From: Komagataeibacter sp. FNDCF1
GTDB taxonomy: Bacteria > Pseudomonadota > Alphaproteobacteria > Acetobacterales > Acetobacteraceae
Reading direction: 5' to 3'
Assembly (NCBI RefSeq): GCF_021295335.1
Contig: NZ_JAIWOT010000001.1
Coordinates: forward strand, 127,001 to 191,000
DNA length: 64,000 nucleotides
Numbering within the stretch: position 1 is the stretch's first letter; each line of letters starts with the position of its first letter. This document shows, one piece after another, positions 1-64,000 of the stretch. Made by a program: the position numbers and the translations under genes. A model generated the notes under the pieces. It worked only from the letters and a program-made list of their open reading frames with translations, had not been told where the DNA came from and searched no databases.

Positions 1-1344
1 CAGTCCGAACTGCGCCAGTGCAATGACAATCGGCGGCACCGCCAGGGGCACCATGAAGGCAAGGATGCCCACACCCGCCATCCGGCCCTGCATGCGCGCA
101 ATGCCGGATGCCGCCAGACCCGACAGCACGACGGACAGCACGGCCGCCCCAAGGCCGATCCGGAAGGAACGCAGGGTGGCCGAAATCCATAACGGGTCAT
201 GGAAATAGAGCGCAAACCAGTGCCATGTTCCCAGGTGCGGTGGAAAGACGATAAAGGAATCCCGTGTAAAGGCCATTGGTATCATGGCCAGCAGGGGCGC
301 GCCCAGGAAGGTGATGACAGACCATGCAAAGCAGGCCAGCATCACCCCGGCCCGTTTTCCCGGTCGCATGCGGCGTGGAACAATACCGCCAATTGCGCCT
401 GACAGACGTGCCATTCCATCATAAATTGCGGGCGGGCGGGACGTCGCCGCGGCACGTGCCGTACCCGAAAGGTCGAAAAGCCAGTTGGTCAGGACAATGG
501 CCGTGCCCCCGATGATGACAAGGATCACCGCCAGCGCATTGCCAAAAGTCCAGTTCTGCAGTCGGTCGATCTGCAAAATGATCATTTCACCAAGAAGGAC
601 GTCATGCCGGCCGCCCAGCAGCATGGGCGTAATGAAGAACCCAAGGGCGGAGAGAAACACAAGCAAACCGGCCGCCGCCGTCCCCCGCATGGAGAGCGGC
701 AGGTAGATGCGCCAGAACAGGTCGGCAGGCCCGGCCCCCATGGTGCGGCCCGCATCCAGCCATTGCCGGTTTATGCTGCGGTGCGCGGGAAGCATGGCAA
801 TGATCGCCATGGGAAGCATGACGTGCAGCATGGCCAGGATCAGCAACGGGCGATTGAAAAGGAGTGAATCCGCCCCCTTCAGCCCCATGGCGCGCATGAA
901 GCCTGCAACCGGTCCATGCCGCCCGAGCAGCACCAGCCAGGTAAAGTTCCGCACCAGCACACTGGTCCAGAACGGCGCCATGATCATGAACAGCGCCCGG
1001 CGGCGCACGGCCTCCGATGTCACGGCCAGCCAGTATGCAACGGGATAGCCCATTCCCATGGACAGCAGTGCGCACCACAGCGCAACCCATATTGTATTCC
1101 ACAGGACATGACGATAGGCCGGTATCTGGAACACATGCAGGAACGCGGCGGCACTGAGCCTGCCGCTGGCCGGATCGTGGATGCTGCTCCAGGCCGTCTG
1201 CATGAGCGGGAAAACCAGGAACATGGCCATGAAAAGAAGGCCAGGCAGCAGTGGCGCACAGGGCAGGAACCACCTGTACCGGCCTGTCGGCATATCCCCG
1301 GCCGCCATGGCGGGTGGGGGCAGCTTTGCAGAGGTTGCTTTCAT
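1..1344 (-). CDS. ABC transporter permease, fused double-domain, truncated by window edge
   Basis: Inner-membrane permease of an importer of the spermidine/putrescine or iron(III) type. The frame is open from the ATG at 1344 to the window edge, so 448 residues are visible and the C-terminus is missing. After a short polar N-terminus, a first permease domain ends with a cytoplasmic EAA-like loop (AGRTMGAGPADLFWRIYLPL). A basic linker (PRRMRPGKR) then leads without a stop into a second permease domain (SVITFLGAPLLAMIPMAFTRDS...). PotB- and PotC-like halves are therefore joined in one chain, as in FbpB-type iron permeases. It is the last visible gene of a leftward operon, 15 bp after the binding-protein gene. 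The substrate is not evident: the binding protein looks PotD-like while the fusion is commoner in Fe(III) systems. Confidence 0.85.
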   Translation of the reverse strand, partial: MKATSAKLPPPAMAAGDMPTGRYRWFLPCAPLLPGLLFMAMFLVFPLMQTAWSSIHDPASGRLSAAAFLHVFQIPAYRHVLWNTIWVALWCALLSMGMGYPVAYWLAVTSEAVRRRALFMIMAPFWTSVLVRNFTWLVLLGRHGPVAGFMRAMGLKGADSLLFNRPLLILAMLHVMLPMAIIAMLPAHRSINRQWLDAGRTMGAGPADLFWRIYLPLSMRGTAAAGLLVFLSALGFFITPMLLGGRHDVLLGEMIILQIDRLQNWTFGNALAVILVIIGGTAIVLTNWLFDLSGTARAAATSRPPAIYDGMARLSGAIGGIVPRRMRPGKRAGVMLACFAWSVITFLGAPLLAMIPMAFTRDSFIVFPPHLGTWHWFALYFHDPLWISATLRSFRIGLGAAVLSVVLSGLAASGIARMQGRMAGVGILAFMVPLAVPPIVIALAQFGL

Positions 1345-1359
1345 TGGAATCCTTGATCC

Positions 1360-2406
1360 TCATTCAAGCAGGAATTCTTCAAAACGCTCGGCGATCGACC
1401 TGCTGTTCTCGCCCCACCACTGTGCGTTGAATGCGCTCAGATTGCTGAAATTGGCTGGTGACGTGGGCAGGAATGCCGCTTCCGCCGGGGAGAGATAGTC
1501 AAAGGCGCGGCGGTTGGTCGGCCCGTTCGTGCTATGAACCGCATATTCGGCCTGCCGGTCGGGGCGCATGCAGTAACGGACAAAAGCCCGGGCAATGTCC
1601 GCCCGCGGGCAGCCTGCGGGAATGGCCCATCCATCGGCTGCGTACAGGCCATTCCAGACAAGCGTGATCGCCGCGCCGCTGCGCCGTGCCATCTGTGCGC
1701 GTGCCGACCATGTATCGGAAAGGTCCAGTTCATCACTTTCCAGTAACAGCGTGTTCTGCGCGCCGCTGGTCCACCAGATGTCCACATTGTCACGCAGGCG
1801 CGCCAGGGAAGCAAAGGCCCGCTCCACATCCAGCGGGTACAATGCCTGTGGCGCGACACCATCGGCCAGCAGCGCCAGTTCCAGTGTCGCCGCGGGGGCC
1901 CGGCACAGCCCACGCCGGCCGGGGAAGCGTCTTACATCCCAGAAATCCGTCCAGTTCCGCGGGCCACCATGCGGAAAACGGGCGTTCTGCCATGCCATCA
2001 TGATCGCATAGACGGAAAAACCCATCCAGATGTCACTGGTCATGCCGGGAATGAAATCCGCTGTCTCCGCCGGGGTGATGTGCAGGGGTTCGAAATACCG
2101 GCCCTCCCGGTTCAGCCGGGCGATATGCTCCGAATTCAGCATGCAGGCATCCCATATGTAGGAACGTGCGTCGACCATCAGTTTGAACTGGGTAACCGGG
2201 TCGGCGGCATGCGGGACCGATATGACGCGGATGCCGGTTTCCTTTTCAAACGGGTCATAGAAGGCCCGGCGTATGGCAACCGAGGGCGCGGCCCCCACAT
2301 CCGCCACCGTCAGCTGCGTGATCCCCTGTGCCCTTGCCCGTCCTGCCGCGCCCAGCAGCCCGCCTGCAGCACCTGTTGCCAGAAGTGCCCGTCGTGTCAG
2401 AAACAT
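1360..2406 (-). CDS. ABC transporter periplasmic substrate-binding protein (family 1, PotD-like)
   Basis: Periplasmic solute receptor for the importer encoded by its neighbours; 348 aa. The N-terminus (MFLTRRALLATGAAGGLLGA...ARAQG) is a twin-arginine-like signal peptide with cleavage expected after ARA, which fixes the start at 2406. An in-frame extension further upstream has no signal character. The mature part begins with LTVADVGAAPSVAIRRAFYDPFEKETGI, typical of spermidine/putrescine and iron family-1 binding proteins. The tail has the usual pattern of a region of AFVRYCMRPDRQAEYA followed by NGPTNRRAFDYL. The order ATPase, binding protein, permease with gaps of 34 and 15 bp indicates one operon. 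The ligand cannot be named from sequence; an amine or an organic acid is plausible given the adjacent catabolic genes. Confidence 0.85.
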   Translation of the reverse strand: MFLTRRALLATGAAGGLLGAAGRARAQGITQLTVADVGAAPSVAIRRAFYDPFEKETGIRVISVPHAADPVTQFKLMVDARSYIWDACMLNSEHIARLNREGRYFEPLHITPAETADFIPGMTSDIWMGFSVYAIMMAWQNARFPHGGPRNWTDFWDVRRFPGRRGLCRAPAATLELALLADGVAPQALYPLDVERAFASLARLRDNVDIWWTSGAQNTLLLESDELDLSDTWSARAQMARRSGAAITLVWNGLYAADGWAIPAGCPRADIARAFVRYCMRPDRQAEYAVHSTNGPTNRRAFDYLSPAEAAFLPTSPANFSNLSAFNAQWWGENSRSIAERFEEFLLE

Positions 2407-2440
2407 GGAAAAAGTCCGGCCCCTGTGCTGGAATGAATGG

Positions 2441-3583
2441 TCATGGACAGGCGATGAAATGCCCGGCGCCCGGTTCCCACCGTACACCGGCCTGTTGGCC
2501 CGCATGCAGGGGCATGTCCGCCGGTGCGCGAAGGACGACGCGTTCATCATTTTCCAGCCGGAAGACAACCCTCTGGTCCGGCCCGCTGAATGTCACATCC
2601 TCGACATTGCCCCGCAGGCCGGATGTATCACCGGTATGAAGGATCAGGTTTTCAGGACGCAGCACCATGGCGCCTTCCGTCCCGGCGGGAGCGGTACAGT
2701 GACGGGGCAGGGGGATGGGCCCCATGGGGGTCTGTAGCGTTCCGTCCGCGCGCACCACGCCGTGCATGATGGTGGAGGCCCCGATGAAACGGGCGGCAAA
2801 CACCGTGCGCGGCGTTGCATATAGCGCACGGGGCGTATCGAACTGCACGACCCGGCCCTCATTCATCAGGCAGATGCGGTCGGACATCGTCATGGCTTCT
2901 TCCTGATCATGGGTGACGAATATGAAGGTGGTACCGGTTTCACGATGGATGCGCCGCACTTCATCCTGCATGACCAGGCGCAGGTTCCGGTCCAGCGCGG
3001 AAAAGGATTCATCCATCAGGATGAGCGAAGGCCGATAGACCAGGCACCGTGCCAAGGCCACGCGCTGCTGCTGGCCACCCGAAAGTTGCGCTGGCATGCG
3101 CGCGGCATACCCGTGCAGGCCGACCATCTCCAGTGCTGCTTCCGCCCGCCGGACCATGGCAGCCCTGTCCACACGCCGGATCCGGAGCGGGAAGGCAACA
3201 TTCTCCCCGACCGAGAGATGCGGGAACAGGGCATAATTCTGGAACACGACCCCGATGTCCCGTTCCGCCGGCGGGGCCCAGGTCTGGTCGCGGCCATCAA
3301 TGAACAGTCTGCCGCCGGCTGGTGGGGTCAGCCCGCAGATCAGCTGCAGCAGGGTGCTTTTGCCCGACCCTGACGGGCCGAGCAGGGTCACGAATTCACC
3401 CGCCGCGACATGCATGTCGATACGGTCCAGCGCCAGCGTCCGGCCATAAGTCTTGTACAGTCCCCGTGTCTGCAGCTTGTATGCGCACCGGTCCATGGCG
3501 CTGCCGGATGGACGGGTGCTTGAGTGGCCCGCATCATGCAGGCCGGGTGACATCTTGCTGCCCGATCTCTCCATGCCTCTCAT
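2441..3583 (-). CDS. ABC transporter ATP-binding protein (PotA-like)
   Basis: ATPase that powers the importer; 380 aa from the ATG at 3583, which is preceded by a clear Shine-Dalgarno (agagagga, about 7 nt upstream). Walker A GPSGSGKS is at residues 69-76, the Q-loop at about 115, the signature LSGGQQ at 167-172, Walker B LILMDE at 187-192 and the H-loop histidine at 225. About 130 further residues form a TOBE-type regulatory domain (for example [11 protein letters not shown]), as in PotA/FbpC/MalK. The first 30 residues are Gly/Ser-rich and not conserved in the family, so a later start at 3496 is possible, but that ATG lacks a ribosome site. It is the first gene of the leftward operon and faces the monooxygenase gene across a shared promoter region. 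Confidence 0.9.
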
Positions 3584-3924
3584 GAAACGTCCTCTCTGGC
3601 CGTGTGTCCACCGTGGGCGGAAGGCACAACCATCCGAAAGTGATATGAACCGCGCCGGGACCCGCAGGACCTGACGTGACCAATCCTGCCATGCCTGCGT
3701 TTTGATACAGTAATAATATTTTTTGCGGACCTGATATGGAAAATCCGTTGCCGTGAGGATCTGCCCGTTCCCGCCCGCGCTGATCAGGCAAACTGAAGAA
3801 AGGGGCTTTACCTGCCTGTGCCTGTCGCGCATTCTTTTCTTGTTCGTAATGGTATTGGCGACTGGAATGGCCATCGGCGCCCTGTCGCGTCTTGCCGTGC
3901 CTGAACATGAAGGGAAGCCGTGAA
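3584..3924. promoter_or_regulatory. Divergent intergenic region between ABC operon and monooxygenase
   Basis: 341 bp between divergently transcribed genes, so promoters for both should lie here. An AT-rich patch around 3705-3725 (cagtaataatattttttgcgg) is the likeliest promoter core. No operator could be assigned and no regulator gene is adjacent. The rightward gene has the ribosome site gaaggga before its ATG at 3925. Confidence 0.45.
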
Positions 3925-5265
3925 ATGAAGCAGACCGGCGGACATATGGTTCTTGGTGGTCTTTTTGAAGCCTATGGCTACCATTCAGCGGCATGGCTGC
4001 AGGAAACGGCACAGGACAATGCCGCAACGGACGTGGATTATTTCCGCCAGATCATACAGCAGGCGGAGGCAGGCAGGCTCGATTTCTTTTTCCTGGCGGA
4101 TACGCCTGCGGCACGTACGGAAAATCTCGATTTCTGGAGCCGCTCCCCGCTTTACATGAACATGCTGGAACCTGTTACGCTGCTGTCGGCCCTGGCCGGT
4201 TCCACCCGGCATATCGGTCTTGGCGCGACGGCGTCCACCAGCTTTTATGAGCCGTATAATATTGCCCGTCTGTTCGGATCGCTGGACCATATCAGCCACG
4301 GCCGCGCGGCATGGAACGTGGTGACGACGGCCAATGATTATGCTGCCCGGAATTTCGGGCTGGACCGCCTGCCGCCGCGTGACAGGCGTTATGAAAAGGC
4401 TGCCGAATGTCTGGAGGTCGTCCAGGCGCTGTGGGACACGTGGGAGGATGATGCATTCATTTTCGACAGGGCGGGGGCGCGCATGTTCGACCCGGAAAAA
4501 TTCCACGTTCTGGACCACGCGGGTGAATTCTTCCGTGTCCATGGCGGACTGAACATGTGCCGTTCGCCGCAGGGGCAGCCGGTCATCTTTCAGGCTGGCG
4601 CATCCGAGACCGGGCGGGAATTCGCGGCCCGGACCGCCGAGGTGGTATTTGGAACCGGTGCCACGCTGGCGCAGGCACAGGCATTCTACACCGACCTGAA
4701 AGGCCGGATGACCCGGTACGGACGCACGGCGGATTCCCTGAAGGTACTGTCAGGTGTATCGATCGTGATGGGTGAAAGCCGGGAAGACGCACGCAGGAAA
4801 TGGGCAAAGTGGCAGGAAAGCGTACCAATCGAAATTGGTCTCATGTATCTCAAGACCGATCTGGAAACCGACCTGTCGGACCTGCCGCTTGATGAACCGG
4901 TTCCGGAACATCGCATTCCGGAACGGTCGAATTTCCATCAGGTCTATTTTGAGGAGATCGTGGGCCTGATCCGCGAGGGACTGACCCTGCGACAGGTCTG
5001 CCGCACGTATAACCGCAGCAAGGTGATCTTCTACGGCACGGCCGGGGAAGTGGCCGACCAGATGGAAGAATGGGTCGGCAGCGGCGGAAGTGACGGCTTC
5101 ATGATGGCCCTGCCGGTGCTGCCCGACAGCCTGACCGACGTTACGCAAGGGATTGTGCCTGAACTGCAGCGCCGGGGCCTGTTCCGCACGGAATATGAAG
5201 GCAGGACCCTGCGTGAAAATCTTGGCCTTGCACGCCCCGTGAACCGCCATGTCAGGAAGCGCTGA
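3925..5265 (+). CDS. NtaA/SnaA/DszA-family FMN-dependent monooxygenase
   Basis: Flavin-dependent monooxygenase of the bacterial luciferase superfamily (nitrilotriacetate monooxygenase component A family). It uses FMNH2 supplied by a separate flavin reductase to oxidise small N- or S-containing compounds. It is 446 aa, a normal family length (about 440-460). Visible family landmarks include DFFFLADTP near residue 60, EPVTLLSALAGSTRHIGLGATASTS, the block HISHGRAAWNVVTTAND, and PVIFQAGASETGREFAARTAEVVF. The start at 3925 follows gaaggga; upstream in-frame ATGs at 3892 and 3907 are poorer. No flavin reductase is encoded in the window, so the partner must be elsewhere. Position next to an ABC importer and a RidA-like protein suggests oxidation of an imported amine, amide or sulfonate; the substrate is unknown. 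Confidence 0.88.
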   Translation: MKQTGGHMVLGGLFEAYGYHSAAWLQETAQDNAATDVDYFRQIIQQAEAGRLDFFFLADTPAARTENLDFWSRSPLYMNMLEPVTLLSALAGSTRHIGLGATASTSFYEPYNIARLFGSLDHISHGRAAWNVVTTANDYAARNFGLDRLPPRDRRYEKAAECLEVVQALWDTWEDDAFIFDRAGARMFDPEKFHVLDHAGEFFRVHGGLNMCRSPQGQPVIFQAGASETGREFAARTAEVVFGTGATLAQAQAFYTDLKGRMTRYGRTADSLKVLSGVSIVMGESREDARRKWAKWQESVPIEIGLMYLKTDLETDLSDLPLDEPVPEHRIPERSNFHQVYFEEIVGLIREGLTLRQVCRTYNRSKVIFYGTAGEVADQMEEWVGSGGSDGFMMALPVLPDSLTDVTQGIVPELQRRGLFRTEYEGRTLRENLGLARPVNRHVRKR

Positions 5266-5303
5266 TCCTGTCACGCGCTGTCGGGCATGATTGCATCATG
5301 CTG

Positions 5304-5329
5304 GCCCTGCCCCCGGGACAGGGCAGGGC
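5304..5329. terminator. Hairpin between convergent genes
   Basis: Perfect 9-bp GC-rich inverted repeat (gccctgccc ... gggcagggc, loop ccgggaca) in the short gap between the convergent monooxygenase and RidA-like genes. There is no strong T tract, so its function as a bidirectional terminator is inferred from position. Confidence 0.5.
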
Positions 5330-5361
5330 ACGCGCTCAGCACGTTCGTTCCTGTTGTCTGA

Positions 5362-5790
5362 TCAGTCCATGACGGCGATGACATCCACCTCCACCAGCCA
5401 TTCAGGGCGGGCGAGTGCCACGACCACAAGACCCGTGAAAACCGGAAACACGCCACGCAGATGCTTCCCCAGCGTGCGATAGACATCTTCCCGATAGCGT
5501 ATGTCCGTCAGGTAGACCGTTACCTTGCAGATATGCCGGATGTCCGCCCCGGCCTCCCTGAGCAGAAGGGCGATGTTCTGTGCGACCTTTTCAGTCTGGC
5601 CAATGGCATCACCTACGGCAACATTCTCACGCGTGTCGAGATCCTGTGCGACCTGCCCGCGCAGGTAGATGGTATTGCCCGCCACGACAGCCTGACACAG
5701 GTCATTATCAAGATTCTGTTCAGGATAGGTATCCCTGGTATTGAAAGGACGGATACGCCGATGGGTTACCGTGGAAGGAAGTTCTGTCAT
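5362..5790 (-). CDS. RidA/YjgF/YER057c-family protein, catalytic Arg apparently absent
   Basis: Small cytoplasmic protein, 142 aa, with the YjgF/chorismate-mutase-like fold shown by QAVVAGNTIYLRGQVAQD, the central block QTEKVAQNIALLLREAGADIRHICKVTVYLTDI, and the terminal LVEVDVIAV. Classical RidA hydrolyses reactive enamine/imine intermediates using an arginine in a PARAA-type motif. Here that segment reads PVFTG, so the arginine appears to be missing, as in Rid subfamilies linked to specific catabolic pathways. The ATG at 5790 is preferred; an in-frame TTG lies 18 nt upstream. Convergent with the monooxygenase gene. The IS element to the right lies upstream of this leftward gene, about 98 bp from its start codon, and so may affect its promoter. 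Confidence 0.85.
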   Translation of the reverse strand: MTELPSTVTHRRIRPFNTRDTYPEQNLDNDLCQAVVAGNTIYLRGQVAQDLDTRENVAVGDAIGQTEKVAQNIALLLREAGADIRHICKVTVYLTDIRYREDVYRTLGKHLRGVFPVFTGLVVVALARPEWLVEVDVIAVMD

Positions 5791-5888
5791 CTTACGTTCA
5801 CTCTTCAAGGACTGGGCTGCCAGCCTATTGCATCTGTCATGCCATCATAAATAATTAAAAACATAATGCCCGGTTATAAAATGACTAA

Positions 5889-6818
5889 GAGCCCGATCCG
5901 AAAGTTTTTGAACAATACCAGCCTGTTGTGATTCATCCGTCTTTGCAGAGAGATGGAGTGAATGGTGACATGGACTGGTATTGCCCGGCGCGAGTATAGC
6001 CGGGAAAGATTGCGATATCCATCGGACATGACGGACGGGGAGTGGACTTTGATCATGCCATTTGTGCCCCCGGCGAAACGGGGCGGTCGTCCGCGCACGA
6101 CGGATATGCGCGAGGTGGTCAATGCGATGCTCTACATAGCCTCGGCCGGGTGTGCGTGGCGTCTGCTGCCGAAATGCTTTCCGCCGGTCTCGACCATCAG
6201 GCGCTATTTTTACGCCTGGCGTGATGCCGGAGTGTTCGAGGTCATGAATACGGTGCTGGTCATGAGCCTGCGCGAGATCGAGGGACGTGACGCCTCTCCG
6301 AGCGCGGGCGTGATTGACAGCCAGTCGGTGAAAACCACGGAAAGCGGCGGGATTTCGGGCTATGACGCGGGGAAGAAGGTCAAGGGCCGCAAGCGCCATA
6401 TCGTGACGGATACCTGCGGCTTCCTGATCTTTCTCCTCGTTCATGCCGCTGATATCCAGGACCGTGATGGGGCCGTTGATGTTCTGGCAGCGATACGCAG
6501 GCGCTTTCCCTGGCTGCGCCACATCTTCGCTGATGGCGGCTATGCTGGCGACAAATTGCGATCCGCGCTCGCCTCCATGGGAAAATGGACCCTCGAAATC
6601 ATCAGGCGGTCCGATACGGTGAAGGGTTTTCAGATCCTGCCGCGTCGCTGGGTGGTGGAACGGACATTCGCATGGCTGGGACGATGCAGGCGGCTCGCCA
6701 AAGATTGGGAACAATCCATTGCTTCCTCAACCGCATGGACATTGATCGCCTCAATCCGAATGCTCACACGACGGACAGCAAGGCATTGTCAGGGTTGAAA
6801 AACTTTCGGATCGGGCTC
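5889..6818 (+). mobile_element. IS5-family (IS1031-group-like) insertion sequence, complete, 930 bp
   Basis: Complete element with perfect ends: gagcccgatccgaaagttttt at 5889 is mirrored by aaaaactttcggatcgggctc ending at 6818. It is flanked by a 3-bp duplication TAA (5886-5888 and 6819-6821), matching the TNA target of the IS1031 group. It contains one intact transposase gene. It inserted between the RidA-like gene and the class II aldolase gene, splitting what may have been one catabolic island. Intact ORF, intact ends and intact TSD suggest a recent insertion. Confidence 0.95.
5962..6798 (+). CDS. IS5-family transposase
   Basis: DDE transposase of 278 aa filling the IS element. The N-terminal DUF4096-type domain (MTDGEWTLIMPFVPPAKRGG) is followed by the DDE core: first Asp in GVIDSQSVKT, second in HIFADGGYAG, and the Glu in the C-terminal WVVERTFAWLGRCRRLAKDWE signature. 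No frameshift is visible, so it is probably active. It differs clearly in sequence from the two IS5-family copies at 32.9 and 62.7 kb. Confidence 0.95.
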   Translation: MVTWTGIARREYSRERLRYPSDMTDGEWTLIMPFVPPAKRGGRPRTTDMREVVNAMLYIASAGCAWRLLPKCFPPVSTIRRYFYAWRDAGVFEVMNTVLVMSLREIEGRDASPSAGVIDSQSVKTTESGGISGYDAGKKVKGRKRHIVTDTCGFLIFLLVHAADIQDRDGAVDVLAAIRRRFPWLRHIFADGGYAGDKLRSALASMGKWTLEIIRRSDTVKGFQILPRRWVVERTFAWLGRCRRLAKDWEQSIASSTAWTLIASIRMLTRRTARHCQG

Positions 6819-6921
6819 TAATTCATGATGCCGCAGGCAACGGATGCAGGACCTCCATATGTTCCGCTTCTGCATCATCGTGGCCGCCATGCCCGATGGG
6901 CAGCCACGCCCGCGGGCAGGT

Positions 6922-7653
6922 TCAGTCACGATAGTCCGGTTCGTCCCTGTCCAGGATCAGTTTCATTTCCTCAAAGTGGCGGATTGAGAAATCCGTGATT
7001 TTCTCCCAGTCCCGCGCGGTCTTTTCCGCCACGTCATCGGACAGTACGGACAGCTTGCGCCCGGTTGCACAGGCGGTGACGAAAATCTGGCAGGCCCGTT
7101 CCAGCGTATACATGTCATCAAACGCCTCACCCACCGACGGAGCCACGACCATCACGCCATGATTCCCCATCATGAGGCGTGACCTGTCCCCCATGACCCG
7201 TGCCAGGCGCGCGCCTTCGGCATCGCTGTCGGCCATGCCGCCATACATGCGGTCAATGGCAACCCGGCGGAAGTAACGGGCCGTATTCTGTTCAATGGGG
7301 AGGATGGTCGGGTCTGCAAAAGTGGAAACGGTGGTGGCGTAAACGGGGTGCAGGTGCATGGCAACCCGTGCATGGGGGTTGACGGTGTGCAACTGGCCAT
7401 GGATGGCCCATGCCGTGGGATCAATATCATGGCCTGTGGCATTGCCGGGGCTGTTCAGGTCCACCATGATCAGGTCGCTGGCGCGAATACGCGAGAAATG
7501 TCGCCATTTCGGGTTGATGAGAAATCGGCTGCCATCATCGGAAACGGCGGCGCTGAAATGGTTGGCGACGGCTTCATGCAATCCAAGTCGTGCCGCCATG
7601 CGGAAAGACGCAGCCAGGTCCACCCGCATTCTCTGTTCATGGTCCTGCGTCAT
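6922..7653 (-). CDS. Class II aldolase/adducin-family protein
   Basis: Zn-dependent aldolase or decarboxylase-like enzyme, 243 aa. The metal site is visible as HxH in AMHLHPVYATTVSTF (H100, H102) and a further His in MMGNHGVMVV (H165). The family includes fuculose-phosphate aldolase, ribulose-5-phosphate epimerase and HMG/methylthioribulose-phosphate enzymes, and this member most resembles the unspecialised adducin-like group, so the substrate is unknown. The start at 7653 is supported by gaggag 8 nt upstream; a longer in-frame reading upstream has no support. It is transcribed divergently from the deacylase gene and, before the IS inserted, would have been upstream of the RidA-like gene. Confidence 0.85.
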   Translation of the reverse strand: MTQDHEQRMRVDLAASFRMAARLGLHEAVANHFSAAVSDDGSRFLINPKWRHFSRIRASDLIMVDLNSPGNATGHDIDPTAWAIHGQLHTVNPHARVAMHLHPVYATTVSTFADPTILPIEQNTARYFRRVAIDRMYGGMADSDAEGARLARVMGDRSRLMMGNHGVMVVAPSVGEAFDDMYTLERACQIFVTACATGRKLSVLSDDVAEKTARDWEKITDFSIRHFEEMKLILDRDEPDYRD

Positions 7654-8186
7654 ATCATATCTCCTCGATATCGGGGGCAGACTGGGGCAAGGGATGGTCT
7701 GTTTCATGATAGGCATGTCATTTCGTTCAGGAAAAGACAGTCCTGTTCGTATTCTTGTGGTCGATTTCAGTTGAAGCATAAGGAAAATATATGACCTGAT
7801 GCGTTTTTTCTGAACATATGTATCATTGCATGGATATCGAAATGATGACGGAAAGCATGAAGATAGCGCGATCCGGCCCGTATCCGTGCATGGAATGCCC
7901 GGATGGTTTACTGGCGTCATACCCTTGCGCGGGCAGCGTATCGGGCCATGCCCTTCGGGCAGGCAGAACCTGTCGGGGGCAGGGGGCATGCCGCGTGTGT
8001 CCGGATCAGCCCGCGCATCCGGTCGCCCGCGCCATGTATTGCTTCGGTATTATTCATGTCATGGATCAGGAAATAATATCCCGCAGCCCCTTCCTGTGGG
8101 TTGCCCATTCACAAAGGGGACGTTCATGATGGGCCGACAGGACTGCCTGCATCGTGATGACCTGCCCCGCCCGGAGCGAATATGCA
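7654..8186. other. Divergent intergenic region, no gene seen
   Basis: 533 bp between the leftward aldolase and rightward deacylase genes. An AT-rich patch near 7755-7835 could hold promoters. No supported reading frame and no clear palindrome was found. Confidence 0.4.
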
Positions 8187-9326
8187 ATGACGCTTACAGT
8201 GAATACCCTGCGCGAACTTGTTGCCTTCCGCAGCCTGTGCGGCGAGCCGAACGGTGACATGATCGACTGGCTGGAAACGTTTCTTGGCCGGGCTGGTGCG
8301 CGGGTCCGGCGCGTGGCGGGTGACAGGCCGGGTGCGTCCGGGCTGTTTGCATCAATCGGACCGGATGTGCCGGGCGGGATTGTCCTGTCCGCGCATTCCG
8401 ATGTGGTTCCGGTGGCGGGGCAGGCATGGTCATCGGACCCGTTTGTACTGACCGAGCGGGATGGCAGGCTGTACGGTCGCGGCACAAGCGACATGAAGGG
8501 CTTTATCGCATGCATGCTCAGCAGCGCGGCCGGTGCCGCGCGGCGGGAACTCAGGCGTCCCCTGCATCTGGCGATTTCGTATGACGAGGAACTGGGCTGC
8601 CTGGGCGTGCATTCCCTGCTCAGGGCGGTGGCGGATAGCGGCGTGGAAGTGGGGGGCTGCATCGTCGGTGAACCGACGGGCATGCGGGTGGCCGTTGCCC
8701 ACAAGGGCAAGATTGCCTTCCGCATTACCTGCCGGGGGGAAGCAGCCCATTCCGCCAATCCGTTCAGGGGTATAAGTGCCATCCGCATGGCGGCGGCCAT
8801 GGTGGGGGAACTTGACGCGCTGCAGGACCATATCCGGGATACCGAAGCGCATGACACACGTTTCGAGGTACCTTTTTCCACCGTACAGGCTGGCCTGATC
8901 GAAGGCGGTTGCGCGCTTAACATCGTACCCGATCTGTGCACCATAACAGCGGAAATGCGGCTTCTGCCGGGGCAGGATGGTGCCGCCTGTCTGTCCTGGC
9001 TGCGGCAGGCCACCCACCGCGTGGTCGGGGCGACGGGCGGCGGCACGATCAGCATCGAGGTTACGAATGCCTATCCGGGGGTTGATAACCCGCCAGACAT
9101 GGCCATCTGCTCACTGGCCTTGCACGAAGCCGGGCAGAATAGTACATGTGTCATAGATTTTGGAACGGAAGCGGGGCTGTTCAAGGAAATACTGTCCGTT
9201 CCATGCGTGATCTGTGGTCCTGGTTCAATCAGCAGGGCCCATAAGGCGGACGAATACATCACACAGTCCGAACTCGACCGGTGTGACCGCTTTCTTGAAG
9301 GTATTGTGGAAACGCTCTGCCAGTAA
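8187..9326 (+). CDS. M20-family deacylase (ArgE/DapE-type)
   Basis: Cytoplasmic zinc amidohydrolase of 379 aa related to acetylornithine deacetylase. The dinuclear metal site is recognisable: H70 and D72 in LSAHSDVVP, bridging D102 in GRGTSDMKGF, the catalytic/metal pair E134-E135 in SYDEELG, and a C-terminal His in SRAHKADEY. The dimerisation domain (about residues 175-290) begins around VAHKGKIAFRITCRGEAAHSANP. The start at 8187 follows ggagcg; a GTG and an ATG at 8154/8157 lie upstream but lack ribosome sites. A role in arginine synthesis is possible, but the island context (monooxygenase, RidA-like, DUF1028) suggests hydrolysis of an N-acyl intermediate in a catabolic route. Confidence 0.87.
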   Translation: MTLTVNTLRELVAFRSLCGEPNGDMIDWLETFLGRAGARVRRVAGDRPGASGLFASIGPDVPGGIVLSAHSDVVPVAGQAWSSDPFVLTERDGRLYGRGTSDMKGFIACMLSSAAGAARRELRRPLHLAISYDEELGCLGVHSLLRAVADSGVEVGGCIVGEPTGMRVAVAHKGKIAFRITCRGEAAHSANPFRGISAIRMAAAMVGELDALQDHIRDTEAHDTRFEVPFSTVQAGLIEGGCALNIVPDLCTITAEMRLLPGQDGAACLSWLRQATHRVVGATGGGTISIEVTNAYPGVDNPPDMAICSLALHEAGQNSTCVIDFGTEAGLFKEILSVPCVICGPGSISRAHKADEYITQSELDRCDRFLEGIVETLCQ

Positions 9327-9474
9327 TCTTGCATGAATCGCATTCTGGGCGGAGGGGAATGTGTGGCCATGCATGCATGTGCCCCGTGTCTTCTCCTTGC
9401 CTGATATCGTGCCGTACCATCATGGCGGACTGCCTGTCCGTCATTCCTGTTTTCAATAAGGAACCGGACAACAC

Positions 9475-10152
9475 ATGACATTTTCCATCGTGGCCAGATG
9501 CGCCCGGACCGGGCAGTTCGGCGTTGCCGTTTCATCTTCCTCCCCTGCCGTAGCCAGCCGCTGTGCCTTTGCCCGGGCGGGCGTGGGCGTGGTGGCAACC
9601 CAGAACATAACGGATCCGCGTCTGGGGCCACAGGGGCTGGATCTCATGCAGCAGGGTGCCAATGCCGCCCAGTGTCGTGATATTCTGGTAAACAATGCCG
9701 CGTTTGCCGAATTCCGGCAACTCGCCATCATTGATGTAAATGGTGAAACAGCTGTCTGGTCGGGTGCCCGTACCTTGGGCTGCCATGCGGCTTCCATGCA
9801 CATGAATGTCGCATCGGCTGGTAACATGCTGGCCCACGAAGGTGTACCGGATGCGGTAACAGACGCGTTTCTGGCATCCGATGAAAACCTGCATCTGGGT
9901 GAGCGCCTGCTGGTCGCCATGCGCGCGGGACTTCAGGCCGGGGGGGAGGCCGGGCCCGTCCATTCGGCCGGGATGGTCGTGGTGGACAGGCAGGCCTGGC
10001 CGCTGGTTGACCTGCGTGTTGACTGGGATGACGCGCCCATTACCCGTCTTGCTGATCTGTGGCACATATGGCAGCCCCAGATGGATGACTATGTGACACG
10101 GTGCCTTAACCCGCTCTCCGCGCCATCTTACGGTGTTCCGGGGGATGCCTGA
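9475..10152 (+). CDS. DUF1028 family protein (Ntn-hydrolase-like)
   Basis: 225-aa member of the DUF1028 family, whose members are predicted to have an N-terminal-nucleophile-hydrolase-like fold. Diagnostic segments are TFSIVARCARTGQFGVAVSSSS at the N-terminus, RAGVGVVATQNITDPRLGP, and the turn VDLRVDWDDAPI near the end. The start has aagga upstream. It follows the M20 deacylase by 148 bp in the same direction. DUF1028 genes are commonly found beside RidA proteins, M20 peptidases and importers, as here. That points to a hydrolytic step on an amide, but no reaction has been shown by this sequence. Confidence 0.85.
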   Translation: MTFSIVARCARTGQFGVAVSSSSPAVASRCAFARAGVGVVATQNITDPRLGPQGLDLMQQGANAAQCRDILVNNAAFAEFRQLAIIDVNGETAVWSGARTLGCHAASMHMNVASAGNMLAHEGVPDAVTDAFLASDENLHLGERLLVAMRAGLQAGGEAGPVHSAGMVVVDRQAWPLVDLRVDWDDAPITRLADLWHIWQPQMDDYVTRCLNPLSAPSYGVPGDA

Positions 10153-10955
10153 CCCCGGTGACGGACCGCCCGGTGGCCTGTAACTACAGGCTGGCGGGGC
10201 GTCATCCGGCGGGTGAGGCAGCCGGTCCTGTGGTGCAATGGTGCGTCGTCATCAAAAATCACCCCCCATACAGCGCCTTCCGATGGGCCCGGCCGGGACG
10301 CGGTTTCACGCCTGTGTGTGGCGGCGGCCCGTGAGCGCGCCGGGTATTCCACAATGACAATCGAGATGCGTGCCATCACGATCGGATTGCACGATACCGA
10401 ACGCCTGCGGCAGGCCGGCCCTGCCGCTACAGGCGGGTCTGTCACGCTGCGGCACGAAGCCTGCCACAAGAAGGTTCGACGCCACACAGATGTTCAGGGC
10501 ACAGCATGCCCGGACGATCCGTTTTTTGTAATGACAGACCATATCCGTGCGCGGATTTCCCGGATGGACGTCAGGTAGTTCTCAAGAAATCATTTTCGAG
10601 CATGGTGCAGTAAATACCATTATGGCAACGCGCCTGATGGTGCGGGATAGAGAATGGCGGCATGCAGGTGGAGATTGATGTCCGGCCTTGACCGTATTTT
10701 GCCAATACGGCCCGTATATGCCAGGTGGTTCTGTTCGTTTTGAAATGTTTATGGATTATCCTGCCAAATGACAAAATAAAAAACAACAGTAAAAATAAAA
10801 TACAGGGAATATATTAATAATAACGGTTTATTTTTATTTATAAATTATCTATTTTTATTCAATTGCGCACGAAACCCTGTTCAGCCCAGGCTGTTCTGTC
10901 ATGGGACGGCCGAATGAACGACCGTCCCGTATCAGTAAAACAGGGAATGAAAAAA
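10153..10955. other. 803-bp intergenic region; hairpin and AT-rich promoter region, no gene supported
   Basis: Just after the DUF1028 gene an imperfect hairpin (about 10167-10200, core gcctgta/tacaggc) may terminate transcription. The middle holds overlapping open frames on both strands with no family resemblance or ribosome site, so none is called. The last 130 bp (about 10745-10860) are strongly AT-rich and probably contain the promoter of the repeat-protein gene. Confidence 0.4.
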
Positions 10956-11234
10956 ATGGCGAACCAGGGCGGAACCCATGAGCAGCACGTCAAGGCGGGC
11001 GAGCAGAGCCACAAGAACACCGGCACCACGCATGGTGACAAAGGTGAAGGCACGCACGGCGCCGGCACCCGGGGCGGCACGCATGAACAGCATGTCAAGG
11101 CCGGGCAGCAGAGCCACAAGAATACCGGCACCACGCATGATGAAAAGGGCGAGGATGCGCATGGAACCGGCACGCGTGGCGGCACCCATGAGCAGCATGT
11201 CAAGGCGGGCCAGCAGAGTCACAAGAACACCTGA
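10956..11234 (+). CDS. Small hydrophilic three-repeat protein (possible KGG/GsiB-type stress protein)
   Basis: 92-aa, very polar protein built from three copies of GGTHEQHVKAG(E/Q)QSHKNT at residues 5-22, 40-57 and 75-92. They are separated by Gly/Thr/His/Asp-rich linkers, giving an exact 35-residue (105-bp) period. The start at 10956 is chosen because aggga lies about 9 nt upstream; earlier in-frame starts would add an unrelated segment. No hydrophobic or transmembrane part. The pattern resembles glucose/acid-stress-induced hydrophilic repeat proteins (KGG, GsiB), expected to be disordered and protective, but the KGG core itself is absent, so the family assignment is tentative. It is followed by a strong hairpin and is probably monocistronic. 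Confidence 0.65.
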   Translation: MANQGGTHEQHVKAGEQSHKNTGTTHGDKGEGTHGAGTRGGTHEQHVKAGQQSHKNTGTTHDEKGEDAHGTGTRGGTHEQHVKAGQQSHKNT

Positions 11235-11250
11235 CATCGTGCCGGTCATC

Positions 11251-11282
11251 GGGGGGCGCCAGCAATACCGCTGGCGCCCCCC
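11251..11282 (+). terminator. Strong GC hairpin terminator
   Basis: A perfect 13-bp stem (ggggggcgccagc / gctggcgcccccc) with a 6-nt loop, 16 bp after the repeat-protein stop. It lacks a U tract but is the most stable hairpin noticed in the window. It separates this gene from the AAA operon. Confidence 0.75.
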
Positions 11283-11501
11283 GGAACCGGGGACCATATT
11301 GCGGCATCTTTTCTGTCATGGGTCGTGGTTACCCGCAGCATGGAAAGGGGTCCTGTGGCGGCATGCTCGGGAAATATCGCTTTTTAAAGCCACGGCCTGA
11401 TTGTGGTTTTGGTAAAAACAAGTAATTGACAGAATCCATTTACTTCAATACCGAATATAGAATATAGGGGATGCGGACTAATTGGAGTAAGCTGATTCTT
11501 T

Positions 11502-11972
11502 ATGGCGCGGCAGATATTTATTAACAAAGGCGGAGCGGGAAAGCTCCAGACAGCAACCCATACGACCGTCCGGGATGCGTCCGCCAGCAGGCAGATGTCT
11601 GTCGAGCAGCTTCGCCGTCGGCGCAGCGGCAACTATGTCGATGCGGTCAGTCGGCTTGATACGGGGGGGCCGGTTTCAGCGCCGGATATCGACGCCATCC
11701 GTGCAGCCGTGACCGCGGAATTTCCCGACGGTCCCGCCAGCTGGCCACTGGGCTGGGTTTCCAAATGTTATCTTGGTACGCCCTACGAAGTACACATCGT
11801 TGATATTTCCGGTCATATCATACAGCATTTCAAGCGTGGTGAAGCGATGCCGGGCGGCATGGAACGTGCGCGTTCGCTTGCGGCTTCCGGCCGTTATGCC
11901 GTGATCGAGGTTTTTTCCGATCGTCTTGTCGCCATCGGCAGTGACGGCACCACATCCGTTTCAATGGGCTGA
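11502..11972 (+). CDS. Unrecognised protein, first gene of the AAA+ ATPase operon
   Basis: 156 aa, no family recognised. The N-terminus (MARQIFINKGGAGKLQTATHT) and a basic patch QLRRRRSG precede a compact domain. That domain contains WPLGWVSKCYLGTPYEVHIV, HFKRGEAMPGGMERARSLA and YAVIEVFSDRLVAIGSDG, whose strand-like spacing suggests a small alpha/beta fold. There is no signal peptide or membrane segment, so it is probably cytoplasmic. It is preceded by ggagtaa and, farther upstream, a TTGACA hexamer at 11426. Only 7 bp separate it from the next gene, so the genes are probably co-transcribed and work together. Confidence 0.75.
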   Translation: MARQIFINKGGAGKLQTATHTTVRDASASRQMSVEQLRRRRSGNYVDAVSRLDTGGPVSAPDIDAIRAAVTAEFPDGPASWPLGWVSKCYLGTPYEVHIVDISGHIIQHFKRGEAMPGGMERARSLAASGRYAVIEVFSDRLVAIGSDGTTSVSMG

Positions 11973-11979
11973 TATTTCA

Positions 11980-13692
11980 ATGGCTGAACGCATTATCCAT
12001 ACTGCTGACCTGAGTGCGATCCGCAACAACCTGCGCTCCCTTGCCGAAGGCATCGAAGATGTCGGTGATCGCGTTAATCACGTTGATGATACCATAAAGA
12101 TCACCCGGCAGGAACTGTCCGACCTGCAGGCGCATTTCAACCAGTTCATTGATACCTACACCCGCGCCACGCAGGTCAGCCTGGCCGAGACGCGGCTGAT
12201 CAAGCTCCGGCAGGAGCTGGCTTCTAAATTCGGGCATTATGATGATGTGCGCCGTGCGGCGGTCGGCCTGCTGCAGGCTACCGACATCAGCGTCGTCCAT
12301 ACGGCCACGATGCGCGACATTACCGAAGAACTGATGGTGCTCACACCTGCCTACTGGCTGGCCCCGGCCTTGGTGGCCCTGGCGGCATGGCTGCGTGATG
12401 ACCAGCCCCTGGCCCAGCGCGCGCTGGGTGAAGCCCTGCGGCGGGATGATGAAAAAACCAGCCTTTTCTTTGCCCTGATCGCGCGCCGTGCCGGAAGAGG
12501 GACGGCCTGCGCCACATGGCTGGACCGCTTTCTGGGGCAGCAGGACCCCATGCAGCTGAAGCGGCAGACCATCGTGCTGATCAACGCCACCGCAGGCGGG
12601 GTTTTTGCCCCCGGTGTGCAGCAGATCTGCTACCAGCGCCTGCAGGCCTGGATTGATGAGCTCAGTGACCGGGCAGGCTTTGTGGAAGAGCAGCGCAGGC
12701 AGTGGCGCAAGGCCCTTGAATCCAAGATCCCCGAGGAGCAGCACGGCACGCGCTATCCGCATCTGGAACGGCTGTGCACGAACTGGCAGGTTCTGAACAG
12801 CCAGCTCAACCGTGCCAGCCTGAACACCGTGTTTCTTGATCACATGCGTGATATATTTGAATCACCGCTGCCTTCATCCGCCCGTCTGGCGGATGCGGTC
12901 GATGATCTGCTGACCCACCTGACCACCGATCACGATGCGGCCGAACTTCCCATGAAAATGGAGGAAGCACGGCTGGAGGCCATCATCGCGCAGGACGGCC
13001 GCGTCGATATTGCCCAGAAACATCATGACCTTGAGCGTGAGTCACTGGTGGAGGAAGTCAGCTTCACCCAGCTTCTGACGAATGCGGCCATGCATGCCGA
13101 GCGGTTCGGCGCCTCGCGCGCCTCGCAGCGCCTGGCCTTCGCGCTCTCGCGCGGCTGGGTGCATGATGCGTTTTCTGACCTGACGATTGAAACGCGGCGC
13201 AACCAGCCTGACTCAGCCCAATTGCAGATCGGCAACTGGAACGGGCAGACACATGATGGCACGGAAGAAAAAGCCCTGCAGTCCGGTCTGGAACAGCATA
13301 TCCAGAGCGAGTGCATGGCGGCGGTGGCCCAGATCAGGCTGGGTCCCAAGCATGTGATCTGCAGCATAGTGGGTGTACTGCTTCTGCTGACCATCTTCAT
13401 GGGCAATTTCATCTTTGCGCTTATCGGGGCGGCATTGCTGGCCTGGGTCTTCTTTGAATACAGGGGGCTGGAAAAAAAGCGCGACATGGTGCGGGATTCG
13501 TTCGACCGGCGCAGGCAGGCCGAAACGGCGGAACTGGGTGGATGCCTTGCGGAATATGTGGAATGGCTGCGTGATTTCGATGCACGTGACGCCGTGGCCA
13601 CGCAGACCAGCGCCTATATCGATGCCATAGCCCCGGACACCCATCTTGCGCTGCGGGAGGAAAGTTCCCGCCGCATCCTGACCAACTCCTGA
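11980..13692 (+). CDS. Unrecognised 570-aa protein with N-terminal coiled coil and C-terminal membrane hairpin
   Basis: 570 aa. Residues 1-80 are helical with heptad-like spacing (LSAIRNNLRSLAEGIEDVGDRVNHVDDTIKITRQELSDLQ). A long helical middle follows (about 100-450), then two adjacent hydrophobic stretches at about 457-491 (VICSIVGVLLLLTIFMG and NFIFALIGAALLAWVFF) form a likely membrane hairpin. About 78 charged residues follow. There is no signal peptide, so the bulk is probably cytoplasmic and anchored to the inner membrane. Start at 11980, 7 bp after the previous stop. The architecture suggests a membrane scaffold for the AAA+ ATPase encoded downstream; this is inference, and no family was recognised. 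Confidence 0.78.
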   Translation: MAERIIHTADLSAIRNNLRSLAEGIEDVGDRVNHVDDTIKITRQELSDLQAHFNQFIDTYTRATQVSLAETRLIKLRQELASKFGHYDDVRRAAVGLLQATDISVVHTATMRDITEELMVLTPAYWLAPALVALAAWLRDDQPLAQRALGEALRRDDEKTSLFFALIARRAGRGTACATWLDRFLGQQDPMQLKRQTIVLINATAGGVFAPGVQQICYQRLQAWIDELSDRAGFVEEQRRQWRKALESKIPEEQHGTRYPHLERLCTNWQVLNSQLNRASLNTVFLDHMRDIFESPLPSSARLADAVDDLLTHLTTDHDAAELPMKMEEARLEAIIAQDGRVDIAQKHHDLERESLVEEVSFTQLLTNAAMHAERFGASRASQRLAFALSRGWVHDAFSDLTIETRRNQPDSAQLQIGNWNGQTHDGTEEKALQSGLEQHIQSECMAAVAQIRLGPKHVICSIVGVLLLLTIFMGNFIFALIGAALLAWVFFEYRGLEKKRDMVRDSFDRRRQAETAELGGCLAEYVEWLRDFDARDAVATQTSAYIDAIAPDTHLALREESSRRILTNS

Positions 13693-13712
13693 ACCAGAGG
13701 GAAGCCGCTGCC

Positions 13713-13904
13713 ATGACCCGCGATGTTTTCATCCCCCGCGCCGGAACGCCCCCCACGGTATCGACACTGGCCCCCGATACGTCTACTCCCGCTGCTCCCG
13801 CTCAGGCGCCCACGGGTAACGGTGACGCACCGCCTGACCCGCTGGCAGGGGCTTTTCCCGCATGGGATCTGGTACCTGCCACCCAGTTCGTACGGCGGCG
13901 ATAG
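13713..13904 (+). CDS. Small Pro/Thr-rich protein with WDLVP C-terminal motif
   Basis: 63-aa protein, preceded by agaggga and ending 2 bp before the next start, which supports it being a real translated gene. The middle is Pro/Ala/Thr-rich and probably disordered (TPPTVSTLAPDTSTPAAPAQ). The C-terminus ends in AWDLVPATQFVRRR, which looks like a short linear binding motif. No known family. In this operon it might act as an adaptor between the membrane protein and its partners; that role is inference only. Confidence 0.55.
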   Translation: MTRDVFIPRAGTPPTVSTLAPDTSTPAAPAQAPTGNGDAPPDPLAGAFPAWDLVPATQFVRRR

Positions 13905-13906
13905 GC

Positions 13907-14467
13907 ATGTTCGGACTATGGGGCAGGCGCGCTGCCAGGAATGGTTCCGATACAGACGGCGCACCTGAGACCTATGCCGAATGGAGCGCATGGTTCGAAC
14001 GCTTTGAACGCGGCGGGGAAGATGACGTGCTGCTTGAACTTGCCAGCCGGGGCAAGGTCAACTGGTCCAGCGGCATGGCGACCAGCTTTGCCACCCGTGC
14101 GGCCAGTACGCTCCATGCACGCATGGAGGCCATCCGGCTCATGCTGCAGAAGCATCTTGGCACGGGGCGGGACGAAGGTGACCTTGGTCGCGCCGTGGTG
14201 AATGCCCGTCGTGCCTTTGCGCAGCTGTCACGCTATGCCGCGTTACCATGCTGGCCCGATCCGCTGCCCGGGCAGCTTGCCGACATGATCAGCCAGACGA
14301 CCAGGGCCATCCAGCAAAGCCTGCTTGAAAGTGCCGCGACCGACCGCACCGGCCGCCTGGCCAAGATGCTGCGCGACAATCCGGTCGACCGTGAGGTGGC
14401 GCCTGTGGCCCCGATGGCGGAACATGGCCCCGCGTCACCTCCATCCGGTCGCCGCATCCTGCTCTGA
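13907..14467 (+). CDS. Unrecognised helical protein, fourth gene of the AAA+ operon
   Basis: 186 aa. The start at 13907 (MFGLWGRRAARNG) lies 2 bp after the previous stop. The body is mostly helical (TYAEWSAWFERFERGG, AASTLHARMEAIRLMLQKHL, QLADMISQTTRAIQQSLLES) with no signal peptide or membrane segment. Its stop TGA directly abuts the GTG start of the ATPase gene, indicating translational coupling. No family recognised; a stoichiometric partner of the ATPase is the simplest guess. Confidence 0.72.
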   Translation: MFGLWGRRAARNGSDTDGAPETYAEWSAWFERFERGGEDDVLLELASRGKVNWSSGMATSFATRAASTLHARMEAIRLMLQKHLGTGRDEGDLGRAVVNARRAFAQLSRYAALPCWPDPLPGQLADMISQTTRAIQQSLLESAATDRTGRLAKMLRDNPVDREVAPVAPMAEHGPASPPSGRRILL

Positions 14468-16033
14468 GTGAACGAGGCCATAGTGAATACCAACGAATTT
14501 CTCGATGCTTTCGAACGGACCTTCAAGGCCCGTGTTCCCTTCATTCTTGTCCAGACAACGGAACGCAGCCGTGCGGTCGAACTGATCCGTGACGTATGCG
14601 CGCGGCAGAGTGTCACGGCCTATGTCCATACCCTGTCGAAGGGCACGCTGGATATTACGACCAACCGCGTGACCAACGAGGACCGTTCAGTCATCGGTGC
14701 CGTGGATTTTGCCGCCCAGCAGATGATGCAGCGCCAGCACCTGACTTTCGTGCTGACCGAACTTGATGATGTGGACACCGACAGCGCATTCGCACGCCAG
14801 CTGCTGGACACCGTTATCCTGGCTTCGGAAAAGGGCGGGACGATCGTCGCGGTCACGACCAAGACGATATGGAGCCAGGTGCAGCGCCTTGGCGTGTCGC
14901 TCATGCTTTCGCCGCCGGATCAGGACGAGACCTATATCAACATCTCCCGCCAGATCGATGATTACCGCAGCATCATGCCCATAGAATGGGATGATGCCGA
15001 CATGCGGCGCGCCGCCACGATCCTGGGTGGCGTGACCAAGATCGAAGCGGAAAACATCATCGCGATGATGGCCGCGCGTGGCAGTATCCGCAAAAGCGAT
15101 TTCCCCGAGCTCATGCGCGCGAAGGACAGTGTCTTTTCCGATGTGTCGGGCATTGAGCGGGTCGCCCTGCGTCCCGAGACCCTCAACATGGGTGGCCTGA
15201 GCGGGCTGCAGACGTGGCTGCAGCGCAAGCGCCCGCTGCTTACAGCCGACCTGCGCGAACGTGTGATCCGGCCGCCGCGTGGTGTGCTGCTGGTGGGCGT
15301 GCCGGGCTGTGGCAAGTCTCTGTCCGCCAAGACGATCGCGGCGCGGTTTGAAATTCCGCTTTACCGGCTGGATCTTGCCAATCTCATGGGGATGTACGTG
15401 GGCCAGAGCGAGGGACGCCTGAAGGAAGCCCTTGAGGCCGCCGACCGTGTGGCCCCCTGTGTGTTGTGGATTGACGAGATTGAGAAGGGCCTGGCCGCCG
15501 GTGGATCGGACTCATCGGGCGTGACCACGCGTATGATCGGGCAGTTCCTGTTCTGGCTTCAGGAATCACAGGCACGTGTTTTTGTGGTCGCAACTGCCAA
15601 TGATGTCTCTAAGCTGCCGCCCGAACTGTTGCGGCGGGGCCGGTTCGATGAACTGTTCTTCGTTGACCTGCCTGGCAGCGATGAGCGGCGCGAAATCATT
15701 ACCCTGTATGTGGAACGGGGCAAGCTGCTGCCACTGGATGCGGGGCTGCTGGAGGAACTGGTCGAACTGTCGGACGGGTTTGCCGGTGCGGACCTGGAAG
15801 CCGCCGTGCGCGAAGTGGTGGAGGAGGCTTTCCTGAACGGGGATGGCGCGGTCACGGCGGATCTCTACCGATCAAGCTTCCAGAACATCGTCCCGCTTTC
15901 GCGCACCAGCCCGGAGCAGATCGAGGCAATTCGCGCATGGGGCCGCGAGCGCGCGGTGCCTGCTTCTGGCCAGCCGATCGGGGATAATGCATCTTCTACC
16001 GCGCCCATGCGCCGGGCGGTACTGTTGGGATAA
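14468..16033 (+). CDS. AAA+ ATPase, Ycf46-like
   Basis: 521 aa. The N-terminal half (about 1-225) is a degenerate nucleotide-binding-like domain beginning with [20 protein letters not shown]. The C-terminal half is a classical AAA module: Walker A GVPGCGKS at 277-284, Walker B VLWIDEIE at 332-339, sensor-1 Asn at 378 (VVATAND), arginine-finger region LLRRGRFDE at 388-396, and a helical lid ending near 480. This two-part layout matches Ycf46-type ATPases of cyanobacteria and plastids rather than FtsH (no protease domain, no transmembrane segment). Start GTG at 14468 abuts the upstream stop; a GTG at 14483 after gagg is an alternative. Last gene of the operon; it probably remodels a complex formed with the upstream proteins. 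Confidence 0.88.
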
Positions 16034-16034
16034 C

Positions 16035-16074
16035 GGGCCACGCCGTTGCGTGCAGTCACGGCACGCGGCGGCCC
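16035..16074 (+). terminator. Possible terminator after AAA operon
   Basis: Imperfect GC-rich inverted repeat (gggccacgccgttgcgtgc ... gcacgcggcggcccc) starting immediately after the ATPase stop. There is no U tract. It is assigned by position and stem potential. Confidence 0.4.
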
Positions 16075-16222
16075 CCTGACCCTTGGGCAGATGTGCCGCC
16101 ATGGCAGAAAGATGGAGTAAGCATTCCATGCCGCCATGCGGGAATACGTAAGAAGGCAGGCATTTCCTTAACAGGGGCAGGTGGCCGTCAAAGACGTTAT
16201 AACCCGTGCAATGAAAACGATG

Positions 16223-16957
16223 TCATTGCATGCAGGCGTGACAGGCCTGTGCAAGTTCAAAGGCGTTCAGTGGCGCGGCGCCATGGGTGGTGTTGTCAAA
16301 AATCGTCCAGACATCGGTGCCGCGTGCGGTTAACATGGCGATGGCTTGCGCATGGGCTTCAATGGTCTCCTGCCCATAAGGGGATTCATAGATGCGTGGG
16401 GAACCGTGCAGCCGGAAATAGGCAAGACCGCTCCAGCCACCGGGGCGGGCGGCTGGCAGGGGTACGGCCGGGTCCGCCGCAACGCGTGATATCCGCCGGC
16501 TTTGCAGCATCTGGTCGACTGCCGGCAGGAACCAGCTGGCATGCCTTGGCTCCAGAACGACCGGTCCGGTGATCATGGCCTGCAGGTCATGGAAGAACTG
16601 TTCGGCAATGTCACCAGGATAGGCGAAGCTTGGGGGAAGCTGGACCAGAATCGGCCCGCGCCTGTTGCCCAGACCGCTCGTTTCCTCGGCAAACCGTTCG
16701 ATCAGCGTGCGGCAGCCGACCAGACGGCGCTCATGCGTAATCGCTTTGGGCAGCTTTACGGAAAAGCGGAATTCCGGTGGCACGCTTTCCGCCCAGCGCA
16801 TGTAGGTGGTGCGGCGGTGCGGCCGATAGAAACTGCTGTTCACCTCGACTGCCAGAAACCGTGCGCCATAGCGTTCAAGATGCGTACCGGCCGACGGGAA
16901 CCGCCCGACCAGCGCGGAAGGAATGGACCAGCCAGCGACACCGATGCGTATGGTCAT
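16223..16957 (-). CDS. DUF72 (YecE-family) protein
   Basis: 244-aa TIM-barrel protein of the DUF72 family. Recognisable segments are IRIGVAGWSIP at the N-terminus, FLAVEVNSSFYRPHRRTTYMRWAESVPPEFRFSVKLPKAITH, PILVQLPPSFAY, and the C-terminal YFRLHGSPRIYESPY and DVWTIFDNTTHGAAPLNA. The biochemical function of the family is unknown. Convergent with the AAA operon and divergent from nothing close by; probably a single gene. Confidence 0.9.
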   Translation of the reverse strand: MTIRIGVAGWSIPSALVGRFPSAGTHLERYGARFLAVEVNSSFYRPHRRTTYMRWAESVPPEFRFSVKLPKAITHERRLVGCRTLIERFAEETSGLGNRRGPILVQLPPSFAYPGDIAEQFFHDLQAMITGPVVLEPRHASWFLPAVDQMLQSRRISRVAADPAVPLPAARPGGWSGLAYFRLHGSPRIYESPYGQETIEAHAQAIAMLTARGTDVWTIFDNTTHGAAPLNAFELAQACHACMQ

Positions 16958-17388
16958 GACCCGTTTCTCCTGCCATCGGCCAAAAGCGGATCACCCGTTT
17001 CCGGCCTGCGCCATATGGAAATGCAATCCTGCATGCATGAAGTCATGCGTTCTTCTGGCGTTCGTGTTAATTTCTGGAAATAGACCACATACATTCATAA
17101 ATGGCTCCAGAATATGAAACTGACATTTATTATTTTCCTGTTTGCATCACATATTTGAAACTATGCGGTATATGGTGCCTTGTGCATGCTGAACGGCCCG
17201 GCAATGACTGGAACAGGCGGCCCATCCTGTCTGTTCCTGCCGTGTCCATGGATGCTTTTGATACCGGATTTTCCAGCCTGACGCGTCTGCTACCGCCATG
17301 ACCGGCCTTGGCGCCGTGGCAATCGGCCGGCCCCGGCACTCCGGGCCGGACAGGTTTGCGGGCGATACGCCGCCGCGGTCTCTTCCGG
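16958..17388. other. Intergenic region, no gene seen
   Basis: 431 bp. The left part should hold the DUF72 promoter (AT-rich around 17085-17165). The right part contains a GC-rich imperfect hairpin (about 17325-17349, ccggccccgg/ccgggccgg) that may terminate the oleate hydratase transcript reading leftward. No supported open frame. Confidence 0.4.
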
Positions 17389-19134
17389 TCAGATCAGCCC
17401 GTAGCGTTCCAGCAGGCTGTCGATTTCTGTTCCGTCCGTCAGATGATGCACAAGTCCGGATGCCGGGACCTCCTTTCCGTCCCGCAAGGCCGCTGCTGCC
17501 TGCAGCAGCATGCGGATATCATAGATACTGTCAAAAACCTCGGGCACAGCCCGGTCGAGATCGAGAAGCGTATAGACCGCCTCCATTGCCGTACGGACGG
17601 AATATTCCGTTGTGAAGACCGTGTCGCGTGGTGTTTCGGCAAACTGGCCAAGGAAGGCAAGGTTGACGCTGCCATCCGGCACCACCTTCGGCCTGTCTCC
17701 GGCGGCGCGCGGCATGAACTGTGCGGTGATGAATGGCATCATGCATGGATGCGTGATCGCGCCGGTTGCGGCCATATCGTCAATCTGATCCACTGGCACG
17801 CCCATATGGAACAGCCATTCCTGTGTGATTTCCGCGCCGGTGCAGTCCTGCATGGGCTTGTTCACGTAATTTCCGGGCACATCGCTGAACAGGCCGTAAA
17901 GCCACGCGACCATCTGCCCCGGGGGCTGGTTTCTGAAATGCGGCTGGCGACTGACAACCCAGCTCATCAGCCACGCGGAATCCTGGATTGTGACCGGCCC
18001 TCCCGTCACGGTCCGGCCGGAGAAGGGATCACGCCCCGTTATCCTGTGCACCAGATCGGGGATGCGCGCGTCCCGTGTCGTGACGGTGGCGGATACCCAG
18101 CGGGATTTCCCGGTATCACCACAAAATACATCGGGTCGGCCAAATGCCGGGTCCTGGGCCGCGATATTGCGCCATAGCTGCCAGATACCGCCCTGCCTGA
18201 TCTCGGTATCAACCGGTGCGGGTGTGTGGTGGTCGCCCCAGCGTGAATTCTTCACCATCGAACCGTTGGTAACGAAAACCAGATCCTCCGCGCCTACATC
18301 GACACCACCAGCCACGCCGTTTTCCAGCCAGTCGATATGACGCGCCACCTTCTTTGTGTCTGCCATGTCCACGCATACATTGGTAACCTGCATGCCATGG
18401 CGGAAGATCACGCCGTGGTCGGCCAGCCATGTGGCCAGTGGCCTGCTCAGGGATTCCTGCTGGTTGAATTTCGTGAATTTCAGCGTGTGCAGGTCTTTCA
18501 GCCCCAGGACCTGATGCACGAAGCGGGCCAGGTAGCGTTTCATCTCGATTGCACTGTGCCATGTCTCGAACGCGAACATCGAGCGCCAGAACAGCCAGAA
18601 ATTGGATTTCATGAAATCGTCGGACAGGACATCACTGATGACTTTGCCATCCAGCCGCTCCTCATCCGCAAGGATGAGCGAAATAATCTCCCGTCGTGCC
18701 CTGCCGGTCAGCTTCAGGCTGTCACGATCCGGCAGCTTCTGCCCGCGCGCACACATGGCCCGCACCGGGCTGCTGCTGGGATCAATGCGGTTGAGCCGGT
18801 GGAATTCGTCCAGCACCGAAGCGCCCGGCATTTCCAACGACGGGATCGAGCGGTAGAGATCCCACAGGCACTGGAACTGCTCCTCCATTTCCCGCCCACC
18901 ACGGATACGCCAGCCGGTCGTGGCATTGCCCGCGCCGTCCAGTGCCCCGCCATTGGCATCGGAGGCCTCGAGAATGGTAATCCTTGATGGCGTCATCCGT
19001 GCGTCACGGATCAGGAATGCCGCCGCTGCCATGCCACCCAGGCCGCCGCCCACGATCCAGGCCGAACGGGTATCCATCCCGGCGGGTTTGTCAGGACGCA
19101 CGAAGGCTTCGAAATTACTGTGGGCGTATCTCAT
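17389..19134 (-). CDS. ohyA: Oleate hydratase
   Basis: 581-aa FAD-dependent fatty-acid hydratase (EC 4.2.1.53 type) that adds water to the cis-9 double bond of oleate to give 10-hydroxystearate. It is membrane-associated and often protects against toxic unsaturated fatty acids. The FAD dinucleotide motif VGGGLGG is at 28-34, followed by TILEASDANGGALDG, and the diagnostic RGGREMEE is at 78-85 (the Glu at 82 is the conserved catalytic residue). Further matches are MFAFETWHSAIEMKRYL and the C-terminal ETPRDTVFTTEYSVRTA. Length is normal for the family. The start has no clear ribosome site. Transcribed divergently from a MarR-type regulator, its likely controller. Confidence 0.93.
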   Translation of the reverse strand: MRYAHSNFEAFVRPDKPAGMDTRSAWIVGGGLGGMAAAAFLIRDARMTPSRITILEASDANGGALDGAGNATTGWRIRGGREMEEQFQCLWDLYRSIPSLEMPGASVLDEFHRLNRIDPSSSPVRAMCARGQKLPDRDSLKLTGRARREIISLILADEERLDGKVISDVLSDDFMKSNFWLFWRSMFAFETWHSAIEMKRYLARFVHQVLGLKDLHTLKFTKFNQQESLSRPLATWLADHGVIFRHGMQVTNVCVDMADTKKVARHIDWLENGVAGGVDVGAEDLVFVTNGSMVKNSRWGDHHTPAPVDTEIRQGGIWQLWRNIAAQDPAFGRPDVFCGDTGKSRWVSATVTTRDARIPDLVHRITGRDPFSGRTVTGGPVTIQDSAWLMSWVVSRQPHFRNQPPGQMVAWLYGLFSDVPGNYVNKPMQDCTGAEITQEWLFHMGVPVDQIDDMAATGAITHPCMMPFITAQFMPRAAGDRPKVVPDGSVNLAFLGQFAETPRDTVFTTEYSVRTAMEAVYTLLDLDRAVPEVFDSIYDIRMLLQAAAALRDGKEVPASGLVHHLTDGTEIDSLLERYGLI

Positions 19135-19455
19135 GGCAGGGTGCTGCTTTCAGGATCCGTGACGGAGCGACCGATATGATGGAAAGAGGAGGTCATCACG
19201 GCCATACCGTGCCCTCCGGTGATTACTGTCCTTGACATGCATCAATTTCACGAAAACGGCACCCCGCCGGGATGCTGCCCGGTCGTGACTGTTGCTGACG
19301 GTCATGTTCATGAAACGGTCCGCCTGCCCAAAAAACGGCGCCATTGAGGCGCATCGCCAGCCATGTCCGCAACGGAAATGGCATAATCCACCGCAAACAG
19401 ATATATTCCGCCGCTGTTCTATCGGGGCGGGCCGCATGGGAGGGGATGATCAACC
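19135..19455. promoter_or_regulatory. Divergent promoter region, oleate hydratase / MarR regulator
   Basis: 321 bp between divergent genes; the natural place for a MarR operator. I could not assign a convincing palindrome by eye. The MarR gene is preceded by gggagggg. Confidence 0.45.
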
Positions 19456-19902
19456 GTGACTGACACCAAAAAGGATAACAATGCCGGGTATGAGCTGGAA
19501 AACCAGATCGGGCATCTTCTGCGGCGGGCCTACCAGCGGCATACATCCATTTTCCAGGGTACCATCCCTGATGAACATCTTACGACAGTGCAGTTTGCCG
19601 TGCTGGTCACCATACATGATGAAGGCGAAGGCTCGCTGATGCATATCGGCCGGCTGACCGCCATAGATCATGCAACACTGCGTGGCATTACGTCGCGCCT
19701 GAAGCAGCGCGGCCTGATCCGCATACGCAGCAATCCAGATGACGGGCGCGAACGGCTGCTTTCGCTCCTGCCCGCGGGGGAGGAAATGGTCCGTCAGTAC
19801 ATACCGGCGGCACAGCGGATTTCGGAACTGACCCTGGCACCGCTGAATGAATGTGAACAGGTCGCGGCGCTGCATGTGCTGCACAAGCTTGCGAATGGCT
19901 AG
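19456..19902 (+). CDS. MarR-family transcriptional regulator
   Basis: 148-aa DNA-binding repressor. The winged-helix core reads TTVQFAVLVTIHDEGEGSLMHIGRLTAIDHATLRGITSRLKQRGLI, followed by the wing RIRSNPDDGRERLLSLLPAGEE with the conserved DxR. The start is a GTG at 19456 after a strong gggagggg site. MarR proteins release DNA on binding aromatic or fatty ligands. Given its divergent position it probably controls oleate hydratase in response to fatty acids, and possibly the downstream oxygenase gene as well. Confidence 0.88.
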   Translation: MTDTKKDNNAGYELENQIGHLLRRAYQRHTSIFQGTIPDEHLTTVQFAVLVTIHDEGEGSLMHIGRLTAIDHATLRGITSRLKQRGLIRIRSNPDDGRERLLSLLPAGEEMVRQYIPAAQRISELTLAPLNECEQVAALHVLHKLANG

Positions 19903-19967
19903 AAACCATGCCTGAACCGGCAGGAACCGCCATCATGCCCACCCTGTTGCACGGATAAAAGGCAGGA

Positions 19968-20999
19968 ATGACATTGCATCACGTCATGGCTGGCGACCCT
20001 GCGCCCGGTTTCATCCAGCATTGCACCACGCACTGGGGGCGCTACAGCTTTGACATGGCGGCAGGACGTTACAATATCCTGCTGTTCGTCCCCGGGCTGC
20101 ATACGCCATCCGCAAAGCAGGCCCTGGCGTCTTTCCGGCGGTACGGTGCACAGGGCAGGGACGGCCATATGCAGCTGTTTGTTGTCGTTGCGGACCCGGC
20201 GGACCGGATAGCCCATTCCCCGGCCGACAGGGTGCCCGGCGCCCTGTTCGTGTGGGATGCCGACCGCCTGGTGCATGGGCTTTATGGCGTTGCGCCCGAT
20301 ACCTGCCTGTGGGTCGTGGTTGACCCCATGATGCGGATCTGCCTGGTCAGGGAGGATACACCCGATGGTGCCGGACAGATATATGAATGGACGGACCGGC
20401 AGCCCCGGCATCAGGATGGTCCCGTTCCGGCCCTTCTGCTGCCCGATATACTGGAGCGTGCGTTCTGTGACAGCCTGATTGCGTATTACCGGGTACGGAC
20501 GCCGCAACGCTCGGCCATCCTGACGCAGGGGCGCGCGGGGCAGGCGGTCAGTATAACGGATCAGGCGTTCAAACGGCGTCATGACTGCGTATTGAATGAC
20601 CCTTATCTGGTCCAGCAGCTTCAGGCCCGTATCATCCGCCGGGTCGTGCCCCAGATTGCCAAGGTCTTCCAATGTAAGGTGACGCGGATGAACAGGATGA
20701 TCGTCAGTTGTTATGATGGCCGGGAGAATGGATGCTTCGGGCCACACCGTGACAATACGGTTGCTGAATCGGCCCACCGCCTGTTCGCGATTTCCATCAA
20801 CCTCAATGATGAATACGAAGGGGGTGAACTGGTGTTCCCGGAATTTTCCGCACGCGGGTTTCGCCCACCCGCCGGGGGTGCCATGGTCTTTTCATGTGGA
20901 CTGCTGCATGCCGTCAGGCCCGTTACGCACGGGTGCCGCTATGCCTGCCTGCCCTTTGCCTTCAATGATGGCTCACTGGCCCGTTCAGTCACGAAATGA
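19968..20999 (+). CDS. Fusion of peroxiredoxin-like domain with 2OG-Fe(II) dioxygenase domain
   Basis: 343 aa. The first ~150 residues resemble a thioredoxin/AhpC-like fold (AGDPAPGFIQHC...GRYNILLFVPG, then LFVVVADPADRI and ALFVWDADRLVHGLYGV), but without the usual catalytic Cys-x-x-Cys or TxxC motif. The C-terminal half is a prolyl-4-hydroxylase-type 2-oxoglutarate/Fe(II) domain with metal ligands H260 and D262 in GPHRDN, H314 in GLLHAV, and the 2-oxoglutarate-binding Arg at 324. SINLNDEYEGGELVFPEF is typical of PKHD hydroxylases. It lies 65 bp after the MarR gene in the same direction. The substrate is unknown. It could be a protein or small-molecule hydroxylase whose front domain senses or docks to a redox partner. 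Confidence 0.8.
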   Translation: MTLHHVMAGDPAPGFIQHCTTHWGRYSFDMAAGRYNILLFVPGLHTPSAKQALASFRRYGAQGRDGHMQLFVVVADPADRIAHSPADRVPGALFVWDADRLVHGLYGVAPDTCLWVVVDPMMRICLVREDTPDGAGQIYEWTDRQPRHQDGPVPALLLPDILERAFCDSLIAYYRVRTPQRSAILTQGRAGQAVSITDQAFKRRHDCVLNDPYLVQQLQARIIRRVVPQIAKVFQCKVTRMNRMIVSCYDGRENGCFGPHRDNTVAESAHRLFAISINLNDEYEGGELVFPEFSARGFRPPAGGAMVFSCGLLHAVRPVTHGCRYACLPFAFNDGSLARSVTK

Positions 21000-21062
21000 C
21001 CGGATGCACATTGATGCCTGCGGGCACGGATCAGTAATGTCCATATGGATGAAGGGCGATTC

Positions 21063-21647
21063 ATGTACAAGATAACATCATCCGATGCATTGCTGATCAT
21101 CGACATGCAGCCCGATTTCCTGCCCGGGGGGCCGCTTGCGGTGCCGGGCGCGGACATGCTGCTTCCCGTGATCAACCGGTTGTCCCGTCTGCCATTCGGC
21201 CTGGTTGTCGCCAGCCAGGACTGGCATCCGCAGGATCATGTGTCCTTTGTCACGCGATCCGGGCCATGGCCGGTCCATTGCGTGGCGGATACGCCGGGTG
21301 CGGCACTGTCACCACATCTGGAGCAGAAACGGATCGGCGTCATCATGCGCAAGGGCATGGACCCGGATGTCGACAGCTATTCCGCGTTCGGGGACAATAA
21401 CGGCACGACCCGGACCGGGCTTGCAGGACTGCTGGAAAGCCGGGGCATGACCCGTGTATTCATTACGGGTGTCGCACTTGACTACTGCGTGGCCTGTACC
21501 GCGCGTGATGCGCGCCGGGCAGGCTTCAATACGATTGTGCTGCATGATGCCTGCCTGGGCGTGGCGGCAGCCCCTGACACGGTTTTTTCCGCCCTGGCGG
21601 CGGATGGGATCACAAGCGCATCCAGCCCGGATCTGCAACCGGGCTGA
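21063..21647 (+). CDS. pncA: Nicotinamidase (pyrazinamidase)
   Basis: 194-aa cysteine hydrolase converting nicotinamide to nicotinate in NAD salvage. The catalytic triad is visible: D14 in IIDMQPDF, K97 in MRKGMDP and C142 in GVALDYCV. Metal ligands are D53, H55 and H59 in SQDWHPQDHVSF and H72. A short ribosome site (gaagg) before the ATG at 21063 favours this start over an in-frame ATG at 21045. All key residues are present, so it should be active. It stands alone, about 60 bp after the oxygenase gene, and converges on the lactate operon. Confidence 0.93.
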   Translation: MYKITSSDALLIIDMQPDFLPGGPLAVPGADMLLPVINRLSRLPFGLVVASQDWHPQDHVSFVTRSGPWPVHCVADTPGAALSPHLEQKRIGVIMRKGMDPDVDSYSAFGDNNGTTRTGLAGLLESRGMTRVFITGVALDYCVACTARDARRAGFNTIVLHDACLGVAAAPDTVFSALAADGITSASSPDLQPG

Positions 21648-21757
21648 CGCGGCAAGAACCGGATGCACGATATCGGCACCATGTATCCTGTCAGGCGCGT
21701 TCGGTGGCCGGTTACGCGCCCGGCGTGCCCCGCCTTGTTTTCCACCATGCCGGAGGG

Positions 21758-22354
21758 TCAGCCGTCATGGCCCGGTACAAAGAACAGGCGCAGGGAACGC
21801 ACACCCTGTGCGCCATGTACCAGCACCCCTTCGATATCCGCCGTGGCGGATGGGCCGCTCTGCAAGACCGCATAATGCATCGATCGCCATTCCGGACGTT
21901 GATAGGCACGATGCAGGTTGCTGACAATCCGTGCCGGGTCCAGCAGCACGATCAGGTGCTGTGGCAGGTAACCCAGCGTATTGACCAGCAGGTCCTCTTC
22001 CGTCAGGCAGACCGACCCCGTTTCCGCCACGCCAAAGGAAGCCCGTACCACGCCGATGTCGATATCCGCCAGTGATGCGGGGGGCGTATCATCGCTCAGG
22101 CTACGGTTGCCCCTGATTTCGGGCACGCGCGAGCAAGTGACGGGGGCTGTGGACATGATCCTGCGCACCACGTCCAGCGGGTCGTCCTGGCCACAGTCGG
22201 GTAGCGTTCCCCCCATCCGGACAAAGGATTCGCGGAAGGTCGCAGGCAGGTCCGTGCCCGGTGGCGGATCAAAAAACGGCACCTGTGGCAGGGGGCGGGC
22301 AAGAGCGGGTTTGTGGGCCCGCACGCGGGCCAGTATGTCTTCGCGGCTGCTCAT
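21758..22354 (-). CDS. lutC: Lactate utilization protein C (LUD domain)
   Basis: 198-aa LUD-domain subunit of the LutABC complex, which oxidises L-lactate to pyruvate. The N-terminus MSSREDILARVRAHKPA and the block VVRASFGVAETGSVCLTEEDLLVNTLGYLPQHLIVLLD are characteristic. It overlaps the upstream lutB by 4 bp (ATGA), which fixes the start at 22354 and indicates translational coupling. It is the last gene of the leftward lactate operon. Confidence 0.92.
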   Translation of the reverse strand: MSSREDILARVRAHKPALARPLPQVPFFDPPPGTDLPATFRESFVRMGGTLPDCGQDDPLDVVRRIMSTAPVTCSRVPEIRGNRSLSDDTPPASLADIDIGVVRASFGVAETGSVCLTEEDLLVNTLGYLPQHLIVLLDPARIVSNLHRAYQRPEWRSMHYAVLQSGPSATADIEGVLVHGAQGVRSLRLFFVPGHDG

Positions 22355-23877
22355 GCGGGCTTTCCTTTTTTTGTTGCGCGGTTTGCGGCATACCATTGAT
22401 GGAATGTCTCACGTGGCGGGGCAGGCACCTCACGGCCATGCCCCCATGTATTCAGGCGGTTGTACACCATGAAGCGGGGCAGATGTTTCAGGGCGCTGTC
22501 CGCCGTTGCGATGGCCGTGCGATACAGCGCCGGGTGGGACAGCAGGTGCCCGGCTTCGCGCATAATCACCTTTTTCATGAGTGGCAGCTCATGCGTTTCA
22601 GCCAGAACCCTGCGCCAGCCCGCGATCTGTTCGTGAATATTGATCCTTACGGGGCAGACATTGGTGCAACTGCCATTGAGCGTGGAGGAAAACGGCAGGC
22701 TGCTGTAGCGGTGACGGTTGAAGGTCGGGTCGATGATCAGCCCGATCGGCCCGGCATAGGTTGCGCCATAGCTCAGCCCCCCGCTGCGGCGGAACACCGG
22801 GCAGGTATTCATGCACGCGCCACAGCGGATGCATTTGAGCGATGTCCAGAACTGCTCCATGCCCAGCCGTTCGGACCGCCCGTTATCCACCAGCACGACA
22901 TGCAGTTCCCCTCCACGGCGGGGGCCGCGGAAATGGGATGTGTACTGGGTGATGGGTGAACCCAGTGCGCTGCGCGACAGCAGGCGCACGAAAACCGGCA
23001 GGTCTTCCAGCCGGGGGATGACCTTCTCGATCCCGATGGAGGCAATCTGCAATGGTGGCGTGTTGGCCGAAAGATCGGCATTGCCTTCATTGGTGCACAC
23101 AACGAACGTCCCGGTTTCGGCCACCACGAAATTGGCGCCCGTCAGACCGGCCTGCGCATCCAGGATCAGCGGCCGCGTCTTTTCGCGCTGCTGTTCGGTC
23201 AGGTAATGCACGTCATCATCATCCGGGTCCGTGCCCAGTGTGCGGGCGAACACCTCCGCCACGTCCGAACGCAGCTTGTGCACGGCAGGCACCACGACAT
23301 GGCTGGGTGCTTCATCATCAAGCTGCTGGATGCGTTCACCCAGGTCGGTTTCCACGACTTCGACCCCGGATTCAGCCATGAAATCACGGAAGCCGCATTC
23401 CTCCGTCAGCATCGACTTGCTTTTGATCAGCCGTTTGACGCCATGATCGCGCAGCAGGGACAGGATGATGGCGTTATGTTCATCCGCATCCTGCGCCCAG
23501 TGGACATGGATGCCATTGGCGCGCGCATTGGTCTCGAACTGTTCCAGGTAATGGTCCAGATGGGTCAGGGCATGTTCCTTGATTTCGGATGCCAGCCTGC
23601 GCAGGTCCTCCCATTCCGCGATCCCGTGCATCTGCCGGTCGCGTTTCTGCCGCAGGTCCCACAGGCGTGCATCATGCATGCGTTCATGTTCGGGGGCTGC
23701 GATGAAGCGTTCGGCGGCCCCGGCCTGATCGATGGGCTGGTCGCCGTTTATCACCGCGCCACGCGGCTGGGCCTCACGCACGCGCGAATGCAGCGGGATG
23801 GATGCCCCTTCGGCATGGTCCAGGCGGCCGGGATGGGGCGGGTTGCGGTTCAGGTCGCTGCCCTGTGCGCCGCTCAT
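22351..23877 (-). CDS. lutB: Lactate utilization iron-sulfur protein B
   Basis: 508-aa electron-transfer subunit of LutABC: an N-terminal LUD domain (about 60-300, with LIKSKSMLTEECGFRDF and GTFVVCTNEGNADL), then a ferredoxin-like domain and a DUF3390-type tail. The first [4Fe-4S] motif CIRCGACMNTCP gives C349, C352, C355 and C359. The second motif reads LNGSCTNVCP (C404, C408), with Asn where many homologues have the leading Cys of LCGSC; this variant may change or lose part of a cluster. The start at 23877 overlaps lutA by 4 bp. Cytoplasmic, working with LutA and LutC. Confidence 0.93.
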   Translation of the reverse strand: MSGAQGSDLNRNPPHPGRLDHAEGASIPLHSRVREAQPRGAVINGDQPIDQAGAAERFIAAPEHERMHDARLWDLRQKRDRQMHGIAEWEDLRRLASEIKEHALTHLDHYLEQFETNARANGIHVHWAQDADEHNAIILSLLRDHGVKRLIKSKSMLTEECGFRDFMAESGVEVVETDLGERIQQLDDEAPSHVVVPAVHKLRSDVAEVFARTLGTDPDDDDVHYLTEQQREKTRPLILDAQAGLTGANFVVAETGTFVVCTNEGNADLSANTPPLQIASIGIEKVIPRLEDLPVFVRLLSRSALGSPITQYTSHFRGPRRGGELHVVLVDNGRSERLGMEQFWTSLKCIRCGACMNTCPVFRRSGGLSYGATYAGPIGLIIDPTFNRHRYSSLPFSSTLNGSCTNVCPVRINIHEQIAGWRRVLAETHELPLMKKVIMREAGHLLSHPALYRTAIATADSALKHLPRFMVYNRLNTWGHGREVPAPPRETFHQWYAANRATKKGKPA

Positions 23878-24617
23878 GCCCGTGCCCCGTTCAGGATCTG
23901 GGCGATGTGGATGAACTTGAGCGGCATGTCCAGCCGCTGCGCGCAGCCCTGCTGGTGCATCATGCATGAACTGTCGGCCGAGACGACATAGTCCGCCCCG
24001 GCGCTGCTGTGGTCACGCACCTTGTCATACCCCATCTTTTCCGACACACCCTTTTCAAAGACCGAGAACGTGCCGCCAAAGCCGCAGCATTCATCGGGGC
24101 GCCGGATATGCACGAATTCCAGTCCGCGCACCTTCGCCAGCAGGTCGGCCGGTTTGGAAAAGGCCGGTTCGCGCAGTTCGCTCATGCTGGCATGGTTCAG
24201 CCCACGCAGGGCATTGCAGTTGTTGTGCAGGCTGACACGGTGCGGGAATTCGGCCCATGGAAAGGCATCGACCTTCAGGATGTCATGCAGGAATTCAACC
24301 AGTTCATAGGTCCGTGCACGCACCTGCCGCACGTCATCGGTCTGTTCCACCGCATCCATGTCGCAACGCACATGGTGCACGCAGCTCCCCGATGGGGCGA
24401 CGATATAATCGTATCCGGTAAAATTGCGGACAAACAGGTCTTCCGTGGCGGCGGATTCCGCGTGGCAGCCGGTATTGGTCATGGGCTGCCCACAGCAGGT
24501 CTGCTCACGCGGGTATTCCACATCCAGCCCGAAGCGTTCGAGCAGTTCCAGCGTGGCGATACCCACTTCGGGGTGAAAGGCATCAATGTAGCAGGGTACG
24601 AACAGGCCGATACGCAT
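23874..24617 (-). CDS. lutA: Lactate utilization protein A (CCG-domain Fe-S oxidoreductase)
   Basis: 247-aa subunit with two cysteine-rich CCG domains: TCCGQPM near residue 41 and ECCGFGGTF near 180, which bind an Fe-S or heterodisulfide-reductase-like cluster. It starts with MRIGLFVPCYIDAFHPEVG, the usual LutA/GlpC-type beginning, and length is normal. It lies 36 bp after the D-lactate dehydrogenase gene and overlaps lutB by 4 bp, so dld-lutABC is one transcript able to use both lactate enantiomers. Confidence 0.93.
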   Translation of the reverse strand: MRIGLFVPCYIDAFHPEVGIATLELLERFGLDVEYPREQTCCGQPMTNTGCHAESAATEDLFVRNFTGYDYIVAPSGSCVHHVRCDMDAVEQTDDVRQVRARTYELVEFLHDILKVDAFPWAEFPHRVSLHNNCNALRGLNHASMSELREPAFSKPADLLAKVRGLEFVHIRRPDECCGFGGTFSVFEKGVSEKMGYDKVRDHSSAGADYVVSADSSCMMHQQGCAQRLDMPLKFIHIAQILNGARA

Positions 24618-24653
24618 GGCGGGTACTCCAGAATATGCACAAAGGGAACGGGG

Positions 24654-26405
24654 TCAGGACACGCTTTCAGCCAGCCAGTTGCGGCGTTTGGTGGTCTTGC
24701 CGATGCCGGGATTGAAGCAGTTGCAGGGATCAAGCGCGCGGTAGTGCTGCTGCAGCGATTCAGGGGCGGCGTACAGGTGTCCGTAATTATGTTCCGCCGG
24801 GTAGCGCGCGCCGCGGCGGTCCAGCAGGGTCAGCATCTGCGCCTCGATCGGTGGGCAGGCATTGCCTTTGCGCACGATATAGTCCTGATGCATGACGTGG
24901 CACAGGAAATGCCCGTAATACAGTTTGACAACCAGCTTGTGGTCCAGGTCGGAAGGCAGGGTTTCCGACCATTGCCGGTCATTGCGGCGCAGGGCCACGT
25001 CCAGGGCGACAATATCCTCCACCGTGCGGTGATGCGTGGTGCGGTAACGGATGGCGGCGCCGGCCGCGGCAAAACGGTGCAGGAAGGCCCTGGCCCCTTC
25101 ATCGGGCGTGCAGGCGAAGTAGCGCGTGCCATTTTTTGCACAGAAACCGTCAAGGAATGTCCGGGCTTCCCCGGCAAGGTGCCCGCTGACCTTGAGCATC
25201 AGGTGATGTTCGAACCGGTCCCGGAAATCATACATGCGTTTGGGCAGGTGGCGGGGGAACAGCCGGCTTGCGGCCTGCAGCAGCCGGTCGCTCATGTTGC
25301 CGGGCAGGAAGGCCACGCGTTCGGCCAGCCGGTCAAAACGGTTCTTGAGCGCAAACAGCATGGGCAGGCGGCGCGTGCCGATGGCGCGGATGATCAGGAA
25401 GGTGTCCTTGCCATATTCTTCCGCAATGTCGAAGGCGTCACGGTGGATGTATTCACCCGCGATCGGCAGTTCGGAAAACGCGGTCAGGATATGGCGGCGG
25501 ATGTCCTCCAGTTCATCGGGGCTGTTGGTGCCGATATAGAAAACGGCAGGGTTCTTTTCAGCAGGGAATGTATCCAGCCGGACGGCAAACAGCGCCATGC
25601 GCCCCGCACAGCCCGCCCCTTCGAACAGACGGGCCGGGTCGGCATTGTAGCGGGCGGGCGTGTCCGCCTCGACATCGCGCACGTGGGTTGCGTAATTGTC
25701 GTCATGTCCTTTGCCGGCGTTCCAGTTGATGGCGTTTTCCGCGATCACGCCGCGATCGAGGTTGCCCAGTATCTCCTCGGCATCCTGACCCAGTTCGACA
25801 CCGAGATGATTGACAAGATGCAGCGTGCCTGTGTCATCCACCTGCGCGAAGACCGACATCTGCGTGAATGCCGGTCCACGCTGCACCAGCGCGCCACCGG
25901 AATTGTTGCTGACCCCGCCAAAAACTGCAGCCCCGATGCATGATGAGCCAATGACCGAATGCGGCTCGCGCCCCAGCGGCGCCAGCGTGCGTTCAAGCTG
26001 GTCCAGTGTGGCGCCCGGCAGGCAGATGACCTGCCTGCCCCCGCCAATGACAAAGATCTTTTTCAGCCGCATGCCACTTATGATGACGATGTCGCGGTCA
26101 TAATCATTGCCGTCAGGGGTCGAACCGCCCGTGATGCCGGTATTGGCCGCCTGCATCAGCACGATCTTGTTCGCCCTGATGCACGCCTGCACCACCCGCC
26201 ACTGTTCCACAAGCGTGCCGGGATGCACCACCGCCAGTGCGTTGCCCAGCCCGAAGCGGAAACCGCGGCGGAACGGCAGGGTCCGTGCGGGGTCGGTCAG
26301 GACATGGGCATCTCCCACGATCTGGCGCATCTGGCCGATAAACGGGTCCCGCGCGGCATCGTGTGTGGATTGATGCGCAAAGCGGGCTCTCAGGGTGGTA
26401 AACAT
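24654..26405 (-). CDS. dld: Quinone-dependent D-lactate dehydrogenase
   Basis: 583-aa peripheral membrane flavoenzyme oxidising D-lactate to pyruvate and passing electrons to ubiquinone. The FAD-binding domain contains LMQAANTGITGGSTPDGNDYDRD and HSVIGSSCIGAAVFGGVSNNSGG. A membrane-binding domain typical of E. coli Dld follows (YDFRDRFEHHLMLKVSG, KLYYGHFLCHVMHQDYI), and the chain ends with CNCFNPGIGKTTK. Length agrees with E. coli Dld (571 aa). Strong ribosome site gaggag before the ATG at 26405. It lies 39 bp after the porin gene and 36 bp before lutA. Confidence 0.95.
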   Translation of the reverse strand: MFTTLRARFAHQSTHDAARDPFIGQMRQIVGDAHVLTDPARTLPFRRGFRFGLGNALAVVHPGTLVEQWRVVQACIRANKIVLMQAANTGITGGSTPDGNDYDRDIVIISGMRLKKIFVIGGGRQVICLPGATLDQLERTLAPLGREPHSVIGSSCIGAAVFGGVSNNSGGALVQRGPAFTQMSVFAQVDDTGTLHLVNHLGVELGQDAEEILGNLDRGVIAENAINWNAGKGHDDNYATHVRDVEADTPARYNADPARLFEGAGCAGRMALFAVRLDTFPAEKNPAVFYIGTNSPDELEDIRRHILTAFSELPIAGEYIHRDAFDIAEEYGKDTFLIIRAIGTRRLPMLFALKNRFDRLAERVAFLPGNMSDRLLQAASRLFPRHLPKRMYDFRDRFEHHLMLKVSGHLAGEARTFLDGFCAKNGTRYFACTPDEGARAFLHRFAAAGAAIRYRTTHHRTVEDIVALDVALRRNDRQWSETLPSDLDHKLVVKLYYGHFLCHVMHQDYIVRKGNACPPIEAQMLTLLDRRGARYPAEHNYGHLYAAPESLQQHYRALDPCNCFNPGIGKTTKRRNWLAESVS

Positions 26406-26444
26406 GTCATTTCTCCTCCCGTTCCGTGGGGGAACGGATGCGGG

Positions 26445-28004
26445 TTACAGGGTGCCGATAACTTTCAGCCCCACCACTTCGGCATTTGGAATGTGCGCGG
26501 TCTCGCCGGGGCGCATCATGTATTCGAATTCCGGCTGGACCAGGATGCCGGGATAGACCGGCACCCCGTAATAGGCTTCCAGCACGGAGGCATGGGTCTG
26601 TGGCCCGTTGACATGTGCCCCCAGCGCCATACCCGCATCCATGCGCAGCTGCTGGCCCAGTTCGGTGCGCGGGCTCATGCGGTAGTAGGAATACATCAGG
26701 CCAAACCGGTCATGCGGGCGATAGGGAATGATGCCCAGCAGGGACGAGCCGACATAGAATTCATCCGATATGACCGATACATCCGGGGTATTGTGGATAT
26801 AACCGGCCAGTGCATAACCGCCCGCCATCTGGTTGCTGCCACCCTTGCGGTACAGCATCTGGTCGGCTTCCAGATAGAAGGTATCGCGGGCCTCTCCCCC
26901 ATGGCGGCGTACGGTGCTGCCGGTGGGGATGTCACCAATGTTATCGGCGTAACGGGTGGTGTCATGCGCGAAGCCCAGAACGTAATGGCCGGGCAGCTTC
27001 CTGGGGCCGAAAAAGGGCTGCCATGCGAATTCCACCGGTATCATGAGCCCGGTGCTCTTTTCCCCTGCCCAGGCCCAGCCGCTTATGTCCTCATTCAGCG
27101 GGCTGACACTGTAGGCGCCGACCTGCATGATCGTGTCGCGTGTCGGCCGCAGGCGTACCCGCCCGCCCCATGTCGCCTTGGGATAGACGCTGAACCCCGC
27201 ATCAAGCTTGATGGCCACGGGGGCGGAGCATGTCATCATGAAGCTGCACAGCAGGGGCGATGTCGCAAAGACATGGGTCAGCGCCATGCGGCCAAACGCC
27301 AGGTCCACCGTGTTGTGCAGGAATGATTTCTGGGCGTACATGTCCGTCAGATGCGCGACCGAATGCCCGGACAGGCTGTACACTTCCATAAGGCTGATAT
27401 TGTAGTCGCCCACCCGGTCATGCGAGACCTCGCGCCCCACGCGTTCCATAAGCAGGGTATGGACTGTCCAGCCGTCCAGCCCGAACAGGCGCCCCAGGTC
27501 GAACTGGGTCTGCAATGTCAGTTCATGCACGTAATCCATGCCGCGGGATATGCCACCGCCAACATCGGCCATCGCTTCACCCTTGTAAGTAAATGAAAAT
27601 GTGATCCCCCTGCGTTGCAGGCGTGAACGGAAGGCCCCGATCTGGGGCAGGAGATGGCCCGGTGCCTCGGATGAAGCATAATAACCCGCTGACAGGTCAC
27701 GGACGCGCAGCGCGTCCTCGCGATTATTCAGCAGGATCGACAGTCCCTCACTCCTGAAAATGGTATTAAGCCGGGTGGAGACAGAAGCGTGTGACACCGT
27801 CGGCACGTCATGCGGTTCGGCATGGGGCTGGGAGACCAGTAGATGCAGACGTGGCTGTGCAGTATAATCCGCATCAGATTTACGCGCCAAGGATGGTTTG
27901 CAATGTATAAAGGCTATAAAAAATACTAATAGCCAATAATTTATGTGTAAAAAGTGCAATCCATTGCAGGGCGCGCATCCTGTTATTTTAAGGGCGCGAA
28001 ACAT
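26445..28004 (-). CDS. OprB-type outer-membrane porin, first gene of lactate operon
   Basis: About 519 aa. A hydrophobic signal segment (YWLLVFFIAFIHCKPSLA) precedes the mature N-terminus. Downstream features are those of carbohydrate-selective OprB porins: DYVHELTLQTQFDLGRLFGLDGWTVH, a block ending AFGRMALTHVFATSPLLC, KATWGGRVRLRPT, and a terminal strand EVVGLKVIGTL. The start is uncertain: ATG 28004 is preferred, an internal TTG is possible, and neither has a good ribosome site. It is co-directional with dld and 39 bp from it, so it may admit lactate or a related substrate. The IS1182-like element ends only 68 bp upstream and may have replaced the native promoter. Confidence 0.8.
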   Translation of the reverse strand: MFRALKITGCAPCNGLHFLHINYWLLVFFIAFIHCKPSLARKSDADYTAQPRLHLLVSQPHAEPHDVPTVSHASVSTRLNTIFRSEGLSILLNNREDALRVRDLSAGYYASSEAPGHLLPQIGAFRSRLQRRGITFSFTYKGEAMADVGGGISRGMDYVHELTLQTQFDLGRLFGLDGWTVHTLLMERVGREVSHDRVGDYNISLMEVYSLSGHSVAHLTDMYAQKSFLHNTVDLAFGRMALTHVFATSPLLCSFMMTCSAPVAIKLDAGFSVYPKATWGGRVRLRPTRDTIMQVGAYSVSPLNEDISGWAWAGEKSTGLMIPVEFAWQPFFGPRKLPGHYVLGFAHDTTRYADNIGDIPTGSTVRRHGGEARDTFYLEADQMLYRKGGSNQMAGGYALAGYIHNTPDVSVISDEFYVGSSLLGIIPYRPHDRFGLMYSYYRMSPRTELGQQLRMDAGMALGAHVNGPQTHASVLEAYYGVPVYPGILVQPEFEYMMRPGETAHIPNAEVVGLKVIGTL

Positions 28005-28072
28005 GAAATGGTTTTTAAAATTGATTCCTTCGTTCCGGCAACACACGAAATGGGGATTGACGCCTTCGTTAC

Positions 28073-29529
28073 CTAGCAGCCTGTCGGGTTGGGCATTTTG
28101 CGGCTGATAACGCCGAGGCTGACCCGGCTTATGCTGCCTGAAGCCGTGCCATTCTTTTGCAGTTGTATGCGAGAGCGACGAGGGTCCATTCAGTCGTGAC
28201 TTTTGCAAGGCCACGCAGACTGAATCTTCTGAAGCCCATGATGCTTTTGATAATTCCAAAGACCGGTTCAACGGTCTGTTTTCGTAGTCTGTAAATATTT
28301 CCGGCTTTTGTGGTTTCCAGTTTTTTCTTCATGGCAAGCCGCCAGGGTTCGGTGATCCGGCGCGGTTCCCTGTCTTCAGGAGGTGGCCGGAAGTCATAAG
28401 GCCTGCGGGCGCAGGGCCGTCCGATGGCGACCAGCGGATCGATGCCTTTTTTCCGCAGGTCCCGGACCGCCTGCCCGCTGGCGTAACCGGTGTCGGCGAG
28501 CACTGTCTTTGGGAGACCGATCGTGTGTTCCATCGACAGCACGGTGCTGGCAAAGGATGGCGCGTCCGCTGACGTGGCGACAACGTCGGTTGTCACGATC
28601 AGCTGACTGCCTTCGGCGCAGACCACGGCCTGGGCATTGTAAGCCTGCCGGAACTCGTGGGCGTCCGAACGCCGCATGAGGCGGCTGTCGGGATCGGTCA
28701 GACTGATCTGCCGGTCGGGTGGCGGTTCATCATCCGGCGGTTTCGGCGCCCTGCCACGACGCCCTGTTTTCGCATCATAAGCGGCTTTCTTCTTCTCGTA
28801 TGCCGGTCGCGCCGCCTCGGCCTGCGCTTTCGCATCTGCTTCCAGCCGGGCGCAGGCTTCGTCCAGCTTCGCTTTCAGTGTTTCCCGTCGGGCAAGCTCT
28901 TCTGGCAGGGCCTGCGGATCTCTGTCTGTGGCATCTGCGTGCTCCGCCTGGTCCATCAGTTTCGCGATATCCACCGCCAGCTGTTCGCGCAGTGCCCTGA
29001 TCCGGTCGTAGCGCAGGGAACGGTATTTCGAAGCGTCGGCATCAATTTTCGTGCCGTCAATCGATACGACACCCAGACGCAGCAGACCCGTCTCGCGCGC
29101 CAGAAGCAGGACCTGCGCAAATGCAGCTTCAATGGCTGTCCGGTTCGTCCGGCGGAAGGTCGCAATCGTATCATGATCCGGATGCAGGTTCGCCGCCACG
29201 AAGCGTACCCCGATGTCGCGATATGTCGCCCGCTCGATCCGGCGTGAGGAAAACAACCCGTTCGCATAGCTGAAGATCAGAAGGGCCAGCATCAGGCGCG
29301 GATGATACTGCGCCTTGCCTCCCGTGCGCACTGGCACGCAGAACGCACTCATCGGAACCCGCTCAACAGCTGCGACAATGAAATGCGCCATATCGTCAGC
29401 CGGAAGCCACGACGTCAGATCAGGCGGCAGAAGATACGGCTGGGATCGGTCAAACGGGATGAAGCGGCTCATCGCGACACTCTACAGCCTTACCCCTTCA
29501 CAGGGTACCCCAACCCGACAGGCTGCTAG
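28073..29529 (-). mobile_element. IS1182-family-like insertion sequence, complete
   Basis: About 1.45-kb element bounded by inverted repeats ctagcagcctgtcgggttgg (left, from 28073) and its complement ending at 29529. The outer ctag is palindromic, so it may be either part of the repeat or a 4-bp target duplication. It contains one intact transposase reading leftward, in the same direction as the porin-lactate operon just downstream. Confidence 0.9.
28129..29472 (-). CDS. IS1182-family transposase
   Basis: 447-aa DDE transposase. The N-terminal DUF772-type domain shows YHPRLMLALLIFSYANGLFSSRRIERATYRD. The first catalytic Asp is in VVSIDGTKIDADASKY. A charged Ala/Glu/Lys-rich helical insertion follows (about 195-245). 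The second Asp is in VLADTGYASGQAV and the C-terminal Glu lies in the KQTVEPVFGIIKSIMGFRRF signature. No frameshift. Start ATG at 29472, close to the right-hand inverted repeat. Confidence 0.94.
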   Translation of the reverse strand: MSRFIPFDRSQPYLLPPDLTSWLPADDMAHFIVAAVERVPMSAFCVPVRTGGKAQYHPRLMLALLIFSYANGLFSSRRIERATYRDIGVRFVAANLHPDHDTIATFRRTNRTAIEAAFAQVLLLARETGLLRLGVVSIDGTKIDADASKYRSLRYDRIRALREQLAVDIAKLMDQAEHADATDRDPQALPEELARRETLKAKLDEACARLEADAKAQAEAARPAYEKKKAAYDAKTGRRGRAPKPPDDEPPPDRQISLTDPDSRLMRRSDAHEFRQAYNAQAVVCAEGSQLIVTTDVVATSADAPSFASTVLSMEHTIGLPKTVLADTGYASGQAVRDLRKKGIDPLVAIGRPCARRPYDFRPPPEDREPRRITEPWRLAMKKKLETTKAGNIYRLRKQTVEPVFGIIKSIMGFRRFSLRGLAKVTTEWTLVALAYNCKRMARLQAA

Positions 29530-30450
29530 AGAAATTCAAAAAGAGAGTGATGCGGATTATGTCATTGATTTTTTATAAATACTTAAAGGAAGAAAATTTT
29601 TATTTGGATTCATACCGCTTGTGCGCCTGCATCCGCACGGTTCGGATCATTGTGCACGTTCCGTGCGTATCAGCATGTACATTGACGTCCGTGGCATGCC
29701 CGTTCTGGCATGCATCCGTTCTGGCCCGTGCAGGGACAGGGTGGAGCATGGACAGCCCAACCTGGCGCGGGCTATGGTCTGGAATGCCATCATTCAGAAA
29801 ATAATAATATTTAATAAACAAATGATTATAAATATTCAGATTGATAAACAGGCATATGCTGGTTCGAAAATCATGCCGGAAGAATATTGTGTACATGTTG
29901 CCAGCGTGTGAGCGTGGGGCTGCCGGCCTGAAATGGTCCTGCTGGCGGTACGTCGCGTGGCATGGTCAGCAGGAACCTGACCGATCCAGTCATGAAAATG
30001 GATGCGCAGGCTGATTTTACTGGTGGCTCATTCAATACGGTACGGGCCACGGCCTTGTACCAGCGTATGGTCGCGGGCGGCCTGATCATTACAGGTGGCA
30101 CGTTCATCATCATGGCTTCATGCAACGCGCATTGCGTGACATGATATCCCGCATCTGGCGCGACTATCCACGCAGGTAGGCTACGGCCCGGGGTGACTGC
30201 CCGTGTAACGGCACGGCGCACGCTTTGTGCATCCGTGCCTGATGGAGTATTGACGCAAGGCCGGTCGATGGCAGGGCATGAAGCTGGAAGTTGCGGTTCC
30301 ACCTCCTGCCACGAAATTCGTGCGCCATCGTCCCGTCGTGCTGTGCCTGTCCTTCGGGAATGCCGCGTCTTCTGGCCGTTGCCGGACAGGCACGGCAATG
30401 GTGTGGGGACTGGCGGAAAAGGGGTGGTGTAAGGACCCTGCCTTTTTGCG
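29530..30450. other. Long intergenic region with no recognisable gene
   Basis: 921 bp right of the IS1182-like element. The first part and about 29790-29880 are AT-rich; the rest is of ordinary composition. Open frames exist on both strands (for example about 175 codons leftward across 29871-30398) but none has family resemblance, signal sequence or ribosome site. It may contain the displaced promoter of the porin-lactate operon and decayed genes. Confidence 0.4.
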
Positions 30451-30930
30451 TCAGGCTTCTGGCGCGCGCCGGAAACGGATGATGCTGCGCGACAGGCGTC
30501 CCTGCGCCCAGTTGGGCATGTTACGCCATGGGGTCATGACATTGGCGTGCCCGTCACTGACAACAACCGTCCGGCGCTGTTCCGTTCCGACCCATTCAGG
30601 CGCCCATGCGGTCTGGACATTCGTGATCCACTGATTGCCCTCGACACGGTAGCGGCCGATATATGCCACCAGCGTCTTCATCAGCCGGGCGCGATCCTCA
30701 TCATTATGGGCCGGGTGGCGGTGGCTGCCTTCAAGATTGAAGGCGACCCAGCCATCGGGCGTGAACACCACGCGGCCCCGGGGGCTTGGCCCCATTGCCG
30801 GGATGAAGGAGCCGGATTCTTTTTCTTCCACCTTGTAGGACACGAGTTCCCATGTCCCGATGAGTTTCTGCCGCAGTTCCTCGCCTTCATGTCCGGCTTT
30901 TTCCTGCGGCATGGCCCCCTGAACTGGCAT
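30451..30930 (-). CDS. Lipocalin-like domain protein
   Basis: 159-aa protein with a lipocalin-like (Lipocalin_5-type) beta-barrel: LIGTWELVSYKVEEKESG, PRGRVVFTPDGWVAFNL, LVAYIGRYRVEGNQWITNV and RRTVVVSDGHANVMTPWR. These proteins often sit next to LysR regulators and bind small hydrophobic ligands; no enzymatic role is established. The start at 30930 has ggaga 8 nt upstream. No convincing signal peptide, so cytoplasmic. Divergent from the LysR gene across 166 bp, implying control by it. Confidence 0.8.
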   Translation of the reverse strand: MPVQGAMPQEKAGHEGEELRQKLIGTWELVSYKVEEKESGSFIPAMGPSPRGRVVFTPDGWVAFNLEGSHRHPAHNDEDRARLMKTLVAYIGRYRVEGNQWITNVQTAWAPEWVGTEQRRTVVVSDGHANVMTPWRNMPNWAQGRLSRSIIRFRRAPEA

Positions 30931-31096
30931 TCGTATGTCTCCATATGCTGCTACGTGGCACCGCTGCATATGCGTTTGCGGTGCCTGTTGATGGTAACAT
31001 GCCGTTTACCTGGATAGTTCGGTAGTAACCTGTAAGGAAAAATAATATTACGATAAACGCAAAAATAGGATATGCAGGCAGGGGGAGATACCGCGT

Positions 31097-32017
31097 TTGT
31101 CACATGACGAGATTGGAGACCTGCGTTTTTTCAGCGCCCTGGTGGATGCAGGCAGCCTGACGGCGGGTGCGCGAAGTCTTGGCACATCGCCTGCCGCCGT
31201 GTCGCGGCGGCTTGCCCGTATCGAGGCAAGGCTGGGCAGTACGCTCGTCATCCGCAATACGCGGCATTTTGGGCTGAGTGAAACGGGGCGGCTGTATTAT
31301 GAGCGCGGCCTGTCCATCGTGGCCGATATCGACCATCTGGAGGAGGAAATCTCCTCATCGACCCGCGCGCCAAGGGGAACCCTTGGTATCGGTGCGCCTG
31401 TGGAATTGGGGCGCAGGCAGATCGCGCCCTTTATTGAAGCCTTCAGCGCACGCCATCCACAACTGAACATCAACCTGGCCCTGGCTTCCGAAGGGGTGTA
31501 CGATTTCAGTGATTCACTTGATGTCGTACTCAGGCTGGGGCTGCCCGATACGCCCGGTGCCGTGGTCACCCGTCTGGCTTCGACCATGCGGGTGCTGTGT
31601 GCTTCTCCCGCCTATATCGCGCGGCGTTCCGTGCCGGCGCATCCGCGTGATCTGGTCCGGCACGACTGTCTATGCCTGCGGCGGAACAAGACCATGGCGC
31701 TGCTGAACAGATGGGCCATCGGCAACGAGACGGAGACGGAAGTGGTGACGGTCGAGCCCCGTCTTTCTGCCACCAATGCCGAAATCATTCATGACTGGGC
31801 GCTTTCGGGTCAGGGTATCGCCTATAAACTGCTCTGTGATGTGTACCAGGATCTTGAAGAAGGGAAGCTCGTGCGGATATTTCCTGACCTGCAGGGCGAA
31901 AAAATCGATCTGTACGCGGTGGTGCCCGGCCGCCAGCATACACGGGCCAGCGTGCGAGCATTTGTGAGTGAACTCAGGCCCTATATTCGCACCGCGGGCT
32001 TCATGGAACAGGGATAG
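31097..32017 (+). CDS. LysR-family transcriptional regulator
   Basis: 306 aa. The N-terminal winged helix-turn-helix is clear: FFSALVDAGSLTAGARSLGTSPAAVSRRLARIEARLGSTL. An effector-binding domain follows (RGTLGIGAPVELGRRQIAPF onward). The start is a TTG at 31097 with ggggga 10 nt upstream; no better ATG exists in frame. It belongs to the CrgA/DsdC-like branch common in proteobacteria. The likely target is the divergent lipocalin-like gene; the AT-rich stretch aataatattacgataaacgc near 31045 may hold the operator. Confidence 0.9.
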   Translation: MSHDEIGDLRFFSALVDAGSLTAGARSLGTSPAAVSRRLARIEARLGSTLVIRNTRHFGLSETGRLYYERGLSIVADIDHLEEEISSSTRAPRGTLGIGAPVELGRRQIAPFIEAFSARHPQLNINLALASEGVYDFSDSLDVVLRLGLPDTPGAVVTRLASTMRVLCASPAYIARRSVPAHPRDLVRHDCLCLRRNKTMALLNRWAIGNETETEVVTVEPRLSATNAEIIHDWALSGQGIAYKLLCDVYQDLEEGKLVRIFPDLQGEKIDLYAVVPGRQHTRASVRAFVSELRPYIRTAGFMEQG

Positions 32018-32868
32018 AACCCGACCAGCGCCAGTGCCGATATGCGGCTGCGCCTGCACAATGACCTGTCCGGGTCGGGCAGGCGGCTTTTTCATGCCGG
32101 TGATCTGAACCGACAGCCGTCTTGGCACCATGCATGCCCCATGACAGGGTCAGGGTGCAGGGGGCAGAAATTCCGATCGTTGGTTCATCCGGACAGTCCG
32201 GGCAGGATTGAACAGACCGTGCGAAGGCATCGGGGCCGTTCATTACGCGTTTTTGGCATTGCGTGGTGAACGGGACATGAATGGGGGAACCGGGAAGGGG
32301 GCCTTTCCACCGATGATGCAGGTCTTCAAAAAGAGGCAAGGCGCTCCGTATGCTGAAAAAACCTTTCCGATATTATCATTCATAATGATAATACAAGCGT
32401 ATTTTTCCGGCATTTCTCCGTGCCGTACCGGGTAACATTGGGATTGGATTTCTGGTGACCATCACACGCAGGCTCTCGCCGCGTGCCGGGGGGCAGGTGG
32501 AATGGGGAACAGGCGGGGCCATGCACGGGGCAGGCCGTTGTCCATGGGCTGTATGCCGGTGGCACGATTGTGACCCGCGATGACATTGTCTTCACGACCG
32601 TCATGGCGAATGATGATGTCCATGCCTTGTGGCCGTGCGGCAGACAGGGTTATCCGGACCCTGTCTGCGGGCGATGTGGGGGCATGCCTGTGCCGTTGGC
32701 GGTGGAGACAGGTTACGGGTTCAGGTTGCGGCAGGCTGCCATGATGGTCCGGGGCGCCCGAGGCCGCACTCGCATTACTGTTGCTGTGCGCGGTGGCAGG
32801 GGTGCGGTCCAATAAATAACAATAACGTGCGGGGAAGTGGCAACGGGCACGAACCTGCGGCCTTCTTA
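32018..32868. other. Long intergenic region with iron-box-like palindrome, no gene supported
   Basis: 851 bp between the LysR gene and IS5-family copy A. Apart from the palindrome at 32371-32393 there are only overlapping open frames without family resemblance. A gene formerly controlled by the palindrome may have been lost when the IS and neighbouring DNA rearranged. Confidence 0.4.
32371..32393. promoter_or_regulatory. Perfect AT-rich palindrome with Fur-like half sites
   Basis: tattatcatt-cat-aatgataata: 10-bp perfect arms around a 3-bp centre. The right side (ataatgataat) matches tandem Fur hexamers (GATAAT-like), but the arms point outward compared with the classical 19-bp box, so iron-regulator binding is a suggestion. 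No target gene follows directly. Confidence 0.45.
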
Positions 32869-33784
32869 GTGTCTGACCGAAAATGAGTTGAGTGATTTCA
32901 GTAGGTTATGATTCATGGGTTTGTGACAACCTGATGAGATCAAAATGGCCTGGACTGAAATCACCCGTGCGCAGTATCGCCGGGACGACCTGGAGTATGC
33001 AAGCGACCTGCGGGACAGGGAATGGGCGTTGATAGCGCCGCTGATGCCCGAGAGAAAGCGACTGGGCAGGCCACGGCGCACCGATTTGCGTCGTGTCATG
33101 GAGGCGATCCTGTACATTGTTACGACCGGCTGCCAATGGCGCCAATTGCCCCGGCACTTCCCTCCCTTCACGACCGTGCAGGGCTATTTCTACCGTTGGA
33201 TCCGCGAGGGACGATGGGAAGCCATGAACCATATTCTCGTGATCCTGTCGCGAGAGCAGGACGGGCGTGATGCCACGCCTTCGGTGGGCATTATCGACAG
33301 CCAATCGGTTAAAACGGCTGAAAATGGCGGCCCTCGCGGTTATGACGCGGGCAAGAAAATCAAGGGACGCAAGCGGCATATCGCCACCGACACGCTGGGT
33401 CATATCATGACTGCCGTCGTACATCCCGCCGACATCCAGGATCGTGACGGGGCATTGATGGTTGCAGCCCGGATCCGTTCGCTGTTCCCCTGGTTGCGGC
33501 ACCTGATCGCCGACGGCGGCTATGCCGGTGAGAAGCTACGAAACGGGTTGGCGCAAATCGGACAGTGGACGATCGAGATCATCAAGCGCTCCGATCAGGT
33601 CAAGGGCTTCGTCGTCCTGCCAAAGCGCTGGATCGTCGAGCGCAGCTTCGCCTGGCTGGGACGTTGCCGCCGCCTCACCAGGGACGTCGAAGCCACAATC
33701 TCCTCATCTGAAGCTTGGCTTATGATCGCTCATATCCGCAGAGTGCTGCGGAAAATCAATCAGGTCGCTTTTTGATTCAGACAG
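32869..33784 (+). mobile_element. IS5-family insertion sequence, copy A, 916 bp
   Basis: Bounded by gtgtctga... and ...tcagacag, with short inverted ends (tgtctga) and a TTA target duplication (32866-32868 and 33785-33787). The encoded transposase is identical to that of the element at 62734-63649, the lengths are the same, and I saw no base difference by eye. It inserted 19 bp upstream of the outer-membrane barrel gene at 33804. Confidence 0.95.
32945..33775 (+). CDS. IS5-family transposase (copy A)
   Basis: 276-aa DDE transposase. DREWALIAPLMPERKRLG lies in the N-terminal domain; catalytic Asp residues are in GIIDSQSVKT and LIADGGYAG, and the Glu follows in WIVERSFAWLGRCRRLTRDVE. Intact and identical in amino-acid sequence to the copy at 62810-63640. 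It is related to, but distinct from, the transposase at 5962-6798. Confidence 0.95.
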   Translation: MAWTEITRAQYRRDDLEYASDLRDREWALIAPLMPERKRLGRPRRTDLRRVMEAILYIVTTGCQWRQLPRHFPPFTTVQGYFYRWIREGRWEAMNHILVILSREQDGRDATPSVGIIDSQSVKTAENGGPRGYDAGKKIKGRKRHIATDTLGHIMTAVVHPADIQDRDGALMVAARIRSLFPWLRHLIADGGYAGEKLRNGLAQIGQWTIEIIKRSDQVKGFVVLPKRWIVERSFAWLGRCRRLTRDVEATISSSEAWLMIAHIRRVLRKINQVAF

Positions 33785-33803
33785 TTAGACGGAAGTTTGT
33801 CCC

Positions 33804-34694
33804 ATGCGTCTGACAGAAAGATCGGCATGGCTGCATGCCATGCTGTATCTCACCATTCCATCCACAGTAATTTCCTTCGTTCCAGAAGTCCATGCGGCGG
33901 ATGTGACCCTGGGAATCATCGGGCCGCATGAATATGACCTGCCGGTTGATTTCAAGCCGTTCAATGTGCTTGTGCAGTACGGGGATGGTAATGCCGCCGG
34001 ACATTCCTATAACAGCCTGGGGCAGCGCAGGCCAACCGGGGGCAGCCATACCTGGTCCGGCATGACGAAATATGTCCATTTTCGCAGTTTTGATGCCATT
34101 CCCCATGTAGGCTTTGCCTTTGAACTGATCCAGACAGAAAGCTACAGCCTGGCGGACGGCACGAATTACGGTGGTCTTGGCCCGACCATTGTCGGACCTG
34201 CCGCATGGTTCAAACCCAACAGACACAGTACGTTCGGTATCCAGACCTTCATGCAGACAGCGGTGGGCACACGCGAGGCAACATCACCTAATTACTGGTC
34301 GAACATCTCCAGCTTCATCTTTGATTATGAATGGAAGTATTTCAGCTTTGATGGTGATGCCGGCACCGTGGCGGGGGCCGCCAGGCATGTAAAGGGTGGC
34401 CATGCCTATTCACCGGGCGTGGTATTCTATACCAACCTGCGCTTCAGCTGGAAGGCAACCCGTCTGTTCGAGCCCTTTTTCGCTCTGGACTGGCAGAACG
34501 TGAAAGGTACGTATGACCGCACCGCAGGCCAGTATCTGGATGACTCAAACAGTCGTGAGATCACCCTGGGGGCGGGCGCCATGTTCAACATCTCGCAGCA
34601 TTTGTCCTTCACCACGCGGTATTCGCATTCCGTCGACGGGCGCAATGTGCCCGAAAGCAATGCCTATTATGTGAAATTCGTCTATCTGTGGTAG
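33804..34694 (+). CDS. Outer-membrane beta-barrel protein (phenol MetA-pathway transporter-like)
   Basis: 296 aa with a signal peptide (MRLTERSAWLHAMLYLTIPSTVISFVPEVHAA, cleavage near 31) and alternating aromatic/polar strands, for example WSNISSFIFDYEWKYFSFDGDAG and TRLFEPFFALDWQNVKG. It ends in an aromatic terminal strand (YYVKFVYLW), the signal for BAM assembly. It resembles the putative outer-membrane transporters annotated as 'MetA-pathway of phenol degradation'. Substrate unknown. The start is 19 bp from the IS copy A boundary, so its native promoter is gone; transcription could come from the IS. Confidence 0.78.
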   Translation: MRLTERSAWLHAMLYLTIPSTVISFVPEVHAADVTLGIIGPHEYDLPVDFKPFNVLVQYGDGNAAGHSYNSLGQRRPTGGSHTWSGMTKYVHFRSFDAIPHVGFAFELIQTESYSLADGTNYGGLGPTIVGPAAWFKPNRHSTFGIQTFMQTAVGTREATSPNYWSNISSFIFDYEWKYFSFDGDAGTVAGAARHVKGGHAYSPGVVFYTNLRFSWKATRLFEPFFALDWQNVKGTYDRTAGQYLDDSNSREITLGAGAMFNISQHLSFTTRYSHSVDGRNVPESNAYYVKFVYLW

Positions 34695-35125
34695 AATGTG
34701 CAAGATGCGCAGAGGGTCTTCCATGCGCAGTGTTCATGCCCGTTTCCGACTGCCATGGCCGCCGGGGCGTTGACGGACGGTGACTGCCTGCGCCCATGGC
34801 ATGGGCCGACAGTGCAAGATACAGTGGCAGGATGATTCCCTGCGTCAGCATCACGATCGTGCAGGATGTGCCGCTGTCCGGATTCGTCGCATATTCCGGT
34901 TATGGCGCAACCTGTCGTATTGACTGATCCGTCCTGCCGCAGGCCTGATCGGGGCGGGAAGGGGCACAATCTCTGGTCAGGACTGTCGGGCCCGGTTTCC
35001 CGGCCCGTATGGGGCCGCTGCGACACCGGAGCGGCATGGCGCATAGCAGGCTCTCCCTACCCGCACTGGTTTTTCAGCGTCCATATTTATAATGCCCATT
35101 GTGGCCGCGGGTTAGGATGCTGCAG
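34695..35125. other. Intergenic region, no gene seen
   Basis: 431 bp between the barrel gene and the DMT exporter gene. Overlapping frames on both strands lack support. No clear hairpin with a U tract was found. Confidence 0.35.
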
Positions 35126-36061
35126 ATGAAATGGACCTTTCTTACATCAGGCATGATGCTCGCATTTGCGGCATTTTCATCATTTTCGATCAGTGATGCC
35201 TGTTCAAAGCTTCTTGCCGGGCAGCTCGACCCGTTCGAGGTCGCATTTTCCGGTGGTGCCTTCGGTTTTCTGATCATTCCGTTCATCCGCAGGCCAGATG
35301 AATCCTATATGGATATCTTTTCCCCCCAACGTCCGCTGATGTGGGGGGTGCGGGCCATGGCCACCTTTGCGGCCACGGCCGCCAGCGTCGAAGCCTTCAT
35401 GCTCCTGCCCATGCCTGAAGCGCTTTCGCTCATGTTCCTCATGCCGCTGTTCGTCACCATACTTTCCGTAACCCTGCTGAGAGAGAAAGTGTCGGCCTGG
35501 TCTTGGCTGTCCGTCATCCTCGGTTTCATGGGGGTACTGATTGTCCTGCGGCCGGGCATGCGGGCGCTGCAGTTCGGGCATCTGTGTGCCCTTGTTGCGG
35601 CAATCGCAAGTGCGGTGGGGGTGATTGCCTACCGGCTTGCCGGTGATGATACGCCCCGGCTTTCCCTGTTCGGCTCCAGCCTGTTCGGTCCACTGGTCGG
35701 GGATGGTGTGCTCATGCTCGCGCATGCCCACTGGCCGCATGGTGTCAGGACATGGGTGTTCCTGTTCGGATACGGTTTCCTGGCGGCGCTGGGGCAGCTG
35801 CTCATGATGATGGCAACCGCCCGCGCCCCGGCCAACCGGGTTGCCCTGCCGCAATACAGCCAGATGATCTGGGCCGTGGCCTTCAGCTATTTCCTTTTTC
35901 ACCAGCCGTTGGATGGCTGGACCTTTGTCGGTATTGTCGTGGTGACCCTGTCAGGCATGCTGGGCTGGCTGCACCAGCGCATCCATTACGAACGTCTGGC
36001 GCTGGAGGCGCGGCGCGCGGCAAGACGGCACCCGATCCAGTACAGTCCCCGGGCGGGATGA
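35126..36061 (+). CDS. DMT-superfamily (EamA) transporter
   Basis: 311-aa inner-membrane protein with about ten transmembrane helices in two EamA repeats. The first repeat contains SDACSKLLAGQLDPFEVAF and ALSLMFLMPLFVTILSVTLLREKVSAWSWLSVILGFMGVLIVL; the second contains RVALPQYSQMIWAVAFSYFLFHQPLDGWTFVGIVVV. Such proteins export amino acids, nucleotides or drugs; the substrate is not predictable. The start at 35126 has agga about 8 nt upstream. The stop codon lies inside a terminator hairpin shared with the convergent encapsulin gene. Confidence 0.88.
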   Translation: MKWTFLTSGMMLAFAAFSSFSISDACSKLLAGQLDPFEVAFSGGAFGFLIIPFIRRPDESYMDIFSPQRPLMWGVRAMATFAATAASVEAFMLLPMPEALSLMFLMPLFVTILSVTLLREKVSAWSWLSVILGFMGVLIVLRPGMRALQFGHLCALVAAIASAVGVIAYRLAGDDTPRLSLFGSSLFGPLVGDGVLMLAHAHWPHGVRTWVFLFGYGFLAALGQLLMMMATARAPANRVALPQYSQMIWAVAFSYFLFHQPLDGWTFVGIVVVTLSGMLGWLHQRIHYERLALEARRAARRHPIQYSPRAG

Positions 36062-36081
36062 AAGGCTGGTCATCCCGCCCG
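36050..36081. terminator. Bidirectional terminator hairpin
   Basis: Perfect 12-bp stem cgggcgggatga / tcatcccgcccg with an 8-nt loop between the convergent DMT transporter and encapsulin genes. It overlaps the transporter stop codon. Confidence 0.75.
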
Positions 36082-36104
36082 AAGGTAATGCGTAACCGGG
36101 GCGG

Positions 36105-36899
36105 TCAGCCAATGGCGACCACGGCCTCACCAGTCAGGACGCGGAACACGAAGCTTTCCTGCAGGTAAAGTTCTACCGTATCGGCTGTATGCCCCAGATA
36201 GCCGATCGAGAAATCCTGCCCGATATCAAGGGCAAGATCACCGCCGCGCATGGATACGACAAATGCGCCCTCGATTGCGGGCGCCCATATGATGTTTCCG
36301 TCAATCATGCTTTCGATATGCTTGCGGACCGGATAGCCATCATCGTCCCCTCCGCTCAGGGCCAGATAGGCCTGTGCCCCCAGCACGATGGAATAGGGGC
36401 CGTTTACACCCGCCAGGCGCAGCGCATTGAGGGCATCGGCCATGACATGGGGGTAATCCCTGGCCGTGGCGGGCAGCTTGAAATGCGTGTTGGACGTTCC
36501 CTGTAAAAGCCCGCGCATGCCTGCCGCAGCATAACCGTTGAAGATGGTCCGGTCTTCTGCAAAGGCGATCTTTTTTGCAGCGTCCTTGACCGGTTGCCAG
36601 TCGGAATCAAGGGATCCCCGTTCAACGGCATCGATTTCCTCACGCGACAGGGTGAAGGGAACGCGCAGTTCAACCAGCGGCAGCACCTCACGGCGGACCG
36701 CACGAATGCCATCCTGGGGGGCATCGATGGGGGTGGCACGACCGGAACCGACCCCGGCGAAGGCCGTGCCCTTTGGCTCCGAAGTATCAACCACGCGCCG
36801 ACCCGCCAGATGGCGGCGGATGGTGCGCGTGGCCTCATTTTCAATTTCCGCCCAGGCCGCGGCGGAAACGGGGGCCAGATGTCTGTGAAGATTGTTCAT
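36105..36899 (-). CDS. Family 1 encapsulin shell protein
   Basis: 264-aa HK97-fold shell protein that self-assembles into a protein nanocompartment. Family landmarks include MNNLHRHLAPVSAAAWAEIENEA at the N-terminus, the E-loop region around GVGSGRATPID, LVELRVPFTLSREEIDAVERG, AFAEDRTIFNG, GPYSIVLGAQAYLALSG and the C-terminal GHTADTVELYLQESFVFRVLTGEA. The length matches shells of the small T=1 type. It lies one base after the DyP peroxidase stop codon in the same operon, and that peroxidase carries a matching cargo-loading tail, so the pair makes a peroxidase-filled compartment. Confidence 0.95.
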   Translation of the reverse strand: MNNLHRHLAPVSAAAWAEIENEATRTIRRHLAGRRVVDTSEPKGTAFAGVGSGRATPIDAPQDGIRAVRREVLPLVELRVPFTLSREEIDAVERGSLDSDWQPVKDAAKKIAFAEDRTIFNGYAAAGMRGLLQGTSNTHFKLPATARDYPHVMADALNALRLAGVNGPYSIVLGAQAYLALSGGDDDGYPVRKHIESMIDGNIIWAPAIEGAFVVSMRGGDLALDIGQDFSIGYLGHTADTVELYLQESFVFRVLTGEAVVAIG

Positions 36900-36900
36900 G

Positions 36901-37938
36901 TCAGGATTCCTTCTTGAGTGATCCGATCCCCAGTGACCCGTCATGCCGGTCTGTGCCGTCGTGTTCCGGCGGGGGTGGTGCGTCCGTCCGGGCGGGCTGT
37001 GCTGGCAGGGCTTCAAAATCGGGCGCGTTATCCAGGAAATCGGCCGTGGGAATAAAGAACAGGGCTCCGGCCACCGCCGTGCTGACATCGAGCAGCCTGT
37101 CGTAATTACCGGGCGGCTTGCCGACAAACATGTTCTGCAGCATCTGCTCTATTCGTGTGGGCGAGCAGGCATAGCCGATGAAATATGTGCCGAATTCACC
37201 GCTGCCCACCCTGCCGAAGGGCATGTTGTCGCGTACGATCTGAAGCTGCTGGCCGTTTTCTTCAATATTGGTCAGTACATTATGGGCATAGCTTGGCTTG
37301 GCGGCTTCGGCCAGTTCGATGTCGGATACTTTCCGGCGGCCGATGATGTGTTCCTGCACTTCGGTGGGGATGGTGTCCCATTTCTTCAGGTCATGCAGAT
37401 ATTTCTGTACTATGACATAACTGCCCCCCGCAAAGGGTGCATCTTCCGCGCCGATAAGGGTGGCGTCGCGCGCGGCCTGTCCGGTCGGGTTTTCAGTACC
37501 GTCCACGAAGCCCAGCAGGTCACGTGCATCAAAATACTTGAACCCGTGCACCTCATCCACAACATGGGCGACCCCCTCCAGCCGCGAGACGATGTTGGTG
37601 GCCAGTTCAAAGCACAGATCCATCTGTGTCGCGCGGATATGGAAAAGCAGGTCCCCCGGGGTGGAGGGGGCATGATGGACGCCATTGATTTCCACAAACG
37701 GATGGAGTTCGCGCGGGCGGGGGGCGGCGAACAGGCGGTTCCACGCATCCGAGCCTATGCCGGTCACGCAGCTCAGCCGACCATCGGGCACCCGGAAACC
37801 GACAGCACGCTGAAGGGATGAGAGATCTCCCAGCAGATCCCGCACGGTTCCGGCAGCCGCGTTGTCCGGATCCAGTGTCATGATCAGGAAAATGGCGGCC
37901 TGGGTCGGTTGCGTATCAACGGGTTGAGGTGTGGCCAA
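36901..37938 (-). CDS. DyP-type peroxidase with encapsulin cargo-loading peptide
   Basis: 345-aa heme peroxidase. Landmarks are GFVDGTENP at 143-151 (distal Asp 146), proximal-His candidate H219 in PSYAHNV, distal Arg 236 in IVRDNMPFG, and GSGEFGTYFIGYACSPTRIEQML. After about residue 310 comes a Pro/Asp-rich linker and then the terminal DGSLGIGSLKKES (333-345), the classic peptide that docks cargo to the inside of an encapsulin shell. The start is a TTG at 37938 with aaaggga about 11 nt upstream; no ATG alternative precedes the conserved region. First gene of the two-gene operon; presumed role in peroxide defence. Confidence 0.95.
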   Translation of the reverse strand: MATPQPVDTQPTQAAIFLIMTLDPDNAAAGTVRDLLGDLSSLQRAVGFRVPDGRLSCVTGIGSDAWNRLFAAPRPRELHPFVEINGVHHAPSTPGDLLFHIRATQMDLCFELATNIVSRLEGVAHVVDEVHGFKYFDARDLLGFVDGTENPTGQAARDATLIGAEDAPFAGGSYVIVQKYLHDLKKWDTIPTEVQEHIIGRRKVSDIELAEAAKPSYAHNVLTNIEENGQQLQIVRDNMPFGRVGSGEFGTYFIGYACSPTRIEQMLQNMFVGKPPGNYDRLLDVSTAVAGALFFIPTADFLDNAPDFEALPAQPARTDAPPPPEHDGTDRHDGSLGIGSLKKES

Positions 37939-38633
37939 CAGACTGAAACTCCCTTTGGATGATACGTGCGTAACACATCATGACATCCAGCATAGGCGGA
38001 TGGCCGATGGTGACAAGAGAGCCGGCAGGATGAAATGACAGCCACTATCAATAAGACGGGAGCGTTCATAATGGAAATAGATCAGGTCATTTTTTCCGCT
38101 TATCCAGCATGGCATGAATTAAAAATAAAAATAGAATAATCTATAATAAATATTCATATTTTCTGGATTTATATTCAATTTTTATTCCATAATCTGCTTG
38201 TCTGCAGCAGGGCTTATGACACGCATGAATGAACGGACTGCAATGCAGTCATGCATGGAAGAATTGATCAGGCAGGCAGGATGTTGCGCGGAACCCGCGC
38301 TGTCATCATGCCGCTGTGGTGTTGCGGGCCTCTGCTGTCATGGTCGGGCGATATCCACACCCTTCCCGCCATGTGTTCCGGGGTCTTGCCGGTCAAGATG
38401 GTGCAGGCCGTGGCGCCTGCTTCGTCCGGTTGATCTGCAAAGCCGCGAACGGGCGGTCTCCGCGGTCCTGAACGCGTATTATGGTGTGACACAAACCGTT
38501 TCGGCCGCGACCGGAGACCGCCGGAAATTGCGTGACGTCATGCAGCAATCCCATGGAGACAAAACGCTGCCGCACCGATACGATGGATCGGAGCGATGAT
38601 CCATCTGCATGATCCCGAAGCCTGGTAGCCAAC
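37939..38633. other. Intergenic region between DyP operon and aspartase
   Basis: 695 bp. The part near the peroxidase start should hold its promoter. A strongly AT-rich block at about 38085-38190 may hold promoter elements. Open frames at 38198-38599 and its complement show no family resemblance and are not called. Confidence 0.4.
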
Positions 38634-40139
38634 ATGACCGATATGTCCGCCCGCGTTTCCCCCGCCACGATACCACAGCCCGATAATCCGCATGCCCCCC
38701 CACGGCACGGGACGGGAAAGCCGGCCCAGCCCGGTCGCACGGAGCGTGACATGCTGGGTGAGGTCACCCTGCCCGCCGGGGCATTGTGGGGCGTTCACAC
38801 CCAGCGCGCGTGTGAGAATTTTCCCATAAGCGGCACCCCGATCGGCGCATTCGCGGAACTGGTTGACGCACTGGTCATGGTCAAGCGCGCGGCGGCGCGG
38901 GCCAACAGGGATCTGGGATACCTGGATGCACAACGCGCGCAAGCGATTGATGCCGCCTGCGGTCGCATACTGGGCAATCCTGCCTATCGCGCGCATTTTG
39001 TCGTTGATGCCATGCAGGGTGGGGCGGGTACGTCCACCAACATGAATGCCAATGAAGTCATTGCCAATGTCGCGCTGGAAGTATTGGGAGAGCCCGCCGG
39101 CACCTATGCCGTCATTCACCCCAATGACCATGTCAACATGGCGCAGTCGACCAATGATGTCTATCCGACCGCGCTCAGGGTCGGAATATGGCTTGCCACC
39201 GGTCCTCTGGTGGAGGCGCTCGAGAAGCTGGCGGACGCCCTGGGTGAAAAAGCGGATGAATTCGCTTCCATTCTCAAGGTGGGGCGCACGCAGTTGCGCG
39301 ATGCCGTTCCCATGACGCTGGGCCAGGAATTCCACGCATTCCAGACCATGATCAGGACCGAGATCAGGAGCCTGAAGGAGCAGGTGCATGCCTTTGGCCA
39401 GATCAACCTGGGGGGAACCGCAATCGGGACGGGGCTGAATACCGACCCGCGTTATGCACCGGTCGCGGTGGCGCATCTGCAGGAACTGACCGGGCTGCCC
39501 GTGGCCTGCGCGCCGGATCTGATCGAAGCGACGTCGGATGTTGGTGTTTTTGTCCTCTTTTCAGGCGTGCTGAAGCGGCTGGCGCTCAAGCTTTCCAAGA
39601 TGTCGAGCGACCTGCGCCTGCTCTCCAGCGGACCGCGCGCGGGGCTGGGCGAAATCACGCTCCCGGCCGTCCAGGCCGGTTCTTCCATCATGCCGGGCAA
39701 GGTCAATCCGGTCATACCCGAAGTGGTCAACCAGGTGGCCTATCTTGTGGCGGGGCATGACATGACCATTTCCATGTGCGCCGATGGTGGGCAGCTGCAG
39801 CTGAACCCGTTTGAACCGATGATTGCCTACTGCCTGTTTTCGTCCATCAGGACATTGCGGGCCGCGGTCGGGACCCTGTCCACCCGCTGCATTGCGGGCA
39901 TCACGGCGGATGCGAAGCAGTGCCAGCATCTGTCGGACATCAATATAGGTATTGTGACGGCGCTGGTACCCGTGCTTGGTTATGACAAATGCTCGGCCAT
40001 CGCCAAACGCGCGCTGGCCGAACAGCGCAAGGTGATTGACCTGATTGTCGAGGAAAATTACCTGTCCCGCGAGGAACTGGCCACGCTGTTGCGCCCCGAT
40101 GCCCTGACACGACCCAACCTGCATGGCCCGCTGGGCTGA
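38634..40139 (+). CDS. aspA: Aspartate ammonia-lyase
   Basis: 501-aa enzyme of the aspartase/fumarase superfamily, converting L-aspartate to fumarate and ammonia. The signature loop GSSIMPGKVNP is intact, with NDHVNMAQSTNDVYPTALR and VGRTQLRDAVPMTLGQEF as the other two conserved regions. VHTQRACENFPISG near residue 54 favours aspartase over fumarase C. The first ~35 residues (Pro/His-rich, ending RTERDMLGEV) exceed the usual 478-aa length; a later start is possible but no better ribosome site was seen. It stands alone. Confidence 0.9.
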   Translation: MTDMSARVSPATIPQPDNPHAPPRHGTGKPAQPGRTERDMLGEVTLPAGALWGVHTQRACENFPISGTPIGAFAELVDALVMVKRAAARANRDLGYLDAQRAQAIDAACGRILGNPAYRAHFVVDAMQGGAGTSTNMNANEVIANVALEVLGEPAGTYAVIHPNDHVNMAQSTNDVYPTALRVGIWLATGPLVEALEKLADALGEKADEFASILKVGRTQLRDAVPMTLGQEFHAFQTMIRTEIRSLKEQVHAFGQINLGGTAIGTGLNTDPRYAPVAVAHLQELTGLPVACAPDLIEATSDVGVFVLFSGVLKRLALKLSKMSSDLRLLSSGPRAGLGEITLPAVQAGSSIMPGKVNPVIPEVVNQVAYLVAGHDMTISMCADGGQLQLNPFEPMIAYCLFSSIRTLRAAVGTLSTRCIAGITADAKQCQHLSDINIGIVTALVPVLGYDKCSAIAKRALAEQRKVIDLIVEENYLSREELATLLRPDALTRPNLHGPLG

Positions 40140-41280
40140 AAAATCAGGTACCGCCCGGTTTCCTGGCCCAATTGCGGGATGTTGCCATGGCATGGTCTTG
40201 GGCAGGCTGGCCGGTAAGTCCCGCACGGCTGGGCGCTTCCCCGCCTGCGGAATGATTTCAGGAACGCGGGATCACGTATCTTCGTGTCTGACCGTATGGC
40301 GGAGCGGATCAATACGCGACTGGCTGGGTACGGCTGCGTTGTCATGCCAGCCTGTAGAATATGCGGGCCTTCGGCAAATCCCGCTTTGTCATGGGGATCA
40401 GCGTTCCTGGCAATGACATTGCGGCCCACCCTAGGTAATCCTGTCGATAACATACAGGACACGGTTACTGTAACAGATCTGCATAAACTTACAGATCGAC
40501 AAATGTTTGCTCCCGGCGCGGGGCATGCATCCGGGTTTCATGTTCTGCATACATGGCCGGTGTGGAAGCTGACCGCAGATTGTGCCGCAAGGGATTAGCA
40601 ATGTCGGTGTCGGTCATATGAACTAAAAATATTGTATACCTTTGTCTGGCACCGTTTTTGGTATATGGACAAGTGATAAGAAATATTTTACTTGGTTTAT
40701 TATTCACATTTATTTAATGATCATATTTTTGGTAATGGATTGACTGTTTGATCCATACGGTCCGCGTTTTCCGGTCCTTGCGCAGACCATGCAGGGGCAG
40801 GAATTACCGCTACGCCCGACACAAACCGTATCCCAGATGAACTGGCATGACCATGAATGAAAACAGGCCAGTCCGGTAAGGTTGGAATGTTTTCATTCAT
40901 GCCGTTCCCGTACTGCATCAGCCAGAAAGGGACGCCATGCGTATACTTACGGATTTGGCACAATCCGGTTGCCTTCATCATGGACTGTAGGCGACAGGAC
41001 TGATAGCAGCCCTGTCTGTATTGGTACCGGACAGGTCTTGATTGCATCGTGTGAGATTTTGCAAACAGGACGGAATAGGGCAACATGACGGGCATGACGC
41101 ATCAGGGGCATCCGTATCCCGGGCGCATCAGGCATGACAGGCCGCCCCGGAGAGCGGACCGATTCACGGCATGATGAAATTTTCCGTCGGGAGAAGTTAA
41201 AAAATCAGAGGAATGCCACCATATGACACCAGGGTATTCTGATCACGGTCATCAATTACCATGAGGGAGGATAAAGGGTT
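40140..41280. other. 1.1-kb intergenic region, no gene supported
   Basis: Contains an AT-rich block (about 40615-40745) and otherwise ordinary DNA. Frames on both strands are short and have no family resemblance. The last ~60 bp carry the strong ribosome site gagggaggataaaggg of the aldolase gene. Promoters for that gene probably lie within the final 150 bp. Confidence 0.4.
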
Positions 41281-42177
41281 ATGTCGATTGCCCAGATGAA
41301 GGAAAACATGTCCGGAAACGCCGGATTCATTGCGGCGCTGGACCAGAGCGGCGGATCGACCCCCGGCGCGCTCAGGCATTATGGAATTCCCGATTCAGCC
41401 TACAGCAACGATGCCGAGATGTTCGCGCTCATGCATCAGATGCGTGTCAGGGTCATGACCGCGCCTGCATTTACTGGCAAAAGGATCATTGCCGCCATCC
41501 TGTTTGAACAGACGATGAACGGCATGGTCGAGAACGTTCCGACCCCGACCTATCTGTGGAAGGAACGTGGGGTCGTGCCCTTTCTGAAGGTTGACAAGGG
41601 GCTGGAAGCCGAAGCGGGTGGCGTGCAGCTGATGAAGCCCATCCCCGGACTGGACATGCTGCTGGAGCATGCGGTCAAGCTGGGCATTTATGGCACCAAG
41701 GCCCGTTCCGTCATCCGCCTGCCGGAACAGGCAGGGGTTGCTGCCATCGTTAAACAGCAGTTCGATCTTGCACAGCAGATCGCAGGTCAAGGCCTTGTTC
41801 CCATTCTTGAGCCGGAAGTGCTGATCAAGAGCCCTGACAAGGCCGGGGCCGAAGCCCTGCTGCATCAGGAACTCAGGCGCGGGCTGGATGCGCTGCCCGG
41901 TGAATATCAGGTCATGATCAAGGTCAGCATTCCCGAAAAGCCCGACCTGTATCTTGATCTGGTCAATCACCCGCGGGTGCAGCGCGTGGTGGCGCTTTCC
42001 GGCGGGTATCCGCGCGATGAAGCGTGCAGGCGTCTGGCAGCCAACCATGGCATGATTGCCAGCTTCTCACGCGCACTGCTTGAAGAACTGCGTTACCAGA
42101 TGACGGATGAGCAGTTCAATGAAGCGCTGGCAGCATCGATAGAGGAAATATACAAGGCATCATCACAAAAAGTGTGA
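41281..42177 (+). CDS. Class I fructose-bisphosphate aldolase
   Basis: 298-aa Schiff-base aldolase of the bacterial class I type (about 296 aa in staphylococci), cleaving fructose 1,6-bisphosphate into glyceraldehyde 3-phosphate and dihydroxyacetone phosphate. Characteristic segments are GFIAALDQSGGSTPGAL, AAILFEQTMNGMVENVPTPTYLW, GLVPILEPEVLIKSPDKAGAE and YQVMIKVSIPEKPDLY with the Schiff-base lysine region, then VVALSGGYPRDEAC and IASFSRALLEELRY. The metal-free enzyme would serve gluconeogenesis and glycolysis. Strong Shine-Dalgarno and a hairpin terminator make it a monocistronic, probably well-expressed gene. Confidence 0.93.
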   Translation: MSIAQMKENMSGNAGFIAALDQSGGSTPGALRHYGIPDSAYSNDAEMFALMHQMRVRVMTAPAFTGKRIIAAILFEQTMNGMVENVPTPTYLWKERGVVPFLKVDKGLEAEAGGVQLMKPIPGLDMLLEHAVKLGIYGTKARSVIRLPEQAGVAAIVKQQFDLAQQIAGQGLVPILEPEVLIKSPDKAGAEALLHQELRRGLDALPGEYQVMIKVSIPEKPDLYLDLVNHPRVQRVVALSGGYPRDEACRRLAANHGMIASFSRALLEELRYQMTDEQFNEALAASIEEIYKASSQKV

Positions 42178-42211
42178 TGCAGGCCCTGCTCGTCATGGCG
42201 TGACCCGAAAA

Positions 42212-42247
42212 GGATTTCCGGATGCATCATTCATCCGGAAATCCCTT
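42212..42247 (+). terminator. Rho-independent-type terminator after aldolase
   Basis: Perfect 13-bp stem ggatttccggatg / catccggaaatcc, 7-nt loop, A-rich upstream and cttt downstream; 35 bp after the aldolase stop. Confidence 0.8.
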
Positions 42248-42355
42248 TACCGGGCATCAAGACCCGGTGCTGCCGGGAGTGCCCGGTCAGCATTGCATGC
42301 GGGCGGTCCCGCGCATGGTCATTGGCCGCGGCGTGCAGCCGTCTGTCGGCATGGT

Positions 42356-42964
42356 CTAGCGGAAGGGATTTTCGGAATAGGAAGGTGAAGAATAGCCTGC
42401 CGCAGGCATATGGTAGGCGGGCGGATCATAGTCCGGCGTGGCGGTGTGACCTGTCGTGCCGGTTGTCGCGCCAGCGGGCGCGATACCCTGTTGCGCTGGC
42501 GTGGAGCGGGCGGTTACGCCAATGCCGGTGGCAGGATCGATATCATCCGTTGGCACGGCGGCTGCGGGTGCCGCACCCGCGCCCGTGGGGGCGGAATAGG
42601 CCGACGGCATACCATTGTAGTCGGCAGGACTGTATCGACCCACGCAGTTCTTGCCCCGTTCGGCAGTATGAAGAGCATCCAGTTCCCCCTTCAGCCGGCC
42701 GATATCCTTGTGTTTGTCCCCCCCGATGCTGCCAACCGGCACCCCGATCAGCGCCACGCCCCATTCATCTGACTGGTGCATCCGGCGCTGGTGCTTTTCG
42801 GCCGAGGCCAGGTCCTGTGTATCAGCCTGATCCAGCCGGGCCAGCTGTGCACAGCTCTGCTGCAGATAAGGCTCGGGACTGACATATTGCGCCCCTATGT
42901 CCGAAGGGTTGGATGCGCATCCGGCCATGGCAAGGACAGCGGAGCACAGGAGTATTTTTTTCAT
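42356..42964 (-). CDS. Small lipoprotein with Pro/Ala-rich tail
   Basis: 202 aa. MKKILLCSAVLAMAGC is a lipoprotein signal with lipobox AMAGC (lipidated Cys 16). A short helical domain follows (QQSCAQLARLDQADTQDLASAEKHQRR and a glycine-containing VALIGVPVGSIGGDKHKDIGRLKGELDALH), resembling small cell-envelope lipoproteins with a glycine-zipper-like stretch. The last ~80 residues are Pro/Ala/Thr/Tyr-rich and disordered. Start at 42964 after aggaaaatc. Function unknown; divergent from the DUF885 gene. Confidence 0.8.
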   Translation of the reverse strand: MKKILLCSAVLAMAGCASNPSDIGAQYVSPEPYLQQSCAQLARLDQADTQDLASAEKHQRRMHQSDEWGVALIGVPVGSIGGDKHKDIGRLKGELDALHTAERGKNCVGRYSPADYNGMPSAYSAPTGAGAAPAAAVPTDDIDPATGIGVTARSTPAQQGIAPAGATTGTTGHTATPDYDPPAYHMPAAGYSSPSYSENPFR

Positions 42965-43431
42965 GATTTTCCTGTTACGGCACATATCGTAACGGATTGT
43001 AACGTCTCTGGTCTGTCCTGTCCTATACCTAAAATCAGATGGCTGTATTGTGCGGTCATTTGCCAGTATGTTCACCATCGTGTGATTGACTGTTCCGCTG
43101 GCATGGTGATCATGAAAGGTGTCGTCTGCCTGCCTGCTTTTTACGCATCGGGGGATGTATCCGGTCGATACAGAAGTCATGCAGACTGCGGGCTGGCAAA
43201 ATATGCCTGTCACCTGTGCGGCATATCCGGCACCCTGATGGCAGGTCGGCTTCCTGCAGGTCACTTTCTTAAAAAACAGCGGTCCTCATGCCTGGCAGGT
43301 GTGCGGATGGGGCCGGATGGGCAGGAAGCGTGATTGACACCCCGGATCGGATGCGGGCAAGCTTTCATGGTGTCTGCGCCTGCCGGGGTGGGTTGAAAAA
43401 TCACGGCCTGCCACTGAAATCGGGAATGAAA
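42965..43431. other. Divergent intergenic region, no gene seen
   Basis: 467 bp between the lipoprotein and DUF885 genes. It should hold both promoters; nothing more specific was recognised. Confidence 0.35.
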
Positions 43432-45126
43432 ATGCCGCAAAAAACCATGAAGCGCCATAGAATGGCGATGTTGTGTGCTACCGCACTGATTTTGTTGCCA
43501 TTTCGTAATGATGTGATTCCGGCCGCGCAGGCGGCTGATCCCCGTCTTGTCAGCCTGTTCAGCGACTGGCGCGCTCTGGTCATTCCCGAACGGCGTGACG
43601 GTGCACCTGATTTCGGTGCCACGGCCCTGAAGCACAAGAGGCAGGGCCTGAAGCAGTTGCGCAGGCGACTGGCCGCGCTGGACCATGCAGGCTGGACCAC
43701 GGGGGACGATATTGATGCCCGCCTGATCGAAGCCGAAATGAATGGCCTTGATTTCGACCTGCGCGTGCGCAGGCCCTGGGCACGGGATCCGGGCTATTAC
43801 GCGACCGTTGTGGCGGAAGAAAGTGATGTCCCGGCGCATGAAGGCCCATTGGCCGAAACAATAGACCTGTTTCGTTACAGCTATCCCCTTTCCCCGGCGG
43901 ATGCGCGGGGTCTTGCGGCACGGCTGGCAGGCGTGCCGGTCATGCTTGATCGCGCGCGCGGGCTGCTGGCCCGCAGCAATGCCGCCGATCTGTGGCGCTA
44001 TGGGGACCGCGAATTCTTGCGGCAGAGAAAGGACCTGCAGGCATTGCTGGACGGTACGCTCATGATGCGTACGCTGGAGGGTGAAAAACACGCGACACTG
44101 GAGGGGGCAGGCCCCGAAATACGCCATGCGGCCGAGCAGGCGCTGGCAGCCACCAGTGATTTTGCAACCTGGATTGCCCTGCAGGCACCCCACAAGACCG
44201 GGCCATCGGGGGTGGGCATAAAAAATTATGACTGGTACATGAAAAACGTGCAGCTTGTTCCCTATACATGGGATGAGCAGGTCGTGCTCCTGCGGCGTGA
44301 ACTGGAACGGGCACAGGCCTCCCTGCGGCTGGAGGAACTGCATGACCGCGCGCTTCCCCCGCTTGAACCGATCGAGAATCCCGCGGCCTACCGCCAGTTC
44401 GCGGTCAGGAAGATGCAGCAGCTGACGGATTTCATTATCAAGGCCGGTTTCGTGCCGGACCAGCCTTATTATCGTGCCGCCATGATGGCGCAGACCCTGG
44501 GTTACACGCCCCCGGACCAGCGCAATTTCTTCCTTAAGATAACGGCGCTGGACCCGTGGCCGCTTTATTCGCATGATATCCACTGGACGGAACTGGCGCG
44601 GATCAGGGACGACCCTAATTCCGACCCCATCCGCCGTGGCGCGCCGCTGTTCAATATCTACGCCGCACGGTCAGAGGGATATGCCACCGCGTTTGAAGAG
44701 ATCGTGATGCAGGCGGGTCTGTATGATCATGATCCCCGGGGGCGGGAACTGGTCTGGATCATGCTGGCCAACCGGGCTGCGCGGGGGCTTGCCTCCCTTT
44801 ACGTGCAGGCGAACCGGATCGATCTGGCCACGGCGGGCAAGATGCATGCGACATGGACCCCACGAGGTTATTCGGACCCCAATAATGCCCTTGTGGGTTT
44901 CGAGCAGCTTCTCTATCTGCGCCAGCCGGGATATGGAACCAGTTACGTGACGGGCAAGCTGCAGCTGGACCAGCTGATTGCCCGCCGCGCGCATGAAGCC
45001 GAACTGGCGGGCCGTCCGTTTGACCTGCCCGCCACGATGGCGGACATGGCGGGCGTAGGCATCGTGCCATGGTCGCTGGTCGAGGAAGCGCTGCTTCCCC
45101 CGGCGGCTCCGGGATCAGCCCCATGA
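43432..45126 (+). CDS. DUF885-family secreted protein (putative metallopeptidase-like)
   Basis: About 564 aa. The N-terminal region (KRHRMAMLCATALILLPFRN...AAQAADP) is a Sec signal peptide with cleavage after AQA, so it is periplasmic. The mature part matches DUF885: DDIDARLIEAEMNGLDFDLRV early, then VGIKNYDWYMKNVQLVPYTWDEQ, LPPLEPIENPAAYRQFA, a C-terminal ARSEGYATAFEEIVMQAGLYD, and AARGLASLYVQANR. The canonical HExxH zinc motif of active DUF885 peptidases is not evident; the equivalent helix reads EGYATAFEEIV, so it may be catalytically altered. Start chosen at 43432 after ggga; alternatives at 43426 and 43447. Confidence 0.8.
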   Translation: MPQKTMKRHRMAMLCATALILLPFRNDVIPAAQAADPRLVSLFSDWRALVIPERRDGAPDFGATALKHKRQGLKQLRRRLAALDHAGWTTGDDIDARLIEAEMNGLDFDLRVRRPWARDPGYYATVVAEESDVPAHEGPLAETIDLFRYSYPLSPADARGLAARLAGVPVMLDRARGLLARSNAADLWRYGDREFLRQRKDLQALLDGTLMMRTLEGEKHATLEGAGPEIRHAAEQALAATSDFATWIALQAPHKTGPSGVGIKNYDWYMKNVQLVPYTWDEQVVLLRRELERAQASLRLEELHDRALPPLEPIENPAAYRQFAVRKMQQLTDFIIKAGFVPDQPYYRAAMMAQTLGYTPPDQRNFFLKITALDPWPLYSHDIHWTELARIRDDPNSDPIRRGAPLFNIYAARSEGYATAFEEIVMQAGLYDHDPRGRELVWIMLANRAARGLASLYVQANRIDLATAGKMHATWTPRGYSDPNNALVGFEQLLYLRQPGYGTSYVTGKLQLDQLIARRAHEAELAGRPFDLPATMADMAGVGIVPWSLVEEALLPPAAPGSAP

Positions 45127-45343
45127 GCGCGGCCCGCAATGCGCATGGACTGTTCCGGAATAACCGGCTGACGGGAATGCAGGTTTCGGGTGCTGCCATA
45201 TTTTCACGAGCGCCCGCACCGGAACCATCCGTAAACCTGACAGGATGCCGCAAGGACAGACTTCCGGAATGGTGACAGCGAAACATATGGGCCTTGTAAG
45301 TTTTTTGGCTTTCCGGGTATTTCATGTGGTTATATGATCCGGC

Positions 45344-45805
45344 ATGGCTCATAAAATGGATAATATTGATCGCTCCATATTGCGCGCCCTGCAAAAGAAC
45401 GCCGGCCTGTCGCAGCGCGAACTGGCGGACAGGGTGGGGCTGTCACAGAATGCCTGCTGGCGTCGGCTCAATATCCTGCGTGAAAATGGCCTGCTGGGCA
45501 GCCATACACTGCGGCTGGATCCCGCCAGCCTCGGGCTGGGGCTGACGGTGTTTGTCATGATCCGTACGCGCCACCATTCACGCGAATGGCTGGAGCAGTT
45601 TCATCAGGTGGTGACAGCCATACCGAATGTCATCGATTTCTATCGCGTGGCAGGGGATTACGATTACATGCTCAAGATCATTACACAGGACATGGCGGCG
45701 TTCGATGATGTCTATCGGGGGCTGATCAGCCGGGTGGAGCTGGATACCGTGACATCCTACATGGCGATGGAAACGATTGCCGCCAATCGTGACCTGCCTG
45801 TCTGA
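45344..45805 (+). CDS. Lrp/AsnC-family transcriptional regulator
   Basis: 153 aa. The N-terminal helix-turn-helix (DRSILRALQKNAGLSQRELADRVGLSQNACWRRLNILRENGLL) is followed by the RAM ligand-binding domain (VFVMIRTRHHSREWLEQFHQVV, VIDFYRVAGDYDYMLKIITQDMAAFDD). Such proteins form octamers that sense amino acids. An ATG at 45344 is used, with a second at 45356; ribosome sites are weak for both. It lies between two unrelated genes and no target is obvious; a downstream ~140-bp gap precedes the hydrolase gene. Confidence 0.92.
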   Translation: MAHKMDNIDRSILRALQKNAGLSQRELADRVGLSQNACWRRLNILRENGLLGSHTLRLDPASLGLGLTVFVMIRTRHHSREWLEQFHQVVTAIPNVIDFYRVAGDYDYMLKIITQDMAAFDDVYRGLISRVELDTVTSYMAMETIAANRDLPV

Positions 45806-45948
45806 TCCATGGAAGGGCCGCATAGGCGGCGCTTCATGTCCCGCCCGCCATGCCTGATGTTTCATGCCCACGGATATATGAAAGGCGCCGCCTGCCCGGA
45901 CACCGTAAGGTCGGCCATCTATGGTAGGAAAACGGAGCATTTCAGCCC

Positions 45949-46746
45949 ATGCTGCTTAATACGATCGAACTTGGCCCGGAAAATGGCGACCTGTCGCAGC
46001 CGCCTGTTGTCTTCCTGCATGGCCTTTTCGGGCGGGCGCGTAATTTCGGCTTTTTCCAGCGCCGCATGGCCGTGACCCGGCGCACCCTTGCGCTGGACCT
46101 GCGCAACCATGGCAAAAGCCCGCATGGCATGATGGATTACCCGACACTTGCCATGGATGTGCATGAAACCCTTGTGGCGCATTCTGCCCTTCCTGCCATG
46201 GTCATCGGCCATTCCATGGGGGGGAAAACCGCAATGATGCTGGCGCTGCTCTACCCGGCGGCCGTCCAGTCCCTGGTTGTGGCCGATATTGCGCCGGGGG
46301 AGGGCGGGTTTGCCCAGTCCCGGCAACTGGCGCGGGACCTCGCGGCCCTGCCGTTGCCCGGTCATCTTGACCGCGCCGGGGCGGATGCATGGCTGGGACA
46401 GGTCATTGCCGACAGGCCGGTGCGTGAGCTCATGCTGATGAATCTCGATCTGGGTGAACGACCGCGCTGGAATATCGGCCTTCAGGAGATCGTGGCCTCC
46501 ATGCCTGCCATCATCGGCTGGCCGGACATCGCACCGGGCCTGCATTATGATGGTCCCACACTGTTCATCGCAGGCGGGCAGTCGCGCTATATCCAGCCCG
46601 ACAATTTTCCGGTCATGCGCAGGCTTTTTCCCCATTACCGGCTTGATGTCATCAAGGATGCCGGACACTGGGTGCATGCCCAGGCCCCCGATGCGTTTCT
46701 GGCGCTGGTAAACGATTTCGCCACGACGACGCGTGGCGGGGCATGA
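45949..46746 (+). CDS. Alpha/beta hydrolase (YbfF-type esterase)
   Basis: 265-aa cytoplasmic serine hydrolase. The oxyanion motif is in PPVVFLHGLFGRARNFG, the nucleophile elbow is GHSMGGK (near residue 85), and the His is in DAGHWVHAQAPDAFL near the C-terminus. RTLALDLRNHGKSPH is typical of YbfF-like esterases acting on small acyl esters. Natural substrate unknown. Convergent with the methyltransferase gene 19 bp away. Confidence 0.9.
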   Translation: MLLNTIELGPENGDLSQPPVVFLHGLFGRARNFGFFQRRMAVTRRTLALDLRNHGKSPHGMMDYPTLAMDVHETLVAHSALPAMVIGHSMGGKTAMMLALLYPAAVQSLVVADIAPGEGGFAQSRQLARDLAALPLPGHLDRAGADAWLGQVIADRPVRELMLMNLDLGERPRWNIGLQEIVASMPAIIGWPDIAPGLHYDGPTLFIAGGQSRYIQPDNFPVMRRLFPHYRLDVIKDAGHWVHAQAPDAFLALVNDFATTTRGGA

Positions 46747-46765
46747 TCCCGCGACCATGCGGCGG

Positions 46766-47419
46766 TCAGGCCGGGCGCAGCAGCCATACCGCTTCCGTCG
46801 CCGGGCATGTGCCCTTCAGCCCGCCCGGGACCGCCACCCTTTCAACGCAGGCCGGGATGAAGCTCTTGCCGTAAAGCTGCCTGACCTCGGCCGCATCAAC
46901 ACTGAAGGGCGGCCCGGCCCGGCAGGACTGGTCATATTCCACACAGACCAGCAACTGCGGGGCTACATGGGTAAGGGCGGCCAGATGCGCGGCATAGGCG
47001 GCCCGCACCGGTGCAGGCAGCGCGATCATTGCGGCGCGGTCGTATACGGCATCGACGCTGCCCGTTTCGCTCGGGTGCAGGTCGAATATGTCGCCCACGA
47101 ATACACACAGCCCGCCAGCCTCATGGCGCTGCATCCTGCCCTCTGTCACGACGTGAGGCTTCAGGTCCAGTTCGGCAAAAAGCTGTTCTACGGCGATGGG
47201 GCTGAGTTCACACCCCACGACCTGGCAACCCTGTGCCAGCAGCCAGTGGATATCGAGGCTTTTCCCGCAGAGCGGCACAAACACCCGCGCGCCCCGTGGC
47301 AGGCAGAGTGCGGGGAAATGGCGGACAAGCAGTGCATTGGGCTGTAATTCGTGAAAGCCAATTTCATTACGCTGCCACCTGGTATGCCAGAAGGTGTCGT
47401 GCATCGGGTCTGGTTTCAT
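46766..47419 (-). CDS. tpm: Thiopurine S-methyltransferase family protein
   Basis: 217-aa SAM-dependent methyltransferase of the TPMT family; bacterial members detoxify selenite, tellurite and thiols. FWHTRWQRNEIGFHE at the start, ARVFVPLCGKSLDIHWLLAQGCQVVGCELS (SAM-binding core) and YDRAAMIALPAPVRAAYAAHL are diagnostic. Length is as expected (about 210-220 aa). A second ATG 15 nt inside (47404) is an alternative start. It has no operon partners. Confidence 0.92.
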   Translation of the reverse strand: MKPDPMHDTFWHTRWQRNEIGFHELQPNALLVRHFPALCLPRGARVFVPLCGKSLDIHWLLAQGCQVVGCELSPIAVEQLFAELDLKPHVVTEGRMQRHEAGGLCVFVGDIFDLHPSETGSVDAVYDRAAMIALPAPVRAAYAAHLAALTHVAPQLLVCVEYDQSCRAGPPFSVDAAEVRQLYGKSFIPACVERVAVPGGLKGTCPATEAVWLLRPA

Positions 47420-47673
47420 GCCTGTGGTTCTGGCGTGGCACCATGCGCTACCGCCATGTTGTCCGTATCATGCTTTTTCCGGCATGTCGCCCTGTGGGTC
47501 GTTACGACAGGGTCTTGCGTCCTGCCTGCGGGGACAGCATGCCTTATCTTCTTGATCTTTCGGCCGACGCAGGTTTCATCCATTCCTGCGGCCGATCTTT
47601 CTGCGCTCACAGGTGGAAGGTTCCCGGATTACATTGCGTCCGGAATACGTTCAGTCATGAATCATGCGGTATT

Positions 47674-47718
47674 ATACCGGATACCCGGATACCCGGATAC
47701 CCGGATACCCGGAAGCCG
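47674..47718. repeat. Tandem 8-bp repeat (atacccgg)n
   Basis: Four perfect head-to-tail copies of atacccgg at 47681-47712, preceded by a 7-bp variant (ataccgg) and followed by aagccgg. It lies outside any called gene. Short enough to expand or contract by slippage. Confidence 0.9.
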
Positions 47719-48147
47719 GACAGGCTGGCGGCTGCCGATGCCCTGCTGTCAGCCCGGTCGGACGATACCCGCTGTCAACTTACCCGGAGTGGATCTGCCA
47801 ATATTCGGGTCGGCTACAATAAACGTGCGTGACAGCCTGCTGCTCAGCGCAGCCCGGATGGACCGTGTGTTTGAAATCTTTCGTATGCTGCATTGTGCGG
47901 TCGGTCTCCGGATACGCGTTTAAAATGCCCGGAGGACCGGCGCAAGACCGTCTGGAATATTTATAAATAAACCTCGCAATATTTGGAATTAATAAAGTAA
48001 TTTTTACATGCGCGCATAAAAAATATAAAATAAAAATAAATTATTTTTAAATAAATAAATTTACAAGTAATCAAAAATAAAATTTTATAATATGGGCCGA
48101 ATTAAAGTAAGCAATTAAATATTCCTCTGGAAATACACTCAAATTCC

Positions 48148-48166
48148 GAAAATGATAATCATTTTC
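48148..48166 (+). promoter_or_regulatory. Fur-box-like operator
   Basis: gaaaatgataatcattttc matches the classical 19-bp Fur consensus GATAATGATAATCATTATC at 17 of 19 positions. It sits in AT-rich DNA 122 bp upstream of the first gene of the efflux operon, suggesting control by iron/Fur or a related metal regulator. Confidence 0.7.
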
Positions 48167-48287
48167 ATAATATAAATTCCCTTTGCAGATGGAATGTTCA
48201 GGTTCGCGTCAGGTTTCTCTGTTATCAATGGCAAGTCATCGTCGTGATGTCGGAAATTTTGTGTATGACGGGGAACAGACGCGTATA

Positions 48288-48764
48288 ATGCAAAGGATGT
48301 TGCGGGACAGTCTGTATACAGCCTGTATTTTCTTTCTGATGGTGTCGACCGCCTGGGCAGACAGCGGGACAGAAGGCATATGCATGACAATCCGGCAGGG
48401 CATCCGCCTGCATGTGTACGGCATGTATGGCGGATATCCCCATTCCGTACTGCGTGATGCGGTGCTGCAGGGCGTGGCCTGCCCGTCGGGTGAGGTGGAA
48501 CTGCATGCGTTCAGCCTGATTGCCGATCCATCACCCCATCTGCACATTACCGTCACGCGACCCATAGGGCAGGGGCAGCAGGGGGCGATTTCCGCCCGGC
48601 TGTTCTCGAAGGGACATTTTGTTATCGGGGAGCGCATGCCCTTCTCCCCCCTGGCGCGTTCCCAGTCTCCCTTTTCGGTCACGTCGGACATCAACCTCAT
48701 GATGGCACGGCTATGGGGCGATCTGGCCGAACGGATCAGCCATGGCGGTCCCGTCATTCCATGA
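48288..48764 (+). CDS. Small secreted protein of unknown family, paralogue 1
   Basis: 158 aa. The N-terminus (MQRMLRDSLYTACIFFLMVSTAWA|DSG) is a signal peptide, so it is periplasmic. The mature part has two conserved cysteines (GICMT and VACPSGEVEL), which may form a disulfide, and the motifs GMYGGYPHSVLRDAVL, GHFVIGERM and RSQSPFSV. All are shared with the protein encoded at 58789-59259, so the two are paralogues. No known family. It is the first gene behind the Fur-like box and lies 11 bp before the outer-membrane efflux gene, so it probably belongs to the metal-efflux operon as a periplasmic accessory. The start at 48288 is a best guess because the ribosome site is weak. Confidence 0.75.
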   Translation: MQRMLRDSLYTACIFFLMVSTAWADSGTEGICMTIRQGIRLHVYGMYGGYPHSVLRDAVLQGVACPSGEVELHAFSLIADPSPHLHITVTRPIGQGQQGAISARLFSKGHFVIGERMPFSPLARSQSPFSVTSDINLMMARLWGDLAERISHGGPVIP

Positions 48765-48775
48765 TGGCCTGAAGC

Positions 48776-50029
48776 ATGAACCATGCCATGCGTCCCGTGC
48801 TGTCGGCCTCCGTGGCCTGCGTCCTGGCATGGGGGACTTTCGCCCGTGCCCAGGTTCCCCGGCCTGGCCCGTCATTCCATGAAGCGGTCGGGATGGCGTG
48901 GGCCATCGATCCCATCCGCACCGAACTGCAGGTCGGCCACAATTCCGCCCGTGCCCGCGCCAGGGCTGCGGGGTCATGGTTTGCTGGCGGTCCAACCCTG
49001 TCGGGTGAATACATGGATGACCATATGCTGGGCAGTAACGAAGGCTATACGACATATCAGGGCGGGGTATCCGTGCCGCTATGGCTGCCGGGACAGGGAA
49101 GCGCCACGCAGCAGGTGGCAAGCGCGGAAGCCGCGTCGATTGATGAACAGCTCAATGTCGAACACATGGCGCTGTCCATCCGGGTGCTTGATGCTGGTGC
49201 CGCCGCCCTGATTGCCCGCAGCCGGGTGGATGTGGCCCATGTCCTGTACGATGCGACAGCACGCATGGCCACCAGCGCCACGCGTGCCGTGCATGGTGGC
49301 GAACTGGCCTCCACCGATGGGCAGATGGCGCAGGCGGCGATGGAAAATGCCCGCAACGAGCTGGCCCTGGCACAGGAGGAGGCGGAGAATGCCCGCGCCG
49401 CGCTGGAGGTGCTGCTGGGGCATCCCGTCATTCCGGATATTGCCCGCTACGGTGGGGCGGACGTCACGCATGCGCGTTTCATCGCTGTGCGTGATATGGA
49501 AGAAAACGACCCCCGCATACAGGCCGCGCACCACACTGTTGAAGCGGCCGAAGCCAACATGAAGCTGGCCCGCCGTTCCTTCATGCCCAATCCCGAAATC
49601 GGTGTCGATGCGATCCATGAAAAGCAGTACGGCAGCCCGTGGGATGACCGCGTGGGCCTGAATTTCAGCATTCCCCTGCCCAGCGAGGTCCGCAATACCC
49701 CGATCATGTCCGAAGCGCGCAACCGGCTGGCTTCGGCCACCAGCCAGGAAACGCAGGCACGACGCATGGTGCATCTGGAAATGATGCGCGTGCGCGAGCG
49801 ACTGATTGCCGCCACCACGGCGCGGCAGGCCACCCGCACCGCAGCCGAAAACATGGACAGGCGCGCCGAGGCACAGGAGCACGCCTGGCGGTTGGGGGAA
49901 GCCAGCCTGGACATGGCGCTTGCCGCCCGGCAGGCGGCGGCCAGTACGCGGCTGGCCTGCGCGCGGGCCGATGTGGAATGGCATGTCGCCAGCATCCGCA
50001 TGCTGATCGCAACGGGCACCGTGCCATGA
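48776..50029 (+). CDS. TolC-family outer-membrane efflux protein (CzcC/CusC-like)
   Basis: 417 aa with signal peptide (cleavage after FARAQ near 26). The two coiled-coil repeat domains of outer-membrane factors are seen, e.g. HMALSIRVLDAGAAALIARSRVDVAH and RMVHLEMMRVRERLIAATTARQATRTAAENMDRRAEAQEHAWRLGEASL. The first strands contain GGPTLSGEYMDDHMLGSNEGY. It forms the trimeric exit duct of the tripartite pump and overlaps the adaptor gene by 4 bp. No lipobox, unlike many CusC proteins. Confidence 0.9.
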   Translation: MNHAMRPVLSASVACVLAWGTFARAQVPRPGPSFHEAVGMAWAIDPIRTELQVGHNSARARARAAGSWFAGGPTLSGEYMDDHMLGSNEGYTTYQGGVSVPLWLPGQGSATQQVASAEAASIDEQLNVEHMALSIRVLDAGAAALIARSRVDVAHVLYDATARMATSATRAVHGGELASTDGQMAQAAMENARNELALAQEEAENARAALEVLLGHPVIPDIARYGGADVTHARFIAVRDMEENDPRIQAAHHTVEAAEANMKLARRSFMPNPEIGVDAIHEKQYGSPWDDRVGLNFSIPLPSEVRNTPIMSEARNRLASATSQETQARRMVHLEMMRVRERLIAATTARQATRTAAENMDRRAEAQEHAWRLGEASLDMALAARQAAASTRLACARADVEWHVASIRMLIATGTVP

Positions 50030-51177
50030 AGCGCCTTGCCCTTGCGCTGTTGCTTCTGGGCTCCGGCTGCCTTCCGGCCCGGGCGGAGGAAAGTACGCTG
50101 CCCCCGGTCGTGAAGCTGGATGCGGCGGCGGTCGCCAATGAAGGCATCAGTGTGGTCACGGCCATTCCCGGCACCGTTGCGCCGGTGCTGGCGGTCATGA
50201 GCCGGGTCATGCCCGATACGACGCGGGTCGTGCACATCCATCCCGCCGGTAGCGGCAAGGTGCTGGCGGTTCTGGTCCAGCCGGGCACGCATGTCGCGCG
50301 GGGGCAGGCCCTGCTGCGCTATCAGGACCATTCCCTGCACGTCGCGCGCCTGCAGGCGGCCCAGATGCGCGCGGCACTTACGGCTGCCATGGCGGCCCGG
50401 ACCGATGCGGCCGGTGCGGTGCAGCGGGCAAAGGCACTGGCGGGCGAGAGCATATCCATGGCCGAACTGCACCGCAGGCAGGATGCGCTGGCGCAGGCGG
50501 ATGCTACCCTGCGCGCGCGACAGGCGGACATGGACACGCTGGGCCACCGCTTTGCCGAGGAGTTCAATTCATCATCGGAACAGGATAGCCAGGGCGCGGA
50601 GGATGAAACCTCCACCCTGATTTCCCCGGTCGATGGCATGGTGCAGGCGATCGGTACATCGGTGGCGGGCGACGTGGACCCGACCATGGACGTGGCCACC
50701 GTGGCCGACCTGTCCCGTGTCTGGATCGTATCGGACATCGCGCCCGATCAGGCGGTACGGATCGCACCGGGTGGCCAGCAGGTGACACGGTTGGCTGGTG
50801 GCCCGCTGGTATCGCGCATTGACACGGTGGACAGCATGGCCAGCCCGCTGACCGGGCTGGTCCGGGTCATAAGCAGCGTTTCCAACCCGACGGGCCTGCT
50901 GGTGCCCGGCATGGTGCTGGATGCGACACTGGCGCAGCGTGACAGCGTGGCGGGCATTGTCGTGCCGTCCGAAGCCATCCAGCGCATTGACGGGCGTAGC
51001 ATCGTGTTCGTACGGGCAAGCGAGAGCGATTACCGGCCCGTCGTGGCCGATGTGGCGCTGGATGACGGGACGCGCGCGGTCATCCGCTCCGGACTGAAAG
51101 GGGGTGAGCCGGTTGTGGGCCACGGCAGCTTCGCCCTGCGTTCGGTCATCGGCCTTGCCGGGATGGATGCGGACTGA
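50026..51177 (+). CDS. RND efflux periplasmic adaptor (CzcB/CusB-like)
   Basis: 383-aa membrane-fusion protein. MKRLALALLLLGSGCLPARA is the export signal; the GSGC could be a lipobox but fits poorly. A lipoyl-like domain follows (VVHIHPAGSGKVLAVLVQPGTHVARGQALL), with an alpha-hairpin (about 105-185) and a beta-barrel (SPVDGMVQAIGTSVAGDVDPTMDVATVADLSRVWIVSDI). It bridges pump and outer-membrane duct. The start overlaps the upstream stop (ATGA), and the stop overlaps the pump start, so the three pump genes are translationally coupled. Confidence 0.9.
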   Translation: MKRLALALLLLGSGCLPARAEESTLPPVVKLDAAAVANEGISVVTAIPGTVAPVLAVMSRVMPDTTRVVHIHPAGSGKVLAVLVQPGTHVARGQALLRYQDHSLHVARLQAAQMRAALTAAMAARTDAAGAVQRAKALAGESISMAELHRRQDALAQADATLRARQADMDTLGHRFAEEFNSSSEQDSQGAEDETSTLISPVDGMVQAIGTSVAGDVDPTMDVATVADLSRVWIVSDIAPDQAVRIAPGGQQVTRLAGGPLVSRIDTVDSMASPLTGLVRVISSVSNPTGLLVPGMVLDATLAQRDSVAGIVVPSEAIQRIDGRSIVFVRASESDYRPVVADVALDDGTRAVIRSGLKGGEPVVGHGSFALRSVIGLAGMDAD

Positions 51178-54100
51178 TGGCGCGCAGGTATCTCGAGGCC
51201 CTGCTGCGCGCGCGCATGCTGGTGCTGGGCGGTCTTGGCCTGCTGCTGGCGGCGGGCATCATGGCGGTACTGGGCCTGCCGGTGGAGGCCGTGCCCGATA
51301 TCTCTCCAAGACAGGTGCTGGTCTCGGTCGTGGCCCCCGGCCTTGCGACGGAGGAGGTGGAGAAGCTCATCACCTTTCCTGTCGAGGCCAGCATGACCGG
51401 CATTCCCGGCATGACCGACCTGCGTTCCGTCTCCCGTGGCGGGGTGTCGGTGGTGTATGTGCAGTTTGCCGATGAAACCGACATCAACCTTGACCGCACG
51501 CGCGTCAATGAACGTATCCAGCAGGCGCGCGCCAGTATCTCGGTGCCCGGCATTACCGTCAGCATGGGGCCGCTGGCCACCGGCATGGGCGAGATCATGC
51601 AGTTCCAGATCCGGGGCGCGGGGCGTTCGCTCATGGATCTCAACCGCATCATGAACTGGACCGTGGTGCCGCAGATGCGCCTCGTGCCCGGCGTGGTGGA
51701 TGTCAACGTCAATGGCGGGGCGGAGGAAACCTATGAGGTGACACTGGACCCCGCACGGCTGATTGGCAGCAACCTGTGCGTGGGTGAGGTCTATCGCGCG
51801 GTCGATGCCGGCAATGGTGCGTCTGGCGGTGGATGGATCACCCACCATGCCGAACAGCAGAGCGTGGTCGGGCGCGGACTGGTGGGCAGCCTTGCGGATT
51901 TTGGCAATATTGCCGTGCGGACCAACCCCGATGGGTCCGCCGTGCGGCTGCGTGACCTTGGCCGTGTCAGCACGGGCGCACGCACGCGTCTGGGGGCGGT
52001 CACGCGAGACGGGCAGGGCGAGATCGTGATCGGCGTGGTGATGATGGAAAGCGGGGCCAGTTCCAACGCCACGCTGGCCGCGATCAACCGCGCCCTGCCG
52101 GGTATCAGGCAGGCGCTGCCCACGGGGGTCACGATCGAACCCTATTACACCCGTGCCACCCTGACCGGGCAGACCATCGCCACCGTGCGCGACAATCTGG
52201 TCATGGGGGCGGTGCTGGTGGTGGGCGTGCTGGTGGTGGTGATCGGCAGCTGGCAGGCGGCGCTGGTGATCGCATCGGTCATTCCGGTGGCGCTGGTCTG
52301 CGCCATGGCGGGGATGCGGCAGTTCGGCATCTCGGCCAACCTGCTCAGCCTTGGCGCAATCGATTTCGGCATGATCGTCGATGGGTCGCTGGTGGTGATC
52401 GAGCATGTGCTCTCCCGGCGCGAGGAAGAGCCGGAGGCGGAATTCATGCCGCTGGTCGTCTCGTCCGTGCAGCAGGTCATGCGCCCGGTAGGCTTCGCCA
52501 TACTGGTCATCATCATGGTCTACCTTCCCATCCTGACCCTGCAGGGGATCGAGGGGCACATGTTCCGCCCCATGGCGCAGACGGTCATCATGGCGCTGCT
52601 GGCGTCACTGGCCTACTGCTTCATCTGCGTGCCGGTTCTGGCGGCCCTGGCACTGGGGGGCGTGCGGCCTGCGGGTGATACGCGGCTGATCGCCTTCATG
52701 CGTCGCCCCTATACCCATATGGTGACATGGGGGGAGACGCATCCGCGCATCCTGTTTGGCGGCACGCTGGCGGTGCTGGCCATCTCTGCCGTCCTTGCCG
52801 CACGACTGGGGGGTGAATTCATACCCCAGCTTGACGAAGGCGCACTGGCCGTCACCACCACGCGCCTGCCCTCGGCCTCGCTCGGTACGGTGCTGGCGTC
52901 GGTAACAAAACAGGAGCAGATCCTGCGCCGCTTTCCCGAAGTGCGCTCTGTGGTCAGCAACACGGGCACGTCGGCCATTCCCACCGACCCGATGGGCGTG
53001 AACGAGACCGACAGCTTCATCTTCCTCAACCCGCCCTCCACATGGAAGACCGCCCGTACGCAGGCGGGGCTTGTGGCCGCGATGGACGATACCCTGCGGC
53101 GCGAACTGCCCGATGCGCTGTATTCATGGAGCCAGCCGGTGCAGATGCGCATGGACGACCTGCTGTCCGGCGTGCGCACCCAGATTGCCGTCTCGATCTT
53201 CGGTAATGACCTGACCACGCTGGCCGATCTGGGCGACCGGGTGGTGGCGGCAATGTCGGGCGTGAAGGGGGCGGCGGACGTGGCGGCTGCGGGGGATGGC
53301 ACCGTGCCGCTGATCGTGGCCGACATCGACCGCACGCAGGCCGCCAGCCGCAATGTGGCGGTGCAGGACATTCTGGATACGGTGGAAGCCGTGGGCGGGC
53401 ATATCGGCACAAGGCCGGTGATCGTGGATAACGCCATCATCAGCACGCAGGTGCGTCTGGACCCGCGTGCCGCCCGGTCCGCCACAGCCATTGGCGCGCT
53501 GCAGGTCCGGCGCATGGACGGGCAGGGCAGCGTCATGCTGTCGCAGGTTGCGCATGTGCATGAAGTCGATGGCCCGCCGCGCATAAGCCGCGACGGCGTG
53601 CGCCGGCGCATGGTGGTGCAGGCCAATGTGCGCGGGCGCGATCTGTCTTCCTATGTGGCCGAAGCACGGGCCCGCGTGGCGCGGGATGTCAAACTGCCCG
53701 CAGGCTATACCATGCAGTGGGACGGGCAGTTCCGTAACCTGCAATCGGCGGTACTGCGGCTGGAAATCGTGCTGCCCATCGCCCTTGGCCTGATCTTTGC
53801 GCTGCTGGTGGTGGCCTTTGGTGCGGTGCGGCCTGCGCTGCTGGTGTTCGTCAACCTGCCGGTGGCGGCAACCGGCGGCATCGTGGCGCTGACACTGCGC
53901 GGCCTGCCGTTCAGCATTTCGGCAGGCATCGGCTTCATCGCGCTGTTCGGGGTGGCGATCCTGAACGGCGTGGTGCTGGTCAGTGAAATCGCAGCCCTGC
54001 GGGCACGGGGCATGGCCGTGGCGCAGGCGGCGTTCGCGGCGGCGGAATCCCGTTTCCGTCCCGTCATGGCTACGGCGCTTGTGGCAAGCCTTGGCTTTTT

Positions 54101-54251
54101 CCCCATGGCGTTTTCCGAAAGTGCCGGCGCGGAAGTCGAGCGCCCGCTGGCCAGCGTGGTGATTGGCGGGCTGGTTACGTCCACATTGCTCACACTTCTG
54201 GTGCTGCCATCGCTTTATGCCCGGGTCATGCGAGAGAAGGTTCAGGACTGA
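51177..54251 (+). CDS. Heavy-metal RND pump (HME family, CzcA-like)
   Basis: 1024-aa proton-driven inner-membrane pump with the standard twelve-helix RND layout and two large periplasmic loops. The metal-family signature in TM4 is DFGMIVDGS at about 396-404, followed by LVVIEHVLSRREEE. This DFGxxxDG form is typical of Co/Zn/Cd/Ni pumps (CzcA, CnrA, NccA) rather than the GAMVDA form of Cu/Ag pumps (CusA). GGEFIPQLDEGALAVTTTRLPS is in the second loop, and GLIFALLVVAFGAVRPALLVFVNLP with GIGFIALFGVAILNGVVLVSEI mark the late helices. The exact metal cannot be given. It is coupled by one-base overlaps to its neighbours. Confidence 0.93.
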   Translation: MARRYLEALLRARMLVLGGLGLLLAAGIMAVLGLPVEAVPDISPRQVLVSVVAPGLATEEVEKLITFPVEASMTGIPGMTDLRSVSRGGVSVVYVQFADETDINLDRTRVNERIQQARASISVPGITVSMGPLATGMGEIMQFQIRGAGRSLMDLNRIMNWTVVPQMRLVPGVVDVNVNGGAEETYEVTLDPARLIGSNLCVGEVYRAVDAGNGASGGGWITHHAEQQSVVGRGLVGSLADFGNIAVRTNPDGSAVRLRDLGRVSTGARTRLGAVTRDGQGEIVIGVVMMESGASSNATLAAINRALPGIRQALPTGVTIEPYYTRATLTGQTIATVRDNLVMGAVLVVGVLVVVIGSWQAALVIASVIPVALVCAMAGMRQFGISANLLSLGAIDFGMIVDGSLVVIEHVLSRREEEPEAEFMPLVVSSVQQVMRPVGFAILVIIMVYLPILTLQGIEGHMFRPMAQTVIMALLASLAYCFICVPVLAALALGGVRPAGDTRLIAFMRRPYTHMVTWGETHPRILFGGTLAVLAISAVLAARLGGEFIPQLDEGALAVTTTRLPSASLGTVLASVTKQEQILRRFPEVRSVVSNTGTSAIPTDPMGVNETDSFIFLNPPSTWKTARTQAGLVAAMDDTLRRELPDALYSWSQPVQMRMDDLLSGVRTQIAVSIFGNDLTTLADLGDRVVAAMSGVKGAADVAAAGDGTVPLIVADIDRTQAASRNVAVQDILDTVEAVGGHIGTRPVIVDNAIISTQVRLDPRAARSATAIGALQVRRMDGQGSVMLSQVAHVHEVDGPPRISRDGVRRRMVVQANVRGRDLSSYVAEARARVARDVKLPAGYTMQWDGQFRNLQSAVLRLEIVLPIALGLIFALLVVAFGAVRPALLVFVNLPVAATGGIVALTLRGLPFSISAGIGFIALFGVAILNGVVLVSEIAALRARGMAVAQAAFAAAESRFRPVMATALVASLGFFPMAFSESAGAEVERPLASVVIGGLVTSTLLTLLVLPSLYARVMREKVQD

Positions 54252-54922
54252 TGCGTATCCTTATCGTGGAAGATGAACATGACCTTGGGGCGGCAGTGCA
54301 GGAACGCGTGCGGCTGGACGGGCATGCGGTGGACTGGTTCACCACACTGGAAGACGCGCGCGCGGCCATGGCCACCGTAAAGTATGATTTCATGCTGCTC
54401 GACCTTGGCCTGCCGGATGGCAGCGGGCGCGACCTGCTGCGTGATGTCCGCCGGACATCATCTGACATCGCCATCCTCATCACCACGGCAGAGGACCAGA
54501 TCAGTGACCGTATCGCGGGGCTGTCCGAAGGGGCGGATGATTATGTCGTCAAGCCCTATGACCTGAATGAACTCGTGGCCCGGATTGCCGCGGTGGCCCG
54601 CCGGTATGCATCGCCGCGCAGGCAGGCGCGGTGCCGCGTGGGGGATATTACGATAGACCGGGAAAGCCGGTCCGTATCGCGTAATGACGAACTGCTGGAC
54701 CTGACCGCGCGGGAATGGAGCATCATGGAACTGCTGTCGCGCAGTCCGGGCCGGATCTATTCGCGCCAGCAGATTGACACCGCGCTGTATGCGCTGGACC
54801 GGGACGTGGACAGCAATACCGTCGAGGTTTTCATCAGCCGCCTGCGGCGCAAGGTCGGCAATACGGTCATCCGGACCATACGCGGCCGTGGCTACTGCCT
54901 GGATACAAGGGATGGCTCATGA
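54251..54922 (+). CDS. OmpR/PhoB-family response regulator
   Basis: 223 aa. The receiver domain starts MRILIVEDEHDLG with phospho-acceptor D51 (LLDLGLPDGSGRDLL) and the conserved Lys 101 (DYVVKPYDLNEL). The winged-helix effector domain ends in DSNTVEVFISRLRRKVGNTVIRTIRGRGYCLD, typical of the OmpR/CopR/CzcR branch. It overlaps the pump gene (ATGxxx within TGATG) and the kinase gene (ATGA), so regulator production is tied to pump transcription, implying autoregulation by metal. Confidence 0.94.
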   Translation: MRILIVEDEHDLGAAVQERVRLDGHAVDWFTTLEDARAAMATVKYDFMLLDLGLPDGSGRDLLRDVRRTSSDIAILITTAEDQISDRIAGLSEGADDYVVKPYDLNELVARIAAVARRYASPRRQARCRVGDITIDRESRSVSRNDELLDLTAREWSIMELLSRSPGRIYSRQQIDTALYALDRDVDSNTVEVFISRLRRKVGNTVIRTIRGRGYCLDTRDGS

Positions 54923-56256
54923 AAAGCTGGAGCCTGTCCACCCGGATCATCAGCAGTGTACTCATGGTCGTTATAATGGGGCTGCTGATCCTCAGTGTCG
55001 CGGTAGGCGGATTTACCCGCTACGAGGTAACGGAACGGCTGGACAACTCGCTTCAGGAAGTTTCCGAGCGCCTGCAGACGGCGGTGGAGACACGACTGCA
55101 TGATCCGGGGGCGGCATCATCCATCGCCTGGCTGCCGGAGGTCGGGCCACGCACCCTGGCCTATCAGATCGTGGATGTAACCGGGCATGTCGTGCTGCGT
55201 TCCCAGAATGCCCCGCAGGATGCATTCGTGCGCGCGTGGCGGACCGGGTTTGCCGATGTTCCGCATTTTCGCGTTTATGTCGCGGCGCCCGTGGCGGAGA
55301 GATACCGTGTCCTTGTGGGGGAACCCACTTTCCACCGGCGTGAGGCCGTCCGGCGCGCGATGCTGATGTCTGTCGTGCCCATGCTGCTTTTCATGCCGGT
55401 GATCTGGTGGCTGGTACGCCTGATCGTGCGGCGCGCCCTGCGCCCGCTGGACCTGCTGCATGACGAGATGCGCGCACGTGGCAGCGGCAACCTTCAGCCC
55501 ATTCCCCCCCTTGATCTCCCTGACGAACTAGTCTCCATCCAGCGCTCGATCAATACGCTGTTGGCGCGGTTGGAGGCAGCGCTCTCTACCGAGCGCGCCT
55601 TTGCCGCAAGCGCTGCGCATGAACTGCGTAACCCGCTTGGAGCCCTTCTGGCGCAGGTACAGATGCTGGGCCGACTGATGCCGGCGGCTTCGGATACGGG
55701 CCGGCGGGTGGAGCTCATTGCCGACCGGACCCGCAGGCTGGGCCGCACGGTGGAAAAACTGCTGCAGTTTTCCCGCGCCTCGTCCGGCGTCGCTTTCCGG
55801 CGCGACCGTTTCGACCTGATGACCGTAGTGCATGTCCTTGTCGATGATCTTGGGCATAATCCGTGTGACGGGCAGGGCATTGTCATCGCGCCAGACGGGA
55901 TTCACCACATATTCGTCCATGGCGACATGGATGCGACAGGCATCATGCTGCGCAACCTGCTTGAAAACGCCCTGCTGCATGGCGGCGACAGCGTACCCGT
56001 GCGGGTGGTCATCCTGCCCGATGGCGGCATTGACATTACCAATGACTGCCCCGCGCTGCCGCCCGGCGTGCTGGCGCGCCTGACCAGTCCGTTCGTGCGC
56101 GGTAGCAGCGCAACACGCGGCAGCGGCCTTGGGCTGGCCATTGCCAGCAACATCGCAGCACAGATGGATGTCATCGTGCGCCTGCGTTCCCCCTTGGCCG
56201 GGTCGGAGCGGGGATTTGGCGTGTGCGTCACCTTTCCCGCGCCTGAGGTCGCATGA
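54919..56256 (+). CDS. Sensor histidine kinase of metal-responsive two-component system
   Basis: 445 aa. TM1 is at about 8-30 (RIISSVLMVVIMGLLILSVA), followed by a periplasmic sensor of ~115 residues and TM2 at about 147-170 (MLMSVVPMLLFMPVIWWLVRL). A HAMP-like region follows, then the dimerisation motif with phospho-acceptor H234 in SAAHELRNPLGALLAQVQ. The ATPase ends in GSGLGLAIASNIAAQM. The N box is in NLLENALLHGG. CusS/CzcS-type architecture. Partner of the response regulator just upstream. Confidence 0.93.
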   Translation: MKSWSLSTRIISSVLMVVIMGLLILSVAVGGFTRYEVTERLDNSLQEVSERLQTAVETRLHDPGAASSIAWLPEVGPRTLAYQIVDVTGHVVLRSQNAPQDAFVRAWRTGFADVPHFRVYVAAPVAERYRVLVGEPTFHRREAVRRAMLMSVVPMLLFMPVIWWLVRLIVRRALRPLDLLHDEMRARGSGNLQPIPPLDLPDELVSIQRSINTLLARLEAALSTERAFAASAAHELRNPLGALLAQVQMLGRLMPAASDTGRRVELIADRTRRLGRTVEKLLQFSRASSGVAFRRDRFDLMTVVHVLVDDLGHNPCDGQGIVIAPDGIHHIFVHGDMDATGIMLRNLLENALLHGGDSVPVRVVILPDGGIDITNDCPALPPGVLARLTSPFVRGSSATRGSGLGLAIASNIAAQMDVIVRLRSPLAGSERGFGVCVTFPAPEVA

Positions 56257-56419
56257 TGATCCTGTGGCGATGGGAAAAAACATGCCGGGCAAATCCCGCC
56301 CATGCGCGCCACGTGCCTGTTCAGCAGTATCGTGGAGAGCCGGCTCCCCCGAATAGCGTGATTCCGAATTGTGCCGCTACGGCACATGCAGCAGCTCCTG
56401 CCAGACTGCGGCGGCGCTG

Positions 56420-56851
56420 ATGCGTTTTTCCCTGCGTACCGATTACGCTTTCCGCGTGCTGATCCATCTGGCAGGCCATCCTGACATACGTGTGACCGTA
56501 AGGGACATTTCCGGGTTGCATGGTATCTCTCACAATCATCTCGTGAAGGTCGTCCATCACCTGTGCCATTGCGGAATGGTGACGGGAACACGGGGGCGCA
56601 CCGGCGGCATCCGTCTGGCCATGCCGGCGGCCAGCATCAATGTCGGTGACGTTATCCGGGCCATGGAAACCGAAAGGGAGTTTCCGGCTGATTGTGAATT
56701 TCATGCCAGCAACCGGTGTATTCTGGCTGATGTCTGCCGGCTGCGCCACGTGACGGCAAAGGCCGCAGATGCATTCATGGCGGTTCTTGATGGCATAAGC
56801 ATACGTGATCTTGTTACAGACCGGGACAGCGCTGGCAACAGCGTCATCTGA
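56420..56851 (+). CDS. Rrf2-family regulator, NsrR-like, with three-cysteine cluster motif
   Basis: 143 aa. N-terminal winged helix MRFSLRTDYAFRVLIHLAGHPDIRVTVRDISGLHGISHNHLVKVVHHLCHCGMV is typical of Rrf2, followed by the wing TGTRGRTGGIRLAMPAASINVGDVIRAME. The Fe-S ligands are CEFHASNRCILADVC (C-x7-C-x5-C), the spacing seen in nitric-oxide sensors of the NsrR type. It may therefore sense NO or cluster status. Targets are unknown; it stands between the kinase gene and a kinase remnant. The start at 56420 is chosen because the Rrf2 fold begins there. Confidence 0.88.
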   Translation: MRFSLRTDYAFRVLIHLAGHPDIRVTVRDISGLHGISHNHLVKVVHHLCHCGMVTGTRGRTGGIRLAMPAASINVGDVIRAMETEREFPADCEFHASNRCILADVCRLRHVTAKAADAFMAVLDGISIRDLVTDRDSAGNSVI

Positions 56852-56956
56852 CGCGCGCAATCTCATGACATCCGGCGCGGGTTCATGATGATGCCTGCGT
56901 GTGGTGTCCCGCTTTCCGACGGGTCCATGGTGTTCGCGCCGTGCCGGGGAGCGCGT

Positions 56957-57151
56957 TCAGGGATGTTCCATGGGACGTTCAATGATGCATTTCAGGCCGG
57001 GGCCGTGATCGTATAAAGCGATGCTGCCGGCGTAACGCCGCACGATGGCCTTCATCATGCTCAGGCCAGGTCCGGTGCCACCATGCGTGCGGCGTGCATC
57101 AAGGCGGACCAGACCCCGTGATTTCCCGGAAGATCGTTGTCCATGATGCAT
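56957..57151 (-). pseudogene. Remnant of a histidine-kinase C-terminus
   Basis: The leftward frame reads VRLDARRTHGGTGPGLSMMKAIVRRYAGSIALYDHGPGLKC..., matching the end of a kinase ATPase domain (RLDASR.. GTGLGLS..KAI..). The rest of the gene (transmembrane, HAMP, His box) is not found upstream on this strand. GLGLS has become GPGLS. The fragment is about 60 codons and is probably a decayed gene or a deletion scar. Confidence 0.65.
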
Positions 57152-57401
57152 GTTGCAGATGCGTCAGGGGCATTCATGCAGACGAAGTAATAGCCGCCGC
57201 CATCAAGTCTGAAGCCTGTTCCATAAACGATATTCCGGTTTGTCTCGCGCATCAGGGGGGTATGCCGTCTCTTTTTGTCATGGCACACAAAAAGACAAGT
57301 CGCATGCATAATAATTAGATGAACGTCTTTGGTGTAATGCTTACAATAATTACATAAATGATATATTTTTATTAATATGACATATAAAAATATTTAATAG
57401 G
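57152..57401. other. AT-rich intergenic tail
   Basis: 250 bp, with an AT-rich part from about 57305 to 57400 downstream of the VIT gene. No supported gene. Confidence 0.4.
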
Positions 57402-58115
57402 TCATGTCTGCACCCCGAATATCCGCCCGATGGCCGCCGTCACGGCCATTGCCATGATGCCCCAGAATATGACCCGTATTGCCGGACGCAACGGGTCAGC
57501 GCCCCCGGCACGTGCCCCCACCACACCCAGTATGGCCAGGCCGAGCAGGGATACGGCGGATACAGTCCATGACACTACGCCTGCTGGTGACAGCAGGGCC
57601 GCCAGCACGGGCAATATGGCACCGGACGAGAACGCGCCAGCCGATGCAAGGGCCGCCTGTACCGGACGTGCCGCGGTCGCTTCGGAAATGCCAAGTTCAT
57701 CGCGGGCATGGGCGCCCAGCGCGTCATGCTGCATAAGCTGGATGGCCACCTTGCGGGCCAGGATGTCATCCAGGCCACGCTGGCGGTATATGCTGGCCAG
57801 TTCGCTCACTTCGGCATCCCAACTGCTGCCAAGTTCCTTTTTTTCACGGGCAAGATCGGCCTTCTCTGAATCCGCCTGGGAACTGACGGACACGTATTCC
57901 CCGGCAGCCATGGACATGGCCCCGGCAACCAGGCTGGAAATTCCGGCCAGCAGGATGCTGCCCTGTGTAGCATGGGCGCTGGCGACACCAATGATCAGGC
58001 TGGACGTTGACAGGATCCCGTCATTCGCACCCAGAACAGCCGCCCGCAGCCAGCCCAGCCGCGATGTCGCATGCACTTCCGTGGGGCGTGGCGCTGTTCT
58101 ACTTTCCATATTCAT
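57402..58115 (-). CDS. VIT-family (VIT1/CCC1-like) transporter
   Basis: 237-aa membrane protein, likely Fe(II)/Mn(II) exporter. WLRAAVLGANDGILSTSSLIIGVASA and AGAMSMAAGEYVSVSSQADSEKADLAREKKEL match the first helices and the metal-binding helix. A cytoplasmic metal-binding region follows (SIYRQRGLDDILARKVAIQLMQHDALGAHARDELGI) and then three C-terminal helices. Plant VIT1 loads vacuolar iron; bacterial members act at the inner membrane. It overlaps the 3' end of the cytochrome b561 gene by 17 bp, so the two are co-transcribed. Confidence 0.9.
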   Translation of the reverse strand: MNMESRTAPRPTEVHATSRLGWLRAAVLGANDGILSTSSLIIGVASAHATQGSILLAGISSLVAGAMSMAAGEYVSVSSQADSEKADLAREKKELGSSWDAEVSELASIYRQRGLDDILARKVAIQLMQHDALGAHARDELGISEATAARPVQAALASAGAFSSGAILPVLAALLSPAGVVSWTVSAVSLLGLAILGVVGARAGGADPLRPAIRVIFWGIMAMAVTAAIGRIFGVQT

Positions 58116-58692
58116 CAGATACAGTACCTTTTACCAGCATTCTCTGGAAAACATTGTCCCGGAGAATGAAATGATGAAAACACGCGGCCAGTGCATGACC
58201 CGTGGCCAGTATGATAATCAGCCAGCCATTCCATTGATGCAGCCAGTGCAGGCGGTCGACCGTCGATGCGGGAAACCTGTCAAAGGGTGGGGCGATCTGG
58301 ATGGCAAGGAAACTCATGGGCTGTCCGTTGCCCCACCGCCACAGATATCCCAAAAGGATTTCCAGCAGGACCAGCCCGTACAGGCCATATTCCACACTGC
58401 GGGCCAGAACGGCATCAGGCCAGCGATCCGCAGCGCGGATATGGCGCCCCCACCGTATGCGCCACAACAGGCGCGCAGGCATGAGCAGACCAAGGATTAT
58501 GCCAAACGTCAGATGTGTGACCACCAGTTGATGATGCAGCGGGTTGCGGAACAGGCCCCACACATTGGCGGTTGCGAACTGCAGCACGATAATGGCTGCG
58601 CAACTCCAGTGGAAAACGATTGTCGGCAGGTCGTAACGTATCGGGACGGGGCAGGGTTTCTGTTCCATGCAGTCAACATACATTCCGGACAT
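58099..58692 (-). CDS. Cytochrome b561 family protein
   Basis: 197-aa four-helix diheme inner-membrane cytochrome of the CybB type. IVFHWSCAAIIVLQFATANVWG, HHQLVVTHLTFGIILGLLMPARLLWRIRWG, SVEYGLYGLVLLEILLGYLWRWGNG and WLHQWNGWLIIILATGHALAACFHHFILRDNVFQRML carry the heme-ligand histidines. It oxidises quinols or passes electrons to superoxide. The start is uncertain (ATG at 58692, 58683 or 58668). First gene of the cyb-VIT unit. Confidence 0.88.
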   Translation of the reverse strand: MSGMYVDCMEQKPCPVPIRYDLPTIVFHWSCAAIIVLQFATANVWGLFRNPLHHQLVVTHLTFGIILGLLMPARLLWRIRWGRHIRAADRWPDAVLARSVEYGLYGLVLLEILLGYLWRWGNGQPMSFLAIQIAPPFDRFPASTVDRLHWLHQWNGWLIIILATGHALAACFHHFILRDNVFQRMLVKGTVSDEYGK

Positions 58693-58788
58693 GACGCGAA
58701 CCTGAACGACCGGCCATCAAACCGGCCCTAAGACGCGTGACAGATGGTTTGGTGTGTACCGGAAATGCTGCGCGGGCATGGCCGTCTT

Positions 58789-59259
58789 TCATGGAATGGC
58801 GGGTTTCCCCTGCGCGATCCGGTTTGCCAGATCATTCCACAGGCGTGCGGTTGCAAGATTGACATCCGCCTTTACCGAAAACGGGGACTGACTGCGTGAA
58901 AAAGGAGACAGGGCCATGCGTTCGCCGATAACGAAATGCCCTTGGGAGAACAGCATGACGGATAACGAACCCTGCTGTCCCTGTCCCGTCGGGCGCATGA
59001 CCGCAATACGCATGTGGGGTTGTGGCACCGCGATTACATGGAAAGCGCGCAGTTCGGCCGTGCCCGATGGGCAGTCCACGCTGTCCAGAACCGCGTCACG
59101 CAGGACCGAATGGGGGTACCCGCCGTACATGCCGTCAACATGCAGGCGTATGCCCTGCTCGACCGTCTTGCAGATACCATCGGTCGCGGCATGGGCCGCG
59201 CGACCGGTCATGCTGATTATTATCAGGACTGCCAGCCCGTACCGTAATATCCATGTCAT
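58789..59259 (-). CDS. Small secreted protein of unknown family, paralogue 2
   Basis: 156 aa. MTWILRYGLAVLIIISMTGRAAHAATDG is a signal peptide with cleavage after AHA; caggagg lies 13 nt upstream of the ATG. Two conserved cysteines (GICKT, VDCPSGTAEL) and the motifs GMYGGYPHSVLRDAVL, GHFVIGERM and RSQSPFSV are identical or nearly so to those of the product at 48288-48764. Unlike that copy it is leftward and outside the efflux operon, about 100 bp upstream of cytochrome b561. No known family or function. Confidence 0.78.
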   Translation of the reverse strand: MTWILRYGLAVLIIISMTGRAAHAATDGICKTVEQGIRLHVDGMYGGYPHSVLRDAVLDSVDCPSGTAELRAFHVIAVPQPHMRIAVMRPTGQGQQGSLSVMLFSQGHFVIGERMALSPFSRSQSPFSVKADVNLATARLWNDLANRIAQGKPAIP

Positions 59260-59649
59260 GGTATGTGTCCGGCCTCCTGTCTTTGACATAGCGCTGATGC
59301 GGGATTTTCTTGTAACCGGCCAAGATGACGTGAACCTGAACAGGAAAAGGGCAGGCAGACCTGCCGCTGGCATAACGGTGGTGCTGTAATCCGGAAGACT
59401 GCGGTCAAGATCTGTATTTTATTAAAACAGGCAGATGCGTATTTTTATTTTTCTGCCGATTTCGGATAACAGGACAATATATGACGGAAGATCAGAATAT
59501 ATATTAATGAAGTAATTAAGAAAAAATAGTTGTAATATTGGTGGATATTTACGTTTAATGTTTAACAAAAGCATCATGTTGTGAAAATAAAGTTGTGCAT
59601 ATAATATAAGGCCAGCTGACGGTGGATTTTTTAATAATATGAGAATAAT
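59260..59649. other. AT-rich divergent region
   Basis: 390 bp between the secreted-protein gene and the porin gene, AT-rich from about 59415 to 59640, likely containing both promoters. No Fur-like 19-mer was found here. Confidence 0.45.
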
Positions 59650-61233
59650 TTGCGATCGTGCAGACTGACATCATGCGGGGGGCCGGCCGTTTTCGTATCG
59701 GGATTTTTTTGGCGTGCCTGCAGGGGAATTCTTGCCTGTGGCATTGTCTGCCCCATTGCCGTCCCGGGCCACGCCCAGACCGTCGTTGCTGAAGGATGGT
59801 CCCGGCCAGGGCCTTCTGCGCCTTTTCCTGCCCAGACAGACCCGGCAGCTTCCCGTGATTCGTGGCAGGTAGATGAAATTGATACCAGCCGGAGCCAGGA
59901 TGCCTCCTCCGCCGCGGGTGGAAGCCTGCTGGGGGATATGGGCGGATTGCGTCCGTGGCTCGCGCGTTACGGGATGATGCTGAGCATTCAGGATGTTAAT
60001 GAGTTATGGGGCAATGCCACCGGCGGGATCGCCAGCACCAACGGCGATGGCAGGGGGGCAGGTACTGGTGCGTCGTATACTGGCGTCACCATGCCAGCTC
60101 TGACAGCGGATATGGAAAAGCTGATCGGACTCAGGGGCGGGACATTCAATGTCAGTGCCCTGCAGATCCGCGGACGCGCCATGACGCAGGATCATCTGAG
60201 CGATTTCAACCCCATCAGCGGATTTGAGGCGGATCGCTCTACCCGCCTGTTTGAACTGTGGTACCAGCAGTCTTTCCTGAAAGGCACACTGGACATCAAG
60301 ATTGGTCAGCAGGACCTAGATACGGAATTCCTGATCAGTGATTATGCATCCCAGTATCTCAATGCCAATTTCGGATGGCCGATGGGGCCTTCGGTCAATC
60401 TTTATGCCGGCGGTCCATCATGGCCCTTGGCCGCGCCCGCGATCCGGTTGCGGTATCGACCCGGTGAAAAATACACGCTCATGTTCGCGGCTTCCGATGA
60501 CAATCCATCAGGCAACCAGGACAGCAGTGTTTTTGGCCTGACCGGGAACCCGGCGGATCCAACCAGCCAGACAACAGGCGATGGCAGCGGCACGAAATTC
60601 AATATGGGAACCGGCGCCCTGCTGATTACCGAAATCCAGTATGCCCTCAATCCGCAGGGCGGCGTTCACCATCCGGGCCTGTCAGGCGTTTATAAACTCG
60701 GGGGGTATTATGATACGGCACGCTTTCCGGATTATCGGTACAACACGCAGGGGCAGTCCCTTGGCGCGGAGGGGGGCACGCCGCGCCGCGATCAGGGAAA
60801 CTGGCTGGTGTACGGAATAATCGATCAGTTGATCTGGCGCCCCGGGCCCACGGCATCACGCGCGCTGGGGCTGTTTGTCCGGGCGACGGGAAACAGTGGT
60901 GACCGCAATATCATAAGTTTTGCCATTGATGCCGGCCTGAACCTGAAGGCCCCGTTCGGGGGCAGAACGAATGACACGCTGGGTCTGGGCTGGGGCATTG
61001 GCCGTGTGACATCCGCAGTGCGCGCGTATGACCGCGCGCGCGGGGCGCTGGTGCAGGGTAATGAAACCCATTTTGAACTGACTTATCAGGCCCAGGTCAC
61101 GCCATGGATGGTCGTGCAGCCCGATTTCCAGTATGTCCTGAACCCGTCGGGCGGGATGGGCGACCCGTCCTGCCCGACGCGGCGTATCGGTAATGAAACC
61201 GTCTTCGGGCTGCATACGAATGTAAATTTTTAA
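59650..61233 (+). CDS. OprB-family porin
   Basis: 527 aa. A signal-like N-terminus ends AVPGHAQ|T, with the mature barrel following a ~70-residue linker. OprB features include the first repeats MLSIQDVNELWGNATGGI and RLFELWYQQSFLKGTLDIKIGQQDLDTEF, ASDDNPSG in the middle, and VYKLGGYYDTARFPD. The C-terminal strand is HFELTYQAQVTPWMVVQPDFQYVLNPSG...FGLHTNVNF. The start is doubtful: a TTG at 59650 is used because no ATG is in frame, while an out-of-frame ATG (59672) begins a similar reading, so a sequencing or real frameshift near the N-terminus is possible. Confidence 0.82.
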   Translation: MRSCRLTSCGGPAVFVSGFFWRACRGILACGIVCPIAVPGHAQTVVAEGWSRPGPSAPFPAQTDPAASRDSWQVDEIDTSRSQDASSAAGGSLLGDMGGLRPWLARYGMMLSIQDVNELWGNATGGIASTNGDGRGAGTGASYTGVTMPALTADMEKLIGLRGGTFNVSALQIRGRAMTQDHLSDFNPISGFEADRSTRLFELWYQQSFLKGTLDIKIGQQDLDTEFLISDYASQYLNANFGWPMGPSVNLYAGGPSWPLAAPAIRLRYRPGEKYTLMFAASDDNPSGNQDSSVFGLTGNPADPTSQTTGDGSGTKFNMGTGALLITEIQYALNPQGGVHHPGLSGVYKLGGYYDTARFPDYRYNTQGQSLGAEGGTPRRDQGNWLVYGIIDQLIWRPGPTASRALGLFVRATGNSGDRNIISFAIDAGLNLKAPFGGRTNDTLGLGWGIGRVTSAVRAYDRARGALVQGNETHFELTYQAQVTPWMVVQPDFQYVLNPSGGMGDPSCPTRRIGNETVFGLHTNVNF

Positions 61234-61317
61234 TGTATATTTGACAATTATAAAGTAAAATCCGGTCCTGTCAGGTCATGTTGATTTTGAAATACAGGGG
61301 CAGGCGTGCAGGGCAGT

Positions 61318-62670
61318 TCAGAATGTCAGGTTACTATGCAGTCCGAAAGTGGCCTCATCGCGCACGCGCTCCCCTTTACTATCGAGAACACCGCCACTGG
61401 GTGACACGATGCCCTGTATATCAGGCTGCACCACCATCCATGGCGTGACCTGAGCCTGATAGGTCAGTTCCAGATGGTATTCGGTACCCTGCATGGGCAG
61501 GCCGGCGCGCCTGTCTGCCCGGGCAAGACAGGAACTGGCCGCCCCCAGGCCTGCCCCAAGTCCCAGCACGTCGTCCGCTCGCCCAAACGGTCCTTTCAGC
61601 GCAAACCCGCCATCCACGGCATAGACGATCTGGTTACGGTCGGTATCTGCCGTCCAGTTTCCCCTGACAAAGGCATCCAGTTCCGTAATCCGCCCGAAAT
61701 GCTGGAGCGTCTGGTCCGCAATGCCATAGATTGCCCAGTTGGTTTTATGGCTTTTGGTGAAATCGGACTGATCGGGGAAGCGGCCGGTGTCAAAGTAACC
61801 GCCAAGTTTATATGTGCCCTGTCTTCCGTATATGTCCCTGCGGTACTGGATTTCCCCAAAGAAAAGGGCACCTGTGTTGAAATTGAACCGCGTGCCGCCG
61901 GGGTCGCGGTTCTGGTTCCACGGGTCCTTGACGTTGAGAAAAGGACCGCCAACGGGGTTGTCATCGGCCGCCGCAAACAGGAAATTCCATTGGGGGGACA
62001 GGGTATAGCGCAACCGTACCGCCGGTGTGGTTACGGGGGATACGGGCCCCTGATCATACAGATCATTGTCAGGCATGATGGGCCAGGAAAAGGATGCGTT
62101 CAGGAAGTTCAGTCCGACGCTGCTGACCATGAAATCATGCCCGAGATCCAGCTTGCCAATCCGGAAGGCCAGCCGTTCCCCCATGAATTTCTGGCTGTAC
62201 CACAGTTCATATAGCCGTCCGTTGTCATCCGCTTCGATATTCGATGTCTGGTTGAATACATACAGGGGCGTATTACTGAACGGTCGCCCACGGATTTCCA
62301 TGGCGCTGATATCGAATGTACCCAGTGGCAACCCCGTCAGGACATGCAGGTCCGTGACCATTTCAACCGCTGTGGAGCCAATGTAGTTATTTGACGCCTG
62401 CGCGCCCCCCACGGGGTTGGACCAGAACTCGTTGGTATCCGATATACGGATGTCGATACCCTGCGCCAGCAACCGGTTTCGTATGCCGCCCCAGTTGCCG
62501 GACAGATGGGTGCGCGGGTCTATATGATCGGGAATATTCTGCTGCGGCGTAACACCTGCGCTCAGCACACTGACCGGGACAGGTTGGGCATGCGCAGAAA
62601 AAAATGGCACTGGAAAAATAACTGTAATCAACCATGCAAGATGACGATAATGATCGTGGCTCCTCCTCAT
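61318..62670 (-). CDS. OprB-family carbohydrate porin
   Basis: 450 aa. Signal peptide MRRSHDHYRHLAWLITVIFPVPFFSAHAQ (cleavage after AHA or HAQ). The barrel shows TNEFWSNPVGGAQASNNYIG, LYELWYSQKFMGERLAFRIGKLDLGHDFM and LFAAADDNPVGG. The terminal strand is FGLHSNLTF. It shares the same plan as the porin at 59650-61233 and converges with it. IS5-family copy B ends up only 63 bp upstream of its start codon, so its promoter may have been replaced or interrupted. Confidence 0.9.
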   Translation of the reverse strand: MRRSHDHYRHLAWLITVIFPVPFFSAHAQPVPVSVLSAGVTPQQNIPDHIDPRTHLSGNWGGIRNRLLAQGIDIRISDTNEFWSNPVGGAQASNNYIGSTAVEMVTDLHVLTGLPLGTFDISAMEIRGRPFSNTPLYVFNQTSNIEADDNGRLYELWYSQKFMGERLAFRIGKLDLGHDFMVSSVGLNFLNASFSWPIMPDNDLYDQGPVSPVTTPAVRLRYTLSPQWNFLFAAADDNPVGGPFLNVKDPWNQNRDPGGTRFNFNTGALFFGEIQYRRDIYGRQGTYKLGGYFDTGRFPDQSDFTKSHKTNWAIYGIADQTLQHFGRITELDAFVRGNWTADTDRNQIVYAVDGGFALKGPFGRADDVLGLGAGLGAASSCLARADRRAGLPMQGTEYHLELTYQAQVTPWMVVQPDIQGIVSPSGGVLDSKGERVRDEATFGLHSNLTF

Positions 62671-62733
62671 TCCATTACTGTAGCATCAAGCGCAGGAATT
62701 CAAAACAAGCAATTCATTGAATTATCCCTCTCA

Positions 62734-63649
62734 GTGTCTGACCGAAAATGAGTTGAGTGATTTCAGTAGGTTATGATTCATGGGTTTGTGACAACCTGAT
62801 GAGATCAAAATGGCCTGGACTGAAATCACCCGTGCGCAGTATCGCCGGGACGACCTGGAGTATGCAAGCGACCTGCGGGACAGGGAATGGGCGTTGATAG
62901 CGCCGCTGATGCCCGAGAGAAAGCGACTGGGCAGGCCACGGCGCACCGATTTGCGTCGTGTCATGGAGGCGATCCTGTACATTGTTACGACCGGCTGCCA
63001 ATGGCGCCAATTGCCCCGGCACTTCCCTCCCTTCACGACCGTGCAGGGCTATTTCTACCGTTGGATCCGCGAGGGACGATGGGAAGCCATGAACCATATT
63101 CTCGTGATCCTGTCGCGAGAGCAGGACGGGCGTGATGCCACGCCTTCGGTGGGCATTATCGACAGCCAATCGGTTAAAACGGCTGAAAATGGCGGCCCTC
63201 GCGGTTATGACGCGGGCAAGAAAATCAAGGGACGCAAGCGGCATATCGCCACCGACACGCTGGGTCATATCATGACTGCCGTCGTACATCCCGCCGACAT
63301 CCAGGATCGTGACGGGGCATTGATGGTTGCAGCCCGGATCCGTTCGCTGTTCCCCTGGTTGCGGCACCTGATCGCCGACGGCGGCTATGCCGGTGAGAAG
63401 CTACGAAACGGGTTGGCGCAAATCGGACAGTGGACGATCGAGATCATCAAGCGCTCCGATCAGGTCAAGGGCTTCGTCGTCCTGCCAAAGCGCTGGATCG
63501 TCGAGCGCAGCTTCGCCTGGCTGGGACGTTGCCGCCGCCTCACCAGGGACGTCGAAGCCACAATCTCCTCATCTGAAGCTTGGCTTATGATCGCTCATAT
63601 CCGCAGAGTGCTGCGGAAAATCAATCAGGTCGCTTTTTGATTCAGACAG
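62734..63649 (+). mobile_element. IS5-family insertion sequence, copy B, 916 bp
   Basis: Same element as copy A at 32869-33784: same ends (gtgtctga/tcagacag), same length and identical transposase, offset by exactly 29,865 bp and in the same orientation. Flanked by a TCA duplication (62731-62733 and 63650-63652). It lies just upstream of the leftward OprB porin. Confidence 0.95.
62810..63640 (+). CDS. IS5-family transposase (copy B)
   Basis: 276-aa transposase, amino-acid identical to copy A (32945-33775). DDE residues are intact (GIIDSQSVKT, LIADGGYAG, WIVERSFAWLG). Probably active or very recently active, given identity between copies. Confidence 0.95.
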   Translation: MAWTEITRAQYRRDDLEYASDLRDREWALIAPLMPERKRLGRPRRTDLRRVMEAILYIVTTGCQWRQLPRHFPPFTTVQGYFYRWIREGRWEAMNHILVILSREQDGRDATPSVGIIDSQSVKTAENGGPRGYDAGKKIKGRKRHIATDTLGHIMTAVVHPADIQDRDGALMVAARIRSLFPWLRHLIADGGYAGEKLRNGLAQIGQWTIEIIKRSDQVKGFVVLPKRWIVERSFAWLGRCRRLTRDVEATISSSEAWLMIAHIRRVLRKINQVAF

Positions 63650-63652
63650 TCA

Positions 63653-64000
63653 TTAATTCAAAATATATTTCAAAAACTGGCCTTGCTTTACTGTGAATTC
63701 ATCTGGACAAAACATACCTTGATGCGGAATAGATACCAGATCGGCTGTTGTATACTGCGTACAATTCTTTATTTTTCTTGGCATGATTCAGACTGGCGCA
63801 AGTTCAGCCACGGCGGAATGCAGGATGGGCGGCGCATGCCAGCGGCCCTGATCCACGTTCGCAATCTTGCTGTCGATTTTCCCGATGACCCGCCGTGAAA
63901 ACGGGCCGGGATGCGGTTACGCCGCATGTCCACCGCAGGGCAGGGATGCAGGCAGGCGCCGCAGGCTTGCCGGACGGGTCCGTATTCCTGTCGTTTTGGC
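63653..64000. other. Window end, no gene supported
   Basis: 348 bp. A 71-codon rightward frame (63683-63898) has no recognised family and starts at TTG, so it is not called. The rest contains no clear gene before the edge. Confidence 0.35.

Follow-up and report, generated by a model that had tools for sequence, protein, structure and literature searches.

A rare five-gene set around a tandem AAA+ ATPase in Komagataeibacter sp. FNDCF1: a possible horizontally moved protein-remodelling machine

Five adjacent genes of Komagataeibacter sp. FNDCF1, here called P1 to P5, represent one rare and patchily spread system within the collections searched. All five families were found together at eight distinct loci, including the copy in the window, i.e. 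the whole stretch of 64,000 nucleotides analysed in this study. Tentatively, we read the set as an AAA+ remodelling machine of five proteins that has moved horizontally, whose subunits dock by their tails and which is likely used in conflict; we place slightly less than even trust in this reading as a whole.

The eight loci span Alphaproteobacteria (the window, K. nataicola locus L004 with near copies L003, L008, and L009, and Acetobacter persici locus L005, whose P2 is broken by a frameshift), Betaproteobacteria (a plasmid of Comamonas antarctica, L006), Fusobacterium vincentii (L007), the record of Streptococcus satellite phage Javan368 (L010), and two contigs from the viral collection (L011 and L012). 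The conservation across phyla that the earlier note had proposed to examine was thus found. The genes are arranged in the order 1-2-3-4-5 in the window, K. nataicola, A. persici, the C. antarctica plasmid, and L012, and in the order 2-3-4-5-1 in F. vincentii, the Javan368 record, and L011. Identity to the window proteins is as low as 33% for P2 and 50% for P5, the ATPases of the unit being 50–95% identical to the window P5. One further contig, L013, was retrieved from the viral collection with a P5 pattern and matches merely 64 residues of the ATPase C-terminus; we read it as a remnant of P5 alone.

Members of the set were repeatedly recovered from the same records. Among 72,556 plasmid records, P1, P2, and P4 each matched the same four, while P3, which is too short for a distant search, matched two, both with the full set. 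P1 and P2 also shared their single match among 50,697 phage records and their two matches among 299 genomes of the family. Hand-made DNA patterns for P5, P2, and P1 led to the same two viral-collection contigs, with P5 adding the L013 remnant; a search of this collection with back-translated P2 peptides returned no relative. No separation of the five families, which would have spoken against a single set, was therefore seen among the plasmid, phage, family-genome, and viral-collection matches, with L013 as a P5 remnant.

The set is rare even close to home. In the relatives set of 60 genomes, which includes the window's own, two carried P2, and both belong to the genus (2/19). Its only occurrence among 385 genomes of the class was the window's own genome, as was that of P1 and P2 among 398 genomes of the phylum. 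A separate genome-collection scan, with window P2 peptides as the query, reaches close relatives only. With two of 299 family genomes carrying it, conservation across the Acetobacteraceae can be dismissed. The host genome contains a single copy of the set.

The open reading frames confirm the layout described in the earlier note, namely five genes on the same strand separated by 7, 20, 2, and 0 bp (Table 1). The GTG at position 14483, which gives a P5 of 516 aa and a gap of 15 bp, is the more likely start of P5; the annotation of the K. nataicola copy places its start at this point.

Table 1. Features of the five-gene operon and its surroundings in the window
Feature	Coordinates	Strand	Length	Remarks
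Upstream hairpin	11249..11284			z -5.9; equalled in 0/200 shuffles
Shared DNA unit	11480..16031	+		82% identity to a contig of G005, another genome of the same genus
Operon	11502..16033	+		P1 to P5
P1	11502..11972	+	156 aa	
P2	11980..13692	+	570 aa	
P3	13713..13904	+	63 aa	
P4	13907..14467	+	186 aa	
P5	14468..16033	+	521 aa	GTG start as first called; tandem AAA+ ATPase
Downstream hairpin	16035..16075			z -1.3; equalled in 22/200 shuffles

The claim that the operon behaves as one unit held, on grounds other than those first given. DNA similarity with the G005 contig is confined to the shared unit listed in Table 1 and ends at both of its borders. This is better evidence of one unit than the hairpins, which had been supposed to bound the operon on both sides. 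The upstream hairpin exceeds chance expectation, and the downstream one is at chance level, so that flanking hairpins were rejected as unit borders. A terminator scan gave three sites versus 3.9 expected, with none immediately outside the operon. The upstream hairpin sits after the preceding gene.

Comparison of the window with the K. nataicola copy gave dN/dS values of 0.11 for P1, 0.13 for P2, 0.12 for P3 (limited by a saturated dS of 2.2), 0.26 for P4, and 0.035 for P5. Third codon positions account for the bulk of the changes in four of the genes and for 56 of 115 in P4. As judged from these codon comparisons, purifying selection is acting on all five genes, and the 63-aa frame of P3 is for this reason most likely a real gene.

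P5 is the one member of the set with recognisable relatives, as had been stated at the outset. It belongs to phrog_8638 across nearly its full length (E 5.4e-95, residues 4–496 of 516), a family which we take to be the Ycf46 type. The Pfam AAA match is located solely at residues 273–400 (E 4.3e-31). The CDC48 and FtsH models of NCBIfam match P5 below their cut-offs, and a sequence search of solved structures retrieved chains of CDC48/VCP-type ATPases. Plasmid ATPases found in the plasmid-record search are about 30% identical to it. In the sequence alignment, the N-terminal half lacks Walker A and may be an AAA domain without activity, while the C-terminal half is intact. The Walker A, Walker B, sensor, and arginine-finger residues are invariant across four aligned ATPases, in agreement with the first description of this protein.

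P1 to P4 gave no match beyond chance in Pfam, NCBIfam, PADLOC, and PHROGs (best value 0.017). Homologues of P1, P2, and P4, seven of each, also produced nothing beyond chance against Pfam; the best E-values were 0.053, 0.0054, and 0.016, respectively, each in one homologue. Among solved structures, sequence searches returned none for P1 and P2 and chance-level matches at best for P4 (0.2).

P1 starts with the tail MARQIFI, which is followed, after some 30 residues of variable linker, by a small domain with helices and a beta-alpha-beta part. Its AF2 model has a mean pLDDT of 73.7, with residues 41–150 mostly at 71–90, and found no fold match at E 0.001 or better. A relationship of P1 to DUF1257 was considered and rejected, the hhalign probability versus nine proteins in the DUF1257 position being 0.5%. 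P2 begins with a long helix, continues with a helical middle part, and carries a hydrophobic hairpin at about residues 452–500 between long helices, ending with SRRILTNS. By hydropathy, this hairpin is present in all seven intact homologues, which bears out the C-terminal membrane hairpin noted previously. The coiled-coil front also ascribed to P2 was recovered in part, as a long helix predicted at residues 11–84 with low confidence. The AF2 model of P2 is poor (mean pLDDT 55.9), and the lack of a fold match at E 0.001 or better says little at this quality. P3 is proline-rich and likely disordered, with an N-terminal tail MTRDVFI and a conserved P-x-W-[DN]-[LI]-x-P ... RR near the C-terminus; in L012 it is fused to a zinc ribbon. 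P4 comprises a conserved domain, a variable linker, and the C-terminal tail GRRILL.

Three kinds of known systems resemble the set in some respects. FtsH ternary systems, as described by Kaur et al. (2020, eLife 9:e52696, PMC7159879), contain a two-AAA-domain protein with an inactive N-terminal domain and several helical proteins unseen elsewhere; their core partners are a vWA protein and MoxR, and a complex variant adds E1, E2, and JAB. The present set is similar in having several helical proteins peculiar to it and, with regard to the complex variant, in the E2 and JAB-ThiF relatives adjoining the unit in L012; it may also be similar in its tandem of a putatively inactive and an active AAA domain in P5. 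It differs in that P1 to P4 have no Pfam family beyond chance. A vWA and MoxR pair is absent among P1 to P5 and the five flanking window proteins scanned, and no E1, E2, or JAB genes were detected among the window proteins scanned. The L011 element contains a pair of DUF2201 (VWA-like) and AAA_5 genes (L016) about 6 kb away on the opposite strand.

With clusters of Ycf46, DUF1257, and DUF2997, the set shares an ATPase of the same full-length family, if phrog_8638 is indeed the Ycf46 type, but it has no Pfam match to DUF1257 or DUF2997. As to IetAS, IetA models match the active AAA domain of P5 (1.2e-22 in PADLOC; 7.7e-19 in NCBIfam), but P5 reaches 68.1 bits versus the NCBIfam cut-off of 510 bits for IetA, and PADLOC gave no match to the IetS protease among the five proteins. 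The set may work like any of these three kinds of systems and displays the defining features of none. Literature listings and the openings of abstracts, largely without subscription papers, contained no description of the five-gene set.

A further property of the set is a short terminal tail, composed of Arg followed by hydrophobic residues, which, by a loose pattern, every one of the five proteins carries at four loci out of eight (window, K. nataicola, C. antarctica, and L012). P1 starts with MARQIFI, MVRQIFI, MARSILG, MPRPILG, MPRPML, or MPKIML. P3 starts with MTRDVFI or MNRTIIP in the window, K. nataicola, A. persici, and C. antarctica and with MPTRPIL in L012, and P4 ends with GRRILL or RRNILI in these same five loci; neither the P3 nor the P4 tail was seen in F. 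vincentii, the Javan368 record, and L011. P2 has RRIL, RRVMV, RTVMA, RKIKI, RTIRV, or RKII at or close to its C-terminus. The ends of P5 are RRAVLLG (in the window), RRQVLG, RRSVLV, RKVLV, RKVLL, or RKLLV. A variable linker separates the tail from the conserved part in P1, P4, and P5.

Three regular expressions, all composed after looking at the tails, were used for counting, with the frameshifted P2 of A. persici left out everywhere. The loose one, applied to either end, fitted 5/5 proteins in the window, K. nataicola, C. antarctica, and L012, 4/4 in A. persici, 3/5 in the Javan368 record and L011, and 1/5 in F. vincentii, with a background of 22/227 ORFs, which were called mechanically and are not annotated genes. 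For the stricter one (background 6/227 ORFs), the counts were 5/5 in the window and L012, 4/5 in K. nataicola and C. antarctica, 4/4 in A. persici, 2/5 in the Javan368 record and L011, and 0/5 in F. vincentii. The pattern R-x-phi-x-phi was present in 4/5 proteins of the window and K. nataicola, 4/4 of A. persici, 2/5 of C. antarctica, the Javan368 record, L011, and L012, and 1/5 of F. vincentii; background ORFs had it in 2/144 cases at the C-end and 5/144 at the N-end.

At the C-end, R-x-phi-x-phi occurs in seven of the eight ATPases of the unit, in five of 13 distant Ycf46-type ATPases, and in 7/73 of the distant neighbours, which were hand-picked near the ATPase. The distant loci were 14, chosen by hand for diversity and coverage among the 40 matches listed of 1,724 records; L030, a near copy of L019, was omitted from this count and from the permutation test. 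Four of the five distant clusters concerned (L019, L024, L028, and L029) include one or two neighbours with the kind of tail that the ATPase has. In the permutation test, tail similarity reached p <0.05 in four of 19 clusters (L006, L023, L024, and L028) and p 0.08 in the window; K. nataicola and A. persici, as near copies of the window, were left out, and the test is conservative as its foreign set includes tails of other clusters. Given the post hoc regular expressions and significance in just 4/19 clusters, the shared tails are a lead, short of proof.

These tails could alternatively mark the proteins for degradation by a host protease, ClpXP for example, which would keep their levels low until needed. 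The N- and C-motifs of ClpX are basic-plus-hydrophobic signals at either end of a protein, and the tails resemble them; the variable linkers that set the tails apart in P1 and P4 also fit such a role. However, the ATPase itself is tailed in all eight loci by eye and in seven by the R-x-phi-x-phi pattern, and in several distant clusters the tails of ATPase and neighbours are matched within the cluster and differ between clusters. A cluster-specific docking site would fit the latter pattern better than a degron, and we regard the degradation signal as clearly improbable.

The carriers of the set are diverse and frequently mobile. They comprise small and large plasmids, the streptococcal satellite record, and a contig with genes that read as recombinase-like from their sequence. 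The operon of the satellite record is situated outside the part common to related satellites, past a piece of a second integrase; this position indicates an integration site rather than proven satellite cargo, and the cargo status is uncertain. In L012, a HerA-like ATPase is encoded upstream of the unit, and the genes 3' of it on the same strand encode zinc-ribbon proteins, a DnaJ-beta-helix protein, a prokaryotic E2 (PF14462), and a JAB-ThiF protein, whose JAB match is below cut-off. The window copy is located in a chromosome-sized contig, next to genes for an M20 peptidase, a DUF1028 protein, a repeat protein without Pfam match, a DUF72 protein, and an MCRA-family protein; no defence genes were found among these five flanking proteins scanned. 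The flanks are not adjacent to each other in the other 18 genomes of the genus, among the matches listed, and no clean empty site was found.

Such carriage might mean that the set aids the maintenance or transfer of mobile elements by remodelling, to the benefit of its carrier, proteins of replication, partition, conjugation, or the envelope. Besides the plasmids and the contig with recombinase-like genes, this idea draws on some distant plasmid ATPase clusters, whose tails are similar to those of their neighbours, and, to a small degree, on the 1,020 conjugative records among 1,724 plasmid records matching P5, of which just 19 match at least 80% of the protein. All four plasmid records that contain the unit were nonetheless typed as non-mobilizable, the window copy lies among unrelated genes in its chromosome-sized contig, and no transfer gene was noticed beside the unit in a non-systematic look at the annotated loci. 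We consider a role of this kind rather unlikely.

A membrane-stress or protein quality-control chaperone complex, spread horizontally as useful in harsh niches, would agree with the CDC48/FtsH-like character of P5, the hydrophobic hairpin of P2, and the zinc-ribbon and DnaJ-domain neighbours in L012. The great rarity of the set even in close relatives (2/299 family genomes) argues against this explanation, which appears quite unlikely to us. The rare, patchy, and often plasmid-borne distribution favours conflict or defence over housekeeping stress. Together with the cross-phylum spread of the intact set, rarity, patchiness, and carriage make conflict or defence the most likely use of the proposed remodelling machine.

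In such a machine, P5 would be the ring-forming ATPase motor, of the CDC48/FtsH-like AAA clade. P2 would tether the complex to the membrane via its hydrophobic hairpin and provide a helical scaffold, P3 and P4 may serve as adaptors, and P1 could act as a small domain for sensing or for binding substrates. The subunits would dock at a common site by their short terminal tails on flexible linkers, and ATP hydrolysis would assemble or dismantle the complex. Its putative use would be in conflict among mobile elements, phages, and hosts. No recognisable effector domain is present in P1 to P4, which weighs against this reading, and PADLOC matches are limited to AAA models on P5 and one chance-level match on P2. 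The non-defence neighbours and chromosome-sized contig of the window copy, the uncertain cargo status of the Javan368 operon, and the post hoc recognition of the tails likewise count against the machine reading.

The roles of Ycf46-type ATPases are poorly known. More generally, machines of this type may share a terminal code, in which matched tails specific to each cluster bring the partners to one docking site; the five-gene set would then be the fullest case, a mobile, membrane-linked immune machine. This generalisation seems rather unlikely at present. With the set, four protein families without assignment are linked to a single AAA+ motor, in a cassette found in more than one phylum. Should the tails serve as docking tags, they would provide a simple handle for predicting the partners of Ycf46-type ATPases, and the function of this class of ATPases could be tested directly by tail deletion.

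The window DNA upstream of the five-gene unit contains the two features listed below. The repeat-built protein, for which a Pfam scan gave no match, is presumably KGG-like.

Features of the window upstream of the five-gene unit
Feature	Window position	Location
Gene for a small repeat-built protein	10863-11234	
Highly stable hairpin lacking a T run	11249-11284	After the repeat-built protein gene

Two of the loci with all five families call for comment on their records. The Fusobacterium vincentii locus (L007) lies on NZ_CP084075.1, which is 2.1 Mb long and carries the label of a Fusobacterium plasmid. Since 22 tRNA genes occur within the 17.7-kb stretch read, this replicon is probably the Fusobacterium chromosome. 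In the draft sequence of Acetobacter persici (L005), the P2 gene (8001-9709) is split by a frameshift near position 8630, which is either a sequencing error or a real break.

In some distant plasmid-borne clusters, an ATPase of the Ycf46 type and one or two of its neighbours carry C-terminal tails that resemble each other (L024, L028, L029, and the Vibrio plasmid loci L019 and L030). In a Vibrio plasmid example, two different proteins end in KNKRKVILD and the ATPase ends in GRKVSV. On an Exiguobacterium plasmid (L026, 296-8367), genes for two unassigned proteins and for an AAA/McrC pair lie upstream of a related ATPase; this is a possible defence neighbourhood.

The viral-collection contig L013 has phage-tail-like genes and, at 8438-8617, encodes 64 residues resembling the ATPase C-terminus; no other parts of the five-gene system were found alongside this stretch in the contig. 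Around the complete unit in another viral-collection contig (L012), considered together with L014 and L015, genes for a HerA-like ATPase, zinc-ribbon proteins, a DnaJ-beta-helix protein, Prok-E2_E, and JAB-ThiF were present. The surrounding L012 stretch runs mostly in one gene direction and, with L014 and L015, may represent a separate, larger conflict system.
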